In this document: positions 1 through 64,000 of the stretch, one piece after another | How the letters are laid out: every line of letters starts with the position of its first letter | Position numbering within the stretch: position 1 is the stretch's first letter | Assembly (NCBI GenBank): GCA_009789175.1 | Contig: CP046866.1 | Location: 2,728,001 to 2,792,000, forward strand | Direction of reading: 5' to 3' | DNA length: 64,000 bases | From: Salinibaculum litoreum | GTDB lineage: Archaea; Halobacteriota; Halobacteria; Halobacteriales; Haloarculaceae | Made by a program: the position numbers and the translations under genes | The notes under the pieces: generated by a model | Databases searched by the model: none | Told to the model about the DNA's origin: nothing | Seen by the model: only the letters and a program-made list of their open reading frames with translations

Positions 1-2
1 CC

Positions 3-1847
3 ACCCGGGACCTCGTCGATACCGAACAGGAGATGGCCGACCTCGAAGCGAAGCAACGGGACCTGCTGGACCGGAGCCAGGAGGGCGACAGCGGTGCCAC
101 GGAGGCACGAGGTGCCGTCATGGACGAACTCGACGCGCTCGAAGACGACCTCGCCGACTTCGAGGAGAAGGCCGTCTGTGACCACTATTATCGCAATCTC
201 ACCACGAATACGGACGAGTTCTTTTCCTGGCTGTACGAGGACGTGCGCACGCCTGATGACATCTACGAGCGCGCCCACCGCGAGGGGTTGTGTGGCTACG
301 AACTCCTCAAAGAGGGTATCGAGAACGTCGATTTGGTGGTCTGTAACTACCACCACCTGCTCGACCCGATGATACGCGAGCAGTTCTTCCGGTGGCTCGG
401 CCGTGACCCCGAGGATGTCATCGCCGTCTTCGACGAGGCTCACAACGTCGAGAACGCCGCCCGCGACCACGCCCGGCGCACGCTCACCGAGACGACCCTC
501 GAAAGCGCACTCGACGAACTGCAAGAATCCGACGACGCCCGCGCCGACGCCGCCTACAACGTCCTCGGTACCTTCCTCGACGCCCTGCGGACAGCCTACG
601 ACGACGCCTTCGCCTTCGGCGAGCGCGAACAGGTCGGCGAGAACTGGCACGACCTCTCGATTGCCAACGAGGGGCGCCGGGACGACCTCACGCTGACGTT
701 CTTGCAGGAGTACACCGGCCCCGGGTTCTCGGCGGAACTGGACCATGCCATCGAACTCGGGAAGGACCTCGACGCCGAGTACGACGAGGCTTACAAATCC
801 GGCGAGGCGAGCGTCCGCAAGGAATGTCAGACCTTGCAGGCGGCCACGTTCGTCCAGGCGTGGCTCTCGGAGGGCGACGCGATGGGCACGTACCCCGTCA
901 TCAGTACGCGTCGTGACGACGAGGGCAACGGCGAAGTCTACGGCCGTGCGGAACTGTACACCTGTATCCCCGAGGAAGTGACGCGTGACCTCTTTGCGGA
1001 GCTACACGCGAGTGTCCTGATGAGTGCCACCCTGCGGCCGTTTTCGGTCACAGAGGACGTGCTCGGCCTGTCCGACACCGAGCGGATGGCCTACGGGGCA
1101 CAGTTCCCCGCGGACCGTCGCCGGACCTATACCGTCGACGGCCCCCCGCTTTTCGCCAGCAAGCGCGACGACCGCCAGGTCCAGCAGACCATCACCGACA
1201 CTATCGAGGACGCCGCCCGCTTCACGCCGGGGAACACGCTCGTCTTCTTCCCGTCCTACGGGGAAGCCAAACGCTATCACGACCGCGTCTCGGCAGGCAC
1301 TACCTACCTCGACGAACCCGGGACGGCCGCCCACGAACTGCGCGACCAGTTCATCGACGACGACGACGCCGTCCTCTTTACGTCGCTGTGGGGGACACTC
1401 GGTGAGGGAGTCAGTTTCGACGGCGACGACGCCCGAACCGTCGTCGTGGTCGGCGTTCCCTACCCGCATCTCGACGACCGGATGGAGGCCGTCCAGGCCG
1501 CCTACAACGAGGCCTTCGACGTGGACGACGCCGAGGACGTGGGTGCGACTGTCGCCGACGAGGACGCCGGCTGGCACTACGCCGTCGAGATACCCACCAT
1601 CCGCAAGACCCGGCAGGCGATGGGCCGGGTCGTCCGCTCGCCCGATGACTACGGTGCGCGCATCCTGCTCGATGCCCGCTACACCGAGCGCGCGGAAATC
1701 GAGATGGGCGAGTACGCCGTTCGTGGTGCCTTCCCCGCCGAGGAACGCGCCGAGATGATAGACGTAGAGCCCGAGAAACTCAAGTTCGGCCTGCTCAACT
1801 TCTATCAGGATGTGGATGGATACGATGGGGACCCGCCAACGCCGTAG
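3..1847 (+). CDS. XPD/Rad3-like ATP-dependent DNA helicase (5' end outside window)
   Basis: Superfamily 2 DEAD2-type helicase. The frame stays open to the left edge (first whole codon at base 3), so the N-terminus with Walker A is missing and the ATG at 33 is not the start. Visible parts: a Cys-containing segment (CDHYYRN, then GLCGYE and VCNYHH) resembling the Fe-S cluster region of XPD, the Walker B/DEAH box at 432-443 in AVFDEAHNVE, a SATLRPF motif III, and C-terminal motifs GTLGEGVSFDG and QAMGRVVRSPDD. The family unwinds 5' to 3' in repair or chromosome maintenance. The last 42 bp recur at 1981-2022 behind a structured element (see findings). Confidence 0.93.
   Translation, partial: TRDLVDTEQEMADLEAKQRDLLDRSQEGDSGATEARGAVMDELDALEDDLADFEEKAVCDHYYRNLTTNTDEFFSWLYEDVRTPDDIYERAHREGLCGYELLKEGIENVDLVVCNYHHLLDPMIREQFFRWLGRDPEDVIAVFDEAHNVENAARDHARRTLTETTLESALDELQESDDARADAAYNVLGTFLDALRTAYDDAFAFGEREQVGENWHDLSIANEGRRDDLTLTFLQEYTGPGFSAELDHAIELGKDLDAEYDEAYKSGEASVRKECQTLQAATFVQAWLSEGDAMGTYPVISTRRDDEGNGEVYGRAELYTCIPEEVTRDLFAELHASVLMSATLRPFSVTEDVLGLSDTERMAYGAQFPADRRRTYTVDGPPLFASKRDDRQVQQTITDTIEDAARFTPGNTLVFFPSYGEAKRYHDRVSAGTTYLDEPGTAAHELRDQFIDDDDAVLFTSLWGTLGEGVSFDGDDARTVVVVGVPYPHLDDRMEAVQAAYNEAFDVDDAEDVGATVADEDAGWHYAVEIPTIRKTRQAMGRVVRSPDDYGARILLDARYTERAEIEMGEYAVRGAFPAEERAEMIDVEPEKLKFGLLNFYQDVDGYDGDPPTP
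1804..1845 (+). repeat. Gene-tail repeat, copy inside the helicase gene
   Basis: The last codons of the helicase gene are 40/42 identical to 1981-2022. The gene copy runs into a TAG stop, the downstream copy into TGA at the same codon position. The two copies are 177 bp apart, a multiple of three. Confidence 0.95.
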
Positions 1848-1980
1848 TTGTAGCCGTGAGTGGGGTGAGCAGTTTACTGACCCGAGGCCGGTGGCCGAGG
1901 GTCAGCCTTTTTCGCCCACGTTTTTCGAGGAGCGGTATGCGACCATCGGGAGCATACCCGACGATGAAAAAGGTGGTCTC
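1846..1980 (+). repeat. Structured post-stop element, copy 1
   Basis: A 135-bp insert between two copies of the helicase gene tail. It holds a strong hairpin (1877-1905) followed by T5, a GCCCA-N2-TTTTT segment, a second hairpin (1934-1940 pairing with 1952-1958) and an AAAAAGGTGGTC end. The core 1906-1978 aligns with 3730-3801 (minus strand) behind tiaS. The two copies keep the second hairpin through paired base changes. CCTTTTT (1906) and AAAAAGG form inverted ends. Function unknown; it may be an RNA element, a miniature mobile element or both. Confidence 0.8.
1877..1912 (+). terminator. Hairpin plus T5 behind the helicase gene
   Basis: CTGACCC (1877-1883) pairs with GGGTCAG (1899-1905), with an inner GGCC/GGCC pairing and a three-base loop. 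TTTTT follows at 1908-1912. The shape is that of an intrinsic terminator about 30 nt after the stop codon. Confidence 0.7.
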
Positions 1981-2022
1981 ATCAGGATGTGGATGGATAT
2001 GATGGGGACCCGCCGACGCCGT
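1981..2022 (+). repeat. Gene-tail repeat, downstream copy of the helicase 3' end
   Basis: Second copy of the helicase tail (40/42 identical to 1804-1845), with an in-register TGA stop at 2022-2024. There is no start codon or gene body upstream of it, so it is a relic or a target duplication. From 2025 to 2130 I see no gene. Confidence 0.93.
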
Positions 2023-2130
2023 GATGGGCGGCCGCGAGGCGTCGGCTAGCGTGCATGTCCACCAGCGGTGTGTGAAGCCGTCGTTTGTCTTACCGAGAAC
2101 GTTATCCACGCCTGAGCACAACCGTCTCAC

Positions 2131-2364
2131 ATGGTCGGCATCGAGATCTCTGGGATGTTGGCTGTCGTCATCGGCCTCCTCGGTGGTGGGTGGATATACC
2201 TTGACGGCCGACAGCGGAACATGGACACCGCCGATATGTGGGCCGTTGGCTTTTTCCTCGGCATGTTCATCCCGCCGATTATCGGGGCGGTCGTCGTCGG
2301 CACGCTCTATCTCCAGCGACGGAACCGAAACCGGGGTCAGCCCGCTCCGGTCGACCGACTGTAG
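2131..2364 (+). CDS. Small two-helix membrane protein
   Basis: 77 aa with two hydrophobic helices (about residues 5-24 and 36-62) separated by a short polar loop (LDGRQRNMDTAD), then a basic tail. The second helix has the IPPIIGAVVVG pattern seen in many small haloarchaeal membrane proteins. It stands alone between the helicase element and the VOC gene. I do not recognise a function. Confidence 0.7.
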   Translation: MVGIEISGMLAVVIGLLGGGWIYLDGRQRNMDTADMWAVGFFLGMFIPPIIGAVVVGTLYLQRRNRNRGQPAPVDRL

Positions 2365-2481
2365 CACACTCTCGACGCACCCCCTTTCTCGGCATAACAC
2401 GACGGACAGCAGCGAGTCGTCTCGTCGTTCTCTGTCTCCGGCAACCGTCACCGTTTTCGCGCCAGCGGCCACCTCTCCTGT

Positions 2482-2895
2482 ATGCCAACTGCCCACCACG
2501 TCGGTATCACCGTCACCGACTTAGAGCGTGCCGTCGAGTTCTACACCGAGGTGTTCGACCTCTCCGTCGTCGCCGACTTTTCCGTCGGCGGCGAGGCCTT
2601 CGAGATCGGCGTCGACGTACCCGACGCGACGGGTAACTTCGCCCATCTCGATGCCGACGGGATTCGCGTCGAGCTCGTCGAGTACGACCCCCAAGGCGAC
2701 CCCGCTCACGCCGACCGGGTACACCAGCCCGGTGCGAAACACCTCGGGCTGGCAGTCGAGAACCTCGACGACTTCTACCGGGCCTTGCCCGAGCAAGTCG
2801 AGACGCTTTCGGAACCACAGACCACTGAAAGCGGCACGCGAATCTGCTTTGTCAGGGACCCCGAGGGGAACCTCATCGAGGTGCTGGAGACCTGA
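2482..2895 (+). CDS. VOC-family (glyoxalase/bleomycin-resistance type) protein
   Basis: 137 aa single VOC module with two beta-alpha-beta-beta-beta halves. The first starts at HHVGITVTDLERAVEFYTE and the second at KHLGLAVENLDDFYRAL, ending in DPEGNLIEVLE. The metal-site pattern of the family is visible: H in HVGITV, E in ELVEYD, H in KHLGLAV and E in LIEVLE. Members include glyoxalase I, dioxygenases and antibiotic-binding proteins, so the substrate cannot be assigned. It is likely a cytoplasmic homodimer. The start ATG is followed at once by the first conserved strand. Confidence 0.88.
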   Translation: MPTAHHVGITVTDLERAVEFYTEVFDLSVVADFSVGGEAFEIGVDVPDATGNFAHLDADGIRVELVEYDPQGDPAHADRVHQPGAKHLGLAVENLDDFYRALPEQVETLSEPQTTESGTRICFVRDPEGNLIEVLET

Positions 2896-2916
2896 CCTCC
2901 GGCGTAGCCAGGAAAT

Positions 2917-3561
2917 TTAGTTGCGCTTGTTGTGACCACGCTTGCGTTTTTTGCGGCCTGGCCCGCCGTCTTTGCCGCGGTTGTGCTTTCTCTGACCCCG
3001 GTTGTCATCCTTTTCCCGTCCCCGTTTTCTACGGCCCGGGTGGTCATCTCTCCCTCGGCCTCGCGTTCCACGGCCCGGATTGTCGTCGTTGCCCCCACCC
3101 GTTCCGGTGACATCACACTCGCCCGGTTCGATGTTGCCGCTACAACAGCCCGAGTCGTTCAGGGCCGCGATAATCTCGTCTACGGAGTCGTAGTAGTTCG
3201 ATGCGCAGTTGTTAGGGTTCAGGCAGAACGTCTCGCTTGCACACCCCTCGATCATCCCGACGATTGCTTCCGCGCCCGATACCTCGTAGCACGACGACGA
3301 CCACTTCCAGTCCTGATTTTGGCGGTCCGAGGTGTACTCTCCCATCGGTCGGCACTCGTAGCCACCGTCAACTGCGACGACGGCTCTGCCGTCCTGACTG
3401 CCCGAGCAGACCTGGCTACAGCCGTAAAACTGGATTTGCCACGCGCTGGCGGTCCCGGTCATCGCCGTCAGCCCGACTGCGCCGCCACCGACTGTCTTCA
3501 GCACGTCTCGCCGGCTGACGGAGATTGCGTTACTACCCTGGGTTCCAGTCACTCGCTCCAT
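2917..3561 (-). CDS. Tat-exported Cys-rich protein with a basic Gly/Arg/Lys tail
   Basis: 214 aa from the ATG at 3561. An upstream in-frame ATG at 3651 would add 30 residues before the signal peptide and is less likely. The twin-arginine signal is SRRDVLKTVGGG, with a likely cleavage after ASA. The mature part (about 110 residues) has ten cysteines and is Trp/Tyr-rich. From about residue 160 it becomes a highly basic low-complexity tail of repeated PGR, RGR and RKR units, using AAA/AGA codons. That is very unusual in an acidic haloarchaeal proteome. I do not recognise a family. A secreted disulfide-rich peptide precursor is possible but unproven. Confidence 0.8.
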   Translation of the reverse strand: MERVTGTQGSNAISVSRRDVLKTVGGGAVGLTAMTGTASAWQIQFYGCSQVCSGSQDGRAVVAVDGGYECRPMGEYTSDRQNQDWKWSSSCYEVSGAEAIVGMIEGCASETFCLNPNNCASNYYDSVDEIIAALNDSGCCSGNIEPGECDVTGTGGGNDDNPGRGTRGRGRDDHPGRRKRGREKDDNRGQRKHNRGKDGGPGRKKRKRGHNKRN

Positions 3562-3677
3562 ACCCACGGGTCGGGTATTGCGTACTTCGTTATGCGTCGC
3601 AATCCGGTGGACTATTTTCGACCATGTCGTGTGTCTGCCGTGGTAGTACACGATTACCGGGCCGACGTGCCCCAGCT

Positions 3678-3723
3678 ATCGCTCCGGATGGACGGGAGCA
3701 TCGAAGCCACCTCTCACCAGTGG
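3678..3723 (-). repeat. Gene-tail repeat, distal copy of the tiaS 3' end
   Basis: 46/46 identical to 3838-3883, the last codons of tiaS. On the minus strand it reads the same tail and ends in TAG, where the gene itself ends in TGA. The surrounding non-coding stretch 3562-3837 holds this copy and the structured element, and nothing else that I recognise. Confidence 0.95.
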
Positions 3724-3837
3724 TTCAGCGACCACCTTTTTCCCGGTCGGGTGCGCTCTGTCGTCGCGCACCGCTCCCGGCAAAAATCTGGCCCAAAAAG
3801 GCCGAGTGCTCACTCCGTTCGCACTCGGGATGTACTC
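3724..3837 (-). repeat. Structured post-stop element, copy 2
   Basis: A 114-bp insert between the two tiaS tail copies. On the minus strand it has a hairpin (3821-3828 with 3802-3809), T5, GGGCCA, a second T5, a second hairpin (3766-3772 with 3750-3756) and GAAAAAGGTGGTC. The order and spacing match the element behind the helicase gene, with core 3730-3801 against 1906-1978. See findings for the compensatory changes. Confidence 0.8.
3795..3828 (-). terminator. Hairpin plus T5 behind tiaS
   Basis: On the minus strand CCGAGTGC (3828-3821) pairs with GCACTCGG (3809-3802), and T5 follows (3799-3795). It is the counterpart of the hairpin at 1877-1912 with a different sequence. Confidence 0.65.
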
Positions 3838-5101
3838 ATCGCTCCGGATGGACGGGAGCATCGAAGCCACCTCTCACCAGTGGCTTCGCGATGTGTCGGC
3901 GTGCCACTGGGGGAACCTCGTACCACCCCTTCTCGATGTCCCGCTCGATGGGCTGCTCGACTTTCCCGTCGGCGCTCGTCGAACAGTCCCGACAGCGATA
4001 GCCGGCGTCTGCCCCCGCCGACTCCATCGAGCGCCCGCAGTCGGGACACTCGGGGACGACCCGTTCCGTCTCGACACGCTCCCGGAGCGCGAACTTCTCC
4101 AGTTTCAGCGTCCCGTCGCTCACTTCGCCACAGGCGGTGATGCGGTCGCCCGGCCACAGCGCCCGCACCCGGTTCCGGAAGCGTTTGGTCGGCTCGAAGG
4201 CAACACATTGGACCGACCTATCCCCCCCATCGAGGGTGAGAAAGACGTGGCCCCCTTCCCGCGTTTCGGGTGCGCTGGCGACAGTCCCGGTCGTCCGGTA
4301 AGCGCGACCGGCCTGCAGGTCGGCCACCGGTGCTGTGTGGAGATGAGCGTCGGTCCCTTGATTCGTGAGGAAGACCTGTCGGGTGGCGACTGGCTCGCTC
4401 TCGATGGCCTCGGCGACCCGGCGAACGGCGTCGGCGTCGTCGCCGCGGATGCCATGCAGGATGGGACACGGTGTCCGGGGAACACAGACCGCCGTGCCCT
4501 CCTCGCGGTCGATGGTGTCCCACACCGCCGGGTACTCCTCGTCTGCCGCTGTGTGAACGGAGTCGACGTCGACCTCGCGGACGGTCCCCCAGCGGTCGCG
4601 CTCCCGGTAGGAGATGCACTCGTAGGTCCACTCGTCGAAGGCGGCCCACGCTCCGGTCGCGGCCGTCGCGCCGACCAGTCCCCGGCCGTTCCCGCGCTCG
4701 ACGGTGTGTGCGTCGCTGTCGGTGAGAGCGGCACGTACCTCGTCAGGGTCGACGTACTCCCGGACTGCCCGGCGGGCGACGGCCGCGAACGCAGAGGGCA
4801 CCGTTTCGGGTGCAGCGCCGACGACGACCGCGCCAGGATTCGTCCGAGGGTCGTCCGTTTCGGCGCGGTCGAGTGCGTTCTCCGCGAGTCCCAGCGCCTC
4901 GCCGGCCAGCAGGTCACAGTGGACGGCCAGCGCGGCGTTACCCCGTGTCTTGTGCTCGACGGCGGGATTGAGGCGAACGAGCAGCGCCCGGTCGACGGTC
5001 CCGCCCGCCTGGCGTACTGCCTGCACGAGGCGCGTCGCGACGTAGGTCGTACACATCCCTCGCTCGCGGGAGTCGGTGTCGTCGACGGCGATGACTGTCA
5101 C
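3836..5101 (-). CDS. tiaS: tRNA(Ile2) 2-agmatinylcytidine synthetase TiaS
   Basis: 421 aa from the GTG at 5101, which places VTVIAVDDTDSRERG at the N-terminus as usual for the family; the longer frame to 5215 would run into the divergent promoter. TiaS attaches agmatine to C34 of tRNA-Ile so that it reads AUA. Visible: the N-terminal DDTDS catalytic motif, a central domain, an OB-fold (about residues 270-340, RAYRTTGTVASAPE onward) and a C-terminal zinc ribbon (CPDCGRSM, then CRDC). The last 46 bp are repeated at 3678-3723. Confidence 0.92.
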   Translation of the reverse strand: MTVIAVDDTDSRERGMCTTYVATRLVQAVRQAGGTVDRALLVRLNPAVEHKTRGNAALAVHCDLLAGEALGLAENALDRAETDDPRTNPGAVVVGAAPETVPSAFAAVARRAVREYVDPDEVRAALTDSDAHTVERGNGRGLVGATAATGAWAAFDEWTYECISYRERDRWGTVREVDVDSVHTAADEEYPAVWDTIDREEGTAVCVPRTPCPILHGIRGDDADAVRRVAEAIESEPVATRQVFLTNQGTDAHLHTAPVADLQAGRAYRTTGTVASAPETREGGHVFLTLDGGDRSVQCVAFEPTKRFRNRVRALWPGDRITACGEVSDGTLKLEKFALRERVETERVVPECPDCGRSMESAGADAGYRCRDCSTSADGKVEQPIERDIEKGWYEVPPVARRHIAKPLVRGGFDAPVHPER

Positions 5102-5253
5102 TATCCGGCCTAACTCCGAGACCCACAAACAGCTTTCGGGGTCGGGGTGTCCTGTCTCCCTGTTGTTATGATCCCGAAATCGCCAGACATCGGCAGCACA
5201 GCCGCCACAACGCATAAATACGAGGAGTGAACTATGTATGGTTAGATAGTAGT

Positions 5254-6219
5254 ATGTCCCGTTCTGCGCTGGTGGGCAACGTTACCGCCATGCTCGAAGA
5301 CGCTGGCTTCGTCGTGAGCGAGCGGTGTGCCATTCGTCCGAAGAGCTTCGACGTCGCCGCCCGGCGGGGCAGAGACACGCTCCTGTTGAAGATTCTCGGC
5401 AACATCGATGCCTTCGACGCCCGTATCGGGGCAGAGATGCGCCGCCTCGGGGAGTATCTCAACGCGACGCCGCTTGTCGTCGGGCTACGGACTCGTGACG
5501 AGGATCTCAAACCCGGCGTGGTCTACTTCCGACACGGCGTTCCCGTGCTGTCGCCCGATACCGCGATGGACCTGTTCGTCGAGGAGGTTCCGCCGCTCAT
5601 CTATGCCGCCCCGGGTGGGCTGTACGTCAACATCGATAGCGAGGTGCTGGCGGACATCCGCGAGGAGCGCGACTGGTCGCTGGGGCGACTCGCACAGGAA
5701 CTGGGTGTCTCCCGCCGGACCGTCTCCAAGTACGAAGACGGGATGGACGCAAGCGTCGAGGTCGCCACCCAGCTCGAAGAACTGTTCGACGCGCCGCTGA
5801 CCTCGCCGGTCGAAGTCCTCGATGGTGCGGATGAAGTCCGCGAGGATACCGAGACGCCAGCCGACCCCGATGTCGACGAGGAAGACGAGCCAATCGTCGC
5901 CGTGTTCACCCGCGTCGGCTACGAGGTCCATCCGACAGAGCGGGCACCGTTCAAGACGGTCAGCGAGGGTGAACAGGACCGCGACCGCGTGCTCACCGGT
6001 CACTCCACGTTCACCGAGACCGCGGAGAAACGCGCCCGCATCATGGCCTCGGTCGGCCGGGTGACGCAGACGACCAGCGTCTACGTCGTCGACGAGGCGC
6101 CCCGCGAATCCATCGACGGCACTGCTCTCGTCGAGGAAGCCGAGATGGAAGATGTCGAGGACCGTATCGACCTTCGGGACCTCATCATGGACCGCGCCGA
6201 GGAAGAAGGCACGGCATAG
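5254..6219 (+). CDS. XRE-type HTH transcriptional regulator
   Basis: 321 aa, starting [10 protein letters not shown] at 5254; an in-frame ATG at 5227 lies too close to the TATA-like element around 5214-5221. The N-terminal half (residues 1-115) resembles the nuclease-like domain found in archaeal regulators of this type. A helix-turn-helix follows in [16 protein letters not shown] and [12 protein letters not shown] (about residues 130-170). The C-terminal part is acidic. It is divergent from tiaS with 152 bp between the start codons. The targets are unknown. Confidence 0.85.
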
Positions 6220-6272
6220 CTACTCGCAGTTTTTTGCACAAGAAGACAGTCCGTCGCGTTTCGGCTACCCCG

Positions 6273-6518
6273 TCAGGCGTAGGTCTCTTCGAGGTATTCC
6301 ACGATATCGTCGGACTCGGGCATTCCCTCGATACCGTTGTCGTTGTCCACGAGGACGGGCACGCCCGTCTGTCCGCTGACCGCTTCGACCTCGTCGCGCT
6401 CGCCGTGGCTCCGGGGTACCATGTGTGACTCGTAGTCTAGGTCGAGTTCGTCCAGCTTTTTCTTCACTTTCGCACAGTACGGGCAGCCTTCGAGTTCGTA
6501 CAGTTCGAGGTTCGGCAT
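6273..6518 (-). CDS. Glutaredoxin-family protein (CPYC)
   Basis: 81 aa thioredoxin fold. The dithiol motif GCPYCAKVKKKLDEL is at residues 11-25, the cis-Pro segment is TGVPVLVDNDNGIEGM and the last helix is ESDDIVEYLEETYA. It is probably a cytoplasmic thiol-disulfide carrier. Haloarchaea use gamma-glutamylcysteine rather than glutathione, so the partner thiol is inferred to be that. It lies downstream of the purine permease on the same strand, 57 bp away. A T6 run at 6232-6237 lies between it and the converging regulator gene. Confidence 0.88.
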   Translation of the reverse strand: MPNLELYELEGCPYCAKVKKKLDELDLDYESHMVPRSHGERDEVEAVSGQTGVPVLVDNDNGIEGMPESDDIVEYLEETYA

Positions 6519-6575
6519 TCACCTGCTGTAGGCCCGCGACCGCAAAAAGAGCGTCGCTGCTGTGTGTCCGTCCCG

Positions 6576-8009
6576 TCAGAGAGCGCCTGCGAGCAGGCCG
6601 CTCGTGCGGACGAAAAAGTAGAACACGAACGCGCTGGCGAGCACCCACTGGCCGGCGTGGACCTCGCGGAACTCGCCCTGTGCGGCCTTGATGATGGGAT
6701 AAGAGATGATGCCCGCGGCGATGCCGTAGGAAATCGAGTAGGTGAACGGCATGATGAACATCGTCAGGCCCGCCGGAACAGCATGGGAGAGGTCGTCCCA
6801 CTCGATGTCGACGATGTTGCGAAGCATGAGCACAGCCACCACCACCAGTGCCAGATGCGAGGCGTGCAGCGGGACGGCGGCCGCGAGCGGGACCAGCGCG
6901 AGCGACGCCAGGAACAACACGGCGACTACGAGCGCGGTCAGGCCGGTCCGGCCACCCTCCTCGACGCCGGTCGAGGACTCGATGTAGGTCGTCACCGTCG
7001 ACGTACCGATGATGCCGCCGACGGTCGTCCCGATGGCATCAGAGAGCAGCGGCTTGTCGATGTCGGGGAGGTTTCCGTCCTCGTCTAAGAAGCCAGCGAC
7101 CTGTCCGACGCCGGTCAGCGTTCCGGCGGTGTCGAAAAAGTCCACGAAGAAAAAGGTGAACACGATGAGCGAGAAGCCAAGCGCGTCGACGTTCGAAAAG
7201 CCGTCCAGGAAGGCCCCGACAAGCGGCGTGATGTCGTAGCCGGCAGCCGAGTAGACCACGTCGGTCTGGCCGGTCAGCGAGGCCGGCGTGTAGAGGGCGA
7301 CGCCCTCGGCGACCTGTGGGTCGATAGCCGAGTAGCCGGCGGCGTCGGCAACGTAGGACGCCACCGTCGTCAGGATGATGCCGAGGACAATCGACCCCGG
7401 GATGTCGGCCGCGTACAGCGCGAACGTGATGAACAGGCCGACGACGGAGATGAGCGCGATGGGGTCGTTGGCGAAGACGGGGTTGAACTGGATGAACGTC
7501 GCCGGGTCGGAGGCGACGACGTGCATCGCCTCCAGCCCGAGAATCGCCAGGAAGAGCCCGATTCCGGCCCCGACGGCGAACTTGACCGGTTCGGGGAAGA
7601 GCTTGATGATGTACTCACGAGCCCCGATTACCGTCAGGAAGATGAAGACGACGCCTTCGACGACGACGGCTGCAAGCGCCGTCTGCCAGGGGACGCCAAG
7701 CCCCAGCACGACGGTAAACGCGAAAAAGGCGTTCAGGCCCAGCCCTGGGGCCTGCGCGAAGGGCCTGTTTGCATACAGCGCCATCGTCAGTGTCGCCGCG
7801 ACCGCCGCGAGAATCGTCACTACCGCAAGCATCTGGATGGTCTGGCCGGGTGTCCGGCCCTCCACCGAGATTGCGGCGCTCAGGATTGCGGGATTGACGA
7901 CGACGATGTAACTCATCGTCAGAAACGTCGTTATCCCGGCGACAACCTCTGTTTTGATGTCCGTGTCGTACTCGTCGAGTTCGAACCACGCCGCCAGTCG
8001 ACCCGCCAT
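6576..8009 (-). CDS. AzgA-type NCS2 purine permease
   Basis: 477 aa, 12-14 predicted membrane helices. The N-terminus TEVVAGITTFLTMSYIVVVNP is the AzgA (guanine/hypoxanthine/adenine) signature. The GLGLNAFFAFTVV and FFFVDFFDTAGTL segments carry the charged and polar residues of the substrate site. It probably works as a proton or sodium symporter for purine bases in the cytoplasmic membrane. The downstream neighbour pyrE (8097-8636) is on the same strand, and the two may share nucleobase-salvage logic. Exact base specificity cannot be read from the sequence. Confidence 0.9.
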   Translation of the reverse strand: MAGRLAAWFELDEYDTDIKTEVVAGITTFLTMSYIVVVNPAILSAAISVEGRTPGQTIQMLAVVTILAAVAATLTMALYANRPFAQAPGLGLNAFFAFTVVLGLGVPWQTALAAVVVEGVVFIFLTVIGAREYIIKLFPEPVKFAVGAGIGLFLAILGLEAMHVVASDPATFIQFNPVFANDPIALISVVGLFITFALYAADIPGSIVLGIILTTVASYVADAAGYSAIDPQVAEGVALYTPASLTGQTDVVYSAAGYDITPLVGAFLDGFSNVDALGFSLIVFTFFFVDFFDTAGTLTGVGQVAGFLDEDGNLPDIDKPLLSDAIGTTVGGIIGTSTVTTYIESSTGVEEGGRTGLTALVVAVLFLASLALVPLAAAVPLHASHLALVVVAVLMLRNIVDIEWDDLSHAVPAGLTMFIMPFTYSISYGIAAGIISYPIIKAAQGEFREVHAGQWVLASAFVFYFFVRTSGLLAGAL

Positions 8010-8096
8010 TTTCTCACCTCTCCGCGCAGACTCGGTTAAAGTTGACGAGACCGGGCGAAACGTATCGAATCGGTGAGGTGACGCTGCCGGTGTCGG

Positions 8097-8636
8097 TCAG
8101 GAATCGATGTCGTGGTCGGCCTCCGCGAGCAGTTCGTCGGCGGTCACCAGCGACTCCAGTTCGATGTCGTGGTCGGCCAGGTTCTCGGCGGCCCCTTCCT
8201 GTCGGTCGACGACGACGACGACGCGGGAGACGGTTGCACCGGCCTCGCGCAGTGCCTCGACGGCGTCGATGGCGCTCTGTCCGGTGGTCGCGATGTCCTC
8301 AAGTACGACGACTTCCTCGCCGTCGGCCAGCGCGCCCTCTATCTGGTTGCCCGTGCCGTACTCCTTGGCCTGCTTGCGGACGATGACGTAGGGGTTGCCG
8401 GTCTCGACGCTGGTGGTCGCAGCGAGCGGGACCGCGCCCAGCGCGACGCCGGCGAGTTTCGTCTCCCCGACGCGCTCGGCGAAGGCCTCTGCGATGAGTG
8501 CCAGCGTGTCGGGGCTGGTCTCGAAGACGTACTTGTCGACGTAGTAGTCGCTCGTGCCGCCATGTGAGAGTTCGAACTCGCCGTAGCGGACGGCCTCGGT
8601 CTCCCTGAGTGCGTCAATAAGCGCCTGCGTGTCCAT
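8097..8636 (-). CDS. pyrE: Orotate phosphoribosyltransferase
   Basis: 179 aa from the ATG at 8636 ([10 protein letters not shown]); longer in-frame starts would cross the divergent promoter. It converts orotate and PRPP to OMP in pyrimidine synthesis. The PRPP-binding motif [14 protein letters not shown] is at about residues 115-128. The N-terminal [18 protein letters not shown] is the PyrE substrate hood, and K/R residues lie in [13 protein letters not shown]. It is divergent from the GlmM-type mutase at 8720. Confidence 0.92.
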
Positions 8637-8719
8637 ACCCGCCGGTGAAGGGAGCGGAGGGTAAGGGCTTGCCGATGCCGAGCGCAATCACTATGGCCCT
8701 GCCCACGCCATGCCAACCT

Positions 8720-10069
8720 GTGAAGGTCTTCGGGTCGAGTGGCGTCCGTGGCGTGGCAAACGATGACCTCCTGCCACGGTTCGTCATGCAGGTGACACAG
8801 GCCGCTGGGGCCGAACTCGGTGTCGGGCGGGTGGCGCTCGCCCGCGACACGCGGCTGACGGGGCCGATGTTCGCCGACGCTGCCGCCAGCGGGCTGGAGA
8901 GCGTCGGTTGTACCGTCGACAGACTGGGCATCGCACCGACGCCGGCGCTGCAGGCCTACTGCGAGCGCGAGAGCGTCCCGGGCGTGATGATTACCGCTTC
9001 GCACAACCCACCCGAGTACAACGGTATCAAACTCGTCGGTGAGAGCGGCGTCGAACTCACTCAGGACCGTCTCGAACGTGTCGAGGACCGCCTCGACGCT
9101 GGGCCCGAACTGGCCGACTGGTCCGAGGTCGGGGATAGCCGCTCCGTCGAGACGGCCCGGGAAACCTACCGGGAGCAACTACTCGCTGCGGTCCCACGAC
9201 AGCGCATCGCCGACGCCGAGTTGACCGTCGCTATCGACCCCGGTCACGGTGCGGGGGCGCTGACAAGCCCCGACTTCTTCCGCGAACTGGGCTGTCGCGT
9301 GGTCACGGTCAACGCCCAGCCAGACGGCCGCTTTCCCGGCCGCAAGCCCGAACCAATCGCCGACCATCTCGCCGACCTCGCTCGCCTGACACGCACGAGC
9401 GACGCCGACCTCGGCATCGCTCACGACGGCGACGCCGACCGGGCTATCTTCATCGACGAGACCGGCACGTTCATCGAGGGCGACGCCGCGCTGGCCGCGC
9501 TCGCGGCCGCCGAACTGGGGGACGACGACGTGGCCGTCTCCGCGGTCAACGCCTCCCAGCGACTCGTCGATGTCGTCGAGGACGCCGGTGCTGACCTCCG
9601 CTTGACCCCCATCGGAAGCACGTATCTCATCACTGCCATCCGGGAACTGCAAGAGCGTGGCCGGCGGGTTCCCATCGCTGGCGAGGGCAACGGCGGCATC
9701 ATCTTCCCCGGCTACCGAATCGCCCGCGACGGTGCCTACACCGCCGCCCGGTTCTGTGCGCTCGTCGCCGACCGCCCCGCCAGTGACATCGCCGCCGACT
9801 ACGACGACTACTACAACGTCCGCCACGACATCTCCTACGAGGGCAAAGAACAGCGAGACGCGATGCTCGACGCCATCGAGGAAACCGCCGAGGAGTCGAC
9901 GGCAGACCTGGACACGACCGACGGCTACCGGCTGGATTACGGCGACGCGTGGGTGCTGGCCCGCCCCAGCGGGACGGAACCGCTCGTGAGGGTGTACGCG
10001 GAGGCCCGCGCGGAGTCGCGGGCACGTGAGCTAGCCGACGAGATGGCCGCCGCTATCGAAGACGCCTGA
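8720..10069 (+). CDS. Phosphoglucosamine/phosphohexose mutase, GlmM type
   Basis: 449 aa from the GTG at 8720, which gives KVFGSSGVRGVA at the N-terminus as expected; the ORF extends upstream without family similarity. Alpha-D-phosphohexomutase. The catalytic phosphoserine loop is in MITASHNPPEYNG, the metal-binding loop is DGDADRAIFID and the phosphate-binding C-terminal loop is ARPSGTEPLVRVY. Likely GlcN-6-P to GlcN-1-P for UDP-GlcNAc, but other sugars are possible. Haloarchaea carry several paralogues. Confidence 0.9.
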   Translation: MKVFGSSGVRGVANDDLLPRFVMQVTQAAGAELGVGRVALARDTRLTGPMFADAAASGLESVGCTVDRLGIAPTPALQAYCERESVPGVMITASHNPPEYNGIKLVGESGVELTQDRLERVEDRLDAGPELADWSEVGDSRSVETARETYREQLLAAVPRQRIADAELTVAIDPGHGAGALTSPDFFRELGCRVVTVNAQPDGRFPGRKPEPIADHLADLARLTRTSDADLGIAHDGDADRAIFIDETGTFIEGDAALAALAAAELGDDDVAVSAVNASQRLVDVVEDAGADLRLTPIGSTYLITAIRELQERGRRVPIAGEGNGGIIFPGYRIARDGAYTAARFCALVADRPASDIAADYDDYYNVRHDISYEGKEQRDAMLDAIEETAEESTADLDTTDGYRLDYGDAWVLARPSGTEPLVRVYAEARAESRARELADEMAAAIEDA

Positions 10070-10073
10070 CCGT

Positions 10074-11201
10074 TCACAGCGCAGGATACTCTTCGAGGGC
10101 GTCTTCGAGCCGTGACCGCTCCGCGCGTCGCTCGTCGAGTTCGTCGGCGACGGCACCGCTCTGTAACTGCTGGCGTTCGTCGTCGGTCAGTTCCGCTTCG
10201 GCCTGGGCGCTGTCGCGCAGGCGCTCGTACGTCGTCGTGACGGGGAGCCGTTCGACTGTCCGGAGCCGTTCGACCACCTCGGGTGCGAAGCGGTTGACCA
10301 CGCTCGTCAGTTCCCGACAGCGAAAGCGAAGTTGCTGGGCGCTCGGCGGCGGCCAGCCGATAGTGAGGGGGTCGGCGTCCAGCCGGCGGAGGTAGGTCCG
10401 CTGGGTTCCCACCGACTGGGTGAGTGCCGTCGGGTCCTCGACGTAGTGGTCGAGCTTCGAGCGGGAGTATTCCGACAGTTCCAGCAGCCGCGGTATCGAC
10501 TCCTCGCCGGGCGGATGCTCGTCGATGTACGACTTCAGGTCCGTCGGCGGTGGACGGAACGGCACCAGCGGGAACCGTTGTGTGGCGGCCAGAAACCCGA
10601 GGACTTCGCGTGCGGGGGCCTCCCGGCGAAACTGCTCGAAGGCCTCGGTGACGGCGTCGTCGTAGGCCTCGATGGGCTCGCGCAAGCGCTCTGTGGGGGC
10701 ATCGAGGTCCGCATCGCCCAGCCGCTGGAGGCGTTCGAGTTCGTCGATGCGCTCGCGGACCTCGTGGAGGCGCTCGCGGACCTGTTTGCGTACGCGTTGA
10801 TACTCGTTGCGTGCGTTCTCGCGCTCGTCGAGACGCCCGACGAGGTCCGCCACCGGCTCCAGTTGCTCGCGGACGTGTTCGAAGTCGGATTCGTTCAGCC
10901 GCCGTTGCTGGAGGTGTTCGTCGGCCTCCTCGAAGGACTCCCGCAGGAGGACATCCTCGGGCAGGGTCTCGACGAAGGTCTCTATCTTGCCCTGAAACTC
11001 GATGAACAGCTCGAAATCGCCGTCGCCGGTCGCCGGCTCCTCGTAACGGTCGAGCAAGCCTGCAAACTCCTCGTAGGCATCGGCGAGTTGCTGCAGGTCG
11101 GTCTCGCCGAACTCGGCCACGCGCTCCCTTGCTTGCTCCAGCCGGTCGCTGGCTGCCTGAAGCTCGCTCACGGGGTCGCGGGCGGTCTCACTCGTAGACA
11201 T
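10074..11201 (-). CDS. Haloarchaeal coiled-coil protein, hisI partner
   Basis: 375 aa from the ATG at 11201 ([10 protein letters not shown]). It is strongly acidic and helical, with long heptad-like stretches over about residues 10-190 (repeated RVREL, RLEEL and ERLRE runs). A less charged segment follows ([16 protein letters not shown]), then a further helical C-terminus. It overlaps the 3' end of hisI by 14 bp, so the two are translationally linked. This looks like a conserved haloarchaeal protein of unknown function. It has no enzymatic motif, signal or membrane segment. Confidence 0.82.
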
Positions 11202-11559
11202 CGTCGGGGTCGAAGACGCGCTCGCCGACGGTCTCGCCGTCGACGGTGCGGTAGAAACACGATTCGTAGCCGGTGTGACAGGCCCCGCCCTCTTGCTCGA
11301 CGAGATACAGCAGGGCGTCGCCGTCGCAGTCGACCCGCACTTCCTCGACGTGCTGGACGTGGCCGCTGGAGCCGCCTTTCTGCCAGAGTTCCTCACGGCT
11401 CCGGGAGTAGTAGTGGGCCAGCCCGGTCTCGCGGGTTTGCTGGAGGGCTTCCTCTGTGACGTAGGCGAGCATCAACACCTCGCCGGATTCGGCATCCTGC
11501 GCGACCGCAGGGAGCAACTCCTGTTCGTCGAAAGCGAGGTCGGGGGCGTCGGCGCTCAT
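11188..11559 (-). CDS. hisI: Phosphoribosyl-AMP cyclohydrolase
   Basis: 123 aa from the ATG at 11559. Third step of histidine synthesis (PR-AMP to ProFAR), zinc and magnesium dependent. Family motifs: [47 protein letters not shown] and the [10 protein letters not shown] segment. The Cys residues of VDCDGD, GGACHTG and ESCFYR form the zinc site. hisA and hisB are elsewhere in the window, so the pathway genes are scattered rather than in one operon. Confidence 0.94.
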
Positions 11560-11603
11560 GTCCGAACGCTGGGGTGTGGCGCTTGTAGGTCTTGTCCTCG
11601 GGG

Positions 11604-11957
11604 TTATGCCTTCGCCCGGGCGTAGGCGACGCCAAACGCCCACGCGGTGTAGCCGACGCCCAGTACCAGCAACTGGAGGCTCAACTGCAGCCCGTCCGCG
11701 ATGGGCAGGGACTGGTTCACACCGAAAAACGCAGCGACGAGGACGACTGCCGTCGCCGCCCCGGACCACTTTCCGACGGCCCACGCGGGACTGTCCGCCT
11801 CGTAGACCATGTCCGGATACAGCAACGAGAGGCGAGTCCCGACGGTGTAGGTCACGACGAGCGTGCCCGTCAGGACCGGGTCAGTCGAACCCAGCCAGTA
11901 GCTGACGCCACCGGCAAACAGCCCGACGACCGCTCCGAGAAGCCAGAACAGGACCAT
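11604..11957 (-). CDS. Four-helix membrane protein
   Basis: 117 aa with about four hydrophobic helices (residues 2-20, 27-43, 64-82 and 88-112). No catalytic motif. The frame directly follows pibD (pibD stop at 11958, this ATG at 11957), so it is the second gene of that unit. A supporting role for prepilin processing is possible from position alone. I do not recognise the family. Confidence 0.78.
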
Positions 11958-13037
11958 TCAGACCAGCCCCGCCGTCTCCAGGGCGACGAAGAGCACGTCG
12001 CCGACGGTCAGCGAGAGCACCAGCCCGAAAAACAGCGGCACGAGGAACGGAATACCGGGGGAAATCCAGACGGTGTCCTCCTCGGTGAGCATCTCCAGCC
12101 CTTCACGGAGGTCCTGTGGGGTGGTTCCGTAGGCGCTGCCCTCGATGTCCGCGAGGAAGGCTTCGGCTCCCCACGGGTCGTCGTACGCTCTCTCGGCCTC
12201 TCCGTCGGTTACCTCACCGCCGTCGGCAAGCGGTGTCCCCTCCTCTGCATCGTCCGTGGGAATCGAGCCGTCACCGGGGTCGTTGGGCGCTGCCGGCAGG
12301 CTGTCGGGGTCGCGATACCGGTCGGGGTCGGCCCGGATGTCGGTCAGGGACAGGCCGCGGTACTGCAGGTACATCCGCAGGGCATCCAGGTCCAGCCCAC
12401 GCCAGGAGAAGTAGGCTCGCAGTCCCGAAAACGAGAGGTCGTCAGTCAGCGAGCGCTCCGGGAACGAAAGCAGCGTGCCGTACTCGCCGGCCAGGTCGTC
12501 CCAGGAGAGCGGTTTGGCGATGAACATCCCCGGCGAGACATACCCGGTGGCGGCGTTGCGCGCCGCGAGAGCGAACGGGTAGACGATGCCGACGATGACC
12601 GTATTCGAGAGGATAGTCAGCGAGAACACCGGGAGATTTGGCTCGACGAGCGGGAGAAACTCCGGAGACGAGGTGAGGCCGAGTTCGTGCAGCCGATAGA
12701 CCGGAAAGACCGGAAAGAGCAGCGCGATGACCCAGAAGGCCTTCGTATCGGCCCCGCCGAAGCCGCCGATGAGCCAGAACCCGTAGACCAGCGGGACGAC
12801 GAAAAACAGGCTAAAGCCCACACCGAGAATGAAGCGCTGGCGCTCTATCTCGGCCGCGTAGCTACTGCCGAGTTGATAGACGGTGTAGCCGTCCCAGACG
12901 AGCAACAGGATGGCCAACCCCGTCAGCGGCAGCCACAGCCGGTTGGGGACTCGCCGGGTCTTGACATCGAGATAGGCCACGTACCCGAAGAAGGGCACGG
13001 CGACGAGTCGGAGCAGGTCTGGAATCGACGCGAACAC
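11958..13037 (-). CDS. pibD: Archaeal prepilin/preflagellin peptidase
   Basis: 359 aa aspartic membrane protease of the A24 family. It has both active-site Asp motifs: the first in [13 protein letters not shown] near residue 24 and the second in the GxGD-like [11 protein letters not shown] near residue 94. Six to eight helices are broken by a long acidic hydrophilic loop (about residues 185-315), as in haloarchaeal PibD. It cleaves class III signal peptides of pilins and archaellins. The pilin-like protein at 25119-25667 is a plausible substrate. Confidence 0.9.
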
Positions 13038-13080
13038 GGCCGTCCGTGCGTCCCCGGTGGTGTTAGGGATTGCGGTCAGC

Positions 13081-13121
13081 GTGACGGCTGGCTGTCACCC
13101 CTCGCGTGGCTGCCAGCCACG
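13081..13121. repeat. Two adjacent inverted repeats between ferredoxin and pibD
   Basis: GTGAC (13081-13085) pairs with GTCAC (13094-13098). Next to it CGTGGCTG (13105-13112) is a perfect mirror of CAGCCACG (13114-13121). They sit between the ferredoxin stop and the pibD start, both on the minus strand. A structured terminator or operator is possible. Confidence 0.5.
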
Positions 13122-13174
13122 ACAGCGCTGCCGCTCGGGGACGAGCGCGGTTGAAAAGGGGGCTGCAGCGCGTC

Positions 13175-13564
13175 TCAGATGACGCGGTTCTGCAGGTAGT
13201 CGAGGTGCTTTGCGTTGTAGATGATTTTGACTGTGTCCTCTGCGGGGGACCCGATACAGGTCAGGCGGACGTTTTTCTCTTCGACTTCCTCGTCGGAGAG
13301 AATCTGCTGCATGTCCATGTCGATTTCGCCCTCGACGACGATGGCAGCACAGTTCGCACAGGCACCGGCGCGGCACGAGAAGGGCCAGTCGTAGCCCTGT
13401 GCCTCGGCGGCCTCGAGGATGTACTCGCCTTCGTTGACATCCAGAGTGCCGTAATCCTCGTCGTCCAGGCCTGCATCGGCAGCCTGGTCGAATACCTCAT
13501 CGTCGTACATGTCCCAGTCGTTGTCGTCCACAACTTCGTAGTTAAGGTACTCTACGGTAGGCAT
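13175..13564 (-). CDS. 2Fe-2S ferredoxin, halobacterial type
   Basis: 129 aa from the ATG at 13564, the usual length of the haloarchaeal ferredoxin with its acidic N-terminal insertion ([20 protein letters not shown]). Plant-type cluster ligands: Cys in [10 protein letters not shown] (three) and in LTCIG. It serves as the main low-potential electron carrier for 2-oxoacid:ferredoxin oxidoreductases. It is a single gene with the inverted repeats at 13081-13121 downstream. Confidence 0.93.
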
Positions 13565-13707
13565 CGTATGTTCGTTTGACCCCCTCCCGGTTAGATGTTG
13601 CTGTTGCATGCGTATCCGCCGGAACAATTGTGATAGTTTCTTAGCACGACGTACACCGTCGCCTGCCGGTGTTTGTCCCTGTCTAGAACTCTTTCGTATC
13701 GTCTCGG

Positions 13708-13884
13708 CTACAGTTCAACGAGGTCTTTCATCGGGACGATACGGTGTTTCATCTCCGGTTTCGTATAGCCCGCCGACTCCTCGTTCATCCCGCTCGTGTA
13801 GACTTTGACCTGCTGTTGGAGGACGTGGGGTTGTCCGTTCTTGTCCTCGACGACCGTAACCGAGCGCCATGCCTCGTCTTCCAT
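13708..13884 (-). CDS. Small conserved-looking hypothetical protein
   Basis: 58 aa from the ATG at 13884. A second ATG at 13899 would add five residues, but a TATA-like TATATC around 13909-13914 is about 27 nt from 13884, the leaderless spacing. Sequence type: [14 protein letters not shown], then [15 protein letters not shown], ending [14 protein letters not shown]. It is a balanced beta-rich composition that does not look like a shadow frame. No function recognised. Confidence 0.62.
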
Positions 13885-13936
13885 GTCTCGGGGATTCACA
13901 CACAGCCAGATATAGCTACTGGCAGCACAGAGGTGG

Positions 13937-15448
13937 CTACTCTGTCAACCGCTGGACCGTCTCGTTGATGTCTTTGACTTTCGCGGTCTGTTGTTCGTTG
14001 GCTGCGGCGACCGATTCGGCCTCGTCTGCCATCCGGTCGGCCTGTTCGACGAGGTCGTCGACCATGCTTGCGACCTCTTCGGTACTCGCTGCCTGGTCAT
14101 CGGTCGCTTCGGAGACCTCCTGAATTCCCCGAGAGGTCTCCTTTATCGCGTCGACGATGTCCCGTAGTGTCGACATTGCCTCCTCTACCTCGTCTATCCC
14201 GCGGTCGACTTCCCGGGTCGTCTCATCGAGGCTGGTGACCGTTTCTTCGGTATCGGCCTGAATCTCCTCGACCATCCGCTCGATGTCGGCGGCGTGGTCC
14301 TGTGACTCCTCGGCGAGGCTTTTGACCTCGTCGGCGACGACGGCAAAGCCCTCGCCAGCCTCACCGGCACGTGCGGCCTCGATGGAGGCGTTCAACGCGA
14401 GCATGTTGGTCTGTTCGGCGATGTCGTTGATGACGTCGACCACCTCGTCGATCTCGTCGATGCGCTCCTAGAGCGTACTGACATCGTCGGCGACTGCTGT
14501 CGAGGAGTCGTTGACCTGCTCCATCACGTCGATGGCCTCGGTCGCAGCGCTTTGCCCCTCCTCTGCAAGTTCTTCGGCGCGCTCGCTCGTCGTTGCCACC
14601 TCGTCGGCGGTGGCGGCGATCTCCTCGACGGTGGCGCTCATGGTCGACACTTCGTCGGCAACGTCGCCCATCGCGTCGGCCTGCTCGCGGGCCAGGCCGC
14701 TTATCTCTTCGGTGCTCTCTGCGACATCGTCCGCCGTCGTCTGACACTCCCCGACTGCGCGCTCGACTTCGCTGGCGACCCGTGCCTGCCTGTCGAGTTC
14801 CGTTTCGAGGTTCTGGCTGTAGGAATGGATGTAGGTGTCCATCGCCACCTGCTGGTCGAGGTTCAGTAGCTTCAGTGCCGACAGTGACTGCTCGACAACT
14901 TCGTCGATGGCTTCCTCCGGGGAGAGTGCGCCGTCTTCGGTCGAACTTCTCTCCGTCCTGACAGCCGCCCCGCCATCGGTCGATACGAGTCGCTCCTTGA
15001 CATCGTCAGCAATCGCCTCGATGATGCCCCGGTAGTAGACACTGTAGGCCCCGAGGTAGATTTTCGGCCCGAGGTCGAGCATATCGTGAATCTTTCCGAT
15101 GCGGGCTCGACTCTCGAAGTACTGCTGGTCGTACGTGCCAGTTCCCAGATCGAGTAAATACTGTCGCTGAGTCTCTTTGAGTTGGTCGACGGATTTCGTC
15201 GAATCGCCGAATATCTCCCGCGTTTCGTCGTACTCCTCCAGGTGGTCATAGAAGTCATCGACCAGGTCGTCTGCGATGTCTTCGAGCACGCCCGAGAGCC
15301 CGTCGAGACACTGCCTGTCGCCTCCGTCAAAGCCAGTGAAATCCTTTCGCCAGCGTATCTCCTCGCTGTCGATACCGATGTCATCGGTGAGCTGTGACCC
15401 GCTTACTTCCTGCCTGTTCTCTGCCGTTATCTTCTTTTCAGATGCCAT
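13937..15448 (-). pseudogene. HemAT-type globin-coupled aerotaxis transducer with an in-frame amber
   Basis: 503 codons in one frame from the ATG at 15448, interrupted by TAG at 14468-14470. N-terminal globin sensor (residues 30-185, with ARIGKIHDMLDLG holding the likely proximal His), then coiled coil, then the MCP signalling domain with the hairpin [21 protein letters not shown] after the stop. The adjacent paralogue has CAG (Gln) at the amber position (DRLQSRVEE against STL*ERIDE). The frame is otherwise intact on both sides. Either a recent nonsense mutation, a sequencing error or readthrough. Without readthrough the product (326 aa) lacks the CheA-contacting tip. Confidence 0.88.
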
Positions 15449-15834
15449 GTGTTCTCACTTCACCACGACTGTCCTGGTAGCGTGTCTACCGCTACCCGCT
15501 GGGAACCGCCCGGCTGCCCGTGACCATCGCTTTCAGCAATGCTGCTTCGACCTGCCCGCCAGTGGCTGCAGTACCGAATACTCGGCCTGAAACGCCCGCT
15601 ACGCTGACGCTCTTGCACTCCGGTCTGACGACTCGTCTGTAAAAATGGTTATGGAACCAATCTAACCACGACTATTGCCACATATTTAGCTTTCAGCGGT
15701 CACCCATTCGGTGAATAATTTCGCTGTATCGTACTACAGTGGACAGACGAAAAAACAGCGGTCGGTACTATCCTCGGCGCTGGTTGCCTGTTCGTCGCAC
15801 AGTTTCCGCCCCAATACACCGACCGACGGAGGAG
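15449..15834. other. Intergenic region between the two HemAT genes
   Basis: 386 bp without a gene. It holds a perfect 7-bp inverted repeat GGTAGCG-N7-CGCTACC at 15476-15496, just upstream of the broken transducer. A smaller one, TCACC-N5-GGTGA, lies near 15700, and an AT-rich stretch covers about 15640-15735 that probably contains a promoter. No clear TATA box lies 27 nt before 15448. Confidence 0.5.
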
Positions 15835-17403
15835 TCAGTCCTCGGTTAGCCGGCGGACGGCATCGTCTATCTCCTGAATCCGGGCCTTTTGCTGTTCGTT
15901 GGCAGCGGCGACGGACTGGACTTCGTCGGCGACCTCCTCGGCCTTCTCGACGAGGTCGTCGAGCATCGAGGCCACCTCCTCGGTGGAGGCCGCCTGGTCG
16001 TCGGTCGCACCTGCGACCTCCGCGATACCTTCCCGGGTCTCGCTGACGGCGTCGACGATGTCCGCCAGACTCGTCAGCGTCTCTTCGACCTGGTCGATGC
16101 CGCGGTCGACCCGGTCGGTCGCGGACGCCAGGTTCTCGACGGTGTCCTCCGTGTCGGTCTGTATCTCCTCGACCATCCGCTCGATGTCGGCGGCGTGGTC
16201 CTGTGACTCCTCGGCGAGACTTTTGACCTCGTCGGCGACGACGGCAAAGCCCTCGCCGGCCTCGCCAGCGCGGGCGGCCTCGATGGAGGCGTTCAAGGCG
16301 AGCATGTTGGTCTGTTCGGCGATGTCGTTGATGACGTCGACCACCTCGTCGATTTCCTCGACGCGGCTCTGGAGGCGGTCGACATCGCTTGCTACCTCCT
16401 CGACGGCTGTCCCGACGCCGTTCATCGCGTCGGTCGCGGCGTCGGCGGACTCCTGTCCGTCTTCGGCGAGGCGTTCGGCCTCCTCGCTGGTCGTCTCGAC
16501 TTCGTCGGCTGTGGCGGCGATTTCCTCGACGGTGGCGCTCATGTTCGACACTTCGTCGGTCACCTCGCGGATGCGGGCGGTCTGGTCGTCGGCGAGCCCT
16601 GAGACCCGCTCGGCGCTGTCCGCCACCTGTGTCGCCGAGTCGTTGAGGTCCTCGATGGGCTCCTCGATGTCGCCCTCGACTTCGGCCATGAGCCGCTCGC
16701 GCTCGGCGATTGTCTCGGACAGTTCCTGACTGTAGGCGTGGATGTAGGTGTCAGCGACCACCTGCATGTCGAGGTTGATAATCCGAAGCACGGCCAGCAC
16801 GTCCCGTAGTCCGTCCTCGATTTCTGCCGACACCGTCTCTCGCAAGTCCGCACCGTCGAGTGTCAGGCTCTGTCCGCCTTCGGCTGCCGCGCCGCCGTCG
16901 GCGGCGGCGTTCGCCTCCGAGGCGATTGCCTCGACTACGTTCTCCTCGATGCGCTCACGGAGGATGTTGAAGATGAGGTCGTAGTAGACGCCGTACTGGC
17001 CGATGTAGTGTTTCATCGGCATCTCGAGCAGATTGTGTATTTTGCCGATTCGCGCCCGGTCCCGGAAGTACTCCATCCCGTACTCGCCGCTGCCAAGCGT
17101 CACGAGATACGCCCGCTGGGTCTCCTTGAGCATCTCGACGCTTTTGTCCGACCGGCCGATGACCTCGCTCGTCTGGGCGTGACCTGTCAGGTTATCGTAA
17201 AAATCGTCGGCGATATTGTCCGCATACTGCTCGAACAGGTCCGCCATCGACGCGAGTCGCCGAGCATCCTCGTCGGTGAATCCGATAAACTCCTTTCGCC
17301 ACTCGATTTCGTCGCTATCGATATCACATTCTTCGAGGAGGGCGTCGGCATCCACGAGGTGGTTCAGTCCACCTTGACCGAACTTATCTGCATACGTCGC
17401 CAT
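15835..17403 (-). CDS. HemAT-type globin-coupled aerotaxis transducer
   Basis: 522 aa from the ATG at 17403 (MATYADKFGQGG); the upstream in-frame ATG lies in the divergent hisA promoter region. Soluble oxygen sensor for aerotaxis. Globin domain about residues 40-200 with RARIGKIHNLLEMPMKHYI around the proximal His, a linker helix, then the methylation helices and the conserved signalling tip [18 protein letters not shown] near residue 385. It has no membrane segment. It signals to CheA/CheW. The next gene downstream is an amber-interrupted paralogue with a nearly identical signalling tip. Confidence 0.92.
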   Translation of the reverse strand: MATYADKFGQGGLNHLVDADALLEECDIDSDEIEWRKEFIGFTDEDARRLASMADLFEQYADNIADDFYDNLTGHAQTSEVIGRSDKSVEMLKETQRAYLVTLGSGEYGMEYFRDRARIGKIHNLLEMPMKHYIGQYGVYYDLIFNILRERIEENVVEAIASEANAAADGGAAAEGGQSLTLDGADLRETVSAEIEDGLRDVLAVLRIINLDMQVVADTYIHAYSQELSETIAERERLMAEVEGDIEEPIEDLNDSATQVADSAERVSGLADDQTARIREVTDEVSNMSATVEEIAATADEVETTSEEAERLAEDGQESADAATDAMNGVGTAVEEVASDVDRLQSRVEEIDEVVDVINDIAEQTNMLALNASIEAARAGEAGEGFAVVADEVKSLAEESQDHAADIERMVEEIQTDTEDTVENLASATDRVDRGIDQVEETLTSLADIVDAVSETREGIAEVAGATDDQAASTEEVASMLDDLVEKAEEVADEVQSVAAANEQQKARIQEIDDAVRRLTED

Positions 17404-17561
17404 AACTACCTTCTCGCGACGGGCCACATAAACTCGTTTATAAATGCGAACACATGTTCGGAGCAATCCACATATTTCCGGCATCCTCGGCTGGTGGCCG
17501 TGGCGTGGTCGTCCGGCTGTGGACCAACACCCTTTCTATCTCGCTGACCGCACTGGCAGGT

Positions 17562-18293
17562 ATGTTTCCGGACTTCGAGGTCGTTCCGGCGGTGGACATG
17601 CAAGACGGGCAGGTCGTGCAGTTGGTCGGTGGCGAGCGCGGCACCGGGAAGACCTACGGCGACCCCGTCGAGGCCGCACAGCGGTGGGTCGATGCCGGCG
17701 CGACGACGCTGCATCTGGTCGACCTCGACGGTGCCTTCGAGGGCGAGCGTGCAAACGCCGACGCCATCGATGCTGTCGTCGACGCCGTCCCCGAGGAGGT
17801 CGGACTGCAACTCGGCGGCGGCATCCGGACTGCCGCGGATGCGATAGACCTGCTCGATGCCGGTCTCGACCGCGTCATCCTCGGGACCGCTGCCGTCGAG
17901 AACCCCGACATCGTCGCCGACATCAGCGACGAGTACCCGGGGACGGTGTTGGTCAGCCTCGACGCCAAAGACGGGGAAGTCGTCGTCTCGGGCTGGACCG
18001 AGGGGACTGGCCTGGACCCTGCCGAGGCCGCAAAGCGGTACGAGGAACTGGGTGCCGGCGGGATTCTCTTCACCGACGTGGACGTGGAAGGCCAGCTAGA
18101 GGGCGTCCGGACCGACCCCGTCCGGCGGGTGGTCGAGGCCGTCGACATCCCCGTCGTCGCCAGCGGCGGCGTGGCCACCATCGACGACGTCCGCGCACTT
18201 CGGGATGCTGGTGGGGCTGCCGTCGTCGTCGGGAGTGCACTCTACGAGGGTGCGTTCACGCTTGCGGACGCCCAGCGCGCTGTCGAGGAGTGA
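17562..18293 (+). CDS. hisA: ProFAR isomerase (HisA)
   Basis: 243 aa from the ATG at 17562 (MFPDFEVVPAVDMQDG); the track upstream is open but lacks similarity. A (beta/alpha)8 barrel that isomerises ProFAR to PRFAR in histidine synthesis. Visible: catalytic Asp in VPAVDMQDG, phosphate loops GGGIRT and ASGGVATIDD, second Asp in SLDAKDG, and the GGILFTDVDVEGQ strand. It is divergent from the HemAT gene, and a single-gene unit as far as can be seen. Confidence 0.94.
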   Translation: MFPDFEVVPAVDMQDGQVVQLVGGERGTGKTYGDPVEAAQRWVDAGATTLHLVDLDGAFEGERANADAIDAVVDAVPEEVGLQLGGGIRTAADAIDLLDAGLDRVILGTAAVENPDIVADISDEYPGTVLVSLDAKDGEVVVSGWTEGTGLDPAEAAKRYEELGAGGILFTDVDVEGQLEGVRTDPVRRVVEAVDIPVVASGGVATIDDVRALRDAGGAAVVVGSALYEGAFTLADAQRAVEE

Positions 18294-18374
18294 CCGCCGG
18301 CGGCGTCGACGCGTTCGAACCGCGTACGCTCCGGATTGGAAACGCCACGAGCGTCCCGTCCGCCGCGTCTCCGT

Positions 18375-19121
18375 TCAGTGCTGCAGGTCGCCGACCCACC
18401 CATCGACCAGGCGAATCAGGACGTGTGCGAAATCCGTCTCCGCACTCCAGATTGCGGTCTCGTCTCCGCCGGTCGAGACGACACTCAACAACAGCGCGGC
18501 CCCGTCAACGATGAGGAGGCGACCGGTTTGGCCGTCGATTGTTTTCTCCTTGGGGACCGCTACCGCGGAGAGACTCTCCGGTAGCGAGACGGTGGTGGCC
18601 TCACTGACGAGGACCGTCACGTCAACCCCGGCCCGAGCGAGCGTCTCGAGGCGGGCAACCACTTCGTCCTCGTGGGGCAGGTAGTCGTGGTGGACGCCGT
18701 AGATTACCGTCTCCTGGGCCTCATCGAGCAGGTGCAGTATCCGTTTCGTGACGTTGTCCTGGCTCCGAACCGTCCAGATTTCCGCCGGTGACTCCTCGTC
18801 GGCCTCCGCGAGACTCCCCTGGACGGACTCGACGTACTCGAAGGCCTGCCTGGTGTCCTCGCGAAACTGCACCTCGAACTGTCGTTGAATCTCTGTGACC
18901 GGCACCACGCGATACCGTTGTGGGTTTGCCTGGTGTGCTTCGAGGAAACCACGGTCTTCGAGTGTGGCCGCGGTTTGATAGACCTGTGACCGAGGGACAT
19001 CGGCCACCTCGGCTATCTCACTCGCTGTCGCCGACTGGAGTTTCTCCAGTGCGACGTACACCCGGGCCTCGTAGCCCGTCAGCCCGAGCCGTTCGAGTGC
19101 AGCGAGTGCCTCTTCTTCCAT
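18375..19121 (-). CDS. TrmB-family transcriptional regulator
   Basis: 248 aa. N-terminal winged helix typical of TrmB (LGLTGYEARVYVALEKL, then ASEIAEVADVPRSQVYQT) and a C-terminal effector domain of the sugar-sensing type (about residues 110-245). The start ATG is 2 bp behind the stop of the RND gene, so the two form one operon. It may control the exporter or sense its substrate, although a TetR gene with matching operators is the better candidate for repressor. The effector is unknown. Confidence 0.87.
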   Translation of the reverse strand: MEEEALAALERLGLTGYEARVYVALEKLQSATASEIAEVADVPRSQVYQTAATLEDRGFLEAHQANPQRYRVVPVTEIQRQFEVQFREDTRQAFEYVESVQGSLAEADEESPAEIWTVRSQDNVTKRILHLLDEAQETVIYGVHHDYLPHEDEVVARLETLARAGVDVTVLVSEATTVSLPESLSAVAVPKEKTIDGQTGRLLIVDGAALLLSVVSTGGDETAIWSAETDFAHVLIRLVDGWVGDLQH

Positions 19122-19123
19122 AG

Positions 19124-21979
19124 TCAGTCCTCCACGGCCTCTGCCGTCTCCCTCCCGGTGACCGTTCCGATAGCGGTCTCGTCAGGTCCGAACCACCGCG
19201 TCCAGACCACGAGCAGACTGGGGAGGACCAGCACGCTCGCAAGGAACGCGTAGATAATCGTCAGCCCGGTGATGATACCGAACTGCTGGAGCGGCGGCAG
19301 GATTGCGAAGGCGAGGACGCCAAAGCCGCCGACGGTGGTCGCTGCACTGCCAAGCAGTGCTCCGCCAGTGCCGGTGACCGCGGTTTCCATCGCTTCCCAC
19401 ATCGAGTCCGCGCGGTCGAGTTCCTGGTTGTACCGCTCGCTCAGGTGGATGCTGTAGGCGACACCCAGACCCACCGTGAGGCTGGTAATCATCCCCGTGA
19501 GGATGTTGAACGGGATATCGAGGACCGCCATCGTCCCGAGAATCCAGGAGACACTCAGGACGACGGGGAACAGCGTGAACGCACCCAGCGCTGCACTTCC
19601 CTCCGTGATTCTGTAGGTCACCATCAGGAACGCGAACACGGCGACCAGTGTGATGAGTAGACTCTCGATGACCGTATCGAGCAGGTCGTCCTGGATGATT
19701 TTGAACAGGATGCTCTGTCCGGTGGCCGTCGCCGTCAGCCCGTCGCCGTCGAGGCCACTGGCAACGTCACGCATCTGTGTCGTTACCTCCTCGCCGGAGG
19801 CACCACCGGCGGTGGTGACGATCAGTTGCATCGCCTCGTAGTCGCCGTCTTCGGTCTGATAGATGACGCCTGCTGCCTCGTCGGGTGCGGCCGCGAACAG
19901 CGAGTCATAAACTGCGGTGAGGTTCTCGTCAGGGACACGGTCACCGTCCGTGTCCGCGGCTGTAAACGTCGCATTGAACGACTCGTTTGTCGCAGCGACT
20001 TCCCTCATCACGCTGAGCGGACTCTGGATATCGGCCTCGCCACTGGAGAGGGTCTGCACCGCATCCTTGTCGGTCGCGTTGCGCTCTGCCGCGGCAACTC
20101 TGTCCAGTGTCCCGGGGTCGGTAACCGACCCTTCGACGAGAATCTGTGCCTGTGTATCCTGCCGTGCGAAGTTGTCGTTGACGTATTCGAGGTTCTTCTT
20201 TGCGGAGTACTCTCCGGGGTTGAACGGTTCCGGGAGGTCCTGGGTCCACGCTGCGGGCTCGTCAGCGAGGAAATCCTCCTGATTGAAGCTCGTGTCGACC
20301 TGCGCGCCACCGTAGGCACCAGCGGCGCTGATGAGCAGTGCGAGCAGGATGACGACGTATGGTGCTTTCCGCGCGGCGCTGGACCCGGCAGACAGAAGCG
20401 AGCTAAACGCGCCGCCACCGGTTCCAAAGGCCGTCTTCTTCCGGTCCCAGCCGCGTCCTTCGAGGAACTCGTCGAGTTCCACCTTGATGGCCGGCATGAG
20501 GACGCCAAAGACCAGCATCGTCGCTATGATACCCACAGCCGAGACGATACCGAACTCCCGTATCGGCGGAACGGGGCTCGTGAGATTCGAGAGGAAGCCG
20601 ATGGCCGTCGTCGCGGTCACCCAGATGAGGGCAATCCCGACACCACCGATGGCCACACGCATCGCCCCGCGCGGGTCGCTATCTGTGTGTCTGTTGTGAC
20701 GCTCCTCCCGGTGACGCATGAAGATGTGAATCGCGTAGTCGATAGACAACCCGATGAGCAACACCGGTACGGCGACGAAAATCTGGTTGAAGTCGATGCC
20801 CGCCCAGCCCATGAACCCGAAGGTCCAGACCAGCACGGCACCGATTCCGAACACGCCCAGGAGAATGTCGAGTACATCCCGGTAGGCGATAGTCAGCGCG
20901 ATGACGACGAACAGCAGTGCCAGCGGTCCGACAATCGAGAGACTGTCCGACATCGACCGCGAAATCTCGTCGGAGATGATACCGACCCCGAAGACGAGCA
21001 CCTCGTTGCTTTCGAGCGACTGACTCGTTATCTCCTGTATCGCCAGTTGGGAGTTGACGAGGCGGTCGCTCGCTGCGCCTGCTTCGATGTTCTCTTCAGT
21101 CGACTGCGTGACGAGCAGCATCGTCGCATTCGCCGTCGTCGTCCCCTGCTCGTAACTGGTCGGCATGAACGCGAAGGCTTGTGACCCGCCGTCGTCCGCA
21201 CTCAGGACCGACGAAAGCGTCCGGTTGGTTTCCGACTCGCTCATCGATTCCAACTGTGCACGCTGTTCGGCCAGTGTCGGTGCGGGTCCCTCTCGCAGGG
21301 CGGCACTGTCGGCTTCGAGTCTGGCGAACTCGTCGCGCAACACGCCGCTCGTCCCGTTCCGGTAGGCTGCGGTCCGCTCCTGTTCGGTCTGGGCCTGGCG
21401 CACCTGCTGGGTTGCCAGCTGGAACGTCTGGAAGTCCTCGTCGGTCAACTCGACCGAGGTGTTCGCCCGAACGCGGTCGAACTCGGCCTGTGTACTGCGG
21501 TTCGGCTGCTGTGCCAGCGTCGTCAGTGCGCTTCGTAGCTGTCCGCTCGTCTCATTGAGCGCCTGCTTGCGTTGCTGGAGTGCAGCGGCTTCCTCCTGTG
21601 TGATTGCTGTCCGGGCGACGATGTTCGGAATGCCGACAACGGAGTTGTTCTCGGCGAGTGTTCCGTTGACAGTTTCGTTGGCCCGGAGTGACTGCTCCAG
21701 CGAGAGCATCTCCAGCAGCGAATCCTTCGAGAGGACGTTATCCTCGCCTCTGACAATGAGTTGTACCGATGTCGTATTCTCCTCGCCAGTCGTGAAATTC
21801 GACTCGATGTAGGAGAGCTTCTGTGACTCGGTCGTATTGCTCTGGAACTGGTCGAGCGAGGACGACTCACCGACCATGCCCGCGCCAGCACCGACGACAA
21901 CGGTCAGTACCAGCATGACTGCGATTGCTATCCGACTGTGTGCTGTGACTGCGTCGAAAAGCGAGTCAAGCCGCGACAC
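19124..21979 (-). CDS. RND-superfamily exporter (MMPL/SSD type)
   Basis: 951 aa, GTG start at 21979. Two repeats, each with one N-terminal helix, a large external domain rich in Asn/Ser/Thr and acidic residues, and a five- to six-helix bundle. Helix motifs include GLSIDYAIHIFMRHREE in the first half and GLGVAYSIHLSERYNQE in the second, the RND D/E signature. Predicted to export hydrophobic compounds or lipids using an ion gradient. The promoter has an operator-like palindrome (22041-22060) just inside a TATA-like box. The TrmB gene follows in the same operon. Confidence 0.9.
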   Translation of the reverse strand: MSRLDSLFDAVTAHSRIAIAVMLVLTVVVGAGAGMVGESSSLDQFQSNTTESQKLSYIESNFTTGEENTTSVQLIVRGEDNVLSKDSLLEMLSLEQSLRANETVNGTLAENNSVVGIPNIVARTAITQEEAAALQQRKQALNETSGQLRSALTTLAQQPNRSTQAEFDRVRANTSVELTDEDFQTFQLATQQVRQAQTEQERTAAYRNGTSGVLRDEFARLEADSAALREGPAPTLAEQRAQLESMSESETNRTLSSVLSADDGGSQAFAFMPTSYEQGTTTANATMLLVTQSTEENIEAGAASDRLVNSQLAIQEITSQSLESNEVLVFGVGIISDEISRSMSDSLSIVGPLALLFVVIALTIAYRDVLDILLGVFGIGAVLVWTFGFMGWAGIDFNQIFVAVPVLLIGLSIDYAIHIFMRHREERHNRHTDSDPRGAMRVAIGGVGIALIWVTATTAIGFLSNLTSPVPPIREFGIVSAVGIIATMLVFGVLMPAIKVELDEFLEGRGWDRKKTAFGTGGGAFSSLLSAGSSAARKAPYVVILLALLISAAGAYGGAQVDTSFNQEDFLADEPAAWTQDLPEPFNPGEYSAKKNLEYVNDNFARQDTQAQILVEGSVTDPGTLDRVAAAERNATDKDAVQTLSSGEADIQSPLSVMREVAATNESFNATFTAADTDGDRVPDENLTAVYDSLFAAAPDEAAGVIYQTEDGDYEAMQLIVTTAGGASGEEVTTQMRDVASGLDGDGLTATATGQSILFKIIQDDLLDTVIESLLITLVAVFAFLMVTYRITEGSAALGAFTLFPVVLSVSWILGTMAVLDIPFNILTGMITSLTVGLGVAYSIHLSERYNQELDRADSMWEAMETAVTGTGGALLGSAATTVGGFGVLAFAILPPLQQFGIITGLTIIYAFLASVLVLPSLLVVWTRWFGPDETAIGTVTGRETAEAVED

Positions 21980-22040
21980 GTGACACGCTCCCGTGGGGGT
22001 CCCCCACTGTGACTATGTTCCTACTAACGGATTCCATCAC

Positions 22041-22060
22041 GACTGAATAAACGTTCAGTC
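22041..22060. promoter_or_regulatory. Operator candidate at the RND promoter
   Basis: A perfect 7-bp inverted repeat GACTGAA-N6-TTCAGTC placed directly after the TATA-like box of the RND gene (minus strand). This is a position where a bound repressor would block transcription. It shares the TGAA-N6-TTCA core with 22430-22443. Confidence 0.65.
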
Positions 22061-22429
22061 TATAAATACGCACCGGACTAGTTTCACCTGGGGCGGTCAA
22101 CGGCTTCTCGGAAAGCCTGCGAGCCTTCCCACTGGCATCTGTCCCAGAAACAACGGTACCGTGACACGGACATTGCGTCTCCGGGCTATTTTCGGTCACA
22201 GCTGTCGACACACCTGCTCGAACAGGCAAGGGAAGAGTTGGTTTCGTGGGCTGGGCGTACCCACGGTGCCAGCACCGGATGGCTCCTCGGGTAGGCTTGG
22301 TTGGAACGGCCACAGCGGCAGGCTGAGAACGCCTACTGCCATACGGGCACGGGAAACCAACCGGCACTGACTGGGTCGAACAAACAGCGTCGAGGGCAAT
22401 GGGAGGCTGTCTGTCGACCTGCTTTGTAT

Positions 22430-22443
22430 TGAACGTTCCTTCA
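22430..22443. promoter_or_regulatory. Second TGAA-N6-TTCA operator candidate
   Basis: TGAACGTTCCTTCA lies about 77-90 bp upstream of the TetR start. It has the same half-sites and spacing as the palindrome at the RND promoter. It probably binds the same TetR protein for autoregulation. Confidence 0.55.
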
Positions 22444-22519
22444 GCATTAACTGTTCCGGTCCCGGAGGGGACAGCCAGGAGCAAACAGAGTTTAATGCCT
22501 GGTCGGCAATGCTCACGCG

Positions 22520-23119
22520 ATGGCTAGCGGCCACGAGTCTGATGATCCGACTGCGGAAATAATGGAGGCCACCTATCGGGCCCTGTGTGAGCACGGGTAT
22601 CCTGAAACCAGTATCTCGAAGATAGCCGACGAGTTCGAGAAGAGCCAGTCGCTCCTGTACTATCACTACGAAGACAAGGAGGACTTGCTCGAGGATTTTC
22701 TCCGGTATCTTCTCGACCAACTCGAAGCGGAACTGGACGAAATCGACGAGGACGACCCGGTCCAGCGACTCTCTGCGGTTCTTGACCGTCTGTTCCCCCG
22801 CGATATCGACGATGAAGGCATTCGCTTCCGTCGCGCTATACTCGAAATCCGGTCACAGGCTCCCTATCACGACGTGTACCAGGAACAGTTCAAACGCTCG
22901 GATGACCTCATCCTCGCTGAGATCGTCGACGCCATCGAGGACGGTATCGACAGTGGCGCATTTCGTGCGGTCAACTCACAGCAGACTGCGGAGTTCATCT
23001 ACTCGACGGCCTACGGTGGCATCGAACTCGGCGTTACCCTCGAAGACGAAGACTCCCTCGAACGGAGTCGGGTGGCGATTGACGACTACATCGACTCACA
23101 CCTCCGGATGTACGCCTGA
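22520..23119 (+). CDS. TetR/AcrR-family repressor
   Basis: 199 aa. N-terminal HTH: EIMEATYRALCEHGYPETSISKIADEF, then KSQSLLYYHYEDKEDLLEDFL (residues 14-62), the classic TetR pattern. The C-terminal helical ligand domain has a conserved FRRAILEIRSQAPYHDVYQEQF segment. It is divergent from the RND exporter, with two shared operator candidates between them. It therefore most likely represses the exporter until a substrate binds. The ATG at 22520 is preceded by a TATA-like box at leaderless distance. Confidence 0.92.
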   Translation: MASGHESDDPTAEIMEATYRALCEHGYPETSISKIADEFEKSQSLLYYHYEDKEDLLEDFLRYLLDQLEAELDEIDEDDPVQRLSAVLDRLFPRDIDDEGIRFRRAILEIRSQAPYHDVYQEQFKRSDDLILAEIVDAIEDGIDSGAFRAVNSQQTAEFIYSTAYGGIELGVTLEDEDSLERSRVAIDDYIDSHLRMYA

Positions 23120-23339
23120 TACTGTCGGCTGTACGTACACAAACGGGGCAGTGCCACATGCGACTGGCGCGTCGCCGACACACCGAGAGAGACTGCGGAT
23201 GGCGTACGAGCCAGACAGTCGACAGTATGACCGTGTTGCTGAGGGCTGTGCTGCTGGCAGTCCGCCAGCGGTCGCTCTTCCCAAACGGCGTCGTCTGTCC
23301 CGCCTGGTCAGGGAACGGGGGAACGACTCACACTCCGTC

Positions 23340-23504
23340 TCAGCGGGTGGCCGGACCGTGTGGCTCGATGAACTGCGGCAGGATGAGCGCGTATGCGCCA
23401 CCGGCAATCAGCAACGCACCGACCAGCGCGGTCTGTGCCGTATTGAACAGCAGGAACCCGGTGAGGATAATCATCACCGCGACTGCCTCTAGTTTGTGGC
23501 TCAT
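23340..23504 (-). CDS. Small two-helix membrane protein (54 aa)
   Basis: ATG at 23504, TGA at 23340-23342, 54 aa. It reads MSHKLEAVAVMIILTGFLLF, then a second hydrophobic segment (ALVGALLIAGGAYALILP) and a short FIEPHGPATR tail. Two hydrophobic helices are joined by NTAQT. Codon use is normal for the region. It lies between the TetR gene and hisB. No function recognised. The ATG is preceded on its strand by an AT-rich stretch suitable for a promoter. Confidence 0.75.
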   Translation of the reverse strand: MSHKLEAVAVMIILTGFLLFNTAQTALVGALLIAGGAYALILPQFIEPHGPATR

Positions 23505-23639
23505 ACATATCAACTACCGAATTATCCTGCATATACACCCGGCAGACAGCCGTCAGACGGCCGTGTGACGGGGAACGTCGTCTTCGCCGGCGACCACAGC
23601 CCCGCAATCCCCAAATAGACGGCCCGCCACGACACGCAC

Positions 23640-24227
23640 ATGACCGACCGGACCGCCGCAGTCACTCGGGAGACAGCCGAGACGGACATCGATGTCACTC
23701 TCGATGTCGACGGCGACGGCGACACTACCATCGACACTGGTATCGGCTTTTTCGACCACATGCTCGATTCCTTTGGCACCCATGGTCTGTTCGACCTCAC
23801 TGTGCAGTGCGACGGTGACCTCGACATCGACGACCACCACACCGTCGAGGACGTGGGCATCACTCTCGGCGAGGCCTTCGCCGAGGCACTGGGCGAGAAG
23901 CGCGGTATCAGCCGCTTCGCCGACCGCACAGTGCCGATGGACGAGGCCGCCGCGACGGTCGTCGTCGATATCAGCGGTCGTCCCTACTTCGCCTTCGAGG
24001 GGGAGTTCTCCCAGGAGTCGGTCGGGGACATGACCAGTTACATGGCCAGACATTTCCTGCGCTCGCTCTCGACGAATGCGGGGCTGACGCTGCATGCCAG
24101 CGTCGGGGGGGAAAACGCCCACCACGAGATAGAGGCGCTGTTCAAGGGGCTGGCCCGAGCGCTGGATGACGCCACGCGCATCGACGAGCGGCGTGCGGAC
24201 GCCCCGAGTACGAAAGGCGAACTGTAG
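23640..24227 (+). CDS. hisB: Imidazoleglycerol-phosphate dehydratase
   Basis: 195 aa, full length for the monofunctional enzyme. Two half-domains give the duplicated manganese sites: [13 protein letters not shown] with [13 protein letters not shown], and [13 protein letters not shown] with [14 protein letters not shown]. Converts IGP to imidazole acetol phosphate. It lies about 5 kb from hisA and 12 kb from hisI. The ACT-domain gene follows 67 bp downstream and may be co-transcribed. Confidence 0.95.
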
Positions 24228-24294
24228 GCAACCGCGCCTGTGGCCGCGGGCCGACCACGTAACCACTTAACTTTGCGGTCGTTGACGTACAGCT

Positions 24295-24798
24295 ATGTTC
24301 GCTGAGATAATGGAGAAGTTCTCCGACTCGCCCAGCCAGCAGCGGGTCATCCGGCTGCTACTGGAGCGGGGCTTTTCGGTCAACGACGAGGGCCGCGTCG
24401 TCTCCGGGGGCATCGAGATACCGAACACAGGCATCGCACGCGAGGTCGATGTCGACCGGCGAGTGGTCGATGCCACGACCGACGCCATCCTCGAAGACGA
24501 CGAACTCCGTCCCATCTTCCAGAACATCTCCGCGATTCCCAGCCTGATGGACCTCGCGCCCGTCCTGGACCTGTCTGTTCTCACTGTCACCGTCGGCGAC
24601 GCCGAGGAGTCCGGCATCGTCGCCACCGTCACCGGAGCTATCGCTGACTACGACATCCCGATTCGCCAGACCATCAGCCAGGACCCCGAGTTCACCAACG
24701 AGCCACAGTTGTACATCATCACTGACGACCCGCTGCCGGGCGACCTCCTCAACGAGGTCCGGGAGATGCCGTTCGTTCGCCGCATCGAGTTGCAGTGA
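24295..24798 (+). CDS. ACT-domain regulator of amino-acid metabolism
   Basis: 167 aa. N-terminal HTH-like part (SDSPSQQRVIRLLLERGFSV and REVDVDRRVVDATTDAIL, residues 10-70) and a C-terminal ACT domain (about 90-165, VLTVTVGDAEESGIVATVTG). This matches the archaeal DUF-type amino-acid-sensing regulators. It sits behind hisB and overlaps the start of the ferredoxin gene by 4 bp (GTGA). A role in sensing an amino acid, perhaps histidine, is inferred from position only. Confidence 0.83.
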   Translation: MFAEIMEKFSDSPSQQRVIRLLLERGFSVNDEGRVVSGGIEIPNTGIAREVDVDRRVVDATTDAILEDDELRPIFQNISAIPSLMDLAPVLDLSVLTVTVGDAEESGIVATVTGAIADYDIPIRQTISQDPEFTNEPQLYIITDDPLPGDLLNEVREMPFVRRIELQ

Positions 24799-25118
24799 CT
24801 GACACCGCGACCGTCACCGTCCACCACGACGGCACGACGACGACGCTGGCCGTCGACCACGGGACCGTCCTCCGTGACGCCCTCCGCGAGGCCGGCATCT
24901 CGCCACACAGCAGCGTCGGCCAGCGGGTCAACTGCGGCGGCCGCGGCCTCTGTGCGACCTGTGGCGTGCGCATCCTCGATGCCGACCCCGACCCCGACCA
25001 CTGGCACGACGACCTCGCGGACCGCTTTGGCTATCCCCGCCTGTCCTGCCAGCTCCGCGTCTCCGAGGACCTCACGGTCCGGATTCCCGAGAAACTGGTC
25101 TGGGGCGGGCGGGAATAA
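24795..25118 (+). CDS. 2Fe-2S ferredoxin-like protein
   Basis: 107 aa from a GTG that overlaps the stop of the ACT gene. Beta-grasp fold with plant-type cluster ligands in VNCGGRGLCATCGVRI (three Cys) and LSCQLRV (fourth). It is less acidic than the main ferredoxin at 13175 and lacks the halophilic N-terminal insertion, so it serves a different partner. The electron donor or acceptor cannot be read from the neighbours. Confidence 0.88.
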   Translation: MTDTATVTVHHDGTTTTLAVDHGTVLRDALREAGISPHSSVGQRVNCGGRGLCATCGVRILDADPDPDHWHDDLADRFGYPRLSCQLRVSEDLTVRIPEKLVWGGRE

Positions 25119-25667
25119 CTACGACTCGACCGCCACCAGCCGCTTCTCGACGATGGTGGCCCCGGCCTTGTGGTCGATGATGGTCACCGTGATTGCCTCG
25201 CCCGGCTGGATGCGTACGTCCGTCTTCGCGATGCGAAAGGCGAGGACCTCGCCGGCCGTCCACGTCCCATCGCCGCTTCCAGCGAGTGCGCCCCGCACCC
25301 CCGTACAGCTCTCGTCGTAGATATCCCTACCCTCGTAATCGCTCTCCTGCAGGTCGTTACACCCCGGATTCTCGACGGGTAACCCGACCAGCCGGGACTC
25401 GATGGAGCGGCCCTCGACGCTCGTCCGTATCTCGATGGTCGATACGTCCACGGGGTCTCCTCCGCGATGTTCGAGCCTGACAATCTGGTCGTCGGGGCCA
25501 CAGCCGGGACAGCCCGCGACGAACGCGCCGGCCTGTGCGTCGACGGTCGGGACTGTCCGGTCTGCCCCGGCGAGGCCGGTCGCGACGACCCCCACCGTTC
25601 CGGCCAGCAGGACGACCAGCCCCACCAGCACGACCACGCCGACGACCGAACTCACCGCTCGTTCCAT
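25119..25667 (-). CDS. Type IV pilin-like exported protein
   Basis: 182 aa from the ATG at 25667; a GTG directly in front is also possible. Class III signal-like N-terminus (MERAVSSVVGVVVLVGLVVL) with the hydrophobic H-domain of archaeal pilins, followed by a beta-rich acidic ectodomain. Four cysteines lie in GCPGCG, GCNDL and ESCTG. PibD would process the N-terminus. No other pilus genes are in the window, so it is either an orphan pilin or a membrane-anchored beta protein. It converges with the ferredoxin gene, the stops abutting. Confidence 0.8.
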   Translation of the reverse strand: MERAVSSVVGVVVLVGLVVLLAGTVGVVATGLAGADRTVPTVDAQAGAFVAGCPGCGPDDQIVRLEHRGGDPVDVSTIEIRTSVEGRSIESRLVGLPVENPGCNDLQESDYEGRDIYDESCTGVRGALAGSGDGTWTAGEVLAFRIAKTDVRIQPGEAITVTIIDHKAGATIVEKRLVAVES

Positions 25668-25798
25668 CACGCGGGGCTGGCGCGCAATCGGTCATAAGGG
25701 TTCACCCGAACCGGACAGAGCAGGCCTGCCGTTCCGGAGCCGGCGGCACCGACAACAACAAGCGCCGACTTTTTGCTGTTGTGACCGAACGGACGGCC

Positions 25799-26323
25799 AT
25801 GGAGGCGTTTGTCGCAGACAACCTGGCGTACTACGCCGAGACCCAGGGCGTACTCCCCGAGCGACTCGCGGACGTTGGCGAGACGTACCGCTCGCAGGGG
25901 TATCTCACCCGCGACCAGCTCTACGATATCGCCTACGAGTCCTCGACCCGCAGCGCCTACCACGTCGAGGACAACCCCGCCGAGCGCTGCCGGGAGGTCA
26001 CCGAAAACGTCCGCCGCGTCGACGGCGACTTCTCGAAGATACAGCTTTTGACCGGATTGCGCGGGTTCAAGGCACCGACGGCTTCCTGCGTGCTGGCCGC
26101 CCTCGACGGCCAGCGCCACGCTGTCGTCGACACCCGGGTCTGGGCCTCTCTGGAACGGAAGGGCTACCTCGATGGCCGCAAGGAATCGTTCGACGCCGCC
26201 GATTACGTCCGCATGATCGACCCCATCCGCGAGATTGCCGCCGCGACCGGGTACGATGCCGTCGATGTCGGCTACGCCCTGTTTGCCTACGACGACAAGG
26301 TGAGGGAGGGGACGCTGCACTGA
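25799..26323 (+). CDS. Hypothetical protein with a DNA-glycosylase-like segment
   Basis: 174 aa from the ATG at 25799; a GTG at 25781 would add six residues. The C-terminal half contains LLTGLRGFKAPTASCVLAAL and HAVVDTRVWASL, which resemble the hairpin and VVDT pattern of HhH-GPD DNA glycosylases, but the usual G-V-G hairpin and a clear catalytic Lys are not evident. The N-terminal half is helical. The start is close to the divergent pilin-like gene. I would call it a conserved haloarchaeal protein; the glycosylase link is weak. Confidence 0.7.
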   Translation: MEAFVADNLAYYAETQGVLPERLADVGETYRSQGYLTRDQLYDIAYESSTRSAYHVEDNPAERCREVTENVRRVDGDFSKIQLLTGLRGFKAPTASCVLAALDGQRHAVVDTRVWASLERKGYLDGRKESFDAADYVRMIDPIREIAAATGYDAVDVGYALFAYDDKVREGTLH

Positions 26324-26372
26324 CTGCGCTGCTGACGAAACCCACAAGCCCGCTGCCCGTGAACCTGCGGGT

Positions 26373-26984
26373 GTGACAGACGCCTTCCGGACCGTCGCCG
26401 GCCGCGGACAGGCCAACTTCGAGATTCGAGGCTCGGAGTTCATCGGCCACGTCGCCCCCGCCGCCACCGTCGCGGACGCCGAGTCGTTCGTCGACGCCGT
26501 CCGCGAGGAGTACGCCGACGCGACACACAACGTCCCCGCCTACCGTGTCCGTGCCGACCCGTTCCGGGAGTACGAAAGCGATGCCGACGAACCCGCCGGC
26601 TCGGCGGGGAAACCGGCGCTGAACGTTCTCCAGCAGGAGGACATCGAGAACGTCGCGGCCGTCGTCACCCGCTACTACGGCGGCACGAACCTCGGCGTCG
26701 GCGGGCTGGCCCGCGCCTACTCCCGGGGGGTCAAGGAGGCGCTTGAGGAGGCCGGCATCGTCGAGGAAGTCCCCCACGAACGCTTCTCGGTCACCGTCGA
26801 CTACGACGACAGCGGCTCGGTCCGCTCGGTGCTCGAATCCGCCGACTGCGAGTTCGACGCCGCCTACGAGGCCGAGGTCACCTTCGCTGTGCGGGCACCC
26901 GAAGCCTCGGCCGCCCAACTGCGTGACCGCATCCGTAGCACCACCAGCGGTCGGGCAGTCCTCGACGGTGACTTCGACGGTTGA
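26373..26984 (+). CDS. IMPACT/YigZ-family protein
   Basis: 203 aa from a GTG. UPF0029 domain (residues 5-120): FEIRGSEFIGHVAPAATV, DATHNVPAYRVR, ESDADEPAGSAGKPALNVL and the signature VVTRYYGGTNLGVGGLARAYS. A C-terminal DUF1949-type domain follows. YigZ/IMPACT proteins are linked to ribosome and translation control, but their biochemical role is not settled. It follows the preceding gene by 49 bp on the same strand. Confidence 0.9.
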   Translation: MTDAFRTVAGRGQANFEIRGSEFIGHVAPAATVADAESFVDAVREEYADATHNVPAYRVRADPFREYESDADEPAGSAGKPALNVLQQEDIENVAAVVTRYYGGTNLGVGGLARAYSRGVKEALEEAGIVEEVPHERFSVTVDYDDSGSVRSVLESADCEFDAAYEAEVTFAVRAPEASAAQLRDRIRSTTSGRAVLDGDFDG

Positions 26985-27133
26985 CTAGACTGACAGTTCT
27001 CTCCGCGTCATGCGTGCGTCTGACAAAACTTCCGATGGAGATCACATCACACTGCCATCTATCGATTCTCCACACGAAGGAAAGGGGTTCAACAACCGTC
27101 GAACACGGGGGATTGCCCCGCCCAGCGCGCCAG

Positions 27134-27808
27134 TCAGTTCGTTCGGAAGGCGCGGTCGCCGGCGTCCCCGAGACCGGGGACGATGAAGCCGTTCTCGTCA
27201 AGGTGGTCGTCGACACTGACTGTTAGTAGTTCCGCTTCGGGGTGGGCATCGGCGACCCGCTGCAGGCCCGTCGGTGCGCTGACCGCAGAGAGGACGAGCA
27301 GTTGCTCGGGGTCGGGTGTGCCCGCAGTTATCTCGTCCAAGACGGCGACCATCGTCGACCCCGTGGCGAGCATCGGGTCCGCGACGATGACCGTATCCTC
27401 CGGGTGAATCTCCGGGAGTTTGACGTACTGCACTTCGATGGGGAAGCTCCCGTCGTCCCTGCCTGCCTCCTCGTTACGGCTGGCGGAGATGACCCCCTGT
27501 CGGGCCTCCGGAAAGGCCTTGAGCAGCCCCTCGACGAACGGCGTCGCCGCGCGCAGGACGTTGACGATGACGACGTTTTCGAGCCCCTCGATGCGCGGGC
27601 CGGTCGTCTCGGTCAGCGGCGTCCGGACCGGGACCTCCTCGGTCGCCAGTCGGCCGTCGATGAGTTCGTATCCGCAGATGCGTCCGAGCGTCACCAGCCC
27701 CTTCCGGAACGCGACCTGCGGGGTGTCGACGCTTCGCAGTTCCGTCAGCGTGTGCTGTGCGAGTGCGTGTGTCACCACGGAGGCGTGTTCGTGGCGTTCG
27801 ATGGTCAT
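27134..27808 (-). CDS. upp: Uracil phosphoribosyltransferase
   Basis: 224 aa. Salvages uracil with PRPP to UMP. PRPP-binding loop [15 protein letters not shown] (about residues 140-154), uracil-binding C-terminal [15 protein letters not shown], and the flexible loop after [11 protein letters not shown]. Full length. Together with pyrE, the purine permease and prs, it makes this window rich in PRPP and nucleobase genes, although they do not form one operon. Confidence 0.95.
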
Positions 27809-27839
27809 ACCGGCAGGTAGGTCGGTCCCTACAAATAGC

Positions 27840-28535
27840 TCAGGCTTTGGGCTCGTCGATGCCCAGTTCAGCGAGCAGCGTCCGGGCCGCCGCCGCCGAG
27901 GATGGCGGGCCGCGGGCCGTAATCAGGTCGCCGTCGACGGTCACGCTCGTGTCCGCCCCGAGTTCGGCGTCCCAGTTCCCGCCCGCGGCCTTCACCTCGT
28001 CTTCGACCCAGTAGGGCAGTTTCCGCCCGTCGGTCAGCCGCTCTTGGTCGTCGAGCAGCCCTTCCTCCCAGGCGTTGGGGAAGCCGGTCACGTCCCGGCC
28101 GGCGACGAGGAAGTCACCGTCCGCGTCGCGGGCAAACGCCAGGATGCCGACGGCGTGACAGACGACCAGCGCCTTCCCCGTATCGCCGGCGACGGCGTCA
28201 CGCAGGAGACGCCGTGCGTGGCTGTCTTGGTTGATGTCCCACTCCGTGCCGTGCCCGCCGGGGAAGACCACGGCGTCGTAGTCCTCGGCGTCGACGCTTG
28301 CGAGCGGTTCGGGGTTGTTCAGCCGTTCGTCGGATTCATGCACCTCGCGGACGCGCTCGGCGGTCTCCTCGCCGACCTCCTCGGGGGCCATCGAGCGCTT
28401 GTCGACCGTCGGTACATCCCCCGTCGGTGTCGCTACTGTCAGGTCCAGACCGGCCCCGTCAAGCGTTTCCAGCGGCTCGATACATTCCTCGCCCCAGTAA
28501 CCGTGTTCGCTGACGACAAACAGTGCCGAAGGCAT
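27840..28535 (-). CDS. DJ-1/PfpI-superfamily protein (Hsp31-like)
   Basis: 231 aa from the ATG at 28535 ([17 protein letters not shown]). Glutamine-amidotransferase-like fold with the nucleophile elbow [11 protein letters not shown] (Cys near residue 133) and an E/D at [13 protein letters not shown]. The [12 protein letters not shown] strand is the family's oxyanion segment. Members act as protein or nucleotide deglycases, holdases or methylglyoxalases. It lies 31 bp upstream of upp on the same strand. Confidence 0.86.
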
Positions 28536-28604
28536 GCACATCCGTTGCACCGCCAGGCACAAATACCGAGTGCCCCGCCCGCTTCCGCAACGCCTAAATA
28601 TCTT

Positions 28605-28618
28605 TTAGGCCAACCTAA
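28605..28618. promoter_or_regulatory. Iron box 1
   Basis: TTAGGCCAACCTAA, a DtxR-type palindrome, three nt upstream of the ATG at 28622. A TATA-like TAAATA at about 28595-28600 is at leaderless distance from that ATG. Bound regulator would cover the transcription start. Confidence 0.85.
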
Positions 28619-28621
28619 ATT

Positions 28622-29125
28622 ATGGCGGAGGACTTACCGGCAGACGGCGACACAGGGGGAGAGACCGCCCTTACCGAGGCAGTGGCAACCATGCGGTCGG
28701 CGACCGAACGCATCGAGTCGCTGGCTGTCTCCGAGGGTGAGTTTTGCGTGGTCTGTGGGGAGACTGGCATCTCGCCGGCCCCGGTCACCGGCCGGCGGTT
28801 CGGGAGCTACGAGGACGCCGAGACGGCGTGTGCGGCCGCGCGGGACTACCGGGCGGCGCTCGCGGACATCGACCCGATGCTCTCGGAGTACGACCTGCTC
28901 GTCTCGGCGGTCGGGGAACGGTCGTTGCAGTTTGCGATGGCCCGCGAAGTCGTCGACCACGACCGCCCGAACGGGCTCCCGCGGGCAGAAGCGCGTGTGA
29001 CCCTGGCCGGCGACGGCTACGAGGAGTGGCTCCGCGTCGAGAATGCGCCGGTCGTCCACCTGACCGGCCCCGACGCCTTGCTCGATGACGAACTCGTCGG
29101 CCGCCAACTCGACGCGAAACTGTAG
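28622..29125 (+). CDS. Iron-box-controlled haloarchaeal protein of unknown function
   Basis: 167 aa, acidic. The centre holds GEFCVVCGETGISPAPVTGRRF with a CxxC pair and a following helical FGSYEDAETACAAARDYRAAL segment, then a beta-rich half. It has no signal peptide or membrane segment. The iron box three nt upstream and the leaderless promoter geometry put it in the same regulon as the siderophore transporter at 58-64 kb. A metal-handling role is inferred from regulation only. Confidence 0.78.
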   Translation: MAEDLPADGDTGGETALTEAVATMRSATERIESLAVSEGEFCVVCGETGISPAPVTGRRFGSYEDAETACAAARDYRAALADIDPMLSEYDLLVSAVGERSLQFAMAREVVDHDRPNGLPRAEARVTLAGDGYEEWLRVENAPVVHLTGPDALLDDELVGRQLDAKL

Positions 29126-29238
29126 CCTGGAGACCCTCCGCCGACCGGCGGCAACACTTATTCCTGTTGGCGTCCTACCGCGGTAGTACTGATGGGTTCG
29201 GGTACTGCGCAATCGAGTGTCGCTCGAACCGGGGTAGC

Positions 29239-29952
29239 ATGACTGAGTTCGAAGAGAGCGTCTCGGGGTTCAAACTCCGCGGGGACTGGGTCGATGTCGT
29301 CGAACACGGCGAGCGCATCGTCCGCGCGTTGCGTGACATGGACGACGACGATGTCGACATCGACGAGGACGCCCTCGCGGAGTTCGACGAGTGGCGGCCC
29401 AAGAGCCACGAGCGCATAGACGAGGACGTCAACGAGAAGACCGCAGAACAGGCAAGCGTCGAGGAAGGCAAGGGCGAACAGAAGGGCAAAGGTCCCGACG
29501 AGGACCTCCAGACCGCCGGCGAGAAACTCGCGGAGTCCTACGAGAATCTGGACGAACCTGACGAGGCCGTCGACAAGTGGGGCGAGAGCCTCGATTATGT
29601 CGCGCGTGCGGCAGACTCGGCCGGCCGGAAGGCTCTGCGTGCCGTCGAGGGTGCAGTCTACCGCAACGTGATGACCCAGATTGCCCCCTATTACTTCGAC
29701 AACGACCTCGTCAGCGCGAACCTCAAGCGCGTCGGCCGCGGCGAGGGCCCCAACTACGTCTTCGAGGTGGATGTCAACGACGACGACCTGAAGATTCGCG
29801 TCTCGAACAAACTCGCCGACTACGAGACTGAGGTGGACCGCTGGCACGTCGACACCGAGAAAGTGACGGAGGCCGTCGAGGCCGCAGAAGGCGTCGACGC
29901 GCCGGACCCCGACCAGACTGCCGACTCCAAGACCACCTCGAACCCGGAGTAG
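29239..29952 (+). CDS. Conserved haloarchaeal acidic protein
   Basis: 237 aa from the ATG at 29239 (MTEFEESVSGFKLRGDW). It is very acidic, with a charged low-complexity middle (EEGKGEQKGKGPDEDLQ) and a folded C-terminal half (NVMTQIAPYYFDNDLVSANL, then NYVFEVDVNDDDLKIRVSN). From memory this resembles the haloarchaeal DUF5828 family, which I cannot verify. There is no catalytic or membrane motif. Phytoene desaturase follows 64 bp downstream. Confidence 0.8.
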   Translation: MTEFEESVSGFKLRGDWVDVVEHGERIVRALRDMDDDDVDIDEDALAEFDEWRPKSHERIDEDVNEKTAEQASVEEGKGEQKGKGPDEDLQTAGEKLAESYENLDEPDEAVDKWGESLDYVARAADSAGRKALRAVEGAVYRNVMTQIAPYYFDNDLVSANLKRVGRGEGPNYVFEVDVNDDDLKIRVSNKLADYETEVDRWHVDTEKVTEAVEAAEGVDAPDPDQTADSKTTSNPE

Positions 29953-30016
29953 GCCAGTTAAAGGTCCACAATACGGCGGCCCGCAGGCTATTCGGACACA
30001 GCCGTAATCCCTGTCG

Positions 30017-31573
30017 GTGTCCCGTGAGTCCCCCGTCGCCGAGGCGCTCGGCGCACAGTCGTCGATTGATGACTCCGTGACCGTCGTCGGGGCCGGCATC
30101 GGCGGCCTGGCCGCGAGTTGCTATCTGGCCGATGCTGGGGCCGACGTGACCGTCCTCGAACGCCACGACCGGCCCGGCGGTCGCGCCGGTCGACTCGAAA
30201 CGGAGGGGTTCACCTTCGATACCGGCCCCTCCTGGTACCTGATGCCCGATGTCTTCGAGCGGTTTTTCCGACATTTCGACCGCGAACCTTCGGACTACTA
30301 CTCGCTGACTCGACTCGACCCTCACTACCGCGTCTTTTTCAAGGACGGTGACCGCGCCGACATATCCGCCGACCCTGCCGGCGTCCGCGAACTGTTCGAG
30401 TCCTACGAGACGGGCGCGGGTGCGGCCTTCGAGACCTACCTCGACGAGTCACAGTTCGTCTACGAGGTGGGCATGGAGCGGTTCGTCTACGAGGACCGCC
30501 CGCGCTTTCGCGACTGGGTCGATACTGACGTTCTCCGGTCGCTCCCCGCAGCCACGCTCGCGAAATCGATGGACAGCTACGTCGCCGACTTCTTCGACCA
30601 CCCGAAACTCCAGCAACTGGTCCAGTACACGCTCGTCTTCCTGGGCGGGTCACCGTACAACACGCCCGCTCTCTACACGCTGATGAGCCACGTCGACTAC
30701 AACCTCGGCGTCTACTACCCCGAAGAGGGCGGGCTCTACCGCGTCGTCGAGGCGCTTGCCGACCTCGCCGGGGAACTGGGCGTGACCCTTGAGACGGGCG
30801 TCGACGTGACCGGCATCCTCCCGGCCTCGACCGGCGGGTTGCACGTGGAGACGACGGCCGGCCCGCGAGTGACCGACACCGTCCTCAGCAACGCCCCGCC
30901 GGCACACGTCGACCGCGACCTGTTGCCCGAGGCTCACCGTTCCCGTGACGACGGCTACTGGGACTCGCTGACCTACGCCCCCTCCGCGTACATGCTGTAT
31001 CTCGGCGTCGAGGGGTCGGTCGACCCGCTCGAACACCACACGCTCGTACTCCCGACGGACTGGCGTGACCACTTCGAGGCCATCTTCGAGGAGCCCCGGT
31101 GGCCTGCCGACCCCGCCTACTACGTCAACGTCCCCTCGGCGACCGACGACACGGTCGCCCCTGACGACCACGAGACCGTCGTCGTCCTGGTCCCCGTCGC
31201 GCCCGGCCTCGAAGATGGCCCCGACGCCCGCGCACGCTTCCGCGAGCAGGTGCTTGCCGACCTCGCCGAGTACACCGGCGTCGATTTGCGGGACCGCATC
31301 GTCGTTGAGGAGGAGGCAAGCGTGGGGACCTTCGCCGACCGTTACTCCGCCCCCGGCGGGACCGCTCTCGGACTGGCGCACACGCTCGGCCAGACCGGGC
31401 CACTCCGGCCGGGCAGACGGGGGCCGATAGAGGGCCTTTACCACGTCGGGGGGTCGACCACGCCCGGTATCGTCGTCCCGATGTGTCTCATCAGCGGCGA
31501 ACACGCCGCCGCGGCCGTCGCCGCCGACCGGACGAGCGAGTCGCTGGCTGCGCGGCTCTCAGGCCTCCGATGA
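30017..31573 (+). CDS. crtI: Phytoene desaturase (CrtI type)
   Basis: 518 aa from a GTG. FAD-binding Rossmann motif VTVVGAGIGGLAASCYL and ERHDRPGGRAG at the N-terminus, substrate domain with FTFDTGPSWYLMPDVF, and C-terminal FAD motif GLYHVGGSTTPGIVVPMCLISGEHAA. It desaturates phytoene towards lycopene for bacterioruberin or carotene. Its last 15 bp overlap the converging Brp/Blh gene. Other desaturase-like steps are possible because haloarchaea have several CrtI paralogues. Confidence 0.92.
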   Translation: MSRESPVAEALGAQSSIDDSVTVVGAGIGGLAASCYLADAGADVTVLERHDRPGGRAGRLETEGFTFDTGPSWYLMPDVFERFFRHFDREPSDYYSLTRLDPHYRVFFKDGDRADISADPAGVRELFESYETGAGAAFETYLDESQFVYEVGMERFVYEDRPRFRDWVDTDVLRSLPAATLAKSMDSYVADFFDHPKLQQLVQYTLVFLGGSPYNTPALYTLMSHVDYNLGVYYPEEGGLYRVVEALADLAGELGVTLETGVDVTGILPASTGGLHVETTAGPRVTDTVLSNAPPAHVDRDLLPEAHRSRDDGYWDSLTYAPSAYMLYLGVEGSVDPLEHHTLVLPTDWRDHFEAIFEEPRWPADPAYYVNVPSATDDTVAPDDHETVVVLVPVAPGLEDGPDARARFREQVLADLAEYTGVDLRDRIVVEEEASVGTFADRYSAPGGTALGLAHTLGQTGPLRPGRRGPIEGLYHVGGSTTPGIVVPMCLISGEHAAAAVAADRTSESLAARLSGLR

Positions 31574-32608
31574 CCGGGTGACCGACCAGATGCCCTGCTT
31601 GCGGTCCAGCCACCCGCCGACGACCACGTGTGGAACGGCGATGACTGACACGAAGACGCTGTAGAAGGCCATCCACGTCACCGCCTCGACCGGTGGGTTC
31701 GGCGCGATTGCTGCCATCCCGCCGAGCACCAGCAGGGCACCGACCCACGGGAGCGCCGCCCGGCGGGCGAAGCGGGACAGCGCCGCCCCGACCGGGACAC
31801 TCGCCAGCGCGCGACCCTCGGCGGCCGCTCCGGAGAGGCGCGCCACCTGCCTGCTCGCGTACCAGCACGGGAAGTAGACGCCGATAGCGAGGATTGGCGG
31901 GACGACGGCGAAGAAGGCGACGAGCAACAGCGTCTCGCTGGCATCGACACGCCAGCCGTGGCCGCCACCGGTGCGGACCCGCCCCCACCCCAGGTGAACG
32001 AGGACCGCCACGGCGTAGACCGCACCGACGACGGCACGGATGTCGAAGCCCAGCAGCCACAGCAAGTCGGTGAGTGCGCCCTGCTCGAAGGTGCTGACCA
32101 TGTAGCTCGCCACCATGTAGTAGACGCCCGGATGGACGAGATAGGGGACGACCACGAGCGCGCCCCCGCGGACGGCCACCGCAAGCGCTCGCGGGAGGTC
32201 CGCCCGGAGGTGGTCGGTACCGGTCAGTGATTCGAGGACGCGAACGCCGCCGTGGCCCGCTTTCAGCGCCGTCACCGCAAGCGCCACCGCGAGGCCGGCG
32301 ACCGGCGCGACCAGAAACACCGCAAGTGACCCGCCGACGAGCGCGAGATATGCCAGCAGATACTCCACCTGGAAGCGCTCGCCCCGCCCCCGGAGGTTCT
32401 CGACGTGCTCGAACCCGCCATGGGGGAGGCTGATACCGACCATAAGGAGCAGGTACAGCAGGCTCTGGACCCGAATCGATGGGACCGTCCCGGTGAGGTG
32501 AGCGAGGCCAAGTCCGACGGTCAGGCCGGCAAAGACGAGCCACGACGCCCCGACGAGCGTTTTGGCTACGGTCCGTCCACGACCGACTGTCCACGAGGTG
32601 CCCGCCAT
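31559..32608 (-). CDS. Brp/Blh-family carotenoid oxygenase-like membrane protein
   Basis: 349 aa, eight or nine helices. Family hallmarks: GISLPHGGFEHVENLR, LKAGHGGVRVL, YFPCWYASRQVARL and the C-terminal IAVPHVVVGGWLDRKQG. Blh cleaves beta-carotene to retinal. In Blh the WHSxRH motif supplies two histidines thought to bind iron; here it reads WYASRQ, so both are replaced. It is either a divergent paralogue with another role or an inactive copy. The IS element sits about 40 bp upstream of its start and separates it from its likely promoter. Confidence 0.85.
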   Translation of the reverse strand: MAGTSWTVGRGRTVAKTLVGASWLVFAGLTVGLGLAHLTGTVPSIRVQSLLYLLLMVGISLPHGGFEHVENLRGRGERFQVEYLLAYLALVGGSLAVFLVAPVAGLAVALAVTALKAGHGGVRVLESLTGTDHLRADLPRALAVAVRGGALVVVPYLVHPGVYYMVASYMVSTFEQGALTDLLWLLGFDIRAVVGAVYAVAVLVHLGWGRVRTGGGHGWRVDASETLLLVAFFAVVPPILAIGVYFPCWYASRQVARLSGAAAEGRALASVPVGAALSRFARRAALPWVGALLVLGGMAAIAPNPPVEAVTWMAFYSVFVSVIAVPHVVVGGWLDRKQGIWSVTRSSEA

Positions 32609-32632
32609 AGCCGGCCGTTAGGAGTGTCCGCC

Positions 32633-32642
32633 CCTCAAGGAC
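32633..32642. repeat. Direct repeat at the left end of the IS6-type element
   Basis: CCTCAAGGAC, repeated exactly at 33338-33347 on the other side. It is the probable target-site duplication. IS6 elements usually give 8 bp, so two bases may match by chance. Confidence 0.7.
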
Positions 32643-33337
32643 GGTAGTGTTCAGATTAGCTGATTCCATGCGAAGGCGAACGATTGGAGCCAGTCGTCGG
32701 CTGTTTCTCGCTCGGCGTTGCTGAAACAGTTTGAGAACGAAGAGGTGCGGCGTTTTACCTCACGAAAGACACGCTCAACACTGTTCCGATTTCCATGGCG
32801 CTCGTATCTGAAATCGAGGCCGTGTCGTTGGCAGGCGTCTTTCAGTGGTGCTGCACCATCGACGAGAAACACAGCGTCGTCCACGTCGTGTTTCTCGCGG
32901 AGTTCAGTAAAGAATGCGTGAGCGAAAACGTTTGTCCGGACCGGTTCAAGCTTTGTATGGAGTAATTCGTTTGAGTCAGGATCGACGGCGGCGTACAGCC
33001 AGTAGCGCTCGTCATTGAGTTGGATCACAGTTTCGTCAACCGCAACGTGATCCGGTTGGCGTCCGTCTTGGGGCTGTAGATCGGCCTTGTGAACCCAGTT
33101 ATGAACGGTGGATCGTGCGCGGTGGACACCAAATACCTCAAGAAACGAAACAGTATTCGATAGCGATAGACCAGCCAGATGTAACTGAATACTGAGTTTC
33201 ATCAGCAGTCGCGGTGTCGCTTCTCGCTCCACAAACTCTAACTCGATCTGGTCTAAACAGCCGTTGAGGCGGTCGGTTTTTGGCATAGAGCACTAAAAAC
33301 CGCATCCGCCTCACTTTTCAAGCTTATCTGAACACCG
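32643..33337 (-). mobile_element. IS6-type insertion sequence (about 0.7 kb)
   Basis: One transposase gene flanked by near-perfect terminal inverted repeats: GTGTTCAGATTAGCT at 32647-32661, and on the opposite strand GTGTTCAGATAAGCT ending at 33335. It is flanked by a CCTCAAGGAC direct repeat. The size and single DDE gene fit the IS6 family. Exact ends are uncertain by two to four bases. Confidence 0.87.
32651..33286 (-). CDS. IS6-family DDE transposase
   Basis: 211 aa, normal for haloarchaeal IS6 transposases. N-terminal HTH (SLSNTVSFLEVFGVHRARSTVHNWVHKA) followed by the catalytic domain with D in HVAVDETVIQL, D in AVFLVDGAAPL and E in NSVERVFREVKRRT. The reading frame is intact from ATG to stop and both terminal repeats are present, so the element may still be active. 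Codon use is more AT-rich than its neighbours, as expected for a mobile gene. Confidence 0.94.
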   Translation of the reverse strand: MPKTDRLNGCLDQIELEFVEREATPRLLMKLSIQLHLAGLSLSNTVSFLEVFGVHRARSTVHNWVHKADLQPQDGRQPDHVAVDETVIQLNDERYWLYAAVDPDSNELLHTKLEPVRTNVFAHAFFTELREKHDVDDAVFLVDGAAPLKDACQRHGLDFRYERHGNRNSVERVFREVKRRTSSFSNCFSNAERETADDWLQSFAFAWNQLI

Positions 33338-33347
33338 CCTCAAGGAC
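33338..33347. repeat. Direct repeat at the right end of the IS6-type element
   Basis: CCTCAAGGAC, identical to 32633-32642. Joining the two flanks restores an uninterrupted sequence in which a TTATAAAAA box (minus strand, about 33366-33374) would lie upstream of the Brp/Blh gene. Confidence 0.7.
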
Positions 33348-33422
33348 CGGCCAAACCCTTTCGGATTTTTATAAGCAGCCGCGCCGGCAGGCTCTTACCC
33401 TCCCCACCTGTACGGGCCACAA

Positions 33423-34610
33423 ATGGTCGGAGCCGGGACGATGGCGACGTTGCTCGTCGCTGGTGTGGCGAGTCTGTTCATGGCCTGGGCAATCGGGGCT
33501 GGCTCATCGGGGTCGACCCCCTTTGCCCCTGCTGTCGGAGCCAACGCCATCTCCGTGATGCGCGCCGGCTTCTACGTCGGCATCCTCGGCCTGCTGGGTG
33601 CTGTCCTGCAGGGGGCAAACGTCACCGAAGCGGTCGGTCAGGAACTCGTCGTCGGGCAGGCGATTACGCCGCCCGCAGCCATCATCGCGCTGACGACAGC
33701 AGCCGTGCTGGTCGCCATCGGTGTCTTCGCCGGCTATCCGATTGCCACCGCCTTCACGGTCACCGGCGCTGTCATCGGCGTCGGCCTCGCACTCGGGGGC
33801 GACCCCGCAGTGGCGAAATACCAGCAAATCGGGACGCTCTGGGTCCTCACCCCCTTCATCGGCGGTGGTATCGCCTACGGGACTGCCCGCCTGCTCCGTA
33901 ACGACAGCTTTCCCGAACGCGTCCTCGTCCCCGCGCTGGCCGGGGCTGTCGGGTGCTTGCTCGCGAACATCCGCTTTGTCTTTCTCGGCCCACCCGACCA
34001 GCAACTCTCGGTCGCCGAGGCCGCCGTGTTGAACTTCGGCGGTGGTCTCACGACCCACGCTGCGGTGACACTCGCGGCCGGTCTGCTGGTCGCCAGCGCC
34101 CTCGGCTGGGACATGCGCGGCGACCCCGACCGCGGGCAACGCCACTTCCTGCTCGCGCTGGGCGGACTCGTGGCTTTCTCCGCAGGCGGCAGTCAGGTCG
34201 GTCTCGCACTGGGCCCGCTCTTGCCGCTTACTGATTCGGTGGGCATCCCGCTTGTTCCCCTGCTGTTTGGCGGGGGGCTGGGTTTGCTCGTCGGCTCCTG
34301 GACCGGCGCACCCCGGATGATAAAGGCCCTCTCACAGGACTACTCCTCGCTTGGACCACGGCGTTCGATTGCGGCGCTCATTCCCTCTTTTGCGATTGCA
34401 CAGACGGCGGTCTTTTTCGGGATTCCAGTCTCTTTCAACGAGATTATCGTCTCTGCCATCATCGGGAGCGGGTACGCCGCACGCGGCGGCGACGGCGGCG
34501 GCGTTTCGGGTTCGAAGATGGGGTACACGGTGCTGGCGTGGATTGGGTCGCTCGTGGGAGCGTTCGCGATTAGCTACGGGGCCTTCACTGTCGTGACTGC
34601 TCTCCTGTGA
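33423..34610 (+). CDS. PiT-family inorganic phosphate transporter
   Basis: 395 aa, ten or more helices. The N-terminal repeat signature MAWAIGAGSSGSTPFAPAVG and ANAISVMRAGF is the PiT GANDVANA-like motif, recurring in the second half near VSFNEIIVSAIIGSGYA. It moves phosphate with sodium or protons. It stands alone, with no PhoU-like partner. A TATA-like TTTTTATAAG lies about 50 bp upstream. Confidence 0.88.
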   Translation: MVGAGTMATLLVAGVASLFMAWAIGAGSSGSTPFAPAVGANAISVMRAGFYVGILGLLGAVLQGANVTEAVGQELVVGQAITPPAAIIALTTAAVLVAIGVFAGYPIATAFTVTGAVIGVGLALGGDPAVAKYQQIGTLWVLTPFIGGGIAYGTARLLRNDSFPERVLVPALAGAVGCLLANIRFVFLGPPDQQLSVAEAAVLNFGGGLTTHAAVTLAAGLLVASALGWDMRGDPDRGQRHFLLALGGLVAFSAGGSQVGLALGPLLPLTDSVGIPLVPLLFGGGLGLLVGSWTGAPRMIKALSQDYSSLGPRRSIAALIPSFAIAQTAVFFGIPVSFNEIIVSAIIGSGYAARGGDGGGVSGSKMGYTVLAWIGSLVGAFAISYGAFTVVTALL

Positions 34611-34679
34611 GGGGTCGCCGTTTGCCTCTGCTTGTCCAGCCGTGGCTGTCGTCGGCACAGTCCCAGTCCGGCCCATAAC

Positions 34680-37367
34680 TCAGTCCGTCATTGCGGCGGT
34701 GAGCCGCTGGCGGAAATCGTAGGGCTGTGGTCGCTCGCTTGGGGTCGTCGCCATCGCGTCGCCGATGGCGCTGTCCACTCCGTCCGGCAGTGATGGGTCC
34801 CTGACGGTCGGTGGTGTCAGGTCGCCGTTGACGATGGCACTGCGTGGGTCGTCGGCATCGATGAACGGCGGGTGTCCGGTCAGGACTCGGTAGGCGACGG
34901 CCCCGAGCTGGTAGGTGTCGGTTTCAGCCCCGGCGCTGTCGCCGGTCAGTTGTTCCGGTGCCGTGTACGGCGTAATCCAGTCGGCCCCCACCACCTGCGC
35001 GACGGCTTGCCGGACGCCCCAGCCTGCCAGTGTCACGACGGGGTTGGCCGACAGGTCCTCGCCGATGAACGCCACCGACGGGGAGATGCTCCCGTGGACG
35101 AGGTTGTACATGCCGGCGGTACGGACTGCCTCCGCGAGGTGTGCAATCGCATCGACGCGAGCGTCCCGCTCTAACGACGAGAGGATATCGTTCAGCTGTC
35201 CGGTTCCGGGGTCGAACGCCACCCAGGGGCGGGGCTCGTCGCCGCTGTCGTAGACGGTCGCGACGTGGGTGTTCTTGCTGATGCCCTCCCACTCACGGGC
35301 CGCCGTCCCGAACGCCTCGACGGCGTCGGCTGTCCCGGTGTGGTCGGGTGCCAGCGCGTAGATGCAGGTCTGTTTGCTGTCGTCACCGTCTGGGTATCGC
35401 CCGCTGTAGACGTGGACCGGTCCCGCCGTGTCGACGGGACGGAGCCGCTCGACTCGGTCACACTTCTGCAGGAACGCTCCGGCCGGCGATTTCGGCGACG
35501 GCGGCTCGTACTCGGCTGTCGATTCGGTTGCCGGGCTTTCGGCGACCGTCTCGGACGCTTCCGGCCTGTCGACGGGTTCCGCTTCGCCGCCGGACTGGCT
35601 GCCCCCGTCGTCTACAGACCCGTCGCCGGCACTGTCGGACGAGTCAGGGGAGTCCGCAGTCGACTCGCCGGTCCCGTCGTCTTCGTCGTCGTGCTCGTTT
35701 CTGACGTGTTTCCAGACAGCCAGCGCGGCGATGGTCGAACTCACGGCGACTACGCCACCCAGCACTGTCGTGTTCGGCGAGTCCGCCGTGCTTGTCTCGC
35801 GGGCTGTGGTGGCCGCTGTCTCCGGGAACCGTGTCGTGGCTTGTTCTGTTGTGTGATCGACAACCGTCGGCGTCACGGTGGGTGTGGAGACGGGCGTCGT
35901 CACGGTGGGTGTGGAGACGGGCGTCGTCACTGCGGCCACCGCAACTGTCTGCGTTGCCGTGTACCGTGTCCCGTCGGTCGACACGCGCAACTGCACGGTG
36001 TACTCCCCTTGCTCGGCGAAGCTGTGAGTCACCCGCTGGCCGGTGGCCGTGAAGGCGGCGTCGGTCCCGAACGACCACTCGTAGGTGGCGTTCTCGGCAG
36101 TCTGTACCGACCCCTCGAACGTGACCGTCTCCCCCACGAGGGCTCCGTCGGGCCCTTCGATTTCTGGGGTGAGAGTCCCTTCGGTCAGTGCGTACACGGA
36201 CCCGTCGTTGCTCCCGACGTAGACGGTGCCGTCCACCACGGCAGGTGACGACGCCACACTGTCGCCAGTCTGGAAGCGCCACTGCTCGGCCCCGTCCGCT
36301 GTCGAGAGGGCGTACACGTTCCCGTCGTAGCTCCCGACGTAGACAGTGCCGTCGACCACGACCGGGGACGAGACCACAGCACCGTCGGTCTGGAAGCGCC
36401 ACTGTTCGGCCCCGTCCGCTGTCGAGAGGGCATAGAGGCGTCCCCTGCTACTCCCGACGTAGACCGTGTCGCCAACGACCGCTGGAGACGAGGCCACACG
36501 CCCGAGAGTCTAGACGCGCCACCGTTCGGTTCCATCCGCTGCCGATACTGCGTACACGATGCCCGCGTCGAGTGAATTGTCGCCGACGTAGACGGTACCG
36601 TCGACGACTGCCGGCGATGAGGCGATACCGGACTCGGCCCGAAACCGCCACTGTTCGGTGCCGTCTGTCGCCGAGAGCGCGTAGACGTTTGTGTCGAAAC
36701 TCCCGACGTAGACTGTTCCGTTGACCACTGCCGGTGACGTGGTTACGCCCGACATGGGTCGGGTCTGGAACCGCCACCGTTCGGTGCCGTCTGCCGCCGA
36801 AAGCGCGTAGACGGACCTGTCACCACCCCCGACGTAGACGGTGCCGCCGACGACTGCCGGCGGTGATGTCACGAACTCACTGGTTTGAGTGTCCCACTGC
36901 ACCGTGCCGTCGCCAGCGTCCAGTGCGAACACGGCCCCGCCCTGGCTTCCGACGGTACCACTCCCGACGTAGACAGTACCGCCGACGACTGCGGGTGATG
37001 ACACCACTCCAGCGTCGGTCTGAACGCGCCACCGCTCGGTGCCATCCGTCGCCGAGAGGGCGTATACGTTCCCGTCGTAACTCCCGACGTAGACGGTGTC
37101 GCCGATGACTGCCGGCGACGAGGCAACTTCTCCCTCGGTCCGGTAGCGCCACTCTCGGGAGATGGGTGCGTCCGGCCCGGTTTCGTCGGGGTTGTACCCG
37201 GTGTTCGCCACGTTGACGCAGTACATCGGGTGCCCGGCGGCATCGACCTGAGGCTGGTGCCATTGTCGAACCCGGCCACGACTCTCACTCGAACTGATGA
37301 GGCCCAGACCACTCAGTAGTCCACCCTGCCGGAGAAATTCCCGACGCGAGAACGTCTCGATGGGCAT
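34680..37367 (-). pseudogene. Tat-exported PQQ-propeller / PKD / TM / pseudokinase protein with an in-frame amber
   Basis: 895 codons in one frame from the ATG at 37367, interrupted by TAG at 36510-36512. Order: Tat signal (FSRREFLRQGG), about nine PQQ-type propeller repeats (each near SSPAVVGDTVYVGSYDGNVY), a PKD domain (about residues 420-490), a Thr-rich linker, one membrane helix (VLGGVVAVSSTIAALAVWKHV), then a cytoplasmic kinase-like domain. The amber stands where other repeats have Gln (WRVQT or WRFQT). In the kinase part HRD is replaced by HGS, DFG by GWG, while TAPEQ remains, so it is probably a pseudokinase. It links an external sensor to a cytoplasmic scaffold. Confidence 0.88.
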
Positions 37368-37439
37368 TGCCGTCGAGACAGAACGTGTCGCCCCATCTCA
37401 ATAAACCTACTCGTTGTTCTACTCCCGACTGGAGAGCAC

Positions 37440-38843
37440 TCACTCGTGGCTGATCTCTTCGCCATCACCGCTGACGGCCGTGTTCGCCTCACGCTCGGAT
37501 TCCGACTTTTCCTCGTTGAACCCGCCGATGCGGGCTTTCATGATGCGGGTGTTCTCGACCTGTTCGACCCGTATCGAGAGACCGTCGTACTCGATGACCT
37601 CGCCCTCTTCGACCAGCCGGCCCGCGCGGTTGAAGATGAAGCCCGCGATGGTCTCGAACTCCTCGCCCTCGGGGATGTCGATGCCCAGCTGTTCGTTGAC
37701 CTCGTCGACGTTGACCTCGCCTTTGACCAGCACGGTGTCCTCGTCGAGGAACTCGATGGGCTCCCGTTCCTCGCCTTCGAGTATCTCGCCGACGATTTCC
37801 TCCGTGAGGTCTTCCATCGTCACCAGCCCCTCCGTGGTGCCGAACTCGTCGATGACGATGACCATGTGCATGCGCTCGTCGCGCATCTCCGCGAGCAGTT
37901 CGTCGACGTTTTTGGATTCTGGGACGTGCAGCGTCGGCTGGATGACATCGGCCAGTCCCACGTCCGTCTCCACTTCGCCGTAGTTTACGTCCCTGACCAG
38001 GTCGCGGATGTGGACGACCCCGACGACGTTGTCGAGACTCCCCTCGTAGACGGGGATGCGAGCGTGGCCGCTGTGGATACAGGTCTCGATGGCTTCCTCG
38101 ATGGAGGCGTCTTTGGAGACGGCGGTCATATCGAGCCGGGGCGTCATCACCTCCTTGGCGATGGTCCGGTTGAATCGGAGGGTGCGCTGGAGCATCTCGC
38201 GTTCATCCTCGTCGAGGACGCCCTCGCGTTCGCCGGTCTCGATGATGTCCCGAATCTCCTGGCGGGTGATGTAAGACGTCTCGATGGCACTCCGGCCGCC
38301 GGTCACTTTGTTGACCGCTCGGGTCAGGTAGTCGAAGAGGACGATGAGCGGCAACAGGACGTACTCGGCCCACTGCAGCGGCCGTGAGATGCGCAGCGCC
38401 CAGGATTCGGTGTTCTCGATGGCGTACGATTTGGGTGCGCTCTCGCCGAACAGCAAGACGAGCGCGGTGATACCGACCGTCGCCAGCACCACCGCGAGCC
38501 CGCCGTTGCCCAGATAGAAGCTGAGCAGCCCCGTCGCTATCGAGGACATGGCGATGTTGACGAGGTTGTTCCCGACCAGAATCGTCACCAGCAGGCGGTG
38601 TGGGTCCTCCCGGAGGTGCTTGAGCAGTTGCCCCGTCGTACTCTCCTCGGCCAGTGACTCCACGCGGTGGTCCGCAAGCGAGAACATCGCAATCTCCGAG
38701 GAGGAGAAAAACGCGGACAGCACCAGCAACAGGAAGATGGCGAACAGACCGACGCCGACGAAGGCGGTATCGGAGATGGTGATGCCGAGTATGTTTACCG
38801 ACAGTGGCACAGCGGCGACACTCACGACGGCTGGAACCCCCAT
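37440..38843 (-). CDS. CNNM/CorC-type membrane protein with CBS pair
   Basis: 467 aa from the ATG at 38843; more upstream in-frame ATGs overlap the divergent gene. N-terminal DUF21 domain with four helices (FLLLVLSAFFSSSEIAMFSL, NNLVNIAMSSIATG), two CBS domains (EVMTPRLDMTAVSKD to LVRDV, and ADVIQPTLHVPESKNV to EEIVGEILEGEE) and a C-terminal CorC/HlyC domain. The family exports Mg2+ or is linked to divalent-ion homeostasis, with nucleotides binding the CBS pair. Confidence 0.9.
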   Translation of the reverse strand: MGVPAVVSVAAVPLSVNILGITISDTAFVGVGLFAIFLLLVLSAFFSSSEIAMFSLADHRVESLAEESTTGQLLKHLREDPHRLLVTILVGNNLVNIAMSSIATGLLSFYLGNGGLAVVLATVGITALVLLFGESAPKSYAIENTESWALRISRPLQWAEYVLLPLIVLFDYLTRAVNKVTGGRSAIETSYITRQEIRDIIETGEREGVLDEDEREMLQRTLRFNRTIAKEVMTPRLDMTAVSKDASIEEAIETCIHSGHARIPVYEGSLDNVVGVVHIRDLVRDVNYGEVETDVGLADVIQPTLHVPESKNVDELLAEMRDERMHMVIVIDEFGTTEGLVTMEDLTEEIVGEILEGEEREPIEFLDEDTVLVKGEVNVDEVNEQLGIDIPEGEEFETIAGFIFNRAGRLVEEGEVIEYDGLSIRVEQVENTRIMKARIGGFNEEKSESEREANTAVSGDGEEISHE

Positions 38844-38964
38844 TGACGTGTGGCCTTGACAGTCAGCAAAAGTAAACGTTGCCATGGTCGAAGCCGCTTC
38901 CGGCGGCCGCTGGCCCACTGGTGCCGTCGACACGCTTACCCTGTTCTCGCTCCAACAGCCAGTC

Positions 38965-39267
38965 ATGAGCGACCCTGCCCTGACAGTGTACCGGTTGCAG
39001 GCGTGTCCGTTCTGCGAACGCGTCATCCGGCTTCTCGAAGAGTACGACCTCGACTACCGGTCCCGCTTCGTCGAACCGATGCACTCAGACCGGAACGTGG
39101 TCAAGCGCGAAAGCGGCAAGCGGACCGTCCCCGCGCTCGTCGACGACAACACCGGCGCGACGCTTACCGAAAGTGCAAACATCGTCTCCTATCTCGAAAC
39201 CACCTACGGCAGCGATAGCCAGCCCGGTGTGACTGCCGACCCCGCGACAGCGGAGGAGGGGTCCTAG
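38965..39267 (+). CDS. Glutaredoxin/GST-N-like protein (CPFC)
   Basis: 100 aa from the ATG at 38965. Thioredoxin fold with YRLQACPFCERVIRLLEE at the N-terminus, cis-Pro in KRTVPALVDDNTG and the final helix ESANIVSYLETTYG. The stop is immediately followed by the ATG of the redoxin gene (39268), and that gene abuts Sua5, so three genes share one unit. A thiol carrier feeding the neighbouring redoxin is a reasonable inference. Confidence 0.87.
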   Translation: MSDPALTVYRLQACPFCERVIRLLEEYDLDYRSRFVEPMHSDRNVVKRESGKRTVPALVDDNTGATLTESANIVSYLETTYGSDSQPGVTADPATAEEGS

Positions 39268-39780
39268 ATGGAACTTGACTTCGATGTCGTCGACATGGGG
39301 CCGGCCGACCACGTCGAGGCAGGCGAGCAGGCACCGGATTTCGAGCGCCCGCTGGTCAACGACGAGTACTGGGAGGACCGCGCCCTCTCGGAGTTGACTG
39401 CGGAGGGGCCTGTCGTCCTGATTTGCTATCCGATGGACGGCGCGTTTCCGGCCACCTACATCTGGAACGAACTCCGGGACCGCGGCTTCGAGCAGTACGA
39501 TGCCCGGACTGTCGGACTCTCTATCTCGACCCCCTACGAGCACAAGACGCTCATCGAGGGCCGTGAGATGGACTTTGAGCTGTTCTCGGACCCGAAAAAC
39601 GAGGTCGCCGAGCAGTACGGCATCGTCAACGACCTCGACGGGATGGCTGGTATCGAGGAGCCACGCCCGGCGGCGTTCGTCATCGACGAGGAGCGCGTCG
39701 TCCAGTATGCGTGGGTGGCCCGCCAGTGGCCGGATTTCCCGGACTACGACGAGCTAGAGGCCGCCGTCGAGTCCCTATAG
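39268..39780 (+). CDS. Redoxin (AhpC/TSA-like) lacking the peroxidatic Cys
   Basis: 170 aa. Peroxiredoxin fold: EAGEQAPDFERPLVND, GPVVLICYPMDGAFPATYIWNEL, VGLSISTPYEHKTLIE, LFSDPKNEVAEQYGI, AAFVIDEERVVQYAWV. In peroxiredoxins the P-x3-T-x2-C motif carries the reactive Cys; here it reads PMDGAFPA, with no Cys at that place. The only nearby Cys is in LICYP. It therefore may not reduce peroxide by the usual mechanism. It is coupled with the glutaredoxin-like gene upstream. Confidence 0.85.
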   Translation: MELDFDVVDMGPADHVEAGEQAPDFERPLVNDEYWEDRALSELTAEGPVVLICYPMDGAFPATYIWNELRDRGFEQYDARTVGLSISTPYEHKTLIEGREMDFELFSDPKNEVAEQYGIVNDLDGMAGIEEPRPAAFVIDEERVVQYAWVARQWPDFPDYDELEAAVESL

Positions 39781-40371
39781 ATGGAGACGACAGACGCCGC
39801 CATCGCTGCCGCGGCCATTCACGACGGCGCACTCGTCGTCTACCCCACCGAGACGGTCTACGGTCTCGGTGCCGATGCCCTCGACCCCGACGCGGTCGGG
39901 CGGCTCTTCGAGGTGAAAGGTCGGGACCGCGACAAGCCGGTCTCGATGGCCGTCGACAGTGTCGCCGCCGCCACCGAGTACACCGCTCCCACAGAGCGCG
40001 AGCGGGCGTTCATGGCGGAGTTCCTGCCCGGCCCCGTGACAGTGCTCGTCCAGCGCGGGGAGATGGTCCCCGATGTGCTGACCGCCGGTCGGGACCGCGT
40101 CGGCGTACGCGTCCCCGACCACGACCTCGCACTGGAACTGCTGTCCGAAGCCAACGTCCCCGTGACCGCGACCAGCGCCAACCTCAGCGGTGAGCCGAGT
40201 GCCACCACACTGGAAGATGTTCACCGACCCGTCTGTGAGGCAGCAGCAGTGTTGCTCGATGACGGGGCTACCCCCGGCGGCGGGTCGACGGTGGTCGACC
40301 CCGCAAGCGGCGAGATTCACCGCCGTGGCCCGCTCGCCGCTGACATCGAGGACTGGCTGACAGAGCACTGA
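39781..40371 (+). CDS. L-threonylcarbamoyladenylate synthase (Sua5/YrdC)
   Basis: 196 aa. It makes threonylcarbamoyl-AMP for t6A37 of tRNA. Motifs: VVYPTETVYGLGADAL with the KGRDRDKPVSMAV loop, FLPGPVTVLVQRG, VGVRVPDH and PVTATSANLSGEPS. It has only the YrdC domain; the Sua5-specific C-terminal domain is absent. It abuts the redoxin gene without spacing. Together with tiaS it is one of two tRNA-modification genes in the window. Confidence 0.94.
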   Translation: METTDAAIAAAAIHDGALVVYPTETVYGLGADALDPDAVGRLFEVKGRDRDKPVSMAVDSVAAATEYTAPTERERAFMAEFLPGPVTVLVQRGEMVPDVLTAGRDRVGVRVPDHDLALELLSEANVPVTATSANLSGEPSATTLEDVHRPVCEAAAVLLDDGATPGGGSTVVDPASGEIHRRGPLAADIEDWLTEH

Positions 40372-40390
40372 GGGACCACACTGCCCCAGC

Positions 40391-41050
40391 TTAATCCCCA
40401 CCGAGCAAAGACCGCAGCGACCGTGTCCGCACACCGCACTGCCCGCTGAACTCACAGGGTGAACACTTCGTGTCGCTGTCCGCTCGCGGAGGCGGACCGT
40501 CGATGGTGTCCGCAACCCGGAGCGCCTCGCGGTACTGTGCCTTTCGTCGCGTATCGATGGCTACCTCCCTGATGATGCCGTGGGCGGGATACTCCGCGAA
40601 GGCGCGCTCGACGGGTTGCTCACGCTCCCAGGAGAGTGCTTTCGCTGCCGCGACGAGCCGAACGCTCTGTGGCTGCCAGACCCCCTGCTCGGGTGGCTCG
40701 CCGGCAAAGACGAGCGACACCGCCGGAACCCCGGACAGCACCTTGTGGGCCACCCCGCGACACTCCCGGCCAGTCAGGCGTACGTCCCGGGCCGGCGGAT
40801 CCGCAAGCGCCGACCACGCCGACAGCCGGGCCTTCAGACAGCCCAGCCGGGAGCGATAGGTTGTCGGCGATACCGCAATCGGCGCATCACGCACCGCCTC
40901 GTCGTCGGTCAGCAGCCGCTCGTATGAAAAGGCAAGCTCCCGCCGGTCGGCCACGGTTTCTGGCGTCCCCACCTCGTCGGGGTCCCGACGCCGGTAGTAC
41001 AGCTTGCGAGGGCAGTATGCGGCAGTCGCAACGTCACGGAAGGCGTGCAT
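40391..41050 (-). CDS. Cas4/RecB-like Fe-S protein outside a CRISPR context
   Basis: 219 aa. A Cys near the N-terminus (ATAAYCPRKLYYRR) and a cluster near the C-terminus (CSPCEFSGQC) form the four-Cys Fe-S pattern of Cas4 and Dna2-type nucleases. Between them the typical PD-(D/E)XK residues are hard to place: the GExD and ExK strands are not obvious. There is no cas gene or CRISPR array nearby. It may be a DNA-repair nuclease relative or an inactive form. It converges with Sua5. Confidence 0.72.
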   Translation of the reverse strand: MHAFRDVATAAYCPRKLYYRRRDPDEVGTPETVADRRELAFSYERLLTDDEAVRDAPIAVSPTTYRSRLGCLKARLSAWSALADPPARDVRLTGRECRGVAHKVLSGVPAVSLVFAGEPPEQGVWQPQSVRLVAAAKALSWEREQPVERAFAEYPAHGIIREVAIDTRRKAQYREALRVADTIDGPPPRADSDTKCSPCEFSGQCGVRTRSLRSLLGGD

Positions 41051-41076
41051 AGGCCGGGCTGGCCCCGGCTTCGGCC

Positions 41077-41667
41077 TTAAAATTCCACGTCGACTTCCAT
41101 TCCTTCGGTCGCCTCGTCCAGCCCGTCGTTCTGTACGTCGGCGGTCAGCCGGACCGCGATATCCGCGTCGGTCAGAACCTCCTCGAACTCGGTCCGGAAG
41201 CGCTGGCTGGCCCGTCTGGAGCGTTCCTCGGCTGCGAGTGCGTCGCGTGCCCGCGAGACTGTGTCAGCGTCGGCGTCCAGTTCGGCGGCAACCGCCGCTA
41301 CCGACGTGTCCGTGTCACAGTCCCGTAGCGTCTCGACATCGATGCCGGCGGTATCGGCCTCCCGGACCAGATGCAGGTCCAGGCGCGCCTCGATGACAGC
41401 GTCCTCGGATACCGACAGCGCCTCCGCGATGTCCGCGTCATGCTGGCCATCGTAGAAACGCCTGATGACCTGACACAGCGCCTCGTTGTCGAGGTCCGTG
41501 CTGAAGTCGAACTTCTCCCGCATCCGCTCGATGACTTCGACGAGCCGGTCATCGACGGACCCCTCCTTGAGCAGTGACCCCCGTTGCTCGGTCTGGGACT
41601 CCGTGACCGTCTCCTCCTCGGCCACGTCCATGAAGATGTCCCGTAGTTCTTCTGTCTTTTCGTCCAT
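41077..41667 (-). CDS. Haloarchaeal conditioned-medium-induced-type protein
   Basis: 196 aa, very acidic. An HTH-like array sits in the middle: DNEALCQVIRRFYDGQHDADIAEALSVSEDAVIEARLDL and a second segment DTDTSVAAVAAELDADADTVSRARDAL. From memory it matches the protein called conditioned medium-induced protein 4 in haloarchaea; I cannot verify this. The double HTH arrangement suggests a DNA-binding regulator without an effector domain. It lies next to the Cas4-like gene, 26 bp upstream. Confidence 0.78.
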   Translation of the reverse strand: MDEKTEELRDIFMDVAEEETVTESQTEQRGSLLKEGSVDDRLVEVIERMREKFDFSTDLDNEALCQVIRRFYDGQHDADIAEALSVSEDAVIEARLDLHLVREADTAGIDVETLRDCDTDTSVAAVAAELDADADTVSRARDALAAEERSRRASQRFRTEFEEVLTDADIAVRLTADVQNDGLDEATEGMEVDVEF

Positions 41668-41745
41668 CCTGCACGTTCACAGCCGACTGAGAGTGAAAAA
41701 GCTAACCCCTGAAATATCCCCGTGCTCCGACAAACGCTGAAACCA

Positions 41746-41787
41746 TGCCAAAATTTTCACAGGATAGCGACGGTGTGGCAAAATTTT
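41746..41787. promoter_or_regulatory. Tandem TGSCAAAATTTT motif upstream of the HdrD-like gene
   Basis: TGCCAAAATTTT (41746-41757) and TGGCAAAATTTT (41776-41787) are exactly 30 bp apart, about three helical turns, and both contain the palindrome AAAATTTT. The second lies about 28-39 bp before the ATG at 41815 and overlaps the TATA region. It is a likely regulator site. Confidence 0.6.
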
Positions 41788-41814
41788 ATCACCAATCACG
41801 CCGGCTCACATTGT

Positions 41815-43923
41815 ATGGTTGTACTGCAGAGTGAGCAGGTAACCCGCCCCACCTTCTGGCAGATCAGCCCAGTCGGGAAAGCTATGTTTTACTATCTGGC
41901 CGCTGTGGCGATTCTCGTCTTTCTCGTCGGCGTCTACCAGCGGTTTGCCCGATACACGCAGGGCCGGTCCGACCCGTTCGACCGGTTGTCGGAGCTTCCC
42001 GGGCGCATTCTCCGGGGAGCCCGCCTTGCGCTTTCCAACGAGAAGCAACTCGACCGGGACCTGACAGCGGGCCTGATGCACGCCGCCATCGTCTGGGGCT
42101 TTCTGACGCTGCTCATCGGCACCACCATCCTCGGTATCGACCTCGACTTCTACCGGCCGCTCACTGGCGAGTCGTTTTTCGTCGGCGATTTCTACCGCTC
42201 CTATTCGCTGGTGATGGACGCGATGGGGCTGTTTTTCGTCGTCGGGCTGGGCGTTGCCATCTATCGGCGCTACGTCGCCCGCGACGGACGGCTCTGGGGC
42301 AAACACACCGGCCGTGAAGACGACCTCTTCCTGTCGGCGCTGTTCTTGCTGGGCGTCGGTGGCTATCTCGTCGAAGCCATCCGCATCCTCGGCCAGGACT
42401 TCCCCGCCCACGAGACGGTGAGTTTCGTGGGGTATTTCCTCGCCGCCGTTGGTGCCGGTGCTGGCGTCTCCCCGGACGCCGCTGTTGCTGCCTACCCGGT
42501 GGTCTGGTGGAGCCACTCCCTGCTCGCCTTCTGGTTTATCGCGTGGATTCCCTTCGCCAAGCCCGTCCACATGCTCACCTCCTACGCCAACCTCGTCACG
42601 CGAGACGAGGACGCTGGCCGTCGCCTGCCCGGCGTCCCGCTCGACCCCGAGGCCGACACGGAACTGGAGGACGTGGACGACTTCTCCTGGAAGCAACTGC
42701 TCGACCAGGACGCCTGCACGAAGTGTGGCCGCTGCTCGTCGGTCTGTCCCGCCAAGGATGCCGGCCGGCCGCTGGACCCGCGCGACGTGATTCTCGACCT
42801 GAAAAGCTACCGCCAGGAGCGCGACGCCGGCGGCGAGACACTCCCCATCGTCGCCGACGGCGGCACGTCGGTCATCGACGCGGATACGATGGAGTCCTGT
42901 CTCTCCTGTATGGCTTGCATGGACGCCTGTCCGGTCGACATCGAGCATCTCACGCATTTCACGGACATGAACCGGCAGCTGGTCGAACAGGGCGACGTGG
43001 ACGGGAACGTCCAGGACGTCTTCCAGAACGTGATGCAACAGGGCAACACCTTCGGCGACAGCGCTCGCGCCCGCCCGGACTGGGCCGACGAACTCGATTT
43101 CGAGGTGCCGGACGCCCGCGAGGAGTCCGTCGAGTATCTCTGGTACGTCGGCGATTACCCCAGCTACGACGAGCGAAACCGCGCGGTCGCACGCGCGCTC
43201 GCTCACATCTTCGAGGCTGCGGGCGTCGACTACGGCATCCTCTACGAGGACGAAGTCTACGACGGCAACGACATCCGACGGATGGGTGAGGAACTGCTCT
43301 ACGTCGAGCAGGCCTCACAGCTCATCGGGGCGCTTGAGGACTGCGAGTTCGAGACGCTCGTCTGTACTGACCCCCACTCGTTCAATACCATCAGCAACGA
43401 GTACTCCGACATCGATTTCGACGAGTTCGCCGACGACCCGATGCTCGAAGCCCCCGTCGAGGGGTACTGGAACGCGGACGGCGACATCGACATCGCCCAC
43501 TACACGCAGGTCGTCGAAGATATCGTCGAGGCCGGCCGACTCGACCTCGGACGGCTCGACCGGACGGTCACCTACCACGACCCCTGTCACCTCGGCCGCT
43601 ACAACGGCGAGTACGAGGCCCCTCGCGAACTGCTGCGTGCGACCGGCGTCGACCTCGTGGAGATGCCCCGCAACCGCGACGACTCCTTCTGTTGTGGCGG
43701 CGGCGGTGGCGGCCTCTGGATGGACTTCGACGAGGAGCACAAACCCAGCGAGGAACGGCTCCGGGAGGCCGTTCAGGATACCGACGCCGCTCCCGAGCAG
43801 TTCGTCGTCGCCTGCCCGATGTGCGTGACGATGTTCGAGGACGGCCGCAAGACCGGCGGCTTCGAGGACGACCTCGACATCGTCGACCTCACCGAGGTGC
43901 TGGTCGACGCGCTGGACGCCTGA
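41815..43923 (+). CDS. HdrD/GlpC-like Fe-S oxidoreductase fused to a membrane cytochrome-type domain
   Basis: 702 aa from the ATG at 41815 (MVVLQSEQVTRPTFW). N-terminal NarI/HdrE-like part with five helices (residues 15-255) and several His that could bind haem b. Then two 4Fe-4S motifs (CTKCGRCSSVCP and CLSCMACMDACP) and a C-terminal pair of CCG-type cysteine-rich segments (HDPCHLGRYN, then DSFCCGGGGG and ACPMCVTMF). It resembles heterodisulfide-reductase-like or lactate/glycolate oxidase-linked quinone reductases. In haloarchaea it is often tied to fatty-acid or FAD-dehydrogenase electron flow; the partner dehydrogenase is not in the window. Confidence 0.88.
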   Translation: MVVLQSEQVTRPTFWQISPVGKAMFYYLAAVAILVFLVGVYQRFARYTQGRSDPFDRLSELPGRILRGARLALSNEKQLDRDLTAGLMHAAIVWGFLTLLIGTTILGIDLDFYRPLTGESFFVGDFYRSYSLVMDAMGLFFVVGLGVAIYRRYVARDGRLWGKHTGREDDLFLSALFLLGVGGYLVEAIRILGQDFPAHETVSFVGYFLAAVGAGAGVSPDAAVAAYPVVWWSHSLLAFWFIAWIPFAKPVHMLTSYANLVTRDEDAGRRLPGVPLDPEADTELEDVDDFSWKQLLDQDACTKCGRCSSVCPAKDAGRPLDPRDVILDLKSYRQERDAGGETLPIVADGGTSVIDADTMESCLSCMACMDACPVDIEHLTHFTDMNRQLVEQGDVDGNVQDVFQNVMQQGNTFGDSARARPDWADELDFEVPDAREESVEYLWYVGDYPSYDERNRAVARALAHIFEAAGVDYGILYEDEVYDGNDIRRMGEELLYVEQASQLIGALEDCEFETLVCTDPHSFNTISNEYSDIDFDEFADDPMLEAPVEGYWNADGDIDIAHYTQVVEDIVEAGRLDLGRLDRTVTYHDPCHLGRYNGEYEAPRELLRATGVDLVEMPRNRDDSFCCGGGGGGLWMDFDEEHKPSEERLREAVQDTDAAPEQFVVACPMCVTMFEDGRKTGGFEDDLDIVDLTEVLVDALDA

Positions 43924-43926
43924 ACC

Positions 43927-44565
43927 TTAGTCCCTCCCGTTTTCCCCCTCGTGGCCCTGTCGGGTTCTGGACTGGGCCGGTTGCCGCCGTGGCTGTCTTC
44001 CGTGACGGTACCGCCACCGCTGGCCGTAGACGTACCAGCCGATGCCGGCGTTGATAAGCAGCACAATCAGCCCCAGCGTGGCGGTGTAACTGTTGGCCAG
44101 CAGCCACAGCCCCGACAGCGTGCCGGCGCCGGTGACAGCCATCGTCGCGGTCCACCCCCACGAGTGTCGCGTCCACAGGCCGACTGCCGCGGCGGTCTGC
44201 CCGAGGCCGAGTATCATAATGATAAGCCCCACTGTTGCCATTGCTGACCCCGCACTGGCACCGTACTGGGCTGCTTCCGCACTCATATCGCGGAGAGTCG
44301 TCCCAGCCCACAGTGTCCCCACACCCGAGAGCATCAAGAACACGCAGACGGCTTTGAGACCGGTCGGTAGCGGACGCCGCTGTCGTGTTGTGTGTCCGCC
44401 ACCCCTGCCGGGTTGTCCTGTTGGCTGTCGGTTCCCGGCCGTCTGCTGGTGGTCTGGCGTCGCTGTCGCCTCGTTCTCGTGTTGGTGTTCGGTGATAGCC
44501 CTCCCACAGCCGGGACAGATGCCGTCGGCCCCGACCGCACACTGACAGGATGGACAGCGGGTCAT
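43927..44565 (-). CDS. Zinc-ribbon membrane protein
   Basis: 212 aa. N-terminal double CxxC ribbon (CPSCQCAVGADGICPGCGR), a basic/Gln-rich linker (residues 25-65) and four hydrophobic helices (about 68-90, 108-130, 138-158 and 163-180). The C-terminal tail is Arg-rich. A TATA-like TTTTATAT sits 27 nt before the ATG. The function is not recognised. It converges with the HdrD-like gene, the stops almost abutting. Confidence 0.78.
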   Translation of the reverse strand: MTRCPSCQCAVGADGICPGCGRAITEHQHENEATATPDHQQTAGNRQPTGQPGRGGGHTTRQRRPLPTGLKAVCVFLMLSGVGTLWAGTTLRDMSAEAAQYGASAGSAMATVGLIIMILGLGQTAAAVGLWTRHSWGWTATMAVTGAGTLSGLWLLANSYTATLGLIVLLINAGIGWYVYGQRWRYRHGRQPRRQPAQSRTRQGHEGENGRD

Positions 44566-44614
44566 GGCCGGGGCTGGTCCCGGATTCGCATATAAAATCC
44601 CGGGCGGCGTGTGG

Positions 44615-45043
44615 TCACCGGACGATTGTCACGGGCGTGGGGGAGCGCTTGCTTACGGCCTCGGCGACGTTCCCGACGAGAAACTGCCGTGTCGCGCGAC
44701 TCCAGTCCTCGCCGTGTGCGCCGAGGACGATTGCGTCGTAGTCTGCTGCCCGGTCGAGGACGTTCCGTACCGGGTGGCCGACCCCGACGATTGTATCGAC
44801 CGTTCGGTCACGTTCGGCAGCCACCTCGCGGGCGCGCTCGAAGACCGGCTGTGCACGCTCGGCGGCGGCCTCATCGAAGTCCTCTTCCAGAGCGAGACCC
44901 ACCGACTCGCCCATCATCATCGATGGGACGCCGATGACGTGCAAGACAGTGACTTCTGCATCGGGGTGATTGTCGAGCGCGTACGCCAGCGCGTGCCCGG
45001 CGTGTTCGGAGTCGTCCATCGGAACGAGAATCTGTGAGAGCAT
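44615..45043 (-). CDS. Universal stress protein (UspA family)
   Basis: 142 aa single Usp domain. N-terminal ILVPMDDSEHAGHALAYALD and C-terminal nucleotide-binding motif LGAHGEDWSRATRQFLVG and SPTPVTIVR. The G-x2-G-x9-G(S/T) pattern is only partly kept (AHGEDWSRATRQFLVGN), so ATP binding is plausible but not certain. It is a cytoplasmic dimer. It is a single gene with no operon partner. Confidence 0.9.
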   Translation of the reverse strand: MLSQILVPMDDSEHAGHALAYALDNHPDAEVTVLHVIGVPSMMMGESVGLALEEDFDEAAAERAQPVFERAREVAAERDRTVDTIVGVGHPVRNVLDRAADYDAIVLGAHGEDWSRATRQFLVGNVAEAVSKRSPTPVTIVR

Positions 45044-45140
45044 ACCACAGCCGACGGCGGCCAGTCACCTAAGTCTCCCCGCTCATCCCTGTGAAGTCCT
45101 CGCCCCGTCCCTTCGAGCGAACCCACCGCCGTCTGGTTCC

Positions 45141-45767
45141 TTACAGAAAGCCCAACAGACCGAGCGTCAGCGCCGCGAGGATGGCTTCGAAAGCGAGCGT
45201 CCCGATTGCCGAGAGGACGGCAAAGAGGCGGGTGTCCATCTCCGCGAGGCCGGCGGGAATCGTCAACATGCCCCGTGTGAACAGGAGGGTGTTACTGACG
45301 GGGACGACGACGGCTCCCCAGCGGTCGAACCAGCTCTCGAAGCGGTCGAGGCTGTCCTCACTGACTGCAATCCACTGCCGTTCGTGGAGTACCTCACGGC
45401 CGCCGCGTTTCGCGAGCATGAACAGCGCGGTCTGGCCGATGGTCGCGCCCAGCACCGCCACACCGATGACCGCAGCGATTTCAGCGTTCGTGTCTCCGAG
45501 GACCAGAACGGCCGCCGGGACGAGACTCTCGCTCGGCGCGAAATACAGCAACATCGCACCTTCGAGGATGAACACTGCAAAGAGGGCGAACAGCCCGTAC
45601 TGTTCCAGCAGCGAGCGTGCAGTTTCGGTCGTCCCCTCGGGTACCGAGAGGAGGCCGGTCTGGAGGGCAGCGACGACCACCACTGCGACGGTGCCCGTCG
45701 CCAGGAGGGCGTAGGCGACCCGGTCGCGGACCAGCGGGAACCGCCCATCGACGGGTTCGGATGCCAT
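45141..45767 (-). CDS. DedA/SNARE-associated-family membrane protein
   Basis: 208 aa, five or six helices. Core motif EGAMLLYFAPSESLVPAAVLVL with a conserved Glu, and the G-containing second half AVLGATIGQTALFMLAKRGG and FTRGMLTIPAGLAEMD. DedA proteins are lipid scramblases/flippases and support membrane-potential homeostasis. It is upstream of the UspA gene on the same strand, with 97 bp between them. Confidence 0.87.
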   Translation of the reverse strand: MASEPVDGRFPLVRDRVAYALLATGTVAVVVVAALQTGLLSVPEGTTETARSLLEQYGLFALFAVFILEGAMLLYFAPSESLVPAAVLVLGDTNAEIAAVIGVAVLGATIGQTALFMLAKRGGREVLHERQWIAVSEDSLDRFESWFDRWGAVVVPVSNTLLFTRGMLTIPAGLAEMDTRLFAVLSAIGTLAFEAILAALTLGLLGFL

Positions 45768-45791
45768 TGGGGATGCGTTGGACGAGGGGTG

Positions 45792-46112
45792 TCAAACGTT
45801 TTCCGTTTGATGCATCCGCCACTGCACGTACCACCCGGCGAGTTTCGGCATGGCGAGTACCGCCACGAAGATGGCGACACCGACTGCCTGCACGACAATC
45901 TCTGGAACGCCGACCGTCGTATCCGCCGCCCACAGCGCCAGCAACACCGCTCCGACCGCAATGAGAAAGTCGCCGACGAACGCCGCAGTGAGTGCTGGGT
46001 CGGCCACCGGGAGTGCGATACCGGTGACGAGCTCGTGGAGGCTGAACACCCGCATCGTAGCGCCGACTGCAATCGCGGTGCCGGCTGTCACCAACAGTCC
46101 AGCGGCTGCCAT
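45792..46112 (-). CDS. Four-helix membrane protein
   Basis: 106 aa from the ATG at 46112 ([11 protein letters not shown]); the longer ORF overlaps hemB on the other strand. Helices at about residues 2-20, 33-50, 53-70 and 76-97, with a polar C-terminus ([12 protein letters not shown]). It lies 24 bp upstream of the DedA gene on the same strand, so the two may be co-transcribed. No family recognised. Confidence 0.75.
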
Positions 46113-46197
46113 ACTCGGGTCTCCAACCGCGTCCCTCAAGACACGTTCGGGAGAGACCGAGCGACACGGCTTTTTGCCCGCCGACGAATGCCCGAAT

Positions 46198-47226
46198 ATG
46201 GAGTTGACACGCCGACCACGCCGTCTGCGAACCGATGGGATTCGACCGCTGGTGCGCGAGACGGAGGTCACGGCAGCGGACCTCATCGCACCCGTCTTCG
46301 TCGACGCGACCACCGACGAGCGCCAGCCTATCGAGTCGATGCCCGGTCACGAACGGGTCCCTGTCGAGGAGGCCGTCGCCCGCGTCGAGGAAATCCGCGA
46401 GACCGGCGTCGAGGCGGTCATCGTCTTCGGGATTCCCGACTCGAAAGACGACCGGGGTACCCGAGCCTGGGCCGACGATGGCGTCGTTCAGGAAGCCACC
46501 CGCCGCATCACCGACGAGACCGACGCCTACGTCATCACCGACGTCTGTCTCTGTGAGTACACCAGCCACGGCCACTGCGGGGTACTCACGAGCGACGCGA
46601 GTGAACGCCTGGAAGCGGTGCGCTCTTCCGGTACTATCGAGCACGACGACGAGGACCCGGCCCTCACCGTCGAAAACGACGACACGCTCGACCTGCTGGG
46701 GAAGATAGCGACCTCACACGCGGCCGCAGGCGCGGACATGGTGGCACCTTCGGGGATGATAGACGGGATGGTCGGCGCGATTCGCGAGTCCCTCGACGCC
46801 GCCGGTCACGAGAACGTCCCCATCATGAGCTACGCTGCCAAGTACGAGTCGGCCTTTTACGGTCCGTTCCGGGATGCCGCCGACGGCGCGCCGTCCTTCG
46901 GTGACCGCCGCCACTACCAGATGGACCCCGCAAACGCCCGCGAGGCCACCCGCGAGGTCACGCTCGATGTCGAGCAGGGCGCTGACGTGTTGATGATAAA
47001 GCCCGCGCTGCCGTATCTGGATGTCGTCTCGACGGTCCGCCAGGAGTACGACCACCCTGTCGCCGCCTACAACGTCTCCGGAGAGTATGCCATGCTCCAT
47101 GCCGCTGCCGACCGCGGCTGGCTCGACCTCGAAGCGGTGGCCTACGAATCTCTGCTGTCTATCAAGCGGGCGGGTGCGGACCTCATTCTCACCTATTTCG
47201 CCGAGGACGTGGCCCGACGGCTGTAG
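46198..47226 (+). CDS. hemB: Porphobilinogen synthase (delta-aminolevulinate dehydratase)
   Basis: 342 aa from the ATG at 46198. It condenses two ALA to porphobilinogen. The metal-dependent Cys site is visible in [15 protein letters not shown], the Schiff-base lysines are in [17 protein letters not shown] and [14 protein letters not shown], and [11 protein letters not shown] follows. It is full length. hemL is 5 kb downstream, and HemAT and Brp/Blh form other haem or pigment links in the window. Confidence 0.95.
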
Positions 47227-48276
47227 CTACTCCTCGGCCAGCGGGAGCCGGGCAGCGACGATGGTCGTCCCGCCGCGGCGCTCGTAGTCCAGCCGACCGC
47301 CGTATCCCTCGATGACCCATTTGGCCAGCCACAGGCCGAGGCCGCTCCCGTGGGAGAGCTGTGAGATGGGCTGGTCGTCGAAGACGGCGGCGCGTTCGTA
47401 CTCCGGGATACCGGGGCCGTTGTCCCGGATTCTGACGACCGCTTCTCTCCCCTGTTCGACGAGTTCGAGGTGGACGACCGCGCTGCCTCCATCGGTGGTG
47501 GTCCTGGCAGAGCGGGTGCGCGGCCCACCGTGTTCGACAGCGTTCTCGACGAGTGCGCCGAGTGCGACTTCGAGCCGTCTGTCCGCCTGGACCGACAGCG
47601 CCTTCGGCAGGTCAGTCTCTATCGCCACGGGGTGTTCCCGTCGGAAGCGCCTGGCGAGCCGCCGGAGCGTCTCCGCGATGTCGACGGGTCTGTGCGTGGG
47701 CGTCCCGTCGCCGAGTAGCGTCTGGACCTGCCCGGCGGCGTGACTCAACTCTTCGAGGTCGTCGACAGCCGCCCGGATGCGCTCTGCCTCGCCCCGGATG
47801 GCCTCGTCGTCTGTCGCGGCGAGAATCTCGCCCGTCGCGGCCAGGACCGTGGCGAGGTCGTTGCGGAGGTTGTGTCGGAGAACGCGATGGAGTACCTCGT
47901 GGTGGCGTTGCTGGCGTTTCTCGTCGGTCACGTCGGTGTAGATGGCAAGCGCCCGCTCGGACCCCTCGTGGTCGAACGGGACACTCCGGTAGAGAAACTC
48001 CCGACGCCCGGTGGCAGTCAGCCGCGTCACCGTCGCCCAGTTGGTCTCGCCCTGCGCCGTCCGCTCGTCGAAGGAACTGGCCTCCTCGACCCGGTGTTCG
48101 GGGACGATGAAGTCGTTGAGTGACTCCCCGTGAATCGCCTCGCGCTCGTACCCGAAGACCTCGATGAACGCCGGATTGATCGCCCGGACGATGGGGTCGC
48201 CGTCGACGATTTCTATCTCCGCGACGGCGTCCTTGCTGAGGTCGAACAGGAGGCCGAACCGCTCGTCGCTGTTCAT
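47227..48276 (-). CDS. PAS-sensor histidine kinase
   Basis: 349 aa, soluble. PAS domain (residues 5-110), then the phosphoacceptor [15 protein letters not shown], and an ATPase domain with N box [13 protein letters not shown]1 DNGPGIP and G2 [13 protein letters not shown]. Its ATG overlaps the stop of the MCP-type gene by 4 bp (ATGA), so they are translated together. No response regulator is adjacent. Input is probably cytoplasmic, perhaps redox or light through PAS. Confidence 0.92.
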
Positions 48277-49850
48277 CGCTTCCCAGTCGCGCTCATAGCG
48301 GTCGGGAGGTCTACCGACGGTTCCCTGGCGACGCCGGGCGAGCGACCGACGGTCAACTGCCGGCCACTCCGGGTGGCCTCGACGCGGAACACCTGGTCTG
48401 CCGCACCGACGTAAAACGCCGCGAAGGCATCGTCGACGTTTCCGGTGTCGATGACGTTCAAGACGGTGTCGTCGTCGGTGAAGACGCCGCCGTCGTTCTC
48501 GTAGCGTGCCGCCCGCGCGGCCTGTTCGCCCATGACCGCGATTTCACCGACGATGTTGCCCACGATGAGCAGCGGCCCAGTACGCCGCCGGTCCGTCTCG
48601 CGGTTCACCTCGCCGAGCGACTCCGAGTGCAGGTCGAAGACGTTCTGCCCTCCCTCCCAGCTCTCGAAGGGGTCGAGTACGAACAGCCGGTCCTCGCGCA
48701 GTGCGGCCCGCAACGAGTCGCCTCCGTCGAAGGCCGCCGCGAGCGTCTCGCGGTCCAGCGTCGGCGTCGGCGTCAGCGAGACCGCCCGCCCGTCGGCCAG
48801 CGCCGCCACGACCACGTCGGCCACCAGGTCGTCGACGGTCGTCCCTGCGTATTCGAGGACGCTCTGTCCGCCCTCGACGAAGCCACGGCAGGTGTCGTCG
48901 ATGGCCGTCAGCCCGGTCGGGAAGTACCGCAGCCCGCTGGCGTCCCCGGCCGTTTCCAGCGCGTCCTCGACCTCCTGGAGCATCGTCGTCTGCTCGCTGC
49001 GTGCCTCGCGTATCTGAGCGATGGCGTCCTCGATGTCGGCAGCCCGCTCGGCGACCTGCTCGGACTGTGAGGCGATTGTCTCGCTGGAGTTTGCGAGGTC
49101 GTCGGTGGCCGTCGACACCGACTGCACGTCCTCGGCCGTGCGCTCGACGGTGTCGGCGACGGCGTCGAACTCCTCCATCGCCGCCCCGACGTGGTCGGTC
49201 CCCGTCTCGATTTGCTCGGTGGTCTCCTCCAGTTGGGCGACGGTTTCGTCGGCGGCTGCCCGCACCTCCGCAAGCGCCGCTTCGATGGTTGCAGCCTGCT
49301 CCTGGGACTGCGTGGCGAGACTCTTGATTTCGTCGGCGACGACGGCGAACCCGTCTGCTCCCTCGCCGGAGCCGGCTCGCGCCGCCTCGATAGAGGCGTT
49401 CAACGCGAGCATGTTGGTCTGCTCCGCGATGTCGTCGATGCCGGATAGCGCCGTCTCGATGGTGTCGATGCGGTCGTCGAGCCGCCGGACCTCGGCTGCC
49501 AGTTCCTCGCTGGTCTCCTGGACTGTCTCGACGACACCCAGTGCCTCGGCGGCCGCCGACCGGCCGTCTGCGGCCCGCTGTGCAGCGTCCTCGCTTCGCT
49601 GCGCGACCTGCTCTGCGCTTGCAGCGACCTCCTCGATGGTCGCACTCAGGTCCGATACCTCGGCGACGACGCTTTCGATTTCGCTTGCCTGTGCGCCTGC
49701 GCGGTCGTCGATTGCGGCGAGTTCGGTATCGACGGTCTCGGAGGCCGTTCGAACGGCCCCGACCGCGCCGCGTGCGTTCGCCACTGCCCGACTGTCGATA
49801 TCGTGGTCTCTCTCGGCCGGGGACCGTGCCTCTGACTGGTCACTCGTCAT
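48273..49850 (-). CDS. Soluble MCP fused to a RecA/KaiC-like C-terminal domain
   Basis: 525 aa from the ATG at 49850 ([10 protein letters not shown]). No membrane segment. The MCP coiled coil with tip [29 protein letters not shown] (about residues 150-180) comes first, and a globular domain follows (from about 320: [63 protein letters not shown]). The tail looks like a RecA/KaiC-like fold without a clear Walker A. The reversed order (signalling domain first) and the coupling to a histidine kinase are unusual. Confidence 0.85.
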
Positions 49851-50321
49851 GTTTTGACATCTCGGCTGTCTCATCTTTTAGAATCATATACGAACTCTCA
49901 GACCCACACTCCGTGGGCGTACATACACAAATGCGCCGATGGATGCGGTGTACTTAAACACGGCTTCGAGGGCAAATATTCGCTTGGCCCACCGGCTCCA
50001 GCGCCGAAGACGGTGCGCGCCGGGCGCGTCCCCCGAAACCGTCCCAAACCGCGGGTCGAGCGGTCGACGAACGTGCGAAAATAGGATAACGAACGTCGCG
50101 CTACTGGACGATTTACAGCCTTATATCGATAATATTCTTCTGAAGTTTGGACGAACATCCACACAAATCGCTCAAATCGGGCACTCTGTAAAGCTAACTC
50201 TTATGTAGGTGTGTTCCGGAAGCATATCGCGTAAGAGAAAAACGATAGAGTTGGTTTGGCGGCGAAACGTGGACAAACGATAATCCAAATCCAAAATCAA
50301 AACATAGGTGAGAAATTCAAA
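49851..50321. other. Divergent intergenic region before amtB
   Basis: 471 bp with no convincing gene. The first half is GC-rich without signals that I recognise. The second half (50090-50321) is AT-rich, with CTTATATCGATAATATTC near 50130 and a TGGACGAACATCCA partial palindrome near 50149. A GGTGAG ribosome-binding-like site lies about 11 nt before the amtB start. It probably holds the nitrogen-controlled amtB promoter. Confidence 0.5.
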
Positions 50322-51671
50322 ATGACCAGTGTACTACTACAGGCGGACGCGACGATCAGCGCGATAAACAACATGTGGATACTCCTCGTATCGTTCCTCA
50401 TCTTCTTCATGCACGCCGGCTTCGCCATGCTCGAAGCGGGGCAGGTGCGCTCGAAGAACGTGGCGAACCAGTTGACGAAGAACCTCCTGACCTGGAGTGT
50501 CGGGGTCTCGGTGTTTTTCCTGTTAGGTATCGGCATTGCCAACCTGGCAGTAGGAAACGGGTTCGCGGCCGGTGCGCCGTTCCTTGACTCCGCGCCCAGT
50601 GCCTACATCGGGTGGCTCTACGGTGCGGTCTTCGCGATGACTGCAGCGACCATCGTCTCCGGGGCCGTCGCCGGCCGCGCGAAACTCCGTGCGTACATCA
50701 CGTACACGTTCCTGCTGGCCGCCGTCATCTACCCGGTGGTCATCGCCATGACCTGGACGGGACAGGGAACCGAGGCCGGTGGGCTGGTCTACCGGATTAC
50801 CGGGACTGCCTTCACTGACTTCGCGGGCGGGATGATTGTCCACGGGATGGGCGGCATCGCCGGCCTGACGGCCGCCGCGATTCTCGGCGCTCGGATGGGT
50901 CGGTTCAACGACGACGGTACGCCGAATGTCATCCCCGGTCACTCGATGACCTTTGCCGTGCTCGGGACGCTCGTCCTCGCCTTTGGCTGGTACGGCTTCA
51001 ACGTCGGTACCTCGGCCATCTTCGGCCCTGATGACGGCCTGCTCCTCGACCAGCTCGGCCGCGTCGCCATGACGACGACGATTTCGATGGCCTTCGGCGC
51101 GATGGCTGCCGGCGCAGTCGCGTGGTTCATGACCAGCAAGGTCGACACGCTGTATGTCGCAAACGGACTGCTGGCTGGCCTCGTCGGTATCACGGCGATT
51201 CCACACACCACTGCCTGGTGGGGTGCCATCGTCGTCGGGACCATCTCCGGTGCGCAGTTGCCGCTGGTGTTCAAATTCGTCGAGACGACGCTCAACATCG
51301 ACGACGTGTGTGCGGTCTTCCCCGTTCACGGAAGTGCCGGCGTCTTCGGGACGCTGCTGTTCCCCTTCGTGGCCGCACCTGCGTTCCGTCCTGACAGCCT
51401 CTCCGGCTTTGTCGACGCCTTCCTCGCCCAGGCCGTCGGTGTGTTCCTCATCGCCGGCTGGACCATCACCGCCACCGCAATCATCTGGTACGCGTTCAAA
51501 GCGATGGGCCAGGCTCGCGTCTCCCCCGAACACGAACAGGAGGGCCTCGACCTCTCGGAACACGGCGTCGAGACCTACCCCGAGTTCGGCGGCGACGAGG
51601 GCGCGGTTGCTGACGGTGGTACCATTAAAACCGATGGCGGCGTTTCGGCTAAGAGAGGTGACAACGAATGA
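50322..51671 (+). CDS. amtB: Ammonium transporter (Amt)
   Basis: 449 aa from the ATG at 50322 ([10 protein letters not shown]); the upstream ORF start is a TTG. Eleven helices. The signature [20 protein letters not shown] holds the first conserved His; [12 protein letters not shown] is the second. [14 protein letters not shown] is the N-terminal substrate-site segment. The C-terminal tail ends near the glnK start. It is a membrane trimer that brings in ammonium at low concentration. Confidence 0.95.
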
Positions 51672-52015
51672 GTGAAATCGATATGGTCGTCGCGTACATC
51701 CGCCCGGACAAACTGGGCGACGTAAAGAAAAGCCTCGCGGAGGCGGGCGCACCGTCGTTGACGGTCACAAACGTCTCCGGTCGCGGCTCACAGCCCGCAA
51801 AGAAGGGCCAGTGGCGCGGCGAGGAGTACACCGTCGACCTCCACCAGAAGGTGAAACTGGAGTGTGTCGTCGCCGACATCCCCAGCGAGGATGTCGTCGA
51901 TGCCATCGAGGACGCCGCTCACACGGGTGAACCCGGCGACGGCAAGATCTTCGTGATGCCCGTCGACGACGCCGTCCAGATTCGGACGGGCAAGCGCGGC
52001 CCCGACGCGGTCTGA
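51668..52015 (+). CDS. glnK: PII nitrogen-regulatory protein GlnK
   Basis: 115 aa. The start overlaps the amtB stop by 4 bp (ATGA), the standard amtB-glnK arrangement. PII fold with [18 protein letters not shown], the T-loop segment [14 protein letters not shown] with its Tyr, and [22 protein letters not shown]. It binds ATP/2-oxoglutarate and blocks AmtB when nitrogen is sufficient. Confidence 0.95.
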
Positions 52016-52022
52016 GCGAGTC

Positions 52023-52040
52023 GCCGTCGAATCGGCTTTT
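52023..52040 (+). terminator. Small hairpin with T4 behind glnK
   Basis: GCCG (52023-52026) pairs with CGGC (52033-52036) and is followed by TTTT (52037-52040), seven nt after the glnK stop. A short but well-placed terminator candidate. Confidence 0.5.
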
Positions 52041-52093
52041 CACCGCACGCGCAACGCGTTAGCTTCTTTCTTGGGCCGGTCTAACCGGGGGAC

Positions 52094-53440
52094 ATGACAC
52101 ACGACAACTCGCGTGAACTCTACGACCGCGCGCTCTCGGTACTGGCCGGCGGGGTCAACTCCTCTGTCAGGGCGACACAGCCCTATCCGGCCTTCGTCGA
52201 GCGCGGTGACGGCGGCCACATCATCGATGTCGACGGCAACCGCTATATCGACTACATCATGGGCTATGGCCCGCTCCTGTTGGGGCATGACATGCCCGAC
52301 CGGGTGCAGGCAGCCGTCCAGCAGTACAGCGCCGAGGGGCCGATGTACGGCGCGCCCACCGAGGTCGAGATAGAACTCGCGGAGTTCATCACGCGGCATG
52401 TCCCCAGCGTGGAGATGCTGCGGTTCGTCAACTCCGGCACCGAGGCCACCGTCTCCGCCGTCCGACTCGCGCGGGCGGTCACGGGTCGGGACAAAATCGT
52501 CGTCATGGAGGGTGGCTACCACGGCGCACAGGAATCCACGCTCGTCGAGGGGTCGGGAACCCACACCCAGCCCTCCAGCCCCGGCATCCCCGACTCCTTC
52601 GCGGACCACACCATCGCCGTTCCGTTCAACGACTTCGAGGCCGCAAGCGAGGTGTTCGAGGCCCACGGCGAGGACATCGCTGCCGTCCTCACCGAACCCA
52701 TCCTCGGCAACTACGGCATCGTCTACCCCGAAGAGGGGTATCACGACCACCTCCGGGAACTCACCGAGAACCACGGTTCCTTGCTCATCTTCGACGAGGT
52801 CATCACTGGCTTCCGGGTCGGCGGACTCCAGTGTGCCCAGGGCAAATTCGACATCGAACCGGACATCACGACTTTCGCCAAGATTATCGGTGGGGGCTTC
52901 CCCGTCGGTGCCATCGGCGGCCGGTCGGACCTCATCGAGCAGTTCACGCCCGCCGGCGACGTCTTCCAGTCCGGCACCTTCTCGGGGCATCCGGTGACGA
53001 TGGCTGCCGGCCTCGAAACCCTGCGGTATGCCGCCGACAACGATGTGTATGACCACGTCAACACATTGGGCGAGCAACTCCGGGCGGGCCTGACCGACAT
53101 CTGTGCCGACCAGGCACCGGACTACACCGTCGTCGGGACGGACTCGATGTTCAAGGTCGTCTTCACCCGCGACGGGGGCGCGACCGGCGGCGAGGACGGC
53201 GACCACTGTGCGGCTGGCTGCCGCCAGCGCCCGTCTTGCCCGCGCTACGAGGCCTGTCCGAAAAACGCCGCGGACATCAAAGCCGCCGAGACCGAGCGCT
53301 GGGTGCGGCTGTTCCGGACGGGCATGCGGGAGGAGGGCGTCCTCCTGCCGGCCAACCAGTTCGAATCGCAGTTCGTCTGTGGGGCACACACGGAGGAGGA
53401 CATCGAACAGACGCTCGAAGCCTACAAGGAGGTGCTGTAG
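52094..53440 (+). CDS. hemL: Glutamate-1-semialdehyde 2,1-aminomutase
   Basis: 448 aa. It converts GSA to 5-aminolevulinate for haem. PLP fold with [29 protein letters not shown] and the PLP lysine in [18 protein letters not shown] Cys-rich insertion (residues about 370-390: [21 protein letters not shown]) near the C-terminus carries four Cys. I recall similar inserts in haloarchaeal HemL, so it may be a lineage trait, perhaps a metal site. The propeller gene follows directly. Confidence 0.94.
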
Positions 53441-54283
53441 ATGCCAGCCGATGACGACATCTCGCTCGAAGAGAAACGCGTCTACGAGGACACCCGCGCG
53501 GAGACTGCGGCGTTTATCGCCTCCGACATGGGGCTGACCCGCGTCGAGATTGCCGGCGACCAGATCGGCCGCTTCGGGCTGGTGGTCGAGGACCCCGCGA
53601 CCAGCGTCGCCGGCGACGGCGGCACCCTCGTCGTCGGAACGACCGAGGACGTACTCGTCGGGTCCGGCGACGACGAGTTCGTCGAGACGGGCTTTGGCGA
53701 GGCAACAGTCGTCGGCATCGACGACGGCACACCGCTGGCGGTCGGCCCCGACGGGACCGTCGCACGGCTCTCCGGTGACGAGTGGGTGACCGTCGGTGCC
53801 GTCACCGGCCCGCGCCGGATGGACGGCAACCTGCTGGCGACCGGCGACGGGGTCGTCCGGGTCGAACACGACTGTATCGACCTCGGCGGTGGCCCGGATG
53901 TCCGTGATGTGGCGGCGGCCGAGGACAGCGCATACGCGGCGGCTGCCGACGGGCTGCTGGCCTACGATGGCGAGTTCGAGCGCGTCGCCGGCGGCGACTG
54001 CACGCTCGTGGCCGTGGGTGCAGGCGACGGTGAGGGAACCGCTGATGTCAACGCTATCAGCGAGGACGGCTTGCTCACTCACCGCGAGGGTGATTGGCAC
54101 GCCGAGAGCCTGCCTGCCGACACCGCGTTCGCGGACCTTGCCGTCGGCGAGAGCCTGTACGCGGTGACCGCCGACGGGACGCTGTTCGTCCACGCCGACG
54201 CGGCTGTCACGCCCGACGGACAGGGTGGCTGGCGTTCGCGGGCGCTCGGCGTTCGCCACGTGGTCGGGCTGGCGGTGCCGTAA
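53441..54283 (+). CDS. HVO_0234-type beta-propeller protein
   Basis: 280 aa whose ATG follows the hemL stop with no gap. It is made of short strand repeats (TTEDVLVGSGDDEFVE, GTPLAVGPDGTVARLSGDEW, DGLLAYDGEFERVAG, ISEDGLLTHREGDWHAESL), as expected of a beta-propeller of about six to seven blades. There is no signal peptide, so it is cytoplasmic. The position after hemL is the known haloarchaeal arrangement for this family. Molecular role unknown. Confidence 0.82.
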   Translation: MPADDDISLEEKRVYEDTRAETAAFIASDMGLTRVEIAGDQIGRFGLVVEDPATSVAGDGGTLVVGTTEDVLVGSGDDEFVETGFGEATVVGIDDGTPLAVGPDGTVARLSGDEWVTVGAVTGPRRMDGNLLATGDGVVRVEHDCIDLGGGPDVRDVAAAEDSAYAAAADGLLAYDGEFERVAGGDCTLVAVGAGDGEGTADVNAISEDGLLTHREGDWHAESLPADTAFADLAVGESLYAVTADGTLFVHADAAVTPDGQGGWRSRALGVRHVVGLAVP

Positions 54284-54359
54284 GGACCCGCTCTGCTGTA
54301 CCGGGCTGGGTTCACAACGAACCGGACGGGTTTTGACCTCCTCGCGTCTATGCCCCCGT

Positions 54360-54560
54360 ATGACCGACGACGACCCCGCTGTCCCTATCGTCTGCCCGGA
54401 GTGTGACACGGAGACGGAGGTTCCCCTCTCCGAGATCGCAGACATGCTCGACCGCCACAACGACAATCAGCACGACGGCGAGGAGTGTGCACAGGTCGAT
54501 CCCGCCCTGGCCGACGAGCTACAGGACCTCGTCGCCGAGGATATGGGGTTGCTGGAGTAA
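54360..54560 (+). CDS. Small zinc-finger-like protein
   Basis: 66 aa from the ATG at 54360. A CPECDTETEVPLSE motif at the N-terminus plus H and C residues in RHNDNQHDGEECAQVD could bind zinc. It is acidic otherwise (ELQDLVAEDMGLLE at the C-terminus). Small zinc proteins of this size are common in haloarchaea and often act in protein contacts. It has its own start well separated from the propeller gene. Confidence 0.78.
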   Translation: MTDDDPAVPIVCPECDTETEVPLSEIADMLDRHNDNQHDGEECAQVDPALADELQDLVAEDMGLLE

Positions 54561-54676
54561 CGCCGACCGGGCCACGACTCCGGCACCGATACTCGCTGGT
54601 TCTCCTCGGTCGTTCCGTAGAAGAGTAGTCAAGGAGCGTTCGCTCGCGGGTGTGGCAGAGCCGTCGGGTGTGCTGT

Positions 54677-55003
54677 TCAAAACGGCGGGCTGTAGTCTTC
54701 GTACTCGTCCATCTCTTCCATCTCGTCAGTCTTCGAGGGCATCACGGCCCCACGCTGGTCGTCCGAGCGGACGACTTCCACATCGTCGAGACCGTCGACG
54801 CCCTCTGGGAGTCGCTGCTCGATTGCCTTCATCGTCATCGGGGCGATACCACAGCCCGAACAGGCCCCGCCGATGGCGACGGTCGCCGTTCCTGCGTCCT
54901 CGTCGACTTCCTGCACCTCGACGGACCCACCGTGTTGCTGAATCTGTGGGACTTCGCTGTTCAGGTAACTCTGCGTCTGTTGTTCCAGACCTTCTGCGCT
55001 CAT
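54677..55003 (-). CDS. NifU-like Fe-S scaffold/carrier protein
   Basis: 108 aa, only the C-terminal NifU domain. The CxxC site is in GGACSGCGIAPMTMKAIEQRL (about residues 47-67). Members carry and transfer Fe-S clusters. The acidic tail EMEEMDEYEDYSPPF is typical of haloarchaea. A degenerate iron-box-like sequence TTTGGACATCCTAA lies at 55045-55058, upstream of its TATA-like region, which would fit iron control but is weaker than the five clear boxes. Confidence 0.9.
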   Translation of the reverse strand: MSAEGLEQQTQSYLNSEVPQIQQHGGSVEVQEVDEDAGTATVAIGGACSGCGIAPMTMKAIEQRLPEGVDGLDDVEVVRSDDQRGAVMPSKTDEMEEMDEYEDYSPPF

Positions 55004-55312
55004 ACATATCGACGTTACTGCCGAAGTATCATAAAGTTGTGCTTTTTGGACATCCTAAAAACTGCAGACAGATGCTCTGATGGGCGTGAATTTTGGGTGG
55101 CCAAAAGAAAAAAGTACGAAAATAGAAATTTTTCGCACGGCCTAAACCATGTGAACTGCCTGGCTGCATGTGGCTTTCCGAGCCGAAACGGTTATTTGCT
55201 TTTAGGTTGGCCTAAATACTGTGGTTGTCGACGAGTGTGACAGGCCGGTCACCGTGACACCGGTCGATTTCGTGTGGACGGACGTGCGAGCGATGCCAGT
55301 GGAGGGACCGGC
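55004..55312. other. Divergent region NifU / DtxR
   Basis: 309 bp. It contains the degenerate iron-box-like site at 55045-55058, an AT-rich A-tract stretch around 55105-55135, a half-box GGCCTAAACC near 55139, the clear iron box at 55202-55215 and a 31-codon mini-ORF from 55221. Confidence 0.6.
55202..55215. promoter_or_regulatory. Iron box 2 (DtxR gene)
   Basis: TTAGGTTGGCCTAA, five nt before the GTG of the mini-ORF at 55221 and about 100 bp before the DtxR ATG. A TATA-like GGTTATTTG at about 55190-55197 is at leaderless distance from 55221. It suggests autoregulation. Confidence 0.85.
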
Positions 55313-55316
55313 ATGA
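55221..55316 (+). CDS. Mini-ORF (31 codons) between iron box and DtxR gene
   Basis: GTG at 55221, TGA at 55314-55316. The stop overlaps the DtxR ATG (55313) as ATGA. It starts where a leaderless transcript from the box promoter would start. The peptide begins VVVDECDRPVTVTPVDF. Probably a coupling leader; translation is not proven. Confidence 0.45.
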   Translation: MVVDECDRPVTVTPVDFVWTDVRAMPVEGPA

Positions 55317-55702
55317 CTGGCGCACCGCAGTACCTGCTCGCGATATATATCGCCGAACACCGGCAGGACCCGCCGGTCACGTTCGGCGTGGTCGCTGACC
55401 TTCTCGACCGGTCGCCGGCATCGGTGACGGAGATGTGCCAGCGACTCGACGAGGACGGGCTGGTCGACCACGAGCCATACCAGGGGGTGACGCTCACTGA
55501 CCTGGGCCGCGAGCAGGCGAGTGACCTCCACGAGTCGTACGTGACGCTGTCGTGGTTCTTCCGGGAGGTGCTGGACCTCGACGACTACGAGACCGAGGCC
55601 ATGGAGCTTGCAGGCACGGTCAGCCCCGAGGTCACCGAACGCCTGGCGGCGACCCTTCCACACGCCGAGGAGGTCTCTGTCCCGACACACGAGGGGCAGT
55701 AA
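55313..55702 (+). CDS. DtxR-family metal-dependent regulator
   Basis: 129 aa from the ATG at 55313. N-terminal winged helix of DtxR type (QYLLAIYIAEHRQDPPVTFGVVADLLDRSPASVTEMCQRLDEDGLVDHEPYQGVTLTDLG) and a short dimerisation helix pair with YVTLSWFFREVLDLDDYETEAMELAGTVSPE. The SH3-like C-terminal domain is absent, as in other short haloarchaeal members. An iron box lies upstream. It is the probable regulator of all boxes in the window, since no other DtxR-type gene is present here. Confidence 0.9.
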   Translation: MTGAPQYLLAIYIAEHRQDPPVTFGVVADLLDRSPASVTEMCQRLDEDGLVDHEPYQGVTLTDLGREQASDLHESYVTLSWFFREVLDLDDYETEAMELAGTVSPEVTERLAATLPHAEEVSVPTHEGQ

Positions 55703-55757
55703 CCGCCGGTGACCGGGGACCGAAAAGTGGTTTACTCGCCGTGGCGACTCCCCGCAC

Positions 55758-56603
55758 ATGATTGTCGCCGGCTCGCACTCGCAGGCGCTCGCGGCCGCGC
55801 TTGCCGATGTCACCGACCACGACCTCGCGGCCGTCGAGTACGAACAGTTCCCGGACGGCGAACGGATGGCCAGCCTCGACGACGCGCCCGACCACGCCGT
55901 CGTCGTCGCTGCCACCCCGACCGACGCCGCTCACGTCGAACTACTGCAGCTACAGGACGCCGCGCGCGAGGCCGGCGCTTCCCAGGTTACGACTGTCATC
56001 CCGTATATGGGGTATGCCCGTCAGGACCGGGCCTTCGAGACGGGCGAACCGGTCTCGGCCCGCGCCGTCGCCCGCGCCATCTCGACGGGGACCGACCGCG
56101 TTCTCACCGTCGACCCCCACGAGCCGGCGGTCTGTGACTACTTTACTGTCCCTGCCGAGGCCGTCCCCGCTGCGGGTCGCCTTGCGGACCCGCTGCCCGA
56201 CACGCTCGTCGACCCGCTCTTTCTCTCGCCTGACGAGGGCGCTATCGGCCTCGCGCGGTCGGTCGCTGAGGCCTACGGACGCGGCGAGACCGACTACTTC
56301 GAGAAGGAACGGCACTCCGGGACGGAAGTCGAGATTACGCCCAGCGACGCGAGCGTCGCCGACCGAGACGTGGTACTGGTCGACGACATCGTCGCCACGG
56401 GGTCGACGATGAGCGAGTCCGTTGCCGTCCTGAACGACCGCGGCGCACAGTCGGTTTACGTTACCTGTGTCCACCCGTTGCTCGCCCGCAACGCCCACCT
56501 GAAACTCGCTCGCGCCGGCGTCGAAACCGTCTTTGGCACCGACACCATCGAGCGTCCGGTCAGCGAAGTCAGCGTCGCACCGGCCATCGCCGACACGCTC
56601 TAG
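55758..56603 (+). CDS. prs: Ribose-phosphate pyrophosphokinase
   Basis: 281 aa, the short archaeal form. It makes PRPP from ribose-5-P and ATP. Motifs: YEQFPDGERMASLDD, PYMGYARQDRAFETGEPVSARAVA with the flexible loop, the DPHEPAVCDYF site, and the PRPP loop VVLVDDIVATGSTM. It supplies pyrE, upp, hisI-A-B and purine salvage, which are all present in the window. It is separated from the DtxR gene by 55 bp. Confidence 0.94.
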   Translation: MIVAGSHSQALAAALADVTDHDLAAVEYEQFPDGERMASLDDAPDHAVVVAATPTDAAHVELLQLQDAAREAGASQVTTVIPYMGYARQDRAFETGEPVSARAVARAISTGTDRVLTVDPHEPAVCDYFTVPAEAVPAAGRLADPLPDTLVDPLFLSPDEGAIGLARSVAEAYGRGETDYFEKERHSGTEVEITPSDASVADRDVVLVDDIVATGSTMSESVAVLNDRGAQSVYVTCVHPLLARNAHLKLARAGVETVFGTDTIERPVSEVSVAPAIADTL

Positions 56604-56606
56604 CGG

Positions 56607-56876
56607 TCACTCCGAGTCGAGTGCGTCCGCAATCTGCTGTAGTTCGTCTTTTCGGAAGGACCGCTCCAGGCCGGCCGGGTCGAACTCTTTGCCCGCGACT
56701 GTCGAAAGAATCCGCGCCCGCATCTCGGGTTTCGATGGGAAGTCGTCCCCGACCGGGTCCCCGACCCCTGCACAGATGGCAGCCAGCGCCTCCTTGGTAA
56801 AGCCCGAGGAGACCTCTCGTTCGTACCGGTCCACTGCCACCCGAATCTCGTTGCGAAGGGCATCGACTGTTGGCAT
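56607..56876 (-). CDS. Small acidic protein of unknown function
   Basis: 89 aa from the ATG at 56876 (MPTVDALRNEIRVAV). It has a helical N-terminal half and a second half with DFPSKPEMRARILSTVAG, FDPAGLERSFRKDELQQIADAL. No membrane or metal motif. It converges with prs, only 3 bp between the stops. I do not recognise it. Confidence 0.7.
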   Translation of the reverse strand: MPTVDALRNEIRVAVDRYEREVSSGFTKEALAAICAGVGDPVGDDFPSKPEMRARILSTVAGKEFDPAGLERSFRKDELQQIADALDSE

Positions 56877-57056
56877 GGTCCAGTCTCCGCCCCCTCGTGG
56901 CATGTTCGTTCCGGTCGGTGGGGCCACTGTCTGGCCTCCGGTGGGGCTGACACATCCCGTACCCGATGAGTCGGAGAGTCCGTCCGGTCGTGGCGACTGT
57001 GCCTCTCGTCGTTGGCTGACCGAACGGTTTTGACCCTGCTGTGCGCATATCGGCCC

Positions 57057-58046
57057 GTGCCAGACCTCCCAGAGACCCTGACCGACGCCCTCGCAGACGG
57101 CGATAGCGACACGCTTGCGGCGCTCGCTTCCGACCTCGCGGCCGCGGAGCCGTCGGTTCAGAAGGCCTGTGCCGACCGCCTCCGAACTGTCGCCGATGAG
57201 GACCCGGCCGCGCTCGACTCCGCGCGGCCTGTCCTCGATGCCCTCCTCACGGCCGACGAGCAGTCCGTCCGCCTGATAGCGACCAAGGCCGTCACGGCAC
57301 TCGCCACGACTGACCCCGCCGCCGCTACCGACTACGTTGGGCCCTTGCAGAACCGCCTCGACGACGACTTCTATTACGTCCGCGGGCGCGCCGCCCAGGC
57401 CCTGGGCCGCGTCGCCGAGTCCAACCCTGAGGCCGTCGACGGCCCCGTCGTCGTCGCACGCCTGCTCAACGCCCTCTCGCTGGACCGCACGGAGACCCGC
57501 CAGTACGTCGCCGAGGCGCTCTGTCGCGTCGCCTTTGGCGACCCGACCGCCATTCGGACGGTGGCAGACGACCTGGTCCCCCACCTCGCCGCCGAGGACG
57601 AACTCGTCCGCTATCACCTGACGACTGCCCTCGCCGTCGTCGCCGCCGCCCAGCCCTCCTACACCTGCTCGGTCGCGCCAGCACTCCGGGAGCGACTGGC
57701 GGACGAGAACAGCTACGTCCGTGGCCGCGCGGCCGAAGCGCTCGGTCTCACCGCGGCCTACGATGCGACTGTCGCTGCCGACGCCGCCGACCGCCTTCAG
57801 TCACTCTCCGACGAGGATGCGTTCGTCGCCGACCGGGTTGAGTTCGTACTCGCGTCACTCGAAGGCAGGGTCCCGGACTGTCCCGACGCTGTCGGTGACC
57901 CTGCCGCAATCGCTGCCGGGACCGACGATATCGTCGAGGACATTACGACACCCGATGGAAGCGGCTGTCCACACTGTGACGAACCTGTCGCTGACACTGA
58001 TGCGCCCTTCTGCCCTGCCTGTGGAACACCTCTCCCGGAGTCGTAA
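57057..58046 (+). CDS. HEAT-repeat protein with C-terminal zinc ribbon
   Basis: 329 aa from the GTG at 57057 (PDLPETLTDALADG). At least six HEAT-like helical pairs (DEQSVRLIATKAVTALATT; DDFYYVRGRAAQALGRVAE; RQYVAEALCRVAFGD; ENSYVRGRAAEALGLTAAY) followed by a double CxxC ribbon (CPHCDEPVADTDAPFCPACGTPLPES) at the end. Probably a protein-interaction scaffold. It ends about 50 bp before the first iron box of the siderophore cluster. Confidence 0.82.
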   Translation: MPDLPETLTDALADGDSDTLAALASDLAAAEPSVQKACADRLRTVADEDPAALDSARPVLDALLTADEQSVRLIATKAVTALATTDPAAATDYVGPLQNRLDDDFYYVRGRAAQALGRVAESNPEAVDGPVVVARLLNALSLDRTETRQYVAEALCRVAFGDPTAIRTVADDLVPHLAAEDELVRYHLTTALAVVAAAQPSYTCSVAPALRERLADENSYVRGRAAEALGLTAAYDATVAADAADRLQSLSDEDAFVADRVEFVLASLEGRVPDCPDAVGDPAAIAAGTDDIVEDITTPDGSGCPHCDEPVADTDAPFCPACGTPLPES

Positions 58047-58094
58047 CCGCGAAAACCGCTGTGAGTCGCTCTCTGACTGCCACACTGTCGTTGG

Positions 58095-58108
58095 TTAGGC
58101 TGGCCTAA
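58095..58108. promoter_or_regulatory. Upstream iron box of the first binding-protein gene
   Basis: TTAGGCTGGCCTAA, 36 bp upstream of the proximal box at 58131. Two boxes at one promoter suggest tighter or cooperative control. Confidence 0.8.
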
Positions 58109-58130
58109 AAAACGAAAGCGGTTTATTGTA

Positions 58131-58144
58131 TTAGGCTAGCCTAA
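58131..58144. promoter_or_regulatory. Iron box 3 (proximal, first binding-protein gene)
   Basis: TTAGGCTAGCCTAA is a perfect 14-bp palindrome. It lies five nt before the ATG at 58150, with TATA-like TTTATTG (58122-58128) at leaderless distance. Confidence 0.9.
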
Positions 58145-58149
58145 ACTGT

Positions 58150-59313
58150 ATGGGCGAGCACACGGGTTCGACGCGGCGAGAATTCGTCAAGGCAAGTACG
58201 GGGCTGGCAGTCGCCGGTGGTCTGGCAGGCTGTGCCGACGGGTCGGGAGGTGCTGCGGAAACCAGTGGTGGGTATACCGTCGAGATGGCACCCATGGGCG
58301 AGGTCCACTTCGAGGACGTGCCCGAGTCGGTGTTTACGGTTCTGAGCCACCACGCGGATATGGCGCTGGCGCTGGGCCGTGGTGACGACCTCACTGGTGT
58401 TTACGCGGTCGAGTATACGAACTCGCTGCTGAACGCGTTCACGCCCCGGCTCGATGGCGTCTCCGTCGACTGGTCGGACCTCCAGCCGGCCTGGAACCCG
58501 ACAAAGGAGACACTCTACGACCTCGACAACGATGTCCATCTGGCGGACCCGGCGAAGGTCCTCACGATGGGCAACTGGGAGCAATCCGATATCGAGGAGG
58601 TCAGGGACAACATCGGGCCGTGGTTCGGGAACACGTTCAGCGCCGAGCATGGCGAGCCACCGGAACCCTACGCCGAGGGCTATCAGTACTACACCCTCTG
58701 GGAGCAATTCGAGAAGGTCGCCCAGGTATTCCAGGCAGAGGACCGCTACGACGCCTTGCGAAGCGAACGCGACGCGATGCTGTCGACCATCGAGTCCGGG
58801 CTGCCAGCCGAGAGCGAGCGCCCGTCGGTGGCGATGGTGTTGCCCTCGACATCCGACGACAGCATGTGGACCTACAGCGTGAACGCCGTCGGACACCACT
58901 CCTCGCATACGCGTCCACTCGGTGCGACCGATGCCTTCGCCGCCGTCGACGATGTGGGCCACGGTGCCCAGATAGATTACGAGACGCTGCTCGCGGCCGA
59001 CCCCGATGTCATTCTCGTCCTCGGTGGAGTCGTCGACGCACACGACATGCCGGCGATTCGGGAGTCCCTGACCGAGGACCCGGTCGCCAGTGAAGTCTCC
59101 GCTGTGAAAAACGACCGTATCCACCCCCTGGGGACGCGCCACCAGGGACCGCTCGTCAACCTCTTCCAGATTGAGATGGGCGCGAAACAGCTCTATCCCG
59201 GGGCGTTCGGTGCGTGGCCGACCTACGACTCGGGGCCCTATCCCGAGATTCCCGCCGAGGAACACCTGTTCGACCGCCAGCGAGTCGCCGACATCATCGC
59301 CGGTGATGTGTAA
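58150..59313 (+). CDS. Siderophore/iron ABC binding protein 1 (Tat lipoprotein)
   Basis: 387 aa. Tat signal STRREFVKAST, followed by a lipobox AGGLAGC, so it is anchored to the outside of the membrane. Periplasmic-binding fold of the FepB/FhuD class, with VPESVFTVLSHHADMALALG as the first lobe, GPWFGNTFSAEH and YYTLWEQFEKVAQVFQ in the middle and GTRHQGPLVNLFQIEMGAKQLYP near the end. The iron boxes directly upstream imply Fe limitation. It is one of three binding proteins for a single permease. Confidence 0.9.
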   Translation: MGEHTGSTRREFVKASTGLAVAGGLAGCADGSGGAAETSGGYTVEMAPMGEVHFEDVPESVFTVLSHHADMALALGRGDDLTGVYAVEYTNSLLNAFTPRLDGVSVDWSDLQPAWNPTKETLYDLDNDVHLADPAKVLTMGNWEQSDIEEVRDNIGPWFGNTFSAEHGEPPEPYAEGYQYYTLWEQFEKVAQVFQAEDRYDALRSERDAMLSTIESGLPAESERPSVAMVLPSTSDDSMWTYSVNAVGHHSSHTRPLGATDAFAAVDDVGHGAQIDYETLLAADPDVILVLGGVVDAHDMPAIRESLTEDPVASEVSAVKNDRIHPLGTRHQGPLVNLFQIEMGAKQLYPGAFGAWPTYDSGPYPEIPAEEHLFDRQRVADIIAGDV

Positions 59314-59344
59314 CCGGCTGGAATCACAATACATAAGTCGTAAT

Positions 59345-59358
59345 TTAGGCTAACCTAA
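59345..59358. promoter_or_regulatory. Iron box 4 (permease unit)
   Basis: TTAGGCTAACCTAA, four nt before the ATG of a 28-codon mini-ORF at 59363 and about 80 bp before the permease start. A TATA-like CATAAG (59331-59336) is at leaderless distance from the mini-ORF. Confidence 0.87.
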
Positions 59359-59362
59359 AACA

Positions 59363-59449
59363 ATGGATGGAACGGTTCGACGGCTGCTTCGACCCGTCGC
59401 TGCGAGACGCACCGAGTTGACCAGAGGTGTTGCGTGCGATGGCGAGTGA
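59363..59449 (+). CDS. Mini-ORF (28 codons) between iron box and permease gene
   Basis: ATG at 59363, TGA at 59447-59449, overlapping the permease ATG (59439) by 11 nt. It begins MDGTVRRLLRPVAARR. It sits exactly where the leaderless start of this promoter falls, like the mini-ORF in front of the DtxR gene. Probably a coupling leader, not proven. Confidence 0.45.
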   Translation: MDGTVRRLLRPVAARRTELTRGVACDGE

Positions 59450-60629
59450 TACGTCTCCGGCGACAGAGTCCTCCGTCGAACGCGGGAGTCGGTTCGCGTG
59501 GCTCGACCGCTCGCTGTTTACCGTCATCGTCGGCAGTCTCGCCATCACGGCGGCTGCCGGACTCGTGCAGGTCCGCTATGGCAGTTACTCGATGACCTTT
59601 TCCGAAGCGTTCTGGGCGGTGTTCAACCCCAACGTCATTTTCGACCTGCGCGTGTGGGCGCATTTCCTGCTCGGTGGGCTATTCGACCCCGGGGCCTTGC
59701 TCGACCCCTCACAGTGGGACTCGATACTCGTCGACTCCCGGCTTCCGGAGATGAGTACGGAGAGTCTCATCATCTGGAACATCCGCCTGCCACGGGTGTT
59801 CGTGGCCGTGCTCGTGGGGATGAACCTCGCGGTATCGGGCGCTATCCTTCAGGCGGTCACGCGCAACGAACTCGCCAGCCCCTTCATCCTCGGCGTCTCC
59901 TCCGGGGCCGGGCTGATGATTCTGCTGACGCTCGTGCTCTTCTCGGGGCTGGCGGTTTTCCTGCCGCTCATCGCGGCTGTCGGCGGGGCCGTTGCCTTCC
60001 TTCTGGTCTATGCAATCGCCTGGAAGAACGGGACCTCCCCGGTCCGGCTGGTGCTGGCTGGCGTCATCGTCAGTACGGTCTTCCAGAGTCTCCAGACCGG
60101 GCTGTTCTTCTTCGCCCAGGACATCGGCGTCGTCCAGTCCGCGATTGCCTGGACGACTGGGTCCCTGACCGGGACCGACTGGGAACAGGTCCGCATGGCG
60201 CTGCCGTGGTCGCTCCTTGCGATGGGGCTGGCGCTCGTCAGCTCCCGTCAGCTGAACGTCCTCCTCCTCGGCGAGCAGACTGCGAGTTCGCTGGGCATGA
60301 GCGTCGAGAAAGTCCGGTTTGCCCTCTCGGGGGTTGCGGTACTGGCGGCGGCCGCGAGCATCGCCGTCGCGGGTATCGTCGGTTTCGTCGGTCTCATCGT
60401 CCCGCACATGGTGCGCAACATCGTCGGCAGCGATTACAAACAGCTCGTCATCGGCTGTGTCTTCGCCGGCCCGGCGCTTCTGGTCGTCGCCGATGTCGGC
60501 GCACGGCTCGGCCTCCAGGCGATACTCGGCTCGGCCGGACAGATGCCCGTCGGCATCGTCACCGGCCTCGTCGGCGGCCCGTACTTCCTCTATCTGATGC
60601 GCAGACAGGACCAGATCGGTGAGATATAA
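59439..60629 (+). CDS. Siderophore/iron ABC permease (FecCD type)
   Basis: 396 aa from the ATG at 59439; a GTG at 59427 is also possible. Ten or so helices. Family motifs: RLPRVFVAVLVGMNLAVSGAILQAVTRNELASPFILGVSSGAG and, near the end, GFVGLIVPHMVRNIVGSDY, with the GxSG-type coupling loop to the ATPase. One permease gene would form a homodimer. Its stop overlaps the ATPase start by one base. Confidence 0.93.
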   Translation: MASDTSPATESSVERGSRFAWLDRSLFTVIVGSLAITAAAGLVQVRYGSYSMTFSEAFWAVFNPNVIFDLRVWAHFLLGGLFDPGALLDPSQWDSILVDSRLPEMSTESLIIWNIRLPRVFVAVLVGMNLAVSGAILQAVTRNELASPFILGVSSGAGLMILLTLVLFSGLAVFLPLIAAVGGAVAFLLVYAIAWKNGTSPVRLVLAGVIVSTVFQSLQTGLFFFAQDIGVVQSAIAWTTGSLTGTDWEQVRMALPWSLLAMGLALVSSRQLNVLLLGEQTASSLGMSVEKVRFALSGVAVLAAAASIAVAGIVGFVGLIVPHMVRNIVGSDYKQLVIGCVFAGPALLVVADVGARLGLQAILGSAGQMPVGIVTGLVGGPYFLYLMRRQDQIGEI

Positions 60630-61519
60630 TGAGCAAACCACAACACTCCCCAGCAGTCGAATCGGCGCTGACAAGCGAGACGCAGTCTGACGACGCTCCC
60701 GCGGAGCGGACCGACGGCGCGTCCTTCGCCGGTGAGGACCTCCGGATCGGCTATCACGGCGCGGAAGAGCCAGTTATCGACGGCGAGTCCCTCGCGGCCG
60801 CACCCGGACAGGTCACGGCGCTTGTCGGGCCCAACGGGAGCGGGAAGAGTACGCTCCTGAAGGGGCTGGCCGACCAACTCGAACCCGAGGCGGGGACCGT
60901 CCACCTCGACGGTCGTGACATCCAGTCAGTCGGGCCCAAGGAACTCGCAAAGCAACTCGGCCTTCTCACACAGGAGAACGTCGCCCCGGAGAGCATCACT
61001 GTCGAGAAGCTCGTCGAACACGGTCGTTACCCACACCGCGGTTTCTTCGATGGGCTGCGCGAGGACGACATCGCTGCAATCGAGCGAGCTATCGACCTCG
61101 CGGGTATCGAACACCTCCGCGAGCGCGAAGTGAGCAGCCTCAGCGGCGGCCAGAAACAGCTCGTCTGGATTGCGATGATTCTCGCCCAGGAGACTGACGT
61201 GCTCTTGCTCGACGAGCCGACCACGTTTCTGGACCTCCACCACCAGCTCGAAGTGATGGAGATAATCGAGACGCTGCGCGACGAGAGCGACATGACAATC
61301 GTGGTCGTCCTCCACGACCTCCAGCAGGCCGCCCGGCACGCCGATTACATGCTCGCACTCTCGGATGGGTCGATTCTGTCCCGCGGCCGACCCGAAGAGG
61401 TCGTCACCGAAGAGTTGCTTGCCGAGGTGTTCGGCATCGAAGCCAGCGTGACGCCGACCGAACACGGACCCCAGATTACGCCGCTCCAGCCCCTTCACGG
61501 GGATGCCAGCGACGAATGA
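60629..61519 (+). CDS. Siderophore/iron ABC ATPase
   Basis: 296 aa. Walker A GPNGSGKST, Q-loop GLLTQENVAP, signature LSGGQKQLVW, Walker B DVLLLDEPTTFLD and switch VVLHDLQQA. The N-terminus (residues 1-35) is a polar acidic extension before the first strand. Typical of the FepC/FhuC class. It is translationally coupled to the permease by a one-base overlap. Confidence 0.95.
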   Translation: MSKPQHSPAVESALTSETQSDDAPAERTDGASFAGEDLRIGYHGAEEPVIDGESLAAAPGQVTALVGPNGSGKSTLLKGLADQLEPEAGTVHLDGRDIQSVGPKELAKQLGLLTQENVAPESITVEKLVEHGRYPHRGFFDGLREDDIAAIERAIDLAGIEHLREREVSSLSGGQKQLVWIAMILAQETDVLLLDEPTTFLDLHHQLEVMEIIETLRDESDMTIVVVLHDLQQAARHADYMLALSDGSILSRGRPEEVVTEELLAEVFGIEASVTPTEHGPQITPLQPLHGDASDE

Positions 61520-61655
61520 ACGTTCCGGATGAGGAGCACCCCTTCGGTGCTTCCCGCGTCGCTGTCGACCGGCCGTTGCTCTGATTGCTCCACACCGGCT
61601 GCCTCTCTGACTGGTCTGTCGTCGGTCTCCCGCAACCGAAGCCGTTATATAATTT

Positions 61656-61669
61656 TTAGGCTAGCCTAA
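61656..61669. promoter_or_regulatory. Iron box 5 (second binding-protein gene)
   Basis: TTAGGCTAGCCTAA, identical to box 3 and a perfect palindrome. It is three nt before the ATG at 61673, with TATA-like TTATATAA (61645-61652) at leaderless distance. Confidence 0.9.
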
Positions 61670-61672
61670 AAC

Positions 61673-62797
61673 ATGGTCGACGAAACGAACGCGAACGGTG
61701 GACTGACCCGCAGAGACACGCTCAAGTACGGTAGCCTGGCGCTTGCTGGCGGTTCGGCGGCGGGCTGTGTCGGGCTCGGCGAGTCCGACGATACGTCGGG
61801 CGAGTCGTCGTACTCGGTCGCCATCGAGCCGATGGGCGAGGTTACCTTCCAGTCGGTCCCGGAGACATGGGTCGCAAACAACGGTAGCTGGGCGGATATG
61901 GGTATCGCGCTCGGGTTGGAACCGCCGGAGGGCGTCTGGCTGACGAACCGGTATCACACCCAGTACTACGACGCTATCGACGGCGTATCGGTCGACAAAA
62001 GCGACATGGTGTCGCTGTACCAGGACGGCGTCGACAAGGAACGGTTCTACTCGCTCGACGGCGATGTGCACGTGATAGACCCGAACTTCCTGATGAACCG
62101 CTTTGCCGACTGGAGTCAGGGCGACGTCGACGAACTCACCGAGAACGTCGCGCCCTTCTTCGGGAACTCCATCTACGCTCAGCACTACCCCTGGCACGAC
62201 GACTATCGCTACTATACCCTCTATGAGGCCTTCGAGAAACTCGCACAGGTGTTCCAGCGAACCGACCGCTACGAGGCCTTCGAAGCGGTCCACGAGGATT
62301 TCAAGTCCAATCTCGCACCGGTCGTCCCGGGCCAGGCCGACCGACCCGAGGTCGCCGTCCTCTGGGGGACCGGCGACCAGCCCGAACAGTTCTACCCGTA
62401 CGTCATCGACGAGGGTACCGGGTTCAAACACTTCAACCAACTGGGCGTCCAGGACGCGCTGGCCTCCTCCGACATCAAGGACTTCCACGCCACTCGTGCT
62501 GCAATCGACCTCGAAACGGTCCTCGATATCGACCCCGAAGTGCTGATGCTGCGGGGCTATGAAGCCAAATCCGAATCCGAGTTCCAGAACACCGTCGTCG
62601 ACTTCCTTCAGGGGCATTCGATAGCCGGCGAACTCACCGCCGTCCAGAACGGCGATGTCTACCGCGCCGGCGGCCTCTATCAGGGACCGATTACCTACAT
62701 GGTCCTGACCGAACGGACCGCAAGACAGCTCTATGACACCGACGAGCAACTGTTCGACCGCGAGCGCGTCGCGGATATCGTCGCGGGGGACATCTAA
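61673..62797 (+). CDS. Siderophore/iron ABC binding protein 2 (Tat lipoprotein)
   Basis: 374 aa. Tat motif LTRRDTLKYGS and lipobox GGSAAGC. It shares the layout of protein 1: SVAIEPMGEVTFQSVPETWV, NVAPFFGNSIYAQHYPW, YRYYTLYEAFEKLAQVFQ and a final GPITYMVLTERTARQLYD. The acidic substitutions and different loop lengths suggest a different ligand. It has its own iron box and can be made separately from the permease. The next binding protein follows by two bases. Confidence 0.9.
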   Translation: MVDETNANGGLTRRDTLKYGSLALAGGSAAGCVGLGESDDTSGESSYSVAIEPMGEVTFQSVPETWVANNGSWADMGIALGLEPPEGVWLTNRYHTQYYDAIDGVSVDKSDMVSLYQDGVDKERFYSLDGDVHVIDPNFLMNRFADWSQGDVDELTENVAPFFGNSIYAQHYPWHDDYRYYTLYEAFEKLAQVFQRTDRYEAFEAVHEDFKSNLAPVVPGQADRPEVAVLWGTGDQPEQFYPYVIDEGTGFKHFNQLGVQDALASSDIKDFHATRAAIDLETVLDIDPEVLMLRGYEAKSESEFQNTVVDFLQGHSIAGELTAVQNGDVYRAGGLYQGPITYMVLTERTARQLYDTDEQLFDRERVADIVAGDI

Positions 62798-62798
62798 C

Positions 62799-64000
62799 AT
62801 GTTCGGTGAGCACACCCCTGTCGAGTCGACCCGGCGAGAATACGTCAAATACGGCACCGCGATGTTGGCCGGCGGCGCACTTGCCGGCTGTGTCGACGGG
62901 AGTTCCGACGACGAAGACACCAGCGGCTCGTACACGGCGACGATGCCCCCCGTCGGGGAACTCACACTCGAAGAGCCACCCTCGTCCTGGGTCGGCGGAC
63001 TCGGATTTACCGCTGACGTGTTGACGGCACTCGGGCAGGCCGACGGCGTCGTCGGGATGGTCGACCCCACCTTCTGGTACACCGGCTTCTATGACTTCCT
63101 CGACGGTGTGAGTGTCCCCTCTCCCGACGACATCGACCGGATTACGACACAGGACCGCGATACCAACGTCGAAAAACTGTACGAACTCGACCCGGACCTC
63201 ATCGCGACCGACCCCAATCCGCTGATTGCCATCTACGGGCTGGACAAGGAGGAGGCCGCCACCATCGACGAGAACATCGCCCCGTGGTTCGGGAACGGGA
63301 GCCGCCGCAAGCGCTTCGACGGCTGGACGCACTGGCCGAAGGGGGAGCCGTACGCCTATCTCTCGATACCGGAGTACGTCAGCAAGTACGCGGCTCTGTT
63401 CGGCGAGCAAGACCGCGGTGACGCGTTGCTCGACCTCTACGAGCCGTTCATCGAGAACGTCCGTGAGCGCGTCCCGCCGGAGAGCGAGCGCCCGTCGCTT
63501 GCACTGGTCAACGGCCGCTACAACCCCGAGAACCGGGACGGCTGGGTCGTCTACAATCCCGTCTCCCAGGTCGAGAAGACGTGGGGCAAAAAACAGTACC
63601 GCGACCTCCAGGTCGTCGATGCCTTCGAAGGCGAATACGGCGGGCAGTCCTCGGTCAAAGTCGGCTACGAAGGGCTCTTGGAGCAGGACCCGGACGTCAT
63701 CATCTTCAACTTCGGTATCACGTACCGTGATTTCCAGGGGGACAACCTCGTCCGGAAACAACGCGAGTTGCTCGAAGACCACCCTGTCGGGAGCAAGGTT
63801 ACCGCGGTCCAGAACGGCGATATCTACATCGGCGGAACGCCGTATCAGGGACCCATCATCAACATGTTCCAGACCGAGATGGCCGCAAAGCAACTCTACC
63901 CCGAGGAGTTCGGCTCCTATCCGGGCTACGGCGAACTCTCCGAGAGTGAACAGCTGTTCGACCGCCAGCGTCTCGCGGACATCGTCAACGGAGAGATTTA
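62799..64000 (+). CDS. Siderophore/iron ABC binding protein 3 (3' end at window edge)
   Basis: 400 codons visible from the ATG at 62799, one base after the end of gene 2. The frame ends in GAG ATT TA at base 64000, so only the last base of the stop is probably missing. Tat motif STRREYVKYGT and lipobox GGALAGC. Middle motif NIAPWFGNGSRRKRF and end motif GTPYQGPIINMFQTEMAAKQLYP. It is in one operon with binding protein 2. No iron box of its own. Confidence 0.9.
   Translation, partial: MFGEHTPVESTRREYVKYGTAMLAGGALAGCVDGSSDDEDTSGSYTATMPPVGELTLEEPPSSWVGGLGFTADVLTALGQADGVVGMVDPTFWYTGFYDFLDGVSVPSPDDIDRITTQDRDTNVEKLYELDPDLIATDPNPLIAIYGLDKEEAATIDENIAPWFGNGSRRKRFDGWTHWPKGEPYAYLSIPEYVSKYAALFGEQDRGDALLDLYEPFIENVRERVPPESERPSLALVNGRYNPENRDGWVVYNPVSQVEKTWGKKQYRDLQVVDAFEGEYGGQSSVKVGYEGLLEQDPDVIIFNFGITYRDFQGDNLVRKQRELLEDHPVGSKVTAVQNGDIYIGGTPYQGPIINMFQTEMAAKQLYPEEFGSYPGYGELSESEQLFDRQRLADIVNGEI

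Follow-up and report, generated by a model that had tools for sequence, protein, structure and literature searches.

In the window, by which we mean the whole 64 kb stretch of DNA that was analysed, a helicase gene and a tiaS gene each end in the same arrangement: the gene tail with its stop codon, an insert (135 bp behind the helicase gene and 114 bp behind tiaS), and a second copy of the tail (Table 1). The preliminary description of this DNA had reported this arrangement, and we recovered it with the same insert lengths and tail identities. The second stop codons are in register at both loci, with the refinement that the stop type changes from one copy to the other (TAG to TGA at the helicase gene, TGA to TAG at tiaS). 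The two inserts could be aligned with each other, as had been claimed, at a score of 78 compared with 21.6 +/- 3.9 for shuffled sequences. In both of them a gene-specific hairpin and CCTTTTT stand 5' of a conserved hairpin, and the conserved core proposed earlier, which is common to both inserts, was redrawn as an element, here called E, with the limits given in Table 1. A covariance model of the family found exactly two strong copies of E in the 64 kb window, those behind the helicase gene and tiaS. Exact repeats of at least 16 bp at a spacing of 21-400 bp occur at few other places in the window. Other short direct repeats lie at 35871-35903 (33 bp, spacing 27) and at 36268-36311 (17-26 bp, spacing 120), and the E model had zero matches at either. 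The gene names used here (helicase, tiaS, gyrA, hisF and pheT) are those that we presume from reading the translations. Labels beginning with G stand for genomes (G000 is that of the window), with g for genera and with L for loci.

Table 1. Features of the two tail-E-tail loci in the window
Feature	Position	Strand	Basis
Helicase first tail (XPD/Rad3-like gene)	1804..1847	+	stop TAG 1845-1847
hp1, helicase-specific hairpin CTGACCC...GGGTCAG, directly 5' of CCTTTTT	1877..1905	+	sequence; terminator-like scan match 1892-1904
E behind helicase: CCTTTTTC + hairpin 1916-1976 (CCAC-g-T5 ... A5-g-GTGG)	1906..1976	+	covariance model R1, 67.1 bits, E-value 8e-14; family covariation
Helicase second tail, 40/42 identical to first (1804-1845 against 1981-2022)	1981..2024	+	in-register stop TGA 2022-2024
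tiaS first tail	3836..3891	-	stop TGA 3836-3838
hp1 behind tiaS (CCGAGTGC...GCACTCGG)	3802..3828	-	sequence
E behind tiaS, hairpin 3732-3791	3732..3801	-	covariance model R1, 82.0 bits, E-value 2e-17
tiaS second tail, 46/46 in conserved part (3838-3883 against 3678-3723), extending to 54 bp at 94%	3676..3731	-	stop TAG 3676-3678

Comparison of about 80 copies from relatives gave E as CCTTTTTC followed by the hairpin CCAY-g-TTTTT-g-NNNN-GAG-y-GGT-(variable apical stem)-ACC-CGA-NNNN-g-AAAAA-g-RTGG, usually with a gene-specific hairpin 5' of it. In a 24-sequence alignment, 96.4% of the pair cells of the E hairpin were paired, compared with at most 56.7% when the partners were slid. Both sides had changed in 10 of 21 pairs, with 61 such cells against 17.3 after shuffling, and a compensatory change is visible where CCAC:GTGG becomes CCAT:ATGG. 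The copies of E form one family, that of a conserved hairpin which covaries and lies between T5 runs. With the calibrated covariance model, 56 of the 57 genomes sampled from the window's family had E (0-59 matches per genome; 41 in the window's own genome), and so had 98 of 116 genomes chosen from the whole class, in several families. When the E pattern was searched in the window's genome (3.7 Mb), 26 matches were obtained, 10 of which form one tandem array. No relevant Rfam covariance model matched window positions 1750-4000. The exact pattern was absent from the viral contigs, blastn against plasmids gave no match, and no description of a haloarchaeal family like E was found in the open-access papers searched. 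The family is undescribed, class-wide in haloarchaea and extragenic. A subfamily of E (CCTTTTTAGCGTAGATTTTT) lies within a dispersed repeat of about 190 bp (L012, L014, L016, L022 and L023, around 1408-1610), which is perhaps the end of a mobile element; its five own-genome copies are up to 97.8% identical over about 180-190 bp and show no tail duplication.

The copies of E follow stop codons, as had been supposed from the two loci in the window, and many of them lie between convergent genes. At 43 of 104 testable non-duplicated sites, the stop codon of a convergent gene lies 2-10 bp from the right end of E, while at duplicated sites the stop of the upstream gene mostly lies 25-67 bp 5' of E. 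In the family alignment each strand of E carries a T stretch, CCTTTTTC on the top strand and CCACCTTTTTC on the bottom strand, with T5C at the outer side of each, so that a T stretch stands behind a gene on each strand, as in an archaeal bidirectional terminator. In a reporter study in Haloferax, T5C terminates at 95% (PMC7237163). Since T5C is efficient in Haloferax, is present on both strands of E and has convergent stops adjoining it, we read the basic role of E, from its sequence, as most likely that of a bidirectional transcription terminator. E resembles the haloarchaeal T-stretch (T5C) and hairpin terminators of that study in carrying T5C on both strands, beside hairpins and behind stops; it differs in being a conserved, covarying family, whereas the accessible part of the paper gives sites and motifs and notes no family with gene-tail copies (PMC7237163).

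The search of haloarchaeal genomes proposed in the preliminary description yielded further copies with tail duplications in many haloarchaea, including other haloarchaeal families. A gene-tail duplication (flanking direct-repeat score of at least 45) was present at 49 of 166 distinct E sites (30%, which is not a genome-wide rate, the sites being loci picked by similarity to the first copies found). The expectation that the preceding tail is repeated 3' of E therefore held at these 49 sites and failed at the other 70%. The idea that copies might lie at random positions without tail duplications was contradicted by these duplications and by the non-random placement of the non-duplicated sites (43/104 adjoining a convergent stop). 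Among mismatched pairings of upstream and downstream flanks, 22 of 2471 reached the same score, and some such cases are to be expected, since a gene may be represented by several loci. The duplicated tails comprise the last 30-180 bases of the preceding gene. In 47 of the 49 duplications, the beginning of the second copy lies no more than 15 bp from the right end of E (GGTGG), which marks a sharp boundary. The junctions often contain one or two extra bases 3-5 nt past GGTGG; many read GGTGG, three or four bases that match the gene, an extra base (often C) and then the gene again (for example, window 1977-1981). When 2000 bp upstream were searched, the duplicated stretch began 51-280 bp 5' of E in 49 of 51 cases; its length varies, and so does its far end, which usually lies near the stop codon. 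A second E stands behind the second tail at 11 of 51 duplicated loci. Outside the window in the same genome, ten tandem 171-bp units of tail, hairpin and E stand behind one gene (L027, G000:C1:2703788-2705394); the final tail has differences at three positions and leads into other downstream DNA.

The two tails differ from each other as alleles do. Differences between first and second tails fell at codon positions 1, 2 and 3 in the ratio 20/16/114 (150 in total), where neutral decay of the second copy would give roughly 1:1:2 (chi-square about 41, our own calculation), and concerned 99 synonymous against 35 non-synonymous codons. An in-register stop was kept in 39 of 44 second tails, six of them with another stop type, and the similarity of the tails usually ends near the stop codon, as it does between orthologous gene ends. 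The two tails thus resemble allelic or orthologous gene ends.

The preliminary description had also proposed a comparison with genomes lacking the element at the same gene, and E-less relatives with one tail and the same downstream genes were found. In genus g14, the helicase tail of E-less genomes is followed by a downstream gene, and in G014 and G112 tail-E-tail stands before that same gene. The helicase junction of the window, GGTGG-TCTC-ATCAGG, is common to three genomes of another genus; in G032 (genus g14) the junction GGTGG-TCTC-AYCAGG, with the extra C, precedes a different gene, which is the gene found at this place in the E-less G102, and in the window's genome the shared junction precedes a third downstream gene. 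Likewise, at another gene in genus g2, the junction GGTGG-AGGAT or AGGGT occurs before three downstream contexts. Two g2 genomes have downstream DNA that is 98.9% identical, with E in one only; in the E-less member the first hairpin continues into the downstream DNA, which is the product that recombination between the repeats would leave. E1 and E2 of a two-unit locus in g2 are not simple fresh duplicates, because they belong to different subtypes. In genus g6, tail-E-tail is found in eight genomes, with one decayed version, and a single tail in at least four. Different junctions at one gene indicate independent origins at gyrA, at pheT, at the helicase gene in genus g6 and at tiaS in G085, a genome of another genus in which E is present and the second tail starts at a different point (L342), making this an independent event at tiaS.

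The tails also bear marks of recombination. In the eight g6 genomes with tail-E-tail, the two tails within a genome were separated by 5.1 differences in 57 bp, whereas opposite tails taken from different genomes were separated by 9.0 (permutation p 1e-4): the tails evolve in concert within genomes. At locus L304, the gene body of G126 is 98.5% identical to that of the E-bearing G006, with which it groups in the gene tree (support 96/98), while its downstream DNA is 93.2% identical to G129 and 84.3% to G006; E is absent at the switch point. G126 is a clean recombinant of two lineages in which the switch falls at the gene tail; it does not carry E, whose loss came about by recombination in the tail. 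The ten-unit array of 171 bp is counted as unequal exchange. Among the genomes compared, we found no near-identical pair in which one unit against two was the sole difference. As far as the accessible parts of the sources go, gene conversion between chromosome copies is efficient in the polyploid Haloferax (PMC8223754, PMC11276520).

These observations bear on how the second tail arose. In the preliminary description the insert was the conserved or mobile part and the tail its target; the insert is indeed conserved and dispersed, but the reading of the second tail as a target-site duplication is not supported. A transposase or integrase acting in trans, with the second tail as an unusually long target-site duplication, would agree with the dispersal of E, its arms resembling terminal inverted repeats, the directly flanking duplications, the relatives without E at the same gene, and the likeness of some own-genome copies (up to 97.8% over about 180-190 bp). 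We nevertheless consider it very unlikely: several tails end in different valid stop codons, divergence is concentrated at third positions (114 against 20 and 16), the duplicated stretch has a varying length and a variable end, most copies (70% of the 166 sites) have no duplication, one E-tail junction stands before unrelated downstream DNA, and neither viral contigs (exact pattern) nor plasmids gave a match. Recombination between the tails accounts for the relatives that lack E but have the same DNA downstream. Nor do the tails fit an IS or MITE, which would be bordered at both ends by identical direct repeats of one constant length: here length and left end vary, and the differences are ortholog-like. 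Target-site duplication by transposition was rejected because of the stops, the codon positions and the variable length. CRISPR-like integration and diversity-generating retroelements were rejected, as the repeat length is inconstant and the differences are not adenine-directed. So was reverse transcription of mRNA ends, as the tails are allelic and most transcripts in Haloferax stop at T5C, which would leave the end of the RNA 5' of the hairpin.

Replication slippage alone, in which tail and terminator were tandemly duplicated and the second terminator was then lost with no transfer between genomes, has in its favour the second E at 11 of 51 duplicated loci, the ten-unit array and the short, bounded duplicated lengths. 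It seems unlikely to be the whole account, since identical junctions with an extra base recur in two genera and with unrelated DNA downstream, the tails differ as orthologs do, G126 is a recombinant, and helicase loci with the same junction had already been seen not to share downstream DNA or not to follow the species tree. Another account would have each case made directly from foreign DNA ending at E, by one-sided homology and an illegitimate joint. Such homology-facilitated illegitimate recombination is described in bacteria and likewise has one homologous and one non-homologous joint (PMC3240628); the seamless left join, the non-homologous right join at E and the allelic tails speak for it. 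Here, however, the non-homologous joint keeps to the base of one hairpin, and the same joint recurs in several contexts, which means that fewer right-hand joints were formed than loci exist. A joint that is always at E, together with a stretch of only 51-280 bp upstream, also calls for the hairpin in any case. We therefore hold it to be improbable as a direct origin of each case.

We think it probable that E is a bidirectional terminator, that units of tail, hairpin and E duplicate at its right base, and that these units spread, become alike, multiply or are lost through homologous recombination in the tails. The right base of E (GGTGG) would be the start of the new unit in a short tandem duplication of the preceding gene tail, hairpin 1 and E. 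Probably DNA synthesis comes off at this base once the hairpin has formed in the nascent strand, and it re-primes 50-280 bp upstream. With the second tail to its right, E would have on either side an arm homologous to the end of the same gene. Exchanges within the gene to one side and within the tail to the other could then bring E into an allele irrespective of the DNA that follows, and recombination between the tails could give clean deletion of E or expansion, as well as homogenisation of the tails. Most duplicated loci have no second E, which requires us to assume one more recombination, with an allele that lacks E. At the helicase gene and tiaS of the window, we infer that the first tail came with E and that the second is the gene end still joined to its native downstream DNA. 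More tentatively, the hairpin with its duplicated tail could be a cassette bearing its own two homology arms, non-coding and free of a transposase, which spreads between species behind the same gene by homologous recombination alone; we regard this as possible but somewhat doubtful.

REP and BIME sequences of bacteria are short conserved extragenic palindromes, present in tens of copies behind gene ends and in part in arrays. E consists of many-copy extragenic palindromes behind genes in the same way, short and conserved, with tens of copies and some of them arrayed, whereas it is haloarchaeal, has another sequence with T5/A5 arms, and shows tail duplication at one exact end. Integrative elements of the icd or phage 21 type restore the 3' end of a protein gene. 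E is like them in that an allelic gene end replaces the old one, which is left at the far side, and unlike them in that its unit measures only about 65-250 bp, has no integrase and concerns many unrelated target genes. The integrase gene and single specific target gene of an integrative element were thus not found: 65-250 bp leave no room for a gene, and the targets are many and unrelated.

E adds to haloarchaeal genomes an undescribed, class-wide conserved hairpin family, a candidate two-way terminator. The tail-E-tail units are a readable record of recombination at gene ends, marking where alleles of different lineages met. The tail duplication may allow transfer of the hairpin from genome to genome while the gene stays unharmed, and if the reading as a cassette is true, a tiny non-coding sequence spreads without an enzyme of its own. 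Gene-end fragments beside hairpins in haloarchaeal genomes should be taken as recombination scars, and not as pseudogenes or new genes.

Follow-up and report, generated by a model that had tools for sequence, protein, structure and literature searches.

In Bacillus subtilis HemAT (PDB 1or4) and in Htr10/HemAT of Halobacterium salinarum, a protoglobin domain is followed by an MCP signalling domain. The tip of an MCP binds CheW and CheA. A gene with the same order of domains and an aligned histidine was examined in a 64,000-nucleotide window of the Salinibaculum litoreum genome (contig CP046866.1, positions 2,728,001 to 2,792,000). The genome also holds a CheA gene with an open frame. The window sits on a 3.3-Mb contig, and the genome is 3.73 Mb. 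Unlike the described proteins, the examined gene has an amber codon separating its two domains; the neighbouring copy is intact. The features of the two genes, in window coordinates, are as follows.

13937..15448, minus strand: HemAT-type transducer gene (protoglobin and MCP signalling domain), interrupted by a single amber codon
14819..15367, minus strand: protoglobin domain, codons 28-210 (PF11563, E 6.7e-36)
15086..15088, minus strand: His121, counterpart in the alignment of residue 123 (the His of 'IH') in the 1or4 chain
14468..14470, minus strand: internal TAG, codon 327, in the context CTC TAG GAG
14054..14461, minus strand: MCP signalling domain, codons 330-465, entirely past the stop (PF00015, E 9.8e-48)
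15835..17484, minus strand: intact neighbouring HemAT-type transducer, 549 aa, with CAG at the aligned codon

The original prediction had placed an amber codon at 14468-14470 in an otherwise intact frame of 503 codons without naming a strand. The codon is real and lies on the minus strand. Read from 15448 to 13937, the frame opens with ATG and runs for 326 sense codons, including the start, before it meets TAG. Another 176 sense codons follow, up to a terminal codon that is also TAG. The total of 502 sense codons and one internal TAG matches the 503 codons first counted. The plus-strand reading of the same interval contains several stops. The in-frame 176-codon signalling domain, with its MCPsignal match at E 9.8e-48, rules out a chance open reading frame past the stop. 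The two Pfam matches also bear out the assignment to HemAT. The N-terminal half resembles B. subtilis HemAT, although the match to 1or4 is distant (E 3.9e-11), and we take the aligned His121 to be the heme-binding proximal histidine. The domain limits fall before and after the stop, so the truncated product would keep the heme domain and lose the signalling domain, as had been proposed; the MCP domain is encoded in frame but past the TAG, and the two domains should not be part of the same translated product. When the genome was searched with the neighbour's protein, 17 MCP places were found. The amber-cut gene has one TAG and the other 16 have no stop.

The residue at the amber position was described earlier as a conserved Gln. 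An alignment of 86 rows was examined, comprising the cut gene, the neighbour and 84 others, with two fragments included (L076 and L103). An apparent frameshift in L103, from Natronomonas aquatica, proved to be a run of N and no lesion. In the 85 other rows the aligned residue is Q in 36, R in 26, E in 7, A in 6, H in 5, K in 2, S in 1 and a gap in 2. The neighbour has CAG (Gln), as had been noted, and Gln is found in 5/6 of the other members of the nearest clade (L010, L011, L042, L045 and L092; L016 has A). Gln is therefore usual among the closest relatives, but it is not strictly conserved; family-wide it is just the commonest residue (36/85). The seven-row clade holding the cut gene has an SH-aLRT of 93 in a quick tree whose careful search is unfinished. 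In the nearest relative, Salinibaculum sp. KK48, the orthologue is intact: it is 504 residues long, has CAG at the site and is 65% identical to the cut gene over 502 residues. Among the ORFs in 80 kb around the KK48 HemAT, only that gene, with its antisense shadow, matched the window. Together these residues suggest that the ancestral codon was likely CAG.

A single C-to-T change, as first proposed, is enough to produce the amber. Of the 32 stop-making transitions possible in the cut gene, 23 are CAG-to-TAG, so amber-for-Gln lesions are expected to recur by plain mutation. To see how often such lesions occur, the KK48 protein was searched against 392 genomes, and 145 gave a match with E no higher than 1e-100. 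Among the 150 matches listed, 148 have no stop and two have one TAG each: the cut gene and the HemAT of Haloarcula salina YGHS18 (genome G246; L076, around 6330). The stop in the cut gene is thus a disabling change relative to intact relatives. In H. salina the TAG interrupts the globin ahead of the aligned His; at this site the nine Haloarcula relatives examined have Gln, encoded by CAG in all six for which the codon was checked. The two genes resemble each other in having one TAG where relatives have CAG, with the frame open afterwards. They differ in the codon affected and in the branch of HemAT to which they belong, so the H. salina amber arose independently. A search of literature titles for a nonsense HemAT in haloarchaea found none, although 'hemat' partly matched longer words, which blunted the search.

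If the stop were old, the sequence beyond it should have decayed. For the two halves of the cut gene, leave-one-out profile scores were computed over 84 rows, with the fragments L076 and L103 dropped and the neighbour included. The downstream half ranks 1/84, with 265.0 bits against a median of 238.9, and the upstream half ranks 3/84 (471.8 bits, median 438.3). None of the 22 near-invariant downstream columns (>=95% identity) is broken in the cut gene; the mean over rows is 0.56. Codons 332-397 contain 154.7 nonsynonymous and 43.3 synonymous sites; here all 9 differences between the cut gene and the neighbour are synonymous, which bounds neutral divergence since the loss at about 1.9%. Profile and substitution counts alike show little or no decay besides the lesion, and an old pseudogene is ruled out. 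The undamaged downstream half suggests that the full-length protein was under selection until very recently, and that the stop is very young, miscalled or read through. The age bound is soft because the profile contains a neighbour that shares tip DNA and because conversion could have renewed the tip. The lack of decay fits a base-call error or read-through equally well, and to that extent it counts against a nonsense allele.

The tip DNA itself was compared with that of other receptors.

14258..14455, minus strand: signalling-tip tract, codons 332-397, a putative gene-conversion tract whose DNA nearly matches that of the neighbouring HemAT and of a PAS-type MCP

The tract starts about five codons past the stop. 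Its identity is 95.9% with the neighbour and 95.3% with L003, a PAS-type MCP encoded in the same genome (PF00989 and PF00015; matching stretch about 1860-2050). The next best among 107 matches reach 88-89%. This gap makes gene conversion of the tract likely, and conversion may have renewed it. The remainder of these receptors is far more diverged than the tip DNA. In the N-terminal part, the cut gene and its neighbour share about half of their residues. The quick, unfinished tree places them in different branches, so a recent tandem duplication of the two is unsupported.

A second amber-cut gene was found in the window, 22 kb away.

37367->34680, minus strand: PQQ-propeller/PKD gene, amber-cut at 36512..36510

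PQQ-propeller repeats flank this TAG, which has the context GTC TAG ACT, and are followed by PKD and a weak kinase match. Judged by eye, the sister repeats mostly have Gln or Arg at the amber position. A search with the downstream half for a close intact relative found none: at 1e-40 it matched 0/57 other genomes, and within its own genome it gave a single match, at 40%, which lacks the upstream repeats. This second gene keeps alive a shared cause for both ambers, either miscalls or the reading of amber as sense.

The first of these causes, an assembly or base-call error at a true CAG in an intact gene, is consistent with the absence of any decay in the downstream half and with the second amber-cut gene nearby. 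It also draws on the sequence context. A CAG at codon 327 would sit in CCAGG, and one Dcm-type methyltransferase gene is present in the genome. CCAGG is the Dcm motif; when methylated it accounts for about 70% of nanopore consensus errors in one Klebsiella benchmark (PMC6591954). The earlier suggestion of a Dcm-like context thus holds for the restored codon. The Dcm idea beyond that is weak: no Vsr gene was found in the genome, and CTAGG is not enriched. Vsr-type repair was accordingly set aside as a cause. Codon and motif usage was scanned in 324 kb, comprising the window and thirteen 20-kb stretches (L152-L164). CTAGG occurs 29 times against 36.4 expected and its complement CCTAG 37 times against 35.3, with none of the excess that systematic miscalling of CCAGG would leave, although an error at a single site remains compatible with these counts. 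Furthermore, the second amber lies outside a CCWGG context, and stops are rare in large families of the same genome (0/49 ABC-ATPase matches and 1/17 MCP places). We consider a miscall unlikely but by no means negligible.

The same 324 kb show other biases in short motifs. GATC is strongly avoided (463 seen, 1657.6 expected), as is CTAG (184 seen, 405 expected), and CCWGG is mildly avoided (338 and 307 against 448.9 and 421.2 expected). Two near-identical palindromes around CTAG, ATTAGGCTAGCCTAAA and TTTAGGCTAGCCTAAA, lie 3.5 kb apart in the window at 58130-58145 and 61655-61670, where several direct repeats, diverged to 70-78% identity, also occur.

The second shared cause is that the amber is read through or suppressed, by natural insertion of Gln or by other recoding, and that full-length HemAT is still made. 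An archaeal precedent is the pyrrolysine recoding of methanogens, which likewise places an in-frame TAG in an otherwise conserved archaeal gene. That recoding involves an active-site residue, whereas Gln is expected at the HemAT amber, and the present gene is no methylamine methyltransferase. PylS (TIGR02367) had 0 matches in the genome, while the control, Methanosarcina acetivorans, scored over the cut-off. Pyrrolysine recoding was therefore rejected. All 56 RF00005 tRNA-like matches in the genome were run through ARAGORN, with introns allowed for the leftovers, and no CUA anticodon was seen among them; intron-bearing tRNAs can be missed in this search, and the tRNA list is incomplete since tRNA-Trp was also unrecovered. 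One 66-base match (L147 101-166, G000:C1:3254769-3254834) was left uncalled by ARAGORN, contains no CTA and is probably a degenerate tRNA. Elsewhere in the genome, about 3 kb (L105, G000:C1:746200-749400) hold 13 tRNA genes, or 14 with introns allowed. The species are mostly duplicates of tRNAs found at other places in the genome, and the cluster looks like a mobile-element tRNA array.

The use of TAG as a terminator was then considered. The 49 longest non-overlapping ORFs of the window end in TAG (13), TGA (32) or TAA (4). Three of the 13 TAG-ended ORFs come from the broken genes (both pieces of the cut HemAT and the leading piece of the PQQ gene), and TAG also ends recognised genes for a helicase, an AhpC/TSA (peroxiredoxin-like) protein and a histidine kinase. 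In a looser coding scan of the 324 kb, a coding-like frame was found on both sides of 11/59 TAG, 11/117 TGA and 0/44 TAA codons, a distribution that by itself would favour read-through. However, 8 of the 11 TAG cases have a start codon within 4 codons and represent abutting genes, and two more (L155:9582 and L157:10430) are flanked by frames without a Pfam match. A strict best-of-six-frames scan gave 12 cases, 5 TAG and 7 TGA; without a start within 7 codons there remain one TAG, the cut HemAT, and two TGA. The strict scan is not fully sensitive, as it missed the PQQ gene at 36510. TAG is thus not found inside many frames and is in use as a terminator, and its general reassignment was rejected.

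Read-through would agree with the undamaged downstream half and with the presence of two amber-cut genes in one 64-kb window plus an amber in a Haloarcula HemAT, all at positions with Gln, or Gln or Arg, in relatives or sister repeats. Against it stand the missing PylS, the lack of a CUA anticodon within the reach of the tRNA search, the outcome of the stricter scan and the TAG that ends the cut HemAT itself. Continued synthesis of full-length HemAT by this route appears very unlikely. We rate slightly lower a more specific form, in which the lineage inserts Gln at some UAG codons usefully often, perhaps by a near-cognate tRNA-Gln. Amber-for-Gln alleles such as those of HemAT, the PQQ protein and H. 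salina HemAT would then be tolerated and would yield both a sensor-only fragment and the full-length protein.

We also wondered whether the pieces could be useful as they are. The original prediction suggested that a truncated product could be a decoy. On this reading the globin half would be retained on purpose, as an oxygen-binding decoy or a poison partner for intact HemAT. The sensor domain is whole, with its His aligned with position 123 of B. subtilis HemAT, and an intact HemAT adjoins. However, the truncation is common to no examined relative, the matches listed being stop-free in 148/150 cases, and the only other broken gene stops inside the globin ahead of the aligned His. A retained decoy should by now show decay past the stop, and none is seen. 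Mixed dimers of the two HemATs are not to be assumed, given N-terminal parts only about half identical and the different branches of the tree. A decoy role for the globin fragment is conceivable, but it found no positive support and we give it less credence than either form of read-through. Lower still stands a split gene, in which the downstream half is made apart by internal initiation and works with the upstream half. A GTG at codon 336, 8 sense codons past the stop, does open a 168-residue frame. By eye, no GGAGG-like element precedes it at the usual distance. The neighbour also has GTG at that codon, which argues that it is no adaptation.

An ordinary recent mutation that broke the gene, or a single misread base, is the most likely cause, rather than a new reading of the code or a purposeful decoy. 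Between these, the cut gene is best read as a recent C-to-T nonsense allele of a haloarchaeal HemAT in which the receptor is disabled, to which we assign a probability of roughly three in four from the sequence comparisons above. A C-to-T transition would have changed a CAG early in the first signalling helix to TAG. Translation would end after 326 residues, leaving the heme-globin sensor attached to a portion of the coiled coil. The fragment would lack the tip (codons 345-372) that contacts CheA and CheW, and the receptor would be silent; a fragment missing the CheW/CheA-binding tip should not signal. On the nonsense reading we infer that the base call is correct, that the mutation is young and that the fragment has no role. 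The cell would presumably have lost one of two oxygen receptors, and the neighbouring HemAT probably makes up for some or all of the oxygen sensing that went with it.

If the locus is as it seems, the importance of the lesion is small: a halophile has lost the use of one of its two HemAT-type receptors, which is at most a caution for annotation and for the choice of this strain in aerotaxis work. Were the full-length protein found, it would point to efficient amber read-through in an archaeon with no detected pyrrolysine system. The tips of three receptors are near-identical in DNA while their sensors differ, which suggests homogenisation of the kinase-contact region by gene conversion.
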